Source: a virus. Taken from it: a stretch of 27,272 nt of DNA. The stretch covers positions 1 to 27,272 of IMG/VR virus record IMGVR_UViG_3300046733_000140; one strand, given 5' to 3'. Positions 1-27,272 of this stretch are shown here, piece after piece; position 1 is the stretch's first letter, and every line of letters begins with the position of its first letter. A program made the translations under genes and the position numbers. The notes below the pieces were generated by a model, which was not told the DNA's origin, searched no databases, and saw only the letters and a list, made by a program, of their open reading frames with translations.

Positions 1-983
1 ATATCTGTAGTGAGATTACATTACACACAGATGAAAGTCATAGCTTTGTTTGTTGCTTATCAAGTTTAAATATATCAAGATATGAAGAGTGGAAGAATAC
101 AAACCTTATATACGATGCTATTTGGTTCTTGGACGGGGTGCTTGAAGAGTTTATACAGAAAGCGAAAGGCAAGGTTGGCTTTGCAAATTCAGTTAGATCA
201 GCGGAAAAAGGTAGAGCGCTTGGCCTTGGAGTATTGGGCTGGCACACGTACCTACAAAAAAATGGAATACCCTTCGAGGGATTAACAGCACAATATGAAA
301 CTAGAAGAATATTTAGCCAGATTAAAATCGAATCTGAGCGAGCGAGTAGAGATCTCGCTGAACTTTATGGTGAACCTCTGTGGTGCGTTGGCACTGGGTT
401 TCGTAACACTCATCTTAGGGCTATTGCTCCTACTGTGTCTAATAGTAAGCTTGCCGGTAACGTTAGTCCTGGTATTGAGCCTTGGGCCGCTAATGTTTTC
501 ACTGAACAAAGCGCGAAGGGTACGTTCATTAGGAAGAACAAAGAGCTCGAAAAAGTCTTAAGAAAAGCTGGGTTAAATACTAAAGAAACTTGGGATAAGA
601 TAATGGCTGATGGTGGTAGTATACAAGACCTACCGCTAGATGACTACGGTTATGTTAATAAAAAGCTAGTAGTATTATCTGAGCAAGATGATTTAGAAAC
701 TACAGGCTTTGATAAAGTTAAAAACGTGTTTAAAACTTTCAAAGAGATTAATCAACTAGAGCTTGTTAATCAAGCTGGTATACGCCAACAGTATATTGAT
801 CAATCAGTTAGTTTAAACCTAGCATTTCCTTCAGAGGCTACACCTAAGTGGATTAATCAGGTTCACATGGATGCTTGGAAGAAAGGTATAAAGACCTTAT
901 ACTATATGCGTACTGAATCAGTACTACGTGGTGACATTGCTCAACAAGCTATGGATCCTGACTGTGCTGCTTGCGACGGATAA
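1..983 (+). CDS. nrdA: Ribonucleoside-diphosphate reductase class I, large (alpha) subunit, C-terminal part (5' end outside window)
   Basis: Reduces ribonucleoside diphosphates to deoxynucleotides in the cytoplasm, with a beta (NrdB) subunit not seen here, and so feeds phage DNA replication. The frame is open from base 3. It begins I-C-S-E-I and the split first codon ends in AT, which fits the active-site N-x-C-x-E (E. coli N437, C439, E441). The thiyl-radical Cys is at 6-8. The partner redox Cys of VCCLSSLN is at 51-53 (E. coli C462). Further on are the family blocks VGTGFRN, IAPTVSNSK, SPGIEP and the radical-transfer pair LYYMRT. The protein ends DCAACDG, the swinging C-terminal CxxC pair. 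About 327 codons remain against about 325 from N437 to the end of E. coli NrdA, so the 3' half is intact. It is the only rightward gene and converges on the structural block. Family identity is near certain; the beta subunit and start lie outside the window. Confidence 0.96.
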   Translation, partial: ICSEITLHTDESHSFVCCLSSLNISRYEEWKNTNLIYDAIWFLDGVLEEFIQKAKGKVGFANSVRSAEKGRALGLGVLGWHTYLQKNGIPFEGLTAQYETRRIFSQIKIESERASRDLAELYGEPLWCVGTGFRNTHLRAIAPTVSNSKLAGNVSPGIEPWAANVFTEQSAKGTFIRKNKELEKVLRKAGLNTKETWDKIMADGGSIQDLPLDDYGYVNKKLVVLSEQDDLETTGFDKVKNVFKTFKEINQLELVNQAGIRQQYIDQSVSLNLAFPSEATPKWINQVHMDAWKKGIKTLYYMRTESVLRGDIAQQAMDPDCAACDG

Positions 984-1030
984 CTGTAAAAAAGAAGGGG
1001 ACCTCGCTATGAGATCCCCTTCGGTTACAG
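984..1030 (-). terminator. Intrinsic terminator between convergent nrdA and the structural block
   Basis: A 12-bp stem runs from 994-1005 to 1011-1022, arms GAAGGGGACCTC and GAGATCCCCTTC, with a 5-nt loop. The single imperfect pair (C/A on the + strand) becomes a G-U wobble in the leftward RNA. On that strand the stem is followed at once by six Us (complement of A988-993). It is therefore a canonical rho-independent terminator for the structural operon. On the rightward strand the stem is followed by GGTTAC rather than a U-run, so it should stop nrdA transcripts less well. Weak outer pairing (CTGTAA 984-989 with TTACAG 1025-1030) extends the dyad. Confidence 0.88.
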
Positions 1031-1069
1031 GAACTTTTGGGTATGGTACGCCCAGTTTATTTTTGTTCC

Positions 1070-1147
1070 TTATTTATATTTTTTAAACATTAATTTATAT
1101 AGTAAACTATTCCAAGCTGCTTGTAACTTATCTATTAATCTCCGCAT
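1070..1147 (-). CDS. Candidate 25-aa amphipathic peptide, unknown function
   Basis: A very short frame, MRRLIDKLQAAWNSLLYKLM followed by FKKYK, starts inside the last codons of the 135-aa gene (overlap about 13 bp) and stops about 50 bp before the operon terminator. Overlapping start and stop is the pattern used by the other genes in this block, and the peptide would fill the otherwise empty interval. It has a basic N-terminus, alternating hydrophobic and charged residues, one Trp, and a Lys-rich tail, so it could form an amphipathic membrane-active helix. There is no Shine-Dalgarno sequence, and an ORF this short can arise by chance. I do not recognise a family. Confidence 0.33.
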   Translation of the reverse strand: MRRLIDKLQAAWNSLLYKLMFKKYK

Positions 1148-1542
1148 GGCTTTCCTGTTGCAACGTTAATCCAATTTTCTTTTTCAAACCAATCACGTAG
1201 TGTAGCTCCTTTCTTACGAGCACCCTTTACGTTTGATTTACTAGAGCGTTTATACTTACCAGACGCAGCAGCAGATCTTTTAGCTCTAACAACTTTATCT
1301 CTTTCAGCTTTGCTCATTGATCTTACCTTTGAAGCGGGTAGACATACTTTCTTAGTACCTCCACCTTTTACTTTAGATTTTTTATTTAATGGTGATCTTA
1401 GCTCGGCTGCATTAGCTAAAGCTTTGTCGTTGCCGGTACCGACACCATAAGCTGAAACTCTTTGTCTCATATTATTAGTCTCCGGGCTATGCAATACGCT
1501 TGCGTAGCAATGTGCTAAAGGACTTTCGTTTAACTTTCTCAT
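1135..1542 (-). CDS. Small very basic phage protein with C-terminal LRDWF...WINVATGKPCGD motif
   Basis: A 135-aa Lys/Arg-rich protein whose middle (KKVCLPASKVRSMSKAERDK, then a GKYKRSSKSNVKGARKKG stretch) and C-terminus (LRDWFEKENWINVATGKPCGD) resemble small proteins common in marine phage and large-virus genomes. Some of these are grouped as DUF5872, though that assignment is from memory. Two conserved Cys and the high positive charge suggest a nucleic-acid-binding or virion-associated protein; the function is not known. The ATG at 1542 overlaps the stop of the upstream gene in ATGA, suggesting translational coupling. An internal Met at residue 25, just before QRVSAYGVGTGND, is an alternative start that would keep the conserved part. 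It is near the promoter-distal end of the leftward block. Confidence 0.75.
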   Translation of the reverse strand: MRKLNESPLAHCYASVLHSPETNNMRQRVSAYGVGTGNDKALANAAELRSPLNKKSKVKGGGTKKVCLPASKVRSMSKAERDKVVRAKRSAAASGKYKRSSKSNVKGARKKGATLRDWFEKENWINVATGKPCGD

Positions 1543-1775
1543 TTGTCTAGTTTTTTCATTGCCTTGTTTCTAGCACACGCCATTTTTTTAGCGTAGCTAG
1601 GATTTTTCTTTTTATTAAAAGCTATTTGCTGATTTAAACTACCAACAATTTTCTTTTTATTTCCTTTACGACTTTTAATTAACCAGTTAGCTAAGTCACC
1701 ACAGTTTAAATTTTTAAACTTACCATTAGCATCCGGCGCGTCAGAGTCTTTCCACTCAAGCTTTTCTTTTGCCAT
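1539..1775 (-). CDS. Small conserved phage protein, SLNQQIAFNKKKNP family, unknown function
   Basis: A 78-aa protein beginning MAKEKLEWKDSDAPDANGKF and ending in a basic helix. The pattern of an N-terminal DAPDANGKF, a central LANWLIKSRKGNKKKIVGSL and then QQIAFNKKKNPSYAKKM is one I associate with recurrent uncharacterised proteins of marine phages. It probably folds as a helical, positively charged domain; no catalytic motif is visible. It overlaps the upstream 58-aa gene by 20 bp and the downstream 135-aa gene by 4 bp (ATGA). This places it in a translationally coupled cluster of small basic genes after the giant internal virion protein. A virion or DNA-binding role would be guesswork. Confidence 0.78.
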   Translation of the reverse strand: MAKEKLEWKDSDAPDANGKFKNLNCGDLANWLIKSRKGNKKKIVGSLNQQIAFNKKKNPSYAKKMACARNKAMKKLDK

Positions 1776-1932
1776 TACAATCTTGCATGTTTATAAACCA
1801 ATTAGCAAGCTGCTTATCTCTACTAGTAGCTTCACGCCTGGTTTTTAGTTTCTTAACTTTACTACAAGTAACATCACCTCCGTATAGTTTATTTATACGA
1901 GCTTTTAAAACTCCTCTATACGCTTTAGCCAT
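1756..1932 (-). CDS. 58-aa basic protein, unknown function
   Basis: The frame starts at ATG 1932-1930 and ends at TGA 1758-1756. The product begins MAKAYRGVLKARINKLYGGD and continues through TCSKVKKLKTRREATSRDKQ to LANWFINMQDCNGKRKA. The LANWFI stretch echoes LANWLIKSR of the next gene, so the two may be distantly related or bind the same partner. The start overlaps the stop of the 51-aa gene in TAATG, and the end overlaps the 78-aa gene by 20 bp. This spacing, together with the filling of an otherwise empty 160-bp interval, is the main support for its being real. Two Cys residues and about 30 percent Lys+Arg are notable. I do not recognise the family. Confidence 0.62.
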   Translation of the reverse strand: MAKAYRGVLKARINKLYGGDVTCSKVKKLKTRREATSRDKQLANWFINMQDCNGKRKA

Positions 1933-2087
1933 TACTTCTTTTTCTTATTACCAAATTTACTAGGCCCACCAGCTTTAGTACAACGCACGCCCCAACCTGA
2001 GGCATATGCCGATGGCCATACTTTAAATTTCTTTTTTGCTGCGGCCTTACAAGGTCCGCTTATCTTTCCATATAGTGGTGATCCCAT
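1932..2087 (-). CDS. 51-aa basic protein with WPSAYASGWGVRC motif
   Basis: The frame runs from ATG 2087-2085 to TAA 1934-1932. The product contains GKISGPCKAAAKKKFKVWPS followed by AYASGWGVRCTKAGGPSKFG and a Lys-rich end. The core K-F-K-V-W-P-S-A-Y-A-S-G...R-C-T-K-A-G-G is a pattern I associate with small proteins of marine phages and large algal viruses, so this is very probably a genuine gene despite its size. Two Cys and a strongly basic composition suggest a nucleic-acid-binding or small structural protein; the function is unknown. It starts 2 bp after the stop of the 2506-aa gene and overlaps the next gene in TAATG, so all should be on one transcript. Confidence 0.75.
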   Translation of the reverse strand: MGSPLYGKISGPCKAAAKKKFKVWPSAYASGWGVRCTKAGGPSKFGNKKKK

Positions 2088-2089
2088 AA

Positions 2090-5000
2090 TTACTTTATTT
2101 TAGATTTTTTATATTTAGATGTAGACTTTCTAGGTTGAGGTTTATTACTAGGTTTTTCCTCGTCAACGCCGATTTCCCAGTCTTGCCAACCACCTAGCAA
2201 CGCTAAGCGTTCCCAAGTTTCTAGATCCTGTGATGTGGCTTGTACTACGTTGTTGGTTTTCTTTACAGCTCTATCAAGCGGTATATTGGTAAGCGCTGCT
2301 ATAACATTAGCACCTGCTAAGTAAGCTGGGTTATCTAGGCTCCAACCTTTTTCTATCATTTCTTTTTTATCCCATTGGTAAGACCTCGCGGCTTGGTTTA
2401 CACGCGATAGCTTAGCAGATATAGGTGGAGATAGTTTAGTAAGTTCATAACCTACTTTCTCAAGCTTAGGTTGTTTCTTTTCCATCTCGTTTATAATACG
2501 TATAATAGCATTTTTACCTACTGAAACTACAGCGCCGCCTAATCCCATACCTCTAAGCAGTGAGTCCATCATACCGTTAGCTATGCTAACATATTTCTTC
2601 TGCTGCTCGTCTGTATCTTCTTCATCATCATCAAAAGCAAACGCAAACAAAGCTTGTTGTAAAGCGTTAAACAATAAGTTCTGTGCCACACCGTAGTATA
2701 TAATCTTACTTATATTAGTCTTAGCATCACCCCTGCCATTCTTAAGATCGCTAGCAGCTTTCTTTATAAGTCTAGCATACTGAGCTGGCGTGTTAGCAAA
2801 AGCCAATACAAGACGTCCTAATTGACCAGCTTGTTGCATTGATATCCTATCAGGTCTTGACGACTGTTGCGACTCTTCTGCTGTCTCTCTAAAATCTACA
2901 AATGCTTGAGCTTCAGCCTCAGTATCTGTCATACCTTGTTTTTTCAAAGACTTTATTCTATTACGATAAAACGTAGCGCCGCCTGATGCTATAGCAAAGC
3001 TATCTGCTATCTGTGTAGGCGTAAAACCAAACTCAAGTAGTTTATTTATAACACCTCTAGCCCCACCTCTCTTTGCCATGTCTGCAATATCAGCTTCGTT
3101 GACGTTGATACGTAAACCACCACGACGTTCTTTTAAGAAGTCAGAGTTAATAAGCGTCATAAAGTCAGACCAGTATTGTTTTTGGTTTGCAAAAGCTTTA
3201 CCCGCAGCTAGTATATTATTATCAGTGAAGTTAACAAAGTTAATACTAGATATAGTTTGTAGCAATGCTGATCTTGTATTAAAGAACATTATGGTACCAA
3301 TACTACCTGTAAGCCAGTCAGTAACTCTACCTGTTAGCGTATCGCCTTGGAAGTTTCTATTACGACCAGACTTCATACGTTGTAACATATTTTCCATAGC
3401 TTTACGATATGGTTTACCATAAGCAGCTTCAAGTTTGTTTAGGTTTTCTTCGCTGAATATTTCATCTGCATTAGCCTGCCATTGTTCTAAAGCTTTAGCG
3501 CGTTTAATAGTATTTAAACCTTCAAGCATATCAGTTGTAATAGTACCTGCTGGCCAACCTTCTTTAGGTCCAGCGTACTGATCACCTTTCTGTATATACA
3601 TTAGTTGATCTGCAAAAGTTTTTAAATCTTCTTTACCTTCTACAAAATCAGACAAGTCTTGCATATCTGCTTCGCTAATACCCGGAACAGACATACCTTG
3701 CTTTTGCCATATATAAACTCTTACAGCTTGCTCTTGAGTAAACGGTTCGCCTGGAACTTTCTTACGTAAATCTTTTGGTACAAGCTTAAGCTCTTTTTTC
3801 AAAGCTTTATAATCGTTCATCATAGCTATACGGGCTGATGATAATTCATTCATTGCTTTACCATACGGATCTAGTAAATTCTTTTTATACCACGCCATTT
3901 GAGCATCACCAAGTTTACCTTTAGCAAGTGTTGAGTATAACAAACCTGTAAAGTCTTCAGCTGATGGTGGTATAAAGAACTGGAACCTACCTTTGTTAGC
4001 TCCAACTACTTCTGCCTTAACACGCTTGTATCTTTTCTCAGATGCAATACCTGTTTTAACTTCTAGTATATCATTAAATTCTTTGTTAAGATCAAGACTA
4101 TCGTAAAACTGTTTATTAGCTTGTTTAGCATCAGCGTCTAGATTAGACATGTTATCTAACGTGTTAGGCATTGATTTTCTAAGACTTGATTTTTCTCTAG
4201 TAGGTCCAATTATTTTAGAATTATTTACTACAGAAGCTTTTTGTCTAGATAAATTTCCAACATCAGAAATTCTACTACCAGTCGCGTCAACATTATAAAT
4301 ATCAAAAACACTTTTACCACCTGTAAGCTTTATAGTGTTCGGATCTATTCCAAACCTATTACTAGCTACATCCATGTTGAAATATCTAGCCCAAATATTG
4401 TCTGTTATCATCCAGCCCTGAGGCGTTTGATCTATATAATCAAAAAACTTTTCATCTATATCAGATATACCTTTAAGTTTTTTATCATTTGTTTTTGATA
4501 GTGGTCCTTGAAAATAATTTTTTCTTACTCCTTCAAAAGCTTTACTAACAGAACCATCAAGAGCTTGAACAAATAAATACTTACCAACAATTGTAGCTGG
4601 AAGCGTATGCTCTAAAGTATTTTGACTTGAGCCAGTGTCCATGTAACCTTCCTCGTAAAATCTATAAGGCGCTGCTGTTCTTAAAAAATGACCTTGGCCA
4701 TATGAGCTAGAAGAAAGTAAAGCACCTGTAAAAGCAACTCCATCAAAGTTCATAGTACCGTCTGAGTTTCTCATTACATCATTTTGTAATATTTCAAACA
4801 ACCTACCTAGTTGATCTATAGAATCATCTTGTCTTTGAACAAAAACAGGATCATTTAAAGATTTATCTAGTCTAAGTTTTTGACTATAAACCCCTTCTTT
4901 TTTAAGCATAGCCGCAAATCCTGGTGAATCTTTTTCACTAGCAAAGTTTTCTAAACCAGTTTCATCAATCCACACTTGTGCTTCTTCAGTGTTTTTAAAA

Positions 5001-8000
5001 GGTAAATTACCAGTGTACTCTCTTAAATCACCTAAAATATCTGACTCTGTAAAAACTGTTTTATAAGCATCTGGATCTTGTTCTTTTAATTCTTTAATAT
5101 CTTTAAGCGTTAAAGCGTTTTCAGTTGTAAAAGCTAAAGCTCTCCAAAAACTTGGTGGTGTTTTTTTAGTAAAGCCACTATCAACAGCAAATTGTAAAAA
5201 TCTTTCTCTACCTTCTGGTGTCTTCATGTTTATTTTTTTAACACCAGTACCTTTTAATATTTCTGTTAAAGTCTTGTTGTAATCTATATTATATGAAGCA
5301 AAGTCTGTGTCTGCGTTTATTTGACCCATAAAAACATTTGGACTAACTCTTCTAAGCGAAGCAGCATCTTTAGATTTACCAGCACCTGTATCTGCTTGCT
5401 CTTGTTTTGTTGCCTGCTTGCCTCTTCCAGCTGCGTTAATAGCATTAGCTAAATATGTCTTAGCAAAACCCGTTAAAGTAGTACCATATTTGCTTCTATT
5501 TTCAGCAGATATTTTTTTATTAGGTACACCAGACTCGGTTACACCTACGTCATCTTGTATTTGTTTAACTACTTCGTTGCTAACTCTACCTGTATATTCA
5601 GGTTTAAGCTCATACACCTGTGTTTGTGTAGTTAACCCTAAACTTCTACCACTCGCGTTAGATATACCTGGTATAGCTTCGGTAACAGGTTGGTAGTATT
5701 TATTAATAAATTTAGTTGATAAACCTATAGATTTACCTTTAAACCCTTTAGAAACGTCTATAGTTTCACCCTGCTCGTTTATAACTGTTTCACTACCAGC
5801 AACATTATACGGTGGCATTGTTTTAATAAGCTTTCTAACGTTGTTAGGGTCAACAAATAATCTTTGTAAAGACTTAGCTTCTCCATCTGTTAATGTAGCT
5901 CTACCTCGTATTTTTTTACCAGGAACATTAAACACCTTAGTAGAAACTTCATCTAAGTTTTGTTCAGCAAGCTCTCTAAATGAAGGTTTTTCACCTTGTT
6001 TTATTGTAACAATATTATCTATGCTTACACCAGCGGCTGGCCCAAAGGTTCTAGAATCAATAAGCTTTTTTGTGGTTGTTTTCGGTTGTGGTGTAGAAGT
6101 TTCTTCAGCAGCAATACCTCTGGCTTCTGTTATATCAGCAGCTTGAGTTCTACCACCTATAGTCTGAGCTCTTTCTAATATCTCAGCTTGTCTTGGCCCT
6201 AATGTGCTACCTATAAAAGTATTTACTTGAGAAGTTTCAGGGTTATAAGTATCAAATAAAGCTGTGCCTCTGCCTGGAAATATACCTTGAATTTGTTCTG
6301 TAACAGCTTCTTTAACAGCATCCATAGGTATACTACCGGTTGGGTTAAATTTAACAGCTTTACTTATTACAGGCCAATTTTTTTCTACAACAGCCTCAAT
6401 AGCACCAAATTTATCCTCTTGAGTAGATGATGGGGATTTAACTACATCAACTAAACTTTCATTAGTAAGTATACCTTCATCTACTAAGCTTATAAACTCT
6501 TGTCCTTTAGGTGTTCTTAACGATGCTGATTCTGTTGAGCCAGTTGTTGTTTCAGTTGTAGTCTCTGTTACTAGTTTACCTTTAGCCCCTTCAGTCGCTA
6601 CTGCCTTAGCAGCTTTACCCAAGCCTTTACCTTTTTCTATAGTAGTATTATAGTCTCTAATAAAACTTAATACATCTTTACCAGAATTAAATTTAATACT
6701 CAACACGCCAGCATCTCTTAAAAACTTACGCACGTAGTTACCTATTTTAACCAATGTACTTTCTTGTATAGTTATACTTCCATCGGACAGAGCTTCACTT
6801 GTAAGATTTAAAACTTCTTCCATTGTTTCAGCCTCTGTTTTTCCGGCTCGTACATAGTCTAAAAGTCTTTTTTGAAATGCAGGATTATTTATTTTAACTT
6901 TAGGATTATTGTTTAATTCTTCTAACAAAGATTTCCCAAACGCTATAGCAGCTTTTGGGTTATTAGCAAAGGTCTGCCGCGTTAAAGGGTGTAATACTTC
7001 ATGCTGATCCGTTGTATAAACATTATCTTCTTTTGCAATTTGCTCGTTTATAACTATAACAGTAGAGCCATCATCTAAAGTATAAGCATTACCATAACTA
7101 GCAGACGCTGATACATTAAGATTTTTATTTTCTTTTCTTAATTGTTCTTTTCTAGCATCAACTTCTTCTTGAGTTTGATATCTTTCAATAGGTTTAATAC
7201 CTAATTGCTCTGCTATCACGTCAGCTCCAGTAGCTGTTTTAGCTTTTTGAGTTTTAGCTATAGCTTCAGCAACCGGCTGTTGTGATCTAGCTATTCTATT
7301 TAACTCTTCGTTTATTGTTTCTATGTTGTTTAACTGTTCAACAGCAAGAGCTTTATCTGTTTGCTTGACTTCTTTTTCAAGTTTATCTCTTTCTAATATA
7401 AGATCATAAGATCTTTGTTTATCTTGGTTAGAAAAATATTCAGGTATTTTCATACCAGTATTACGAGCGTTAGCAAGTTCTTGTGATTGCTCACTATACT
7501 CTTCTTTGCTTATAATGCCTTGATCTCTAAGACCAGCTAAGCTAGATTCAGCTTCTTTAAAAAACCCGTCAACAAGTTTTATTTGCTTTGCGTCTCTTAA
7601 ATTAAACTTAGTAGATACATCTCTTGCCATAGCCCTAAGCTCTATGCCACTTTGACCAGCCACTCTACCACTAAATGGTAATATAGTACCAACTAAACCA
7701 CCTTGTTGAGCCGCTGTTTTGATCTCTGAAGGATCTATAAATGTAGCTACAGGTAAATCAAGCTGTACTGCTGTACTAACTTGGCTTAAACCAGTTTGCG
7801 CGCCTTCTGTAATAGCTTCGCTAAAACCACCCATTGCTACTGATTTAGCTTTTTTAGGTAACTGCGTAGCAAATTTTTTCATTTCACCTTTATATAAAGA
7901 TGAAGTTGCTTTTTTAAAGTCAGTGCCAAGGCCTATACCTTTGGTAAAACCTTTCATTACTTGAGTTGCGCCTACTCTTTCTAGACTAGCTTGAAGAGCA

Positions 8001-9610
8001 GCAAAAGCAGCTGACTCCGCTCTGTTAGCGTAGTTACCTTCTTCAACAGCTTTAGCTATGTTTTCAGGCGTGGGTTTTATACCGTCTTGTTCTAAACCTT
8101 TAGTAATAGCATCATAATAATTACCACCATATTCTTGAGCAAATATAACAGCTAGACCCATACCACCACTTACAAGACCTGTCAAACCAGCCGCTGTAAC
8201 TTGTGGTAAAGCTTCACCTAACCCTATCATAGCCCCTTCAAAAGTAAGGTTATCAAAATCAGCTTCTTTAAATAAACCTAACTCTTCTTCTTTTTCTGAT
8301 ATTTTACCTACTTTATCTACTATTCTTTTTACTCTATTGTCTTTTCTATCATTTAAAGTATTTAACCTTTCACGTACTGTAATTTTCATACGTCTATTTA
8401 AAGGATCTGTGATTTCAGAATCTAAAGTTAAATTACCACTGTCTATTTCTGTTTGAAGTTTATTAATATCGCTGTTAATAGAAGCAACTTGTCCATGAAA
8501 CTTACTTAAGTCAGCTTGATTAAAACCTAAAGACATTTGTTTAACACCTTTAACAGTACCTTCGATTAAAGCAAACTCGCTTAAACCTCCTTCATCTAAA
8601 AAAGAATGTTGGGCTCTAGCGTATTGTTTATTTTTATCAGCTAATATAGACTCAGAAACATCTAAGTATTGAGTTTGTAATGACTTAAATAAATCAGAAT
8701 TTTCAAAAGGTACTAAAATTTCTTCTTGTATATATTTATCTACATCTGAATTAGCTAACGCTAGGTTTGCTTCAAAAGTTTCAGGATTAGAAAAATCATA
8801 TTTATCTTTTAAGCTTTCTTGATATTCATTTACTTTATCAGCGTTTAATTTTACTTGCGCATTTAAAGCTGTACGCATAACAGGATCTTTACTAAACGCC
8901 TGCGATCTACCTTGGTTTAATGCTTGTGCCCATTCTTCAGGAGTATCATACATTTCCATATCGCTAGGCATGTGCGATTCTACCATACTTACAAATTCTT
9001 TAGTAGGTTCTATTTCGTAAGTATCTGTGTTTTGGTTATAAACTTTTTTATTATAATTAGGTTTAGCTATTACCTTATCAACTAAATTTAATCTTTCTTC
9101 CTGGGTGTAATCAGCAAAGTTTTCAAACTGGCCTTTCGCATTTATTAAATCATTTAAAGCAACGTTGTAGTCAGCAACTTGTTTGTTTAAGTCTCTTTGA
9201 TCTCCGTAAACAAACTCACCTTGATCGTCTACTTTTCTAACAGGTTTTGTTATTTGTTCAGAAGCATTATATACATCTTGCCTTATATCTTCAGCTAATC
9301 TGCCTTTTTTTCTTTCTTGTCTAAAATAACCTTGATCATTTGCTTGTAATTCCCCAGAAGTATCTACCGAGTCTGATACCGTACTCTCGGGTGCTTGCCC
9401 GGTTACCGGTGTTGCAGTTGCACCCTTTGCCACAGCACCGTTTGTCTTTCCCTCTGTAGGGCCAGTTTGTATTTCTTCTGTAACTTCTACAGTTTCAGCA
9501 AACTCAGCTTTACGCTTATCTACTCTACTCTGTATTTCTTCTGTAGATAAACCTTGAGTTGTTAACTCATCAACCAAAGACTTTAATTCATTTATCTGAT
9601 CCTCGTTCAT
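2090..9610 (-). CDS. Giant internal virion / ejection protein (2506 aa) with HEVLH zincin motif
   Basis: At 2506 aa this takes more than a quarter of the window. It is the third and largest of a 251/538/2506-aa series after the tail genes, like T7 gp14-gp15-gp16, so it is probably a capsid-internal protein ejected with the DNA. In order: a charged low-complexity N-terminus (about 1-110); a Gly/Ala-rich hydrophobic stretch (about 461-497); HEVLH at 870-874, the zinc-metalloprotease HExxH signature; a segment (about 1055-1150) that faintly resembles sigma-70 region 2; a long region without recognised motifs; and a C-terminal part (about 2050-2320) with GGATFYRNRIK, QQSSRPDRIS and LAFANTPAQY, blocks I associate with marine-phage polyproteins. 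A hydrophobic stretch leading into an acidic run follows, then a basic tail. There is no transglycosylase motif like that of gp16. The gene is certain; the role is inferred from position and size. Confidence 0.85.
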   Translation of the reverse strand: MNEDQINELKSLVDELTTQGLSTEEIQSRVDKRKAEFAETVEVTEEIQTGPTEGKTNGAVAKGATATPVTGQAPESTVSDSVDTSGELQANDQGYFRQERKKGRLAEDIRQDVYNASEQITKPVRKVDDQGEFVYGDQRDLNKQVADYNVALNDLINAKGQFENFADYTQEERLNLVDKVIAKPNYNKKVYNQNTDTYEIEPTKEFVSMVESHMPSDMEMYDTPEEWAQALNQGRSQAFSKDPVMRTALNAQVKLNADKVNEYQESLKDKYDFSNPETFEANLALANSDVDKYIQEEILVPFENSDLFKSLQTQYLDVSESILADKNKQYARAQHSFLDEGGLSEFALIEGTVKGVKQMSLGFNQADLSKFHGQVASINSDINKLQTEIDSGNLTLDSEITDPLNRRMKITVRERLNTLNDRKDNRVKRIVDKVGKISEKEEELGLFKEADFDNLTFEGAMIGLGEALPQVTAAGLTGLVSGGMGLAVIFAQEYGGNYYDAITKGLEQDGIKPTPENIAKAVEEGNYANRAESAAFAALQASLERVGATQVMKGFTKGIGLGTDFKKATSSLYKGEMKKFATQLPKKAKSVAMGGFSEAITEGAQTGLSQVSTAVQLDLPVATFIDPSEIKTAAQQGGLVGTILPFSGRVAGQSGIELRAMARDVSTKFNLRDAKQIKLVDGFFKEAESSLAGLRDQGIISKEEYSEQSQELANARNTGMKIPEYFSNQDKQRSYDLILERDKLEKEVKQTDKALAVEQLNNIETINEELNRIARSQQPVAEAIAKTQKAKTATGADVIAEQLGIKPIERYQTQEEVDARKEQLRKENKNLNVSASASYGNAYTLDDGSTVIVINEQIAKEDNVYTTDQHEVLHPLTRQTFANNPKAAIAFGKSLLEELNNNPKVKINNPAFQKRLLDYVRAGKTEAETMEEVLNLTSEALSDGSITIQESTLVKIGNYVRKFLRDAGVLSIKFNSGKDVLSFIRDYNTTIEKGKGLGKAAKAVATEGAKGKLVTETTTETTTGSTESASLRTPKGQEFISLVDEGILTNESLVDVVKSPSSTQEDKFGAIEAVVEKNWPVISKAVKFNPTGSIPMDAVKEAVTEQIQGIFPGRGTALFDTYNPETSQVNTFIGSTLGPRQAEILERAQTIGGRTQAADITEARGIAAEETSTPQPKTTTKKLIDSRTFGPAAGVSIDNIVTIKQGEKPSFRELAEQNLDEVSTKVFNVPGKKIRGRATLTDGEAKSLQRLFVDPNNVRKLIKTMPPYNVAGSETVINEQGETIDVSKGFKGKSIGLSTKFINKYYQPVTEAIPGISNASGRSLGLTTQTQVYELKPEYTGRVSNEVVKQIQDDVGVTESGVPNKKISAENRSKYGTTLTGFAKTYLANAINAAGRGKQATKQEQADTGAGKSKDAASLRRVSPNVFMGQINADTDFASYNIDYNKTLTEILKGTGVKKINMKTPEGRERFLQFAVDSGFTKKTPPSFWRALAFTTENALTLKDIKELKEQDPDAYKTVFTESDILGDLREYTGNLPFKNTEEAQVWIDETGLENFASEKDSPGFAAMLKKEGVYSQKLRLDKSLNDPVFVQRQDDSIDQLGRLFEILQNDVMRNSDGTMNFDGVAFTGALLSSSSYGQGHFLRTAAPYRFYEEGYMDTGSSQNTLEHTLPATIVGKYLFVQALDGSVSKAFEGVRKNYFQGPLSKTNDKKLKGISDIDEKFFDYIDQTPQGWMITDNIWARYFNMDVASNRFGIDPNTIKLTGGKSVFDIYNVDATGSRISDVGNLSRQKASVVNNSKIIGPTREKSSLRKSMPNTLDNMSNLDADAKQANKQFYDSLDLNKEFNDILEVKTGIASEKRYKRVKAEVVGANKGRFQFFIPPSAEDFTGLLYSTLAKGKLGDAQMAWYKKNLLDPYGKAMNELSSARIAMMNDYKALKKELKLVPKDLRKKVPGEPFTQEQAVRVYIWQKQGMSVPGISEADMQDLSDFVEGKEDLKTFADQLMYIQKGDQYAGPKEGWPAGTITTDMLEGLNTIKRAKALEQWQANADEIFSEENLNKLEAAYGKPYRKAMENMLQRMKSGRNRNFQGDTLTGRVTDWLTGSIGTIMFFNTRSALLQTISSINFVNFTDNNILAAGKAFANQKQYWSDFMTLINSDFLKERRGGLRINVNEADIADMAKRGGARGVINKLLEFGFTPTQIADSFAIASGGATFYRNRIKSLKKQGMTDTEAEAQAFVDFRETAEESQQSSRPDRISMQQAGQLGRLVLAFANTPAQYARLIKKAASDLKNGRGDAKTNISKIIYYGVAQNLLFNALQQALFAFAFDDDEEDTDEQQKKYVSIANGMMDSLLRGMGLGGAVVSVGKNAIIRIINEMEKKQPKLEKVGYELTKLSPPISAKLSRVNQAARSYQWDKKEMIEKGWSLDNPAYLAGANVIAALTNIPLDRAVKKTNNVVQATSQDLETWERLALLGGWQDWEIGVDEEKPSNKPQPRKSTSKYKKSKIK

Positions 9611-9627
9611 ATTATATAATTTAATTA

Positions 9628-11244
9628 TTAAAGAGAAATACCTTTGTAAATAGGTGGGTTTTGCTCAAACGTTTCTATAGATACGCTTTCTATAGGATTA
9701 TCACCTACTAATTTTCTTAATTCTTTTTTCATATCAGCACTTTCAGGAAGCATATCTATTAAAGCTCTAACTCTAGCTGGTTTACTAAGATCAAATATCA
9801 TATCACTAGTAAATATGGTTTGCTCACCACCTTTTGTGCTAGTTCCAGATTTATAACCTAACTCTATAATAGGATAAACTTCACCACCGCCTGCTGGCAC
9901 AGATCCTGGTGAAACGTTTACTTTCAATACATCTTTACCACCTATTTTTTTATTTTTAAAATAAGACTCTGGGTTTTTAAATATATCTGTATAAACCCGT
10001 GGCGCTGCTTCAGCTATTTCTTTAACTGGTTCACCATCAGTTATACCAAGACGACGTTTAAATTCAGAGTCAGTAAGTTTAGTTGTTGATATAACTTGAT
10101 TTGTTTTATTTAAACCAAACATGTTTTCTGTATAAGCTGTTAAAGCTTGTTTATATATTCCTTGTGATTTATCACTATAAAAACTTTTACCGTTTATACC
10201 ATCTCCAGTTTCTAATTCTTTTGGCCATTCACTACCGTCTTCTTGTGTAATACCTCTACTTTCTAAAAATGGTCTTACGTTTTGTGTGTAAGAATTTTGA
10301 GCAGCTACAGACATTAATCTATTTGTAGCTAATGCTTTAGAAATTGTAGCAGAAGAAGCTGCTATTTGTGAAGTATTTAAAGGTGAAAAAGTAACTAGAC
10401 TTTGAGTGTTACGATCTATATCCGATCTAACAATATCTTCACCGTTTTGTTTTTCTCTAAGAGTTGGGCTAATAGTTAAGTCTTTAGTTATAACGTTACT
10501 TTTTTGAAGTCTACTAGTAAGATCAGTTTTATCGTCTGGAACTGTTTCAGGCATGTAATTAAAGAAATCTTCAGCTACAACTGTAAAACCTTCTTTACCA
10601 GCAACACCGCCTTTATATTCAACCATCATAGTACCAGCTTCATCTTTATAAAATCTTTCAGTACCACCATCACCCATACCACTTCTTATCATGTTTCCAT
10701 AAATATACTGGCGATCTTTATCACTGTAAGCAGATAAACCACCTGGACTGCCAACACCAAGAACTGTAGATTCACTACCTAAACCAGCTTTCCACATAGC
10801 ATCAGATTCTTTCATTGAAGTAAGAACACCTTTCATGCTAAGCATGCTTTGGTACTGCGCATCGTATTGTTTAGCGAACTCATTAGCTTCTCTTGGATCA
10901 GTGGCCTTATAAGACTCCATGTCTATTTTTGTAAGCGTATCTATTTGTTCTGTAGCATAATCAATAAGCGCTGGGTTGTTAAGACCATTTACACCTAGAA
11001 ATTTATAAACTTCTTTAGCATTTTCTTTACGTTGTTTAATACCGTAAGCAATTTTATCTTGCGTTTCTTTTACTACTGCAGCTTCAGCTTTTCTTTTACT
11101 TGCTAATCTAGCTTGTGTTTGTTTGCCTATATTGTCTATAACATTAGCCCATATCTGAGCTGTTTTTGTATCAACAACTGTAGATGGGTTTTCGTAAGCG
11201 CCTGAACGCCCGTAGTTTCTTGAAAATCTTGGTAATTGTGCCAT
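9628..11244 (-). CDS. Putative internal virion protein (538 aa), T7 gp15-like by position
   Basis: A 538-aa protein placed between the 251-aa and 2506-aa proteins, the slot held by gp15 in T7-like phages. Residues about 30-120 are charged and helical (TQARLASKRKAEAAVVKETQ and beyond). The middle is mixed, with Gly-rich turns (GVGSPGGLSA, YKGGVAGKEG). The C-terminal third has alternating beta-type sequence and ends ENPPIYKGISL-like. I see no catalytic motif, signal peptide or transmembrane helix. A role in the internal core or DNA-ejection conduit is inferred only from order and size. The start follows the upstream stop by about 11 bp; its leader AATATTAACG has no Shine-Dalgarno sequence. Unknown if considered without its context. 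Confidence 0.72.
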   Translation of the reverse strand: MAQLPRFSRNYGRSGAYENPSTVVDTKTAQIWANVIDNIGKQTQARLASKRKAEAAVVKETQDKIAYGIKQRKENAKEVYKFLGVNGLNNPALIDYATEQIDTLTKIDMESYKATDPREANEFAKQYDAQYQSMLSMKGVLTSMKESDAMWKAGLGSESTVLGVGSPGGLSAYSDKDRQYIYGNMIRSGMGDGGTERFYKDEAGTMMVEYKGGVAGKEGFTVVAEDFFNYMPETVPDDKTDLTSRLQKSNVITKDLTISPTLREKQNGEDIVRSDIDRNTQSLVTFSPLNTSQIAASSATISKALATNRLMSVAAQNSYTQNVRPFLESRGITQEDGSEWPKELETGDGINGKSFYSDKSQGIYKQALTAYTENMFGLNKTNQVISTTKLTDSEFKRRLGITDGEPVKEIAEAAPRVYTDIFKNPESYFKNKKIGGKDVLKVNVSPGSVPAGGGEVYPIIELGYKSGTSTKGGEQTIFTSDMIFDLSKPARVRALIDMLPESADMKKELRKLVGDNPIESVSIETFEQNPPIYKGISL

Positions 11245-11255
11245 CGTTAATATTG

Positions 11256-12011
11256 TTAAGGATTAGGATTAAATCCGCTAAAATCATTATATTTTCCAGT
11301 ATTACCAGGAGTTTTGTTAGAGCTAAAATCTGTACTACCAATAGTATCACCAAGTCCTTGAAGAGCTCCTATAGTAGAACCTGTTACAGCGGCTACTCCT
11401 TGTGTGGCGGCTGTTTGGGCTTGTTGTTGACCTGTTATTTGCGCTTGCAGCCTATTTAGTTGCTCCATATCCCTTCTTTCTTCTTCACCATATACAAACT
11501 CTCTACCTAATACATCCGCTTGCTGCATACGTTGGGCTTCAGCTATTCTAGCTTGTAACACTTTAGCTTCACCTTGTGCTCTAAGTTTTTCGTTATTAAC
11601 CTCTTGCTGTTCTAAACTTGCAGATATACCACGCTTACTTTGTAATGCTGCTTGGGCAAGAGCAGTAGCTCCACCAGCTGACGCGCCTGTAGCTCTTAGC
11701 GTATCTAAAGTATTAGCTAGTGATATATCAGCTTCTTCAGCTTGGAATTCAGCTGCTTGTGTGGCTACAGATAAAGTTGCCATAGGATTAGAAATCATAC
11801 CAGTCAAGTCTTCTACACCTTCATAAGGGTTTATAACATCTTGCCTTGTGTTTTCTATCTCTTCCATTTCTGCCATCAAACCTTGTTCACGTCTTCTAGC
11901 GTCTCTATATTGCTGCTTTTGAAAACTTAATCCAGCATACCCAAGACCAACCTGCGCCATTCCAATAGCTAGATCTGCACCTGCTTGTACTGATTTTCCT
12001 ACATCTCCCAT
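11256..12011 (-). CDS. Putative small internal virion protein (251 aa), T7 gp14-like by position
   Basis: A 251-aa protein beginning with a hydrophobic Gly/Ala helix (DLAIGMAQVGLGYAGLSF, about 13-30), then a long charged, Gln-rich, coiled-coil-prone region (about 30-200, with EFQAEEADISLANTLDTL, QQEVNNEKLRAQGEAKVLQ and QARIAEAQRMQQ). The end is a Gly/Thr/Ala-rich low-complexity tail. A hydrophobic N-terminal helix followed by a Gln/Ala coiled coil is typical of small ejection proteins that help form the channel through the outer membrane (T7 gp14, P22 gp7). Assignment rests on this composition and on being first of the three internal-protein genes. No enzyme motif is visible. The leader is A/T-rich (AATTAACT) without a Shine-Dalgarno sequence. 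Confidence 0.7.
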   Translation of the reverse strand: MGDVGKSVQAGADLAIGMAQVGLGYAGLSFQKQQYRDARRREQGLMAEMEEIENTRQDVINPYEGVEDLTGMISNPMATLSVATQAAEFQAEEADISLANTLDTLRATGASAGGATALAQAALQSKRGISASLEQQEVNNEKLRAQGEAKVLQARIAEAQRMQQADVLGREFVYGEEERRDMEQLNRLQAQITGQQQAQTAATQGVAAVTGSTIGALQGLGDTIGSTDFSSNKTPGNTGKYNDFSGFNPNP

Positions 12012-12013
12012 AG

Positions 12014-12421
12014 TTAATTAATTATTTTAACAAAATGATCTTCACAAGTTAACGTTTTAATCCATTTGTTTTTTTCTAAAAATTTTTTATACCCATCTTT
12101 CCCAGCTGTAGTCCAAAATATATGTATATTATATTCTTCTAACTGATTTAATTTTTTTATGTACTCTTCTAAATATTCGTAAAGTTTATATAGATTTTTA
12201 ACACTAGGCTTTGCTTCTATGTTAGATAATGGAAAAGCTGTTATAGCCACATGGCTAGCTATCCACAAACCTACACAATATTTATCTACTCCTTCGTCAT
12301 CGCTTAAAACAAATATATCCCAAGGCATTAAAGCTCTATCAGGCAAAGCAAACATGTGCGCGTCTGCCCATTTTAACATTGTTGGGTAAAAGTTTTCTAT
12401 ATTTTCTTGACGTATTTTCAT
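12014..12421 (-). CDS. 135-aa protein, possibly GNAT-fold acetyltransferase-like, unknown role
   Basis: A compact mixed alpha/beta protein starting MKIRQENIENFYPTMLKWAD and ending KWIKTLTCEDHFVKIIN. The order is a helix, a strand with DIFVLSDDEGVDKYCVGLWI, a helix-rich centre (KNLYKLYEYLEEYIKKLNQL), a strand IHIFWTT, and a final helix-strand GYKKFLEKNKWIKTLTCEDHFVKI. The end resembles the closing helix and strand of GNAT acetyltransferases, and I recall GNAT-like genes at this spot in some marine podoviruses. The acetyl-CoA-binding Q/RxxGxG/A loop is not evident, so the fold could be degenerate or the match false. It lies between the tail-hub and internal-protein genes with 2-5 bp gaps, so it is expressed with the late genes. 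Confidence 0.45.
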   Translation of the reverse strand: MKIRQENIENFYPTMLKWADAHMFALPDRALMPWDIFVLSDDEGVDKYCVGLWIASHVAITAFPLSNIEAKPSVKNLYKLYEYLEEYIKKLNQLEEYNIHIFWTTAGKDGYKKFLEKNKWIKTLTCEDHFVKIIN

Positions 12422-12426
12422 TTGAT

Positions 12427-13914
12427 TTAATAAGCTGATTCTACATATTCAGAAGATACAGCAAACAATTCTCTAGCTTTACCACCTAGTCCAGCTACTT
12501 GAGTGCTATTATCTGTTCTTATAGTTACAGTAGAATAATAACCTTTTACACCTGTCATGCTGTTGCCAAATACAACCTCGCCTTGTGTTGCTTGACTTGA
12601 ATTAACTAGATTAGCTAAATACTTTCCTTCTTTATTGTAAAAACCAGCATAATACTGTATACCATTTTGCGTATAAGATCCTTCGTCGTAGCTATAAACT
12701 AAATTAGAAGTGTCGTTTAATTCAAAACTTCTAGCAGCGTTAAAAGCACCTATTTTAACTGGGTTAGTCAGTGATATTGGTTCTGCAGGATCGTAATTTG
12801 GATTTGGTACAGAAACTTCCCAGCCAGTCGATCCTTCATAATTAACAGTCTTAAATACTTTAGACATACTAGGTTTAGGATTAAATATAAACGTAACGCT
12901 AGAGTCAGAGTATGTATTGTAGAAAGTAGACCTATCATCATTATTTCCAGTTTGATAATTATGTTCCCACAACTTACCATTTTTAACACTGTAAAACTTA
13001 CTTTGAACACTCAATATTCTTTCAGGATTATAAGTAAAAAAGCTTGTCCAACCTCTAACAGATTCATCAAACGAAAGTGTTTGATAACTATTAGCAGAAA
13101 CAGTTGGTATATTTTCACCTTGAACACTTAGTATATATTGCTTTGTGTATATATCCCAACCACCTATAGCTTTACCTTTTTCACCAGCAGAATCTAACGC
13201 CCCAAAAGTATCTCTAAAATAGTCTATCATACCATAGTTAGATATTTCAGTAAGACCGTCTTGAGATAAACGCATTACAGCGTTTCTATTTTTGTCTGTA
13301 AAATATTTTCTATATCCATACACAGCAAAGCTCTCTGGATTTTTACTAATACCGAAGTTTCCAGCATAAGGAATTATTTGACCTATAACCAGATTGAGCG
13401 TACTAACAGCAGAGCCTTGTCCTTCAGCAGAATATATAGCGTCTTTATCTATTAAAGCTTTACTAACTTTATTCTCTTGGAATATAACAAGGTTTGTGTC
13501 TTCAGCATATAACTTCTGTATACTACCATTTGCAGGATCTACAGATCTAGTTATATCTTCACCAACGCTAAATACATTAGTATCATTAATACCTGTTCTA
13601 GAATTAAATATACCTGAGTATATCATACTGTTAATTCTGTCAGATGCGTTTGGTTCGTCTTCTACTAAATAAGCTTTAGCGCCATAAGATACATTAGTAT
13701 TGTTAAAACCACCTCTTATTCTAGCTTCTTCAATGCCCCAGCTATTAGCTTGATCTGTACTATTAACAGCTGTTACAGGGTAACTACCATTAGAACCAGA
13801 CGGAACACCTGTGCTACCCATCCATATAGGATCTGTAGTCCCTGTTGCTCCAGTAGGCATTGTCTTTTTCAATAAAAAGGAATTAAAATATTTTACTTCT
13901 ACTGCTGTTGCCAT
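12427..13914 (-). CDS. Tail-hub / tail-stabilisation protein, second part (495 aa)
   Basis: A 495-aa beta-rich protein with blocks I associate with the C-terminal half of P22 gp10-like tail-stabilisation proteins in marine and crAss-like phages: IQKLYAEDTNLVIFQENKVS, then KALIDKDAIYSAEGQ, PYAGNFGISKNPESFAVYGY, RKYFTDKNRNAVMRLSQDGL and TEISNYGMIDYFRD. These probably belong to a propeller-like domain. It starts 3 bp after the stop of the 1382-aa gene, and that gene has the N-terminal half of the same architecture. The pair therefore may be one ancestral protein now in two chains, acting together beneath the portal. The N-terminal approximately 110 residues (MATAVEVKYFNSFLLKKTMP and on, Gly/Thr/Ser-rich) look like an added segment. 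No frameshift within the frame; leader TACTTAAAAT lacks a Shine-Dalgarno sequence. Confidence 0.7.
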   Translation of the reverse strand: MATAVEVKYFNSFLLKKTMPTGATGTTDPIWMGSTGVPSGSNGSYPVTAVNSTDQANSWGIEEARIRGGFNNTNVSYGAKAYLVEDEPNASDRINSMIYSGIFNSRTGINDTNVFSVGEDITRSVDPANGSIQKLYAEDTNLVIFQENKVSKALIDKDAIYSAEGQGSAVSTLNLVIGQIIPYAGNFGISKNPESFAVYGYRKYFTDKNRNAVMRLSQDGLTEISNYGMIDYFRDTFGALDSAGEKGKAIGGWDIYTKQYILSVQGENIPTVSANSYQTLSFDESVRGWTSFFTYNPERILSVQSKFYSVKNGKLWEHNYQTGNNDDRSTFYNTYSDSSVTFIFNPKPSMSKVFKTVNYEGSTGWEVSVPNPNYDPAEPISLTNPVKIGAFNAARSFELNDTSNLVYSYDEGSYTQNGIQYYAGFYNKEGKYLANLVNSSQATQGEVVFGNSMTGVKGYYSTVTIRTDNSTQVAGLGGKARELFAVSSEYVESAY

Positions 13915-13917
13915 ATT

Positions 13918-16900
13918 TTAAGTATATAAGCTAATTATAGGTGTTGAATCAATATTTAAACCTGTTGAATTTAATCTAGTTTGATAAACACCTGGGCCGT
14001 TGTTTGATTCATAGCTAGACGCGAATTGCACTGGAAAAGCTAAGCTTTCTGGATCTATATATTCTAATCTACAAAAATAATAATAATAATTATTAGTAGC
14101 TGTAAATTTTGTTGTAAGATTTACGTCTGTGTAAAATTGAGTCACATATTTAGCAAAAGGCTCTGCTGCATATATATCTGTAAATCCAGAAGGTGGATTA
14201 GGAAAAGTTGAACTATCAATATCTGGATTTGTCACAGGAGTGGCACTACCAGTTGATGATATTCTATATTTATAAACACTTCCATAAGTTGAAAACTCAG
14301 GCGCTATGGCACGCGGACCCGTACCAACTACTCCTGGGTTATAAAAATCACCAATAGATATAGATCCTTGAAGATATAAGTTTGAATTATTACAGTCTAA
14401 AGAACCATTTAAACCAAAAGGGGGTGTAACTGTTACGGGTGGTTGATCGTAAGGAAACGGGTGTTGAACACCACCACCACCTGCAAGATTACCAAGTAAA
14501 AATCTATAATCACCAGGATTATTAAACGCAAAAACTCTTCCCGATGGGGCGCTTGTGATAGCTATGTTATCAGTAAATATTGTAGCGTTAATACCTATAC
14601 CGTTTGTGCCAAAACTTGTTGAAGTGTTGGTAGTGTTAACCATACCGGCTTTTGAGTAGGTGTTGTATGTAATTGGTTCAATCCTATAGGTGCCGCCATT
14701 ATATTGTATAGAATCTCCATTTAAATCATTAGCAGCTTGCCAAGAGTTATTTGAATTAGTTCTATACTGTATTGCAAACCTTTGATTTAATTCAGAAGTA
14801 ATAGATGTAACTCCACCTGGAGTTCCTGCCGCCATAGGATATAAATTATTAATCCATATTATAACATAAAACGTGCCTTGAGTTAAACCTCCTGATGAAG
14901 ATTTATTTGTATACTGGCCAGTGTAATTACTACCAGGAGTACATAAATCGTTAATTACAGTAGAATTTAAACTAGTTAAAGAACTAAACCCTTGCATGTA
15001 GTTGTTGGTAGTTCCAGAGTTAACAACTGTAGTGGCTCCAGTAGAAATACCAGTAGCGTTGCTAGCAAAATATAACGAAGCGCCTTCACCATCTTGCATG
15101 ATTGTAGTCATACTGCCATCGGTAAAATTACTAGGTACCGCAGGATATGTAAAGTTTACAGTAAACGTTGTTGATCCTGTAGCGCCACCAGCGTCTGTTA
15201 CTTGTAGTGTAAACGTACCAGTACCTTGAGCTGTAGAATCATTGTTAGTTACATTACCACTTGATATTACAAAATTACCATTACCACTTTGCGAAGTAAT
15301 AGAATATGTTAAACCTATAGTAGATTGACCTCCTGCTGGGTTAGAACCATTAACACTTGTTATTGGTGTTAGTATATTAACTTGACCTCTTGTAGCGGTT
15401 ATAGTAGTTGGAGTATTAGTTATAGAAGGAGCTATATTGCCAATAGATATTGTTCTTGTAAAGTTTGGACTTCCACCATCTACATTAAATTCTAAAGCAT
15501 ATGTAGTTCCATTTGAACCGTAGTAAAAATATTCTCCAGCTTGTACTGTTATATCATAAGTACCATCACCATTATCAACAAGGTTAAACTTTGTTACATC
15601 AGTGCCCGTAGCATTATTATACTGCCTAACTAAAGTAACTGTTGTTGGATTCGGGTTAAGTGGATTACCAACTAAATCTGTAAAGAAAAAATTATCCACA
15701 ACTACATCACCAGGCGAAGTAGCTTCTGTTAGTGTAGGTGTGAAATTTCCAACACCAGCCCCAGCACCACCACCAGCACCCGCATCTATAGCTGTGTTTA
15801 ATACTGATACTAAGCCTGATGTACTAGATTCCCAAAATATATCTAATCTAGATGTTGTTGGTTTTGTTTCTAATATACTTAAATTTTCAAATTTTTCAAA
15901 AGTGGTTGATGGGTTTGTTAATGTTTCTAAATTAATTATACCAAATTGATTTGAAGCTGTTTGAGAAGTAATAAACTCTGCTACAAAAGGATTAGATTCA
16001 GATCTATAAAAAGCGTAATAAGGATTATTTGGACTAGTTATAGGCGTTGGTTGTTGAGGGTCATAATCATTAACATCAAAAATATCAAACAGATCTTCTA
16101 TAGTGTTTGTGGTAAAAGATTTTCTACCTGGAAAATATTGTTCGTTACCAATATTGCTAAACTCTATATTAATGTTAACAACTCTACCAAAAAGCCTGAC
16201 AGAACTTCTAAACTGTTTATCTTGAGGACCTACTTCAGATAAATCTCTTGGAATTTTATTTATATTATCGTTTAATAAAGTTATAAAAGATGCGTTTTGT
16301 TCTTGTGGATTTGTAGCTGTAGCCGTGCCGGTGTAATATGGCGAACCTTTTATCGCCCCGGGCGCATATACATTATAATACTCTTGCTCTAGTTGCTTAA
16401 CTACAATTTTATAACTATACCAACCAAGTGGATTATAGCCATCACTTGTAGGATCTCCATTGTATAAACCAGGTATTCCAGTAAGTTCGTCTTTATCAAA
16501 TCCATTTCCTACAAACAGTGTATTAAATTGAACTTTTAAAGAATCTCCTGGAAAAGTTATAGAGTTATTAGAATCTTCGTAAGGAAGATAAACAGTATCA
16601 GCTCTAAATGTTTCGCTAGAAGCGCTAGTATTGTTTGAGAGCAAAGTTGTTGATTGTCTACCATATCTATCAGATAATACAATACCTACTTGATAGTTTC
16701 TGTTTTGTTTTACGCTATGGTTTGGATATTCAACTTGAGATAAAGAAGTATACGTGTTAGAGTTATCATATTTAGGAGTTGCAGAAACTTGATAATCAAT
16801 GCCAGGAGGAGGCGTGTGCTTGTCTTGAAAATTACTATAAACAACTCTGTTGCTAATAACTTCTTGACCAAAAGCTTTTACTGGAATTTTATCGTATACT

Positions 16901-18066
16901 CTAATAAGTTCTGCTTCTGGAAGAGTTCTGTAAGGTTTTGTAGATAAGTACGAATATTCAAACGTAGTATCTGTTCCAGTAAATAAAGGATTACCAACAA
17001 CCTGTATGGTTTCTACTACTTGAGTTGCTAAAGAATCTGATTCTTTATATAAAATATCTATTTCAGTTATTTTAAACAAAGAATTTATTTCACTAACAGC
17101 AGCTGTAGTACCATCTGGTTTTTTAGGCATCGGTATTTGTAAAGCTATTTCATTTACTTTATTTTCCATAAACTCAACAATAGTGCTAGCTACTGTTTGT
17201 TGTTCGTCACCTGATAAAAAATATCCATCTTGTTTAGGTATAAAACACTCTTGTGTAAATGGAGCAAATATAGAATATTCACCATCTATAAATTTAAATC
17301 TATAACTAAATCTTACAAATTTATCTTCTAAGTACTGAGGATCTCCAGCAAAGTTAGGGTTACCACTAGGATCTTCACCTGCCCAATACGGATTTGGTAG
17401 CACGTTAGGTAAAGCGCTATCGTTTAAAGGAATATACTCACTAAACCTATCTTTCATTGTAGTTTCATAAACTCCAGACCCAGAAGATGTTTCTTTTATA
17501 ACTTGAATAGATTCGTGAGGATTATATTTAGCTACAGATATTTTATCTTCTGTATTGTAATAACCTACACCTTCGTCTTTAGCTAATTGAATATTTATTT
17601 TTCTAGGTTGATTTCTATTGTCTGTAAAAAATAATAAATTTTCTAATAGGTTTACACCTATAATAGGTTTGTTGGTAGAAAAATTTAAAAAAGAACCTTG
17701 TACTAATTTAGTAATAATACTATTTCTAGTGTTAAAACTAAATATAAAATTTTTAGCATTTTTATTGTAAGTAGATACATTGTCAGTATATGGATCTGTA
17801 TAGTCTGTAAAAAATAAATATACAGTGCTATTAAATTCATCGACAAAAAAACCTATACAACTACCTACAGAAACACCGCCGTTCGCGGCATTAAAATCAG
17901 CTATAAATTTATTACCTAATACATTCTCTAATGCGCCAACATCATCACCTTCTGACTTACTAATCTGCACGTTTACAGCGTTGCGATATTCACCTTGTGG
18001 CATAAGCCTAGCATCAAGGTCTTTGTTCATCTTTGATTTGATGAACGCGTTTTTTACTTCAGCCAT
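13918..18066 (-). CDS. Large tail-hub / stabilisation structural protein (1382 aa) with Ig-like insertion
   Basis: The N-terminus (KNAFIKSKMNKDLDARLMPQ, then GEYRNAVNVQISKSEGDDVG and ALENVLGNK) is a motif I associate with the P22 gp10-like tail-stabilisation family of marine podoviruses and crAss-like phages. The next 700 residues are beta-rich and continue that fold. A Gly/Ala linker near 760 (GAGGGAGAGVG) opens a different region: a beta domain (about 790-878), an Ig/cadherin-like domain (about 879-976, with APSITNTPTTITATRGQ and TGTFTLQVTDAGGATGSTTF), and a Ser/Thr/Asn-rich fibre-like end that includes a Tyr cluster near its last 60 residues. It is likely a virion surface protein under the portal that also reaches toward the host. 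It follows the connector genes directly and is followed after 3 bp by its likely partner. Confidence 0.75.
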   Translation of the reverse strand: MAEVKNAFIKSKMNKDLDARLMPQGEYRNAVNVQISKSEGDDVGALENVLGNKFIADFNAANGGVSVGSCIGFFVDEFNSTVYLFFTDYTDPYTDNVSTYNKNAKNFIFSFNTRNSIITKLVQGSFLNFSTNKPIIGVNLLENLLFFTDNRNQPRKINIQLAKDEGVGYYNTEDKISVAKYNPHESIQVIKETSSGSGVYETTMKDRFSEYIPLNDSALPNVLPNPYWAGEDPSGNPNFAGDPQYLEDKFVRFSYRFKFIDGEYSIFAPFTQECFIPKQDGYFLSGDEQQTVASTIVEFMENKVNEIALQIPMPKKPDGTTAAVSEINSLFKITEIDILYKESDSLATQVVETIQVVGNPLFTGTDTTFEYSYLSTKPYRTLPEAELIRVYDKIPVKAFGQEVISNRVVYSNFQDKHTPPPGIDYQVSATPKYDNSNTYTSLSQVEYPNHSVKQNRNYQVGIVLSDRYGRQSTTLLSNNTSASSETFRADTVYLPYEDSNNSITFPGDSLKVQFNTLFVGNGFDKDELTGIPGLYNGDPTSDGYNPLGWYSYKIVVKQLEQEYYNVYAPGAIKGSPYYTGTATATNPQEQNASFITLLNDNINKIPRDLSEVGPQDKQFRSSVRLFGRVVNINIEFSNIGNEQYFPGRKSFTTNTIEDLFDIFDVNDYDPQQPTPITSPNNPYYAFYRSESNPFVAEFITSQTASNQFGIINLETLTNPSTTFEKFENLSILETKPTTSRLDIFWESSTSGLVSVLNTAIDAGAGGGAGAGVGNFTPTLTEATSPGDVVVDNFFFTDLVGNPLNPNPTTVTLVRQYNNATGTDVTKFNLVDNGDGTYDITVQAGEYFYYGSNGTTYALEFNVDGGSPNFTRTISIGNIAPSITNTPTTITATRGQVNILTPITSVNGSNPAGGQSTIGLTYSITSQSGNGNFVISSGNVTNNDSTAQGTGTFTLQVTDAGGATGSTTFTVNFTYPAVPSNFTDGSMTTIMQDGEGASLYFASNATGISTGATTVVNSGTTNNYMQGFSSLTSLNSTVINDLCTPGSNYTGQYTNKSSSGGLTQGTFYVIIWINNLYPMAAGTPGGVTSITSELNQRFAIQYRTNSNNSWQAANDLNGDSIQYNGGTYRIEPITYNTYSKAGMVNTTNTSTSFGTNGIGINATIFTDNIAITSAPSGRVFAFNNPGDYRFLLGNLAGGGGVQHPFPYDQPPVTVTPPFGLNGSLDCNNSNLYLQGSISIGDFYNPGVVGTGPRAIAPEFSTYGSVYKYRISSTGSATPVTNPDIDSSTFPNPPSGFTDIYAAEPFAKYVTQFYTDVNLTTKFTATNNYYYYFCRLEYIDPESLAFPVQFASSYESNNGPGVYQTRLNSTGLNIDSTPIISLYT

Positions 18067-18072
18067 TTAATT

Positions 18073-19296
18073 TTAGTGTTTTATCCATTTAGATTTACCA
18101 CGTGTAACTTGCACAAACTCGTTTAGCTTTATATTAGACAAACGTATTTTAGCATTACGCAGTTTAGCACTTTTTTCTTTTTTAAGTCTTTGTACTACAT
18201 ACTCAGGTTGATTTATTTTAGAAGCTATTATAGCATGCAGCATGTATGCGTATAAAGCCTCTTCAGCCATCTTAGGTATTTCAGTATTTAAATCACTAGA
18301 AAGACCGTCTGATATATATTCTAAATTTATTATTTTATCAACTAGATTATTTGAAAAAGATATTTTATTTATTCTCGTATTAATATTAAAATAACCATTA
18401 ATGTTAGCATACTGAGGATCTAAACCATACTGCTGACCGTAGCCTACCATGTTTATATAATCGTTATAAAACTCAGCAGCAGCTAGTGGATCGTTTAACA
18501 AATTGCTTTGATTACCCGAGTTGTTGTTAGCCCAATTGCCGTCTATTATAGAATCACCTGATTCTATATTGTCGTTAAAATTATCTTGAATTGGAATTCC
18601 TTCTGTATCTTGAACTGGAAGTTCGTTAGGGCTTTGATGAAGATTATTAGTAGGCATTATAATGTGCTGACGCCCAGCATTATCTACCCAATATATGTTT
18701 GTGTAATTAACGTAATCTTGCGGAAGAGCAACGCTTAGATTTTTAGGAACTGTAAGCTCTTGTGATTTTTTACTTCTAAGTGTATCATAGCTAAATTCTT
18801 GTAATCCACGTTTTGCGTGAAATATAACATCAGTTCTTTTAACGCTTGGTATAAGCTTACCAGCACCTACGTAAGCTATTAAAAAATTATTTATAATATC
18901 ATTTAATTTAGTGTAAGAATACGAACCATAATTTTCTTCAACTACAGTACCATAAGCTTTGTCTGCTATTAAATTACCATAATTACCACCATCTAGTTTT
19001 TTAAGCTGTACAACTAAAATTAAGTTAGCACTTAAAACACCCGTAATAGTTATAGTATTGCCAGAAACAGTGTAAGCATCTGTAAATTCTGAATAACTAC
19101 CAGCGGCGCCTGTAGCGCTACTATATAGTTTGAAATTATTTTGCGTGTAGTTTATTTCTTGGGGATCGTAAGATTTAAAAATTAAATCTGTATTAAATGT
19201 AGTTGTAAAGCTTTGACCTGCTGTTCCACCCGCGTTAGCTGTAAAAGACTGAGCTCCTTCGTAATATTGTCTATTGTTTTCAGTAAGCAATGCCAT
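18073..19296 (-). CDS. Structural protein, probable tail tubular / head-tail connector (407 aa)
   Basis: A 407-aa protein. Residues about 1-125 form a Gly/Ser/Thr-rich beta domain (GAQSFTANAGGTAGQSF, FKLYSSATGAAGSYSEF). From about 130 the sequence has YTKLNDIINNFLIAYVGAGK followed by VKRTDVIFHAKRGLQEFSYD and LPQDYVNYTNIYWVDNAGRQ, a pattern I associate with structural proteins of marine podoviruses. The C-terminus is helical and basic (EEALYAYMLHAIIASKINQP, then QRLKKEKSAKLRNAKIRLSN). Position between the connector and the gp10-like protein suggests an adaptor or tail-tube role, like P22 gp4 or T7 gp11/12. No catalytic motif. The start is 3 bp from the upstream stop. Structural assignment is confident, exact place in the tail is not. 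Confidence 0.68.
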   Translation of the reverse strand: MALLTENNRQYYEGAQSFTANAGGTAGQSFTTTFNTDLIFKSYDPQEINYTQNNFKLYSSATGAAGSYSEFTDAYTVSGNTITITGVLSANLILVVQLKKLDGGNYGNLIADKAYGTVVEENYGSYSYTKLNDIINNFLIAYVGAGKLIPSVKRTDVIFHAKRGLQEFSYDTLRSKKSQELTVPKNLSVALPQDYVNYTNIYWVDNAGRQHIIMPTNNLHQSPNELPVQDTEGIPIQDNFNDNIESGDSIIDGNWANNNSGNQSNLLNDPLAAAEFYNDYINMVGYGQQYGLDPQYANINGYFNINTRINKISFSNNLVDKIINLEYISDGLSSDLNTEIPKMAEEALYAYMLHAIIASKINQPEYVVQRLKKEKSAKLRNAKIRLSNIKLNEFVQVTRGKSKWIKH

Positions 19297-19299
19297 ATG

Positions 19300-20061
19300 T
19301 TAACTTTTTTGATTTATTTCATTTTGCTGTATTTCGCTAGCTGCAGCTTGTATTATTTGAGGATCTCTAATTATAATACCTGAATATTGTAGTATTCTTA
19401 AAATAACTTCTACTTGTTCATTGTTGTTTATCTCAAAGTTTTGAGAGTTGTTAGGATCATAAACATATTGACCTAAATTTCCAGTAGAAAAAGCCCACTT
19501 TACATTAAGAGGTTTTCTAACAAAAGAAGCTTCTATACCAGAGGTAAGTTCAATAGGTCTTACAAATAGTTTATTATTTTCGTATAAGTATGTAGGAAAT
19601 GATTTTGTTGATTTTGTAAGTGGAGACGCCTGTATGTTGTAAAATTCATTACGCTGTAATCTTTGTAATTCTACTTGATCACCCGCTGCAGGTGTGTATG
19701 TAACTGTTCCAAGTCTATAAAAAGCTACTTCATCATTTCCAGGATTATCATTATAAACAACGGTAGCTCCGCTTGTTGCGTCTGTGGTTGGTAAATTAAA
19801 ATGATTAGTACTAAAACCGCAAGTTCCAATAGCTTTAAAAATAGATATATTTTCATCTATATTAATTTGTCTATCAGAATAATCATAATCTGCTTGTGGC
19901 ACTCGTAATTGCTGGTTTAAATCATCAAAGTACTGTTCAAATATATCTAATTGAACCTGTGTAGCTGTTTTGTTAAACTCATCAGGTGTTATATAACCAC
20001 GCTGTTCTTTGTTGAGTATAAGTAAAACGGTTTGATATACAGTGTTTACGTTTATTGCCAT
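19300..20061 (-). CDS. Probable head-tail adaptor / connector (253 aa)
   Basis: A 253-aa protein starting MAINVNTVYQTVLLILNKEQ and RGYITPDEFNKTATQVQLDI, with FEQYFDDLNQQLRVP after it; this helical N-terminus looks like that of connector-type proteins in marine phages. The middle (about 70-190) is beta-rich, and the C-terminus is helical (NEQVEVILRILQYSGIIIRD, PQIIQAAASEIQQNEINQKS). The helix-sandwich-helix layout and the length fit a head-completion or P22 gp4-like adaptor that docks on the portal. No enzyme motif is visible. It is the first gene after the 275-aa gene and its hairpin, so translation follows a structured leader (TATATAAATAAAAATATCA, no Shine-Dalgarno). The following gene starts 3 bp after its stop. 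Confidence 0.65.
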   Translation of the reverse strand: MAINVNTVYQTVLLILNKEQRGYITPDEFNKTATQVQLDIFEQYFDDLNQQLRVPQADYDYSDRQINIDENISIFKAIGTCGFSTNHFNLPTTDATSGATVVYNDNPGNDEVAFYRLGTVTYTPAAGDQVELQRLQRNEFYNIQASPLTKSTKSFPTYLYENNKLFVRPIELTSGIEASFVRKPLNVKWAFSTGNLGQYVYDPNNSQNFEINNNEQVEVILRILQYSGIIIRDPQIIQAAASEIQQNEINQKS

Positions 20062-20074
20062 TGATATTTTTATT

Positions 20075-20116
20075 TATATACAGGGCGCATTACACGCCCT
20101 GATATATTATTACACG
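20075..20116 (-). promoter_or_regulatory. Intergenic hairpin 1 with TGTAAT loop and ATTACACG direct repeat
   Basis: A 7-bp perfect GC-rich stem (CAGGGCG 20081-20087 with CGCCCTG 20095-20101) closes a 7-nt loop that reads TGTAATG in the leftward RNA. With one bulged base the stem can extend by about 5 A-T pairs (20076-20080 with 20103-20107). ATTACACG occurs at 20089-20096 and again at 20109-20116, 20 bp apart. It lies just after the stop of the 275-aa gene. No U-run follows on the transcribed strand, so it may be a weak terminator, an RNA-processing or stability element, or a binding site. Mechanism unknown. Confidence 0.55.
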
Positions 20117-20944
20117 TTAAAGAAGTTTTTTCTCTATTGATTTGTAAACTTCTACGCCTTCGTCTGTTTTAAACCAAGCAGCCATTGCTGAATACGGGTT
20201 TTCATCAAACGGTACGTTCATTAGTTTTCTTCCATTACTACCCCAAGTAAATGTTCTTTGATCTTGTGAAAGATTAATAACGCCAGTTTCAGAAGCTACG
20301 ATAGCTACATTTCTTAACTGTACATTCTCGTCATTAGCAAGTTCTATAAACAGTTGTGGATTGTTTTTAGCAAACAATAATAAGTCACGTTTAAGTTCTT
20401 TAGAACTCATCTGAGATACTTTAGAACCAACCTCAACACGCATAATAGCCTCTGCTTGATCTATATCCATAGATTTAGCTGCATTAAGTGCGTCTATTTG
20501 TAGTTCAATAGTATCAAGTTCGTCTCCTGCTTCTTCAACAGCGCTAAATTCTTGATACAATTTACCTTTCAAAGGGTGGTATAATGAAAGTAGTTTTTGT
20601 AGGTTTTGTTGTTGCTTAGGTACGGTTAACGATCCATCTCTAAACATAATATGACCTAAAGTTACTTCACCTTTTTGCTCATCAACAAGTGGTGAGTCTT
20701 GGTTTGTTGCATATCTAATTTCTCTTTGCTTACCTGTAGCTTCGTCAAAATATAGTAATGCATGTTTTTTAGTGTGTCTACCTGGAATTTTTAAAGTCAA
20801 AGGAGATTTATTACCTGTTAAATAATAAATACGCTCTTTAATTTCCCACTCAGGTTTACTTGGTTTTTGTTCTACAGTTTTAGCCTTAACTGTTTTTTGA
20901 GGTGCAACCTCAGTTGTTTCTACTGCTTTAGCTTCTTTAGCCAT
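20117..20944 (-). CDS. Conserved phage protein of unknown function downstream of the capsid gene (275 aa)
   Basis: A 275-aa protein with a Lys/Glu/Ala-rich, likely disordered N-terminus (about 1-35), then a beta domain with WEIKERIYYLTGNKSPLTLK followed by IPGRHTKKHALLYFDEATGK and VTLGHIMFRDGSLTVPKQQQ (about 35-115). A helical C-terminal half follows (LQKLLSLYHPLKGKLYQEFS to about 210), ending with VINLSQDQRTFTWGSNGRKL and a last helix. I associate this pattern with uncharacterised proteins next to marine-phage capsid genes, and I know of no proven function. Candidates are a capsid decoration or vertex protein, a virion-packaged nucleoid-type protein, or an assembly factor. It is the only gene in the block bracketed by hairpins on both sides, which suggests that its mRNA level is set separately from capsid and connector. 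Confidence 0.7.
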   Translation of the reverse strand: MAKEAKAVETTEVAPQKTVKAKTVEQKPSKPEWEIKERIYYLTGNKSPLTLKIPGRHTKKHALLYFDEATGKQREIRYATNQDSPLVDEQKGEVTLGHIMFRDGSLTVPKQQQNLQKLLSLYHPLKGKLYQEFSAVEEAGDELDTIELQIDALNAAKSMDIDQAEAIMRVEVGSKVSQMSSKELKRDLLLFAKNNPQLFIELANDENVQLRNVAIVASETGVINLSQDQRTFTWGSNGRKLMNVPFDENPYSAMAAWFKTDEGVEVYKSIEKKLL

Positions 20945-20973
20945 GATATAATAAAATTAAATAATTAATAAAG

Positions 20974-21014
20974 GTAATAGTTACCCCTGAAATTACATCA
21001 GGGGTAAGTATTAC
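20974..21014 (-). promoter_or_regulatory. Intergenic hairpin 2, after the capsid gene, with TGTAAT loop
   Basis: A perfect 10-bp stem (TTACCCCTGA 20981-20990 with TCAGGGGTAA 20998-21007) is extended, after one mismatch (20980/21008), by six more pairs (GTAATA 20974-20979 with TATTAC 21009-21014). The 7-nt loop reads TGTAATT in the leftward RNA, sharing TGTAAT with hairpin 1. It begins about 8 bp after the capsid stop codon. What follows on the transcribed strand is CCTTTATTAATT, not a uniform U-run. It may be a leaky terminator or a stabiliser at the 3' end of the capsid message. Confidence 0.7.
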
Positions 21015-21022
21015 TTAAGTGA

Positions 21023-22480
21023 TTACACTCCTTTGAATAGTACAAAGTTGTTAGCACCTTGAGTTACCAAACATCTTTCAGATAGGAAGTTTACTTCCAT
21101 TGCATCTAGAGTTGAGGTAAAAGCACCACCGGCAGAACCAGTCAACCAAGACTTCATGCGACGATCGTCACTCTGTGAAGCTCTGTATCGTACGTGCAAG
21201 AATGGACGACGGATGTTAGATCCTAAAATCTGATCGTAAACTGTACTTGTTCCAGCAGGAACTAATACACCTTCGATAGAATTTACTCCAGTAACACCAC
21301 CACGAGTTGAAGCATCATTTAGATATTTCCAGTCAGTCTTATAGAAATCGTAAGAACCACGACGGAATCCAGAGAATCCTAGGTTCAATGCCATTTCCTC
21401 AGAATTTTCGAAAAGACCAAATGCAGTACCACCAGCAGAACCAGCAGAAATCGCAGATAGCATATCATCAAAATCTAGTGAAGTTTGACGTTGTAAAAAC
21501 AACATGTTTTCTTCAATAGCACCTTGGGTATCTAGGTTTTTAAGAATTGCATCAAATTCGTCTAGTCCAGCAGCAGCAGTAAATCCTACTTCTACATTAC
21601 CACGTTCTTGAATAGCAGCAAATAAACCTTGAGTACCAGGAACAAGACCTGCACCTACACCAGCTCCAGCGCCAATTGCACTTTCCTCACCTTCAATCAA
21701 AGCCATTTCTAGGTAATCTTCAAAACGCAAGCGAGTTTCAGATTCAGCCTTTAAATACCATAGATATCCAGAAGTACCGTCTTCAGTAGCAACTTCTACC
21801 CAACCAATCTGAGCCATATCAGAACCATTAACTACATACTGATCTCTAATAATAATTGGAGAGTTTGAGTATTGAGTTAGTTGAGGAGTGATAGAATTTC
21901 TAGGTTGAGTTCCAGCAGCAACACTACCGCCGCTTACCATGCTAGTTCCTTTTGCATATGCAGAACCATATACAAATACTTTGATACTACCAGAAGTAAG
22001 TCCAGCACCACCAACAGTTCCGTCCCAGTTAGAAACAGTAATATCACCGTTAGTACCACCAACAACTGCTTGTACAGAAGCCGTAACAATACCTTTTTGC
22101 TCAGCACCAGTCACAGTGTCCAAAATTACTACTGTATCATTTACAGAAATAACATTTTGTTTCGTAGCTGCACCAGCTGCGGGAGCTACTCGGATAACAC
22201 CACCACCAGGTAGTGTACAATCGTCATAAGCAATATGCAAACGGTTTTGTTCAGACCAAATAACTTGATCAGATGTCATTGGCATTTCTGCGCCAACCAT
22301 GCGTAAGAATCCAGATAGTGTACGGTTACCGTAACGCTCTACTTCTTGTTCATAAATTTCAGGTAAATACTGTTGTGCAAAATCCGCACCAGCACCTGTG
22401 TTAAATTGTAGGTAGTTTGTAGCCAGCAACTGTTGAGTTGAAGTTGGCACCAAAGAACCAAATTGTGGAGTTAAAGCCAT
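21023..22480 (-). CDS. Major capsid protein (485 aa)
   Basis: Forms the icosahedral shell. The length and order (terminase, portal, scaffold, this gene) are those of the major capsid protein. The sequence begins MALTPQFGSLVPTSTQQLLA and has YLPEIYEQEVERYGNRTLSG and FLRMVGAEMPMTSDQVIWSE, an N-terminal-arm pattern seen in marine phage capsid proteins. A Gly/Ala/Thr-rich beta segment follows (about 80-190). Then come helical blocks such as ESETRLRFEDYLEMALIEGE, a likely spine-helix region, and a C-terminal beta end (FLHVRYRASQSDDRRMKSW to FVLFKGV). HK97 fold is inferred from family context, not computed. This stretch looks somewhat richer in GC than its neighbours, which would fit codon selection in a highly expressed gene. 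The leader is A/T-rich; a strong hairpin lies immediately after its stop. Confidence 0.88.
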   Translation of the reverse strand: MALTPQFGSLVPTSTQQLLATNYLQFNTGAGADFAQQYLPEIYEQEVERYGNRTLSGFLRMVGAEMPMTSDQVIWSEQNRLHIAYDDCTLPGGGVIRVAPAAGAATKQNVISVNDTVVILDTVTGAEQKGIVTASVQAVVGGTNGDITVSNWDGTVGGAGLTSGSIKVFVYGSAYAKGTSMVSGGSVAAGTQPRNSITPQLTQYSNSPIIIRDQYVVNGSDMAQIGWVEVATEDGTSGYLWYLKAESETRLRFEDYLEMALIEGEESAIGAGAGVGAGLVPGTQGLFAAIQERGNVEVGFTAAAGLDEFDAILKNLDTQGAIEENMLFLQRQTSLDFDDMLSAISAGSAGGTAFGLFENSEEMALNLGFSGFRRGSYDFYKTDWKYLNDASTRGGVTGVNSIEGVLVPAGTSTVYDQILGSNIRRPFLHVRYRASQSDDRRMKSWLTGSAGGAFTSTLDAMEVNFLSERCLVTQGANNFVLFKGV

Positions 22481-22494
22481 AATTATAATTTTTG

Positions 22495-23682
22495 TTAGTT
22501 AAATTTTTTTGTTTTGATTTTTAATTTTGAAGAATCAAGACCACTAACTGCTTTTACTTTTAAACCCCCTATAAATACATCACCAGAAGCTGTTTGCCTA
22601 GGTTCATTACTTATATTTTTAGATTTAGCCATAACATCTTTAACAGCATCAGCTTTGCCTTGCTCATAAAAATGTTGCGCTATAGTATCAGCATTTCGCG
22701 CTGCATATAAAGCTTTATGATAACCTTTAGCATCTGACATTTCTCCTTTATTGTTTAAGAACGTCTTAACAAAATTAGTAATATCAGATTGTTGCTCTGC
22801 TATCTGTTTAGGATTTTTAATATTATATCTAAATTTTTTTTCACTAACATTAAAATCGAAACCTTCGAAATCATCAGTGAAAAGATTAGATGTTTTGTTT
22901 AAAAAAATATCCTGTTTTTGCTTTATAGAGTCTTGCTCTTCGTTGTATCGGTTGAAAAAGTCTGTAGCTTTTTGTTGGTCTTGAGTTACGCCCGGTCTCA
23001 ACTTGATCTCGTCGTAGTATTTACTCTTTAAGCCTTCAAGAAAGTCTTTAGCTTTTGCAGCCTCCTCTTTAAACGCAATTTTCTTTTTGCGTATATCTTT
23101 TGGTTCATCTATATCTTCATCGTAATCAAAGTCTTCTAATAAAAGACTTACATCTTCAGAATCTAAGTGTGGTTTAGTTTGTTTATAATATTCACTAATT
23201 AAAGTCTTATTATCAACGTTGGTATAATCTGCATTAAGCCTAACATAGTCTTCTACAGTTCCACCAGTTTCTTCCATAAAAGTAACTAGCTTGTCAATAT
23301 TTTCTGGTAGTTGTTTTTGCTCTACAACATTTTGCTGTGGCTGTTCTTGTACAACTTCTTTAGTTTCCTCTTTTGTTTCTTCAATTGCAGTTAAAGGAGA
23401 ATCTATTGTTTCTTCGGCGGTCCGTACTTCTTCAACCACTTCTTCGCTGTCGCTACTGTCTTTGGACTCTTCGATAATAGCATCGCTATCATTTGTCTCC
23501 TGTGTTTGAACGGCATTAGCGTCTTCTTTTGTGATTACTACTTTTTTAACATCTGGCTTAATATCTATTAAAGGTTCTTTCATGTTCACTTTAATAGGTT
23601 CACCTATATTATCACCTAAATTTTTAGGCTTTGAAGGAGTTTTTATTTTAAACTCTCCTTCTTGTTTTACTTCTTCTGACAT
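22495..23682 (-). CDS. Putative capsid scaffolding protein (395 aa)
   Basis: A 395-aa highly charged protein directly before the capsid gene, the usual scaffold position. Residues about 50-130 are very acidic and low in complexity (many Glu/Asp/Thr/Val, e.g. ESKDSSDSEEVVEEVRTAEE). The middle is helical with coiled-coil tendency (KKKIAFKEEAAKAKDFLEGL, YNEEQDSIKQKQDIFLNK). The C-terminus is basic (VKAVSGLDSSKLKIKTKKFN), as in scaffolds that bind the capsid inner surface through a positive tail. No protease motif is visible here, and no separate prohead protease is seen in the window, so scaffold removal may be by exit rather than cleavage. Assignment is by position and composition; sequence recognition is weak. 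Confidence 0.68.
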   Translation of the reverse strand: MSEEVKQEGEFKIKTPSKPKNLGDNIGEPIKVNMKEPLIDIKPDVKKVVITKEDANAVQTQETNDSDAIIEESKDSSDSEEVVEEVRTAEETIDSPLTAIEETKEETKEVVQEQPQQNVVEQKQLPENIDKLVTFMEETGGTVEDYVRLNADYTNVDNKTLISEYYKQTKPHLDSEDVSLLLEDFDYDEDIDEPKDIRKKKIAFKEEAAKAKDFLEGLKSKYYDEIKLRPGVTQDQQKATDFFNRYNEEQDSIKQKQDIFLNKTSNLFTDDFEGFDFNVSEKKFRYNIKNPKQIAEQQSDITNFVKTFLNNKGEMSDAKGYHKALYAARNADTIAQHFYEQGKADAVKDVMAKSKNISNEPRQTASGDVFIGGLKVKAVSGLDSSKLKIKTKKFN

Positions 23683-23715
23683 AATATAATAGTATAAAAT
23701 TAAAGGATTTTATTT

Positions 23716-26133
23716 TCAACGAGGTTCAAACTGTTCAAGTCCAAATCCTCCTAGTGAGTCAAATCCAGATGACTCAAAGTTTTTAGGTAGTTCATCGTTT
23801 TGACGCTGTGAAATCATTTCTGATTGTTGTGTACCTATAATTCTAGCACGCTCGTCTTTACGATCTTCTATATCTTTTTCTTTTGTTTTTTCAGCTTGAG
23901 CTTTAACTTGAGCTAATTGCATTTGATAACCAAACTCTTCAGCCATTAAACCTCTTTTTATTTCAGCTTCTGTTTGCATTTGCTGAATTTTAAACTGAGA
24001 CTTACCTTGCTCTATTTTTAATTCAGTTTCGGCTAAAGCTTGTTGTTTTTGCATTTCTGCTAAAGCCGCCTGCTCAGCTGTTTGGGCGTTGGCTTGAGCT
24101 TGAGCTTCTATATTTTGTAGCTGAGCTTGTTTAACCTCTTCAGCTCTTACTCTTTGTCTATACTTTAAAAATTGATTAGCTAATTTTAAATTTTTAATCT
24201 GTCTAATATCAATAGCATCAGACAAATCTATAAGACCAGCCTGTAAAGCTGTTTGTATATTTGATTCTAATAATTGACTTTCTTCTTGATCAGGTTCCAG
24301 CTCTAAAAATATACCAAACTCATGTGCGTTTAACTTATCTATTTCTTCTAAAGTAGACACATTAAATTGATTTATAGATCCAAGTAAAGCTTCTTTAGTT
24401 AATGGGAAGTTTAACATGTCTGCTACTCTTAAGCTAATATTTTCAGCTGTTCTAACTGTTAAATACATTAAAGACTGGAGTATGTGTTTTGTAGCTGTGT
24501 TAGAGGCTGCAGCTGCTAATTTTTGTAAACCTACTAATGAATCTTTAGCTGGTTGACTACCGTCTCTAGCTTCGTTAAGCCCTGTTACATCACGTATCAT
24601 TTGTAGATAATATTGATATGTTTGTATTAACGCTTGTATTTTAGCCATACCAGAAGAGGTTTGTAGCTCTTGAATAGGAACTTTACCTCTATTAGGATCA
24701 CCATCTTGCGTTAAACTTCTACCTACAATACTACCAGTTTGGAAATACATATTCAAAGCTTCAGCTGGATTATAGCTTGTGCCATTACCAAGATCAACTT
24801 CTGCTAAACCATCAACGTCTATATAAACACCATCTGGTACCATACGCGCTAGCACTTGTTGTATTTTTAAATGCGTAAGCTGTATCATATCAGCAAACCC
24901 TATACATTTACTAACAATACTTTCTATTCTACCCTTGTACATTCTAGGCGCAGATATGCTATAGTTCATTTGAACTTTTGTTTGGTTGCTATACGGCCTA
25001 GTCATATTTTCAGCTAGCTCCCATTTTAACATTTTTTCTTGCCCAAGTATTTTAGCACCACTATATAAAACCTCTATAGCTCTATGCACTCTATTAAAGT
25101 TGTCACTTTCTGGTGGATCAAACGTGTCTGGTTTTTCAAGAGCTTTTTCAAGACCTTGATCTGTTTGCTTTATTTTAAATACTTGATTAGAATAAGTTTT
25201 ATATTCAAAATATAATACTTGTATTAAATTAGTATCATAGTCATAATTATAAAAATTAGTTCTATAATTATTGTTACCAGCGTATTGTTGTATTTCTTCT
25301 AAATCAGCCTGAGTTAAGTCAGGAAATTGTTTTTTAATTTCTTCAAGTGATAAGCTTTTAACTTCACCCACGTAGTATATGTCTTCAAAATTAGGATCAT
25401 CTGTGTATGAATAAACTAAACTTGCTGGATCTACATACTCAACGGTAATACCATTAGCTAAATTAAAATTAGTTTTAACAGCTGATATACCTAAAACAGC
25501 TAAATCGTAAGCTAAACGTTTTTTTGTTTCTTCGTATTTATTATAATCAAAAATATTAGATATAGTTTCTTCCTCTGCTATTTCTATTGCTTGTTTATAA
25601 TTTAATTGCAAATACATGTCTAACTCTTGCCTGTTCCCAGGTAATTGATCTGGATCTGGTGTTTTGAAAAAGTTTTTACCAGTAATGTCGTTAAATCCTT
25701 GTATTAACTCTTTGTTGGTTATGTCTCTTAACGCATTAAAAGCATAATTAGTTCTTTCTTTTAGAGCATAAGGGTCTGAAGCAAAAGACTTTATTTCGTA
25801 ACCTTTATCAGTCATACCATTTACTACAATATCTACAAACTTAGATAATACAGCTACTGGTTTCCAGTCTAGATTTAAATAAGATAAATCACCATTAATA
25901 GATAGCTCATCTTTATACTTCGCTACACTTTGCTCACCTCTAGCGTATAGTCTTAAATCGTTAAATCTAGACCAGTTATTTCCAAACCTTCCGCCGTTTC
26001 CAGTTCCTCTGTCTCCTCTAAACCATTCGCCTTCGACAGCTTTGGCTACGGACAAACCATATTCATAAGTCTTTTTCTCTGCGTCTGGTACTACCTGACT
26101 TGGAAAAGTGCTACTAGAATTAGTATAAATCAT
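23716..26133 (-). CDS. Portal protein (805 aa)
   Basis: Dodecameric ring through which DNA enters and leaves the head. An 805-aa protein between terminase and scaffold fits the large podovirus-type portal. The N-terminal part has FNDLRLYARGEQSVAKYKDE and LDWKPVAVLSKFVDIVVNGM. The stem/wing region includes DPASLVYSYTDDPNFEDIYY and, near 512-530, MIRDVTGLNEARDGSQPAKD followed by LVGLQKLAAAASNTATKHI, typical of portals in marine podoviruses. The C-terminal part (about 655-775) is a long Gln/Ala/Glu coiled coil (QAQLQNIEAQAQANAQTAEQ and on), probably the barrel or crown helices inside the capsid. The start follows the terminase stop with no gap (TAG then ATG), indicating translational coupling. 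Confidence 0.86.
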   Translation of the reverse strand: MIYTNSSSTFPSQVVPDAEKKTYEYGLSVAKAVEGEWFRGDRGTGNGGRFGNNWSRFNDLRLYARGEQSVAKYKDELSINGDLSYLNLDWKPVAVLSKFVDIVVNGMTDKGYEIKSFASDPYALKERTNYAFNALRDITNKELIQGFNDITGKNFFKTPDPDQLPGNRQELDMYLQLNYKQAIEIAEEETISNIFDYNKYEETKKRLAYDLAVLGISAVKTNFNLANGITVEYVDPASLVYSYTDDPNFEDIYYVGEVKSLSLEEIKKQFPDLTQADLEEIQQYAGNNNYRTNFYNYDYDTNLIQVLYFEYKTYSNQVFKIKQTDQGLEKALEKPDTFDPPESDNFNRVHRAIEVLYSGAKILGQEKMLKWELAENMTRPYSNQTKVQMNYSISAPRMYKGRIESIVSKCIGFADMIQLTHLKIQQVLARMVPDGVYIDVDGLAEVDLGNGTSYNPAEALNMYFQTGSIVGRSLTQDGDPNRGKVPIQELQTSSGMAKIQALIQTYQYYLQMIRDVTGLNEARDGSQPAKDSLVGLQKLAAAASNTATKHILQSLMYLTVRTAENISLRVADMLNFPLTKEALLGSINQFNVSTLEEIDKLNAHEFGIFLELEPDQEESQLLESNIQTALQAGLIDLSDAIDIRQIKNLKLANQFLKYRQRVRAEEVKQAQLQNIEAQAQANAQTAEQAALAEMQKQQALAETELKIEQGKSQFKIQQMQTEAEIKRGLMAEEFGYQMQLAQVKAQAEKTKEKDIEDRKDERARIIGTQQSEMISQRQNDELPKNFESSGFDSLGGFGLEQFEPR

Positions 26134-27272
26134 CTATTTTATTATTTTTGAAATACTACCTTGGTTATCAAATTTCTTGAAACCTAAAGGAACAACATTT
26201 TTTTTAACTATGTTCATAGGTGTGTACCTATTTTTATTACACGCCATGATGGCTAGACCAGAACTAATAGAAGCATCGTGCTTTGTTCTATTGTTTATGT
26301 TAAACTTAGCCCAGTCTTCTAATGTTTCTTGAAAATACATATTACCATACATAGTTTCTTTAAGCCCAACGTGATCTTCTATATAAGACTCTATAGCAGC
26401 AGCGTGAGCTTGCTTGATATCTTCTGATGAGTTAGGTATTCCACCTATCTCTCTTTCCGCTACAGACAGTTTTAATTTATCTGGCCTGTTTATTGAGAAA
26501 GCTCTGTAACCTCTACGTTTTAAATAATATAAAAGTCTAGGTTTATTATTTTCTGCAAGCAATGGCATTCCATAAAAATGCAAAGCCATAAGCACATCTT
26601 CAAAGAATATCTCAGCCGTTGGAGGTCTTGATATGTATTCTAAGAAAAACATATTAGCCGGTACGTTTTCCATAGAAAACTTTGTAAGCCCATGAAGAGC
26701 TCCGTTAGATCCTCTATTATCTACTGTACCTGATATATCGTATGAGTCACATCCAAAAGCACCACAATGCTCGTTACCAGGATATTTAACTCCATTTTTT
26801 ATTATTACACGATTTTGTAATTCTATAGGCGGAACCCATGAAATTAAGAACCTACCATTTTTATTTGGCATAAAATTAACGACGGTATCTTTTATACCAC
26901 CTTGCCAAACAAAGTTACCTCTTGTTATTAATTTAGAGTTATCAGATTCATCATTATAATCTATTTGCTCGTATATCTTAGTTAGATTAAATAAAGACTG
27001 TTTTGTTTCATCTCTAAAAGCATGTTGTTCCGTACGGGGAAACTGCCTATAATATTCATTTAAACTATCTTGATCACCTTTTAAACCTTCAACTTCGTTT
27101 TCCCAGTGGTTTATAACACCTACTTCAATTTCAAGTCCGTCGGCTCCTTCAACTGATTTTGCCGGCGTATCAAAGACAGGGTGTCCATAAGTATCAATGA
27201 ATCCTTCGTAATTCCACTCCATAGGTATGAACAAAGAATATAGTCCTGAGCTAGTCTGTCCGTTGCGGTTTC
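26134..27272 (-). CDS. terL: Terminase large subunit, C-terminal nuclease part (5' end outside window)
   Basis: Motor and nuclease that packages DNA into the prohead. The frame is open to the window edge and there reads NRNGQTSSGLYSLFIPMEWN, the link after the ATPase core seen in phage terminases; the Walker A/B region lies beyond the edge. EEYYRQFPRTEQHAFRDE-type sequence (here NEYYRQFPRTEQHAFRDE) leads into the RNase H-like nuclease. Its likely acidic metal ligands are the Asp of FGCDSYD (codon 26746-26748), the Glu of PLLAENNK (26551-26553) and the Asp of KHDASISSG (26275-26277). Residues KRRGYRAFSINRPDK sit between the last two. The TTG near 27234 is an internal Leu codon, not the start. 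It is the most upstream gene of the visible leftward block. Confidence 0.9.
   Translation of the reverse strand, partial: NRNGQTSSGLYSLFIPMEWNYEGFIDTYGHPVFDTPAKSVEGADGLEIEVGVINHWENEVEGLKGDQDSLNEYYRQFPRTEQHAFRDETKQSLFNLTKIYEQIDYNDESDNSKLITRGNFVWQGGIKDTVVNFMPNKNGRFLISWVPPIELQNRVIIKNGVKYPGNEHCGAFGCDSYDISGTVDNRGSNGALHGLTKFSMENVPANMFFLEYISRPPTAEIFFEDVLMALHFYGMPLLAENNKPRLLYYLKRRGYRAFSINRPDKLKLSVAEREIGGIPNSSEDIKQAHAAAIESYIEDHVGLKETMYGNMYFQETLEDWAKFNINNRTKHDASISSGLAIMACNKNRYTPMNIVKKNVVPLGFKKFDNQGSISKIIK

Follow-up and report, generated by a model that had tools for sequence, protein, structure and literature searches.

The window analyzed here, the whole of a 27,272-base virus record, carries on its minus strand a single long late operon in which terminase, portal, capsid, and several more genes are followed by a gene for a 2506-aa protein and then by a cluster of small genes. 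Matches in PHROGs were obtained for the terminase (6681), the portal protein (6547), and the capsid protein (13704). The terminase was 63% identical to that of the unclassified podovirus MW202828 and 51% identical to those of the Flavobacterium elemoA phages, and the same search also matched phages of Cellulophaga, Tenacibaculum, and Maribacter. From these identities and matches the virus is, judged by its sequence, a Cellulophaga/elemo-type marine podovirus, and its host is probably a member of the Bacteroidota. An nrdA-like gene converges on the cluster from the other side and ends at position 983.

The cluster lies between the 2506-aa gene and a terminator-like hairpin (Table 1) and closes the late operon, the place given to it in a preliminary description of this DNA. 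The four overlapping minus-strand frames of 51, 58, 78, and 135 aa and the additional 25-aa frame named there are present, and their products are rich in Lys and Arg as stated, with pI values of 10.1-10.5 across the cluster. Two details needed correction. The overlaps, given as 3-20 bp, were measured as 1, 20, 4, and 13 bp in the succession p51/p58/p78/p135/p25, and paired cysteines, credited to three of the genes, occur in all four larger ones and are conserved in most relatives; p135 has a third cysteine, Cys12, beside Cys67/Cys133. A terminator scan found three such sites in 1.4 kb against 1.3 (sd 1.1) in shuffled sequences, and the site at 1022-994 was the longest. Annotation easily overlooks genes of this size or gives them no more than the label "hypothetical".

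Table 1. Positions of the small genes, their modules, and the flanking features in the window
Feature	Position	Strand	Description
2506-aa late gene	2090..9610	-	borders the array on its upstream side, 2 bp apart
p51 (module A), 51 aa	1932..2087	-	pI 10.4; no acidic residues; Cys13/Cys36
WPSAYASG core of p51	about 1995-2018	-	within module A
p58 (module C), 58 aa	1756..1932	-	pI 10.5; Cys23/Cys52
p78 (module E), 78 aa	1539..1775	-	pI 10.1; Cys25/Cys67
p135, 135 aa	1135..1542	-	N-terminal add-on and module F
p135 N-terminal add-on, residues 1-54	about 1381-1542	-	
p135 module F, residues 55-135	about 1138-1380	-	Cys67/Cys133
p25, 25-aa basic peptide	1070..1147	-	13-bp overlap with the end of p135
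Terminator-like hairpin	994..1022	-	12 pairs, then a T run; closes the late operon

The frames p51, p58, p78, and p135 are real, widely conserved genes, since they are under purifying selection and stops in their relatives are confined to gene ends or to sequence upstream of the starts. After identical and minus-strand stretches had been left out, tblastn against the fetched loci gave 149 distinct plus-strand stretches for p51, 95 for p58, 108 for p78, 152 for p135, and 15 for p25, and the pooled pN/pS values were 0.26, 0.24, 0.31, 0.27, and 0.25, respectively. All five frames are thus more strongly constrained (0.24-0.31) than the neighboring 2506-aa protein, for whose C-terminal 506 residues the pooled value was 0.45. 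Among the 12 closest pairs for each protein, dN/dS was 0-0.19 for p51, p58, and p135 and 0.05-0.17 for p78, apart from values of 0.32 (L085, with five differences in total) and 0.27 (L074, over 47 codons). From its three closest relatives p51 differed by 8, 8, and 14 synonymous changes and by no amino acid change. Internal stops were met in five stretches of p51, three of p58, three of p135, and none of p78 or p25, and each of them was either the gene's own end or lay upstream of its start, so that the frames themselves were unbroken. Chance open frames are ruled out by this conservation and selection, and neither of the refuting signs named in the preliminary description, frames broken in close relatives or a lack of coding constraint, was seen. 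For p25, dN/dS was about 0.05-0.15 in the ten closest pairs and 0.51 and 0.59 in two partial 18-codon matches; it is probably a small gene, present in 11 of the best 80 p135 loci and, in L010, located away from the array.

Pattern scans of IMG/VR confirmed relatives of p135 (158), p78 (403), and p58 (225). Because the best 80 loci were kept from each scan, the module statistics describe the closer relatives; one contig may appear under several locus identifiers, and counts of cysteines and charges were made on distinct domain sequences. When 84,980 genome species were searched with the p135 profile, two matches were confirmed, both on MAG contigs; a Saprospiraceae assignment is given for one MAG contig. 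Comparison of the loci revealed about ten modules that are combined differently from virus to virus while largely keeping their order, A-B-C-D-E-F plus G-J; single modules come and go, mostly as overlapping genes and sometimes fused. In the best 80 of the 158 p135 loci, module A was found in 71, E in 35, C in 21, and F in 80. The other cassettes in these loci were B (in 15), D (in 20), G (in 30), H (in 25), I (in 24), and J (in 11). Fusions in one frame joined B to A, C to D, and F to H. Adjacent module genes overlapped in 142 of 217 pairs and were spaced within -30 to +15 bp in 182 of the 217, and this tight arrangement suggests translational coupling. Of the 80 loci, 38 encoded a protein resembling the 2506-aa one on the strand of the array, 18 had terL or portal downstream on that strand, and 24 showed neither in the stretch covered. 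The loci gave 83 architecture strings, a number that is inflated by cut contigs and was not de-duplicated by contig. Where a match to p51 was present, the best segment was at least 85% identical to it in 57 of 70 loci.

The nearest isolated phages infect Cellulophaga and Flavobacterium. A tblastn search of the phage collection with p135 and the module E (p78) consensus returned no match, and scans of the whole records of elemoA 7-9A and MW202828, two of the nearest isolates, found modules A, C, E, and F absent; the module A profile (A3) used here recovered its target in all four positive controls. The profile of module G matched both of these phages, and that of module I matched MW202828. These relatives do without the four modules, so a particle of this kind can be assembled in the absence of the array. 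The module set is accessory and not part of the shell, given that its composition varies between viruses and that near relatives lack the array.

A conserved pair of cysteines is present in module A and in modules C-J, while B has none and the p135 add-on has one. In counts from which identical domain sequences and gapped cells were left out, both cysteines were present in 113 sequences of A (three more kept the first), 118 of F, 49 of H, 47 of I, and 14 of J, the last three without exception. Module C had both in 56, and 11 rows lacked the first and were gapped at the second. Both were present in 53 and absent in 9 sequences of D; in E the corresponding numbers were 68 and 20, and one sequence kept the second only. 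Module G carried the pair in 36 sequences, and a second pair was present in 11 and absent in 24. The two cysteines were nearly always kept or lost together, which fits a disulfide or another mutual contact. Loss of the pair in E was one event on the tree (95/85 support), so there are few independent tests of paired loss, and the view that it reflects many independent events was rejected. Zinc fingers were also set aside, because each module has two cysteines and, in the four alignments, histidine occupies no column that is invariant or nearly so. Mean net charge lay between +9.4 and +24.3 in A and in C-H; B (+4.2), I (+4.7), J (+2.6), and the p135 add-on (+6.2) are weakly basic.

The shared LANWxI core of p58 and p78 pointed out in the preliminary description was recovered as a likeness that scores above shuffles (hhalign score 19.0, probability 12%, with gappy rows left out; none of 60 column shuffles exceeded 15.7). 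It spans 6 columns, which is too short for a homology call, and we rejected the idea that the two proteins are paralogs on this ground.

Searches of Pfam, PHROGs, and NCBIfam gave no informative match for the cluster modules. Module A resembles positions 10-43 of DUF5872 (PF19197): p51 scored 17.6 bits (E 0.0059), below the gathering cut-off of 27.5 bits, and 29 of the 41 members of alignment A3 matched at E<=0.01, with a best value of 0.00094. None of p51, p58, p78, and p135 matched DUF6321 (PF19846; gathering cut-off 28.5 bits). Neighbors of the array in other viruses did so, with two above the cut-off (47.9 bits in L019, which is module H, and 31.6 bits in L036) and module G of L022 below it at 16.9 bits; the window itself has no H module. 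The virus-specific two-cysteine adaptor PF08793 was absent among the matches at E<=1 for the four proteins. The predicted model of p78 was helical (mean pLDDT 77) and that of p135 was weak (pLDDT 67). A fold search with p78 against the PDB found no match at E<=0.001, a search of BFVD returned uncharacterized viral relatives only, and the sequence and fold searches together gave no credible PDB relative; hits to P-II (E 0.012) and leucocin (E 0.088) when the PDB was searched by sequence were taken as chance. DUF6321, DUF5872, and the matched PHROGs are already in the databases without a function. We found no full-text literature on DUF6321 or DUF5824, and the single mention of DUF5872 was an entry for an algal virus protein in a table, as far as the consulted part of that haptophyte virus genome paper goes. 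Within the literature searched, no paper joining these modules was found.

A further match was that of p51 to phrog_727 (E 2.1e-7), a protein of T4-like cyanophages known as gp114 or T4-GC119 (S-RIM2 ORF101, S-SM1 SSM1_115, P-SSM2 gp114); tblastn with the S-RIM2 protein found relatives in 521 phage records. The ten cyanophage proteins that we aligned are bead strings of F-like, cysteine-less WHPDP, A, K, and H modules, although not every module is present in every protein. A B-like stretch was also seen by eye in the ACG-2014b protein. The module A profile matched these cyanophage proteins at 3.2e-14 (S-RIM2) and 2.1e-14, and at 1.6e-18 for S-SM1, and a second search program, run as a positive control, recovered it in three of three cyanophage records. 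With gp114, p51 and p135 share the homologous modules A and F. Modules A, H, K, and permuted F carry two cysteines each and, like the cluster, gp114 is encoded in the late region, within three genes of terS or terL in the cyanophages examined. The two systems differ in that gp114 is one long protein whereas separate genes are used here, in the swapped halves of F, in the extra WHPDP module, in the [LIVFM]xE motif before most gp114 modules, and in modules C, D, and E, which were not found in gp114.

In the cyanophage F-like module (F'), the halves of F have changed places. When rows with at least five gaps had been left out of the alignment (126 to 116 rows), the F profile aligned with the cyanophage module over 20 columns with a score of 44.0, and the same profile doubled head to tail aligned over 56 columns across the join with a score of 69.4; the maximum in 100 column-shuffled doubled profiles was 19.3. 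From this alignment across the join, F and F' are circular permutations of each other, a case in which permutation has kept both cysteines. In the metagenomic virus L133, the cyanophage-type order of F occurs directly after E, in the usual slot of F, and its array also carries a cyanophage-type A. A motif for proteolytic cleavage may separate the beads of gp114: [LIVFM]xE lies within 14 residues upstream in 35 of 41 distinct contexts (shuffle mean 15.3, maximum 24 in 2000), [LIV]xE in 27 (mean 11.2, maximum 20), and the strict T4 motif [LI]xE in 10 (mean 4.4; 7 of 2000 shuffles as high), and the overall motif density in the GC119 protein of S-SM1 is ordinary (1.8 per 100). Because we settled on the wider motif only after inspecting the data, and because the ten proteins are relatives of one another, cutting of gp114 modules by the prohead protease stays a suggestion.

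Reports on virions of the relatives cover the cyanophage modules A, F', K, and H. A scan of the whole S-CREM2 record found two module-bearing proteins, gp160 (F', K, and A) and gp137 (H), with module A of gp160 recovered again by another search program, and both are listed in the virion table (PMC10665884 Table 3), with seven and four unique peptides, respectively. The table holds 52 proteins overall and includes one (Cas9) of the 29 ORFs for DNA replication and metabolism (PMC10665884). By our own count, it also contains 12 of the 13 S-CREM2 hypothetical proteins of at least 250 aa, and detection of gp137 and gp160 therefore shows presence and is no statistical surprise. The only clear module-bearing protein in the S-SCSM1 record, SSCSM1_29 (F', A, K, and H), is labeled "virion protein" in GenBank, a label that we take to follow the authors' mass spectrometry. 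It is not proof of detection, because we counted 48 such labels, one of them on a translational repressor, against 45 virion proteins given in the consulted part of the paper (PMC9602691). A B match of 18 residues in S-SCSM1 (iE 0.0044), in a gene not labeled virion protein, is probably chance. In the consulted parts of the respective papers, S-CREM1 has 14 virion proteins (PMC9964418) and S-SM1 has 41 (PMC3037559); the module proteins of these phages are SCREM1_179 and T4-GC119. T4-GC119 is assigned by the S-SM1 authors to a carbon-metabolism cassette, as one of its hypothetical genes (PMC3037559), and we dropped the reading of "hypothetical" as a sign of absence from the virion, since T4-GC969, which is reported as detected, is labeled alike.

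Taking these results together, we tentatively favor, at a little under an even chance, the reading that the cluster encodes late-made small basic modules that are carried in the virion and most likely touch the packaged DNA, in the manner of T4 internal head proteins. The proteins of this phage are probably in the particle, because relatives of two of them are reported from purified cyanophage particles. Late synthesis from overlapping genes, positive charge, variable accessory composition, and the virion data of relatives all fit proteins carried with DNA, and the linkage of modules through fusions and the bead-string proteins of cyanophages counts among the points for this reading. Against it stand the weakly basic B, I, J, and p135 add-on, the lack of a cysteine pair in B and in the WHPDP module, and the absence of A, C, E, and F from elemoA 7-9A and MW202828. 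Transcription would reach the genes last in the late operon, their overlapping frames would be translated, presumably with coupling, and the modules would then be incorporated into the particle, as homologous modules reportedly are in cyanophages. Judged from charge, a Lys/Arg-rich surface would neutralize DNA; the cysteine pair, given its paired conservation, may be joined by a disulfide or a similar bond, perhaps once the released particle meets oxidizing surroundings; and the modules might, more speculatively, enter the cell with the DNA at infection. Their role may be to condense DNA, to work inside the cell after injection, or to do both. The preliminary description had proposed a set of small DNA-binding or virion-core proteins that condense DNA or fill the capsid, and of this a real, conserved, strongly basic late set stands, with homologous modules in a cyanophage virion table (the S-CREM2 table) and in a second cyanophage protein labeled as a virion protein; packaging of p51, p58, p78, and p135 by this phage, binding or condensation of DNA by them, and filling of the capsid are putative.

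Virion-borne modules could instead act early in the new host, against its defenses or in its take-over, with the mix of cassettes mirroring hosts and defenses. The differing composition among related viruses, as seen in the architecture strings (inflated by cut contigs), would suit such a function, as would the virion data from relatives in the partly consulted reports and the precedent of T4 IPI, which inhibits a restriction enzyme according to the consulted part of PMC9026906. We nevertheless regard injected effectors as rather unlikely, because p51 is so highly conserved across matched loci, unlike typical arms-race proteins, because fast evolution was not seen in pN/pS or dN/dS, and because Pfam, PHROGs, and NCBIfam held no informative match. 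Fairly improbable, too, is that the proteins are late helpers that stay outside the virion, acting in the cell on DNA or RNA in replication, packaging, or late expression and contaminating virion preparations. The closeness of the fused cyanophage protein to terS/terL, the same-strand terL or portal downstream of the array in 18 of 80 loci, and the caution of the S-CREM2 authors, in the consulted part of their paper, that virion-associated regulatory proteins might be carried over through CsCl (PMC10665884) speak for such helpers; however, the S-CREM2 virion table lists gp160 and gp137 but not the ribonucleotide reductase or DNA polymerase subunits that this phage's genome encodes.

A role as small outer cement or as neck or tail structural proteins stabilized by disulfides seems very unlikely to us, even though the late operon position, the suitability of cysteine pairs for an extracellular setting, and the label "structural protein" on the fused protein in the RB11-B record agree with it. 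The modules are distributed as accessories, and their strong positive charge would suit DNA better. Furthermore, the capsid shell of P-SCSP1u is formed by the MCP alone, without decoration proteins, in the consulted part of PMC10575957, although its relative P-SCSP1q has a frame, missed by our own H profile, that matches a portion of the cyanophage H module at 65% identity and adjoins the capsid gene, between the capsid and tail genes.

A broader version of the DNA-contact reading can be put forward as a conjecture that we consider doubtful. A shuffling toolkit of two-cysteine basic modules would serve as protamine-like virion proteins in unrelated marine phages, namely podoviruses of the Cellulophaga/elemo type, T4-like and T7-like cyanophages, phages with module G, and possibly giant algal viruses. 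The modules would be made either from separate coupled genes or strung together in one chain that the prohead protease cleaves at [LIV]xE, and would be fused, swapped, and circularly permuted around the cysteine pair, which would be oxidized only in the released particle and reduced in the new host, freeing the DNA. The link to the cyanophage fusion protein offers a common, testable virion role for DUF6321, DUF5872-like proteins, phrog_727, and phrog_7595. If DNA is indeed condensed or the modules are injected, marine phages would widely carry an equivalent of the T4 internal proteins.

We would group the cluster with the virion-associated small basic proteins. To our knowledge, two of the T4 internal proteins still have no settled role. 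In the consulted part of PMC9026906, these proteins are described as basic, about 8-20 kDa in size, present in about 300 copies each, many of them ejected, and as reported to bind DNA at low salt. T4 IPI-IPIII resemble the present set in being small, basic, and several per phage, and they are dispensable on standard hosts (same part of PMC9026906); the cluster products likewise are of 25-135 aa, have pI values above 10, and come from the late operon. The T4 proteins are cleaved by the gp21 protease according to the same source (PMC9026906), whereas p51-p135 are encoded as separate small genes, and our family searches found no sequence relation between IPI-IPIII and p51-p135. Ascovirus P64 comes from an animal virus and, with PF08793 unmatched by the four cluster proteins, serves as an analogy only; in the consulted part of PMC6163548 it is a DNA-condensing virion protein that, like the modules described here, combines repeated two-cysteine units with basic stretches.

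The p135 protein of the array combines an N-terminal add-on with module F; the add-on contains one conserved cysteine and was represented by 26 distinct sequences, versus 126 for module F. In the metagenomic virus L133, the usual slot of F is occupied by a separate gene whose product carries the halves of F in the permuted order of cyanophage proteins. Other genes were also found inserted in the arrays of other viruses (table).

Positions of the genes and segments
Feature	Position	Strand	Remark
p135 add-on	1381-1542	minus	first 54 residues, N-terminal to module F
2506-aa late protein gene	2090-9610	minus	late operon, directly upstream of array
nrdA-like ribonucleotide reductase gene	window 3-983	plus	end only
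Permuted F, separate gene	L133:5233-5508		directly after module E
PhoH-like ATPase gene	L050:3584-4267		inserted in array; by eye
PAP2-like phosphatase gene	L019:5947-6465		inserted in array; match to PAP2 in Pfam falls slightly short of the cut-off (E 7e-6)
PAP2-like phosphatase gene	L052:3110-3649		inserted in array; by eye
gp136	L264:12302-13015 = S-CREM2 107301-108014		237 aa

At the same operon end as the 2506-aa gene, two of the nearest isolate phages carry longer genes, namely elemoA gp21 (3694 aa) and MW202828 741-12320. Searches with the 2506-aa protein returned nothing reaching the family cut-off in Pfam and nothing at E ≤ 0.01 in NCBIfam; a zincin-like HEVLH stretch was noticed by eye. 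The nrdA-like gene and the late operon are convergent, with a terminator-like hairpin between them, and such a convergent gene was present in 31 of 80 loci (the best 80 of 158 p135 relatives).

Cyanophage S-CREM2 gp136 contains 53 Lys and Arg residues and zero cysteines, and a module scan of the S-CREM2 record detected no array module in it. In the S-CREM2 virion table (PMC10665884), gp136 is included with 8 peptides, as a further basic protein beside the module H protein gp137.
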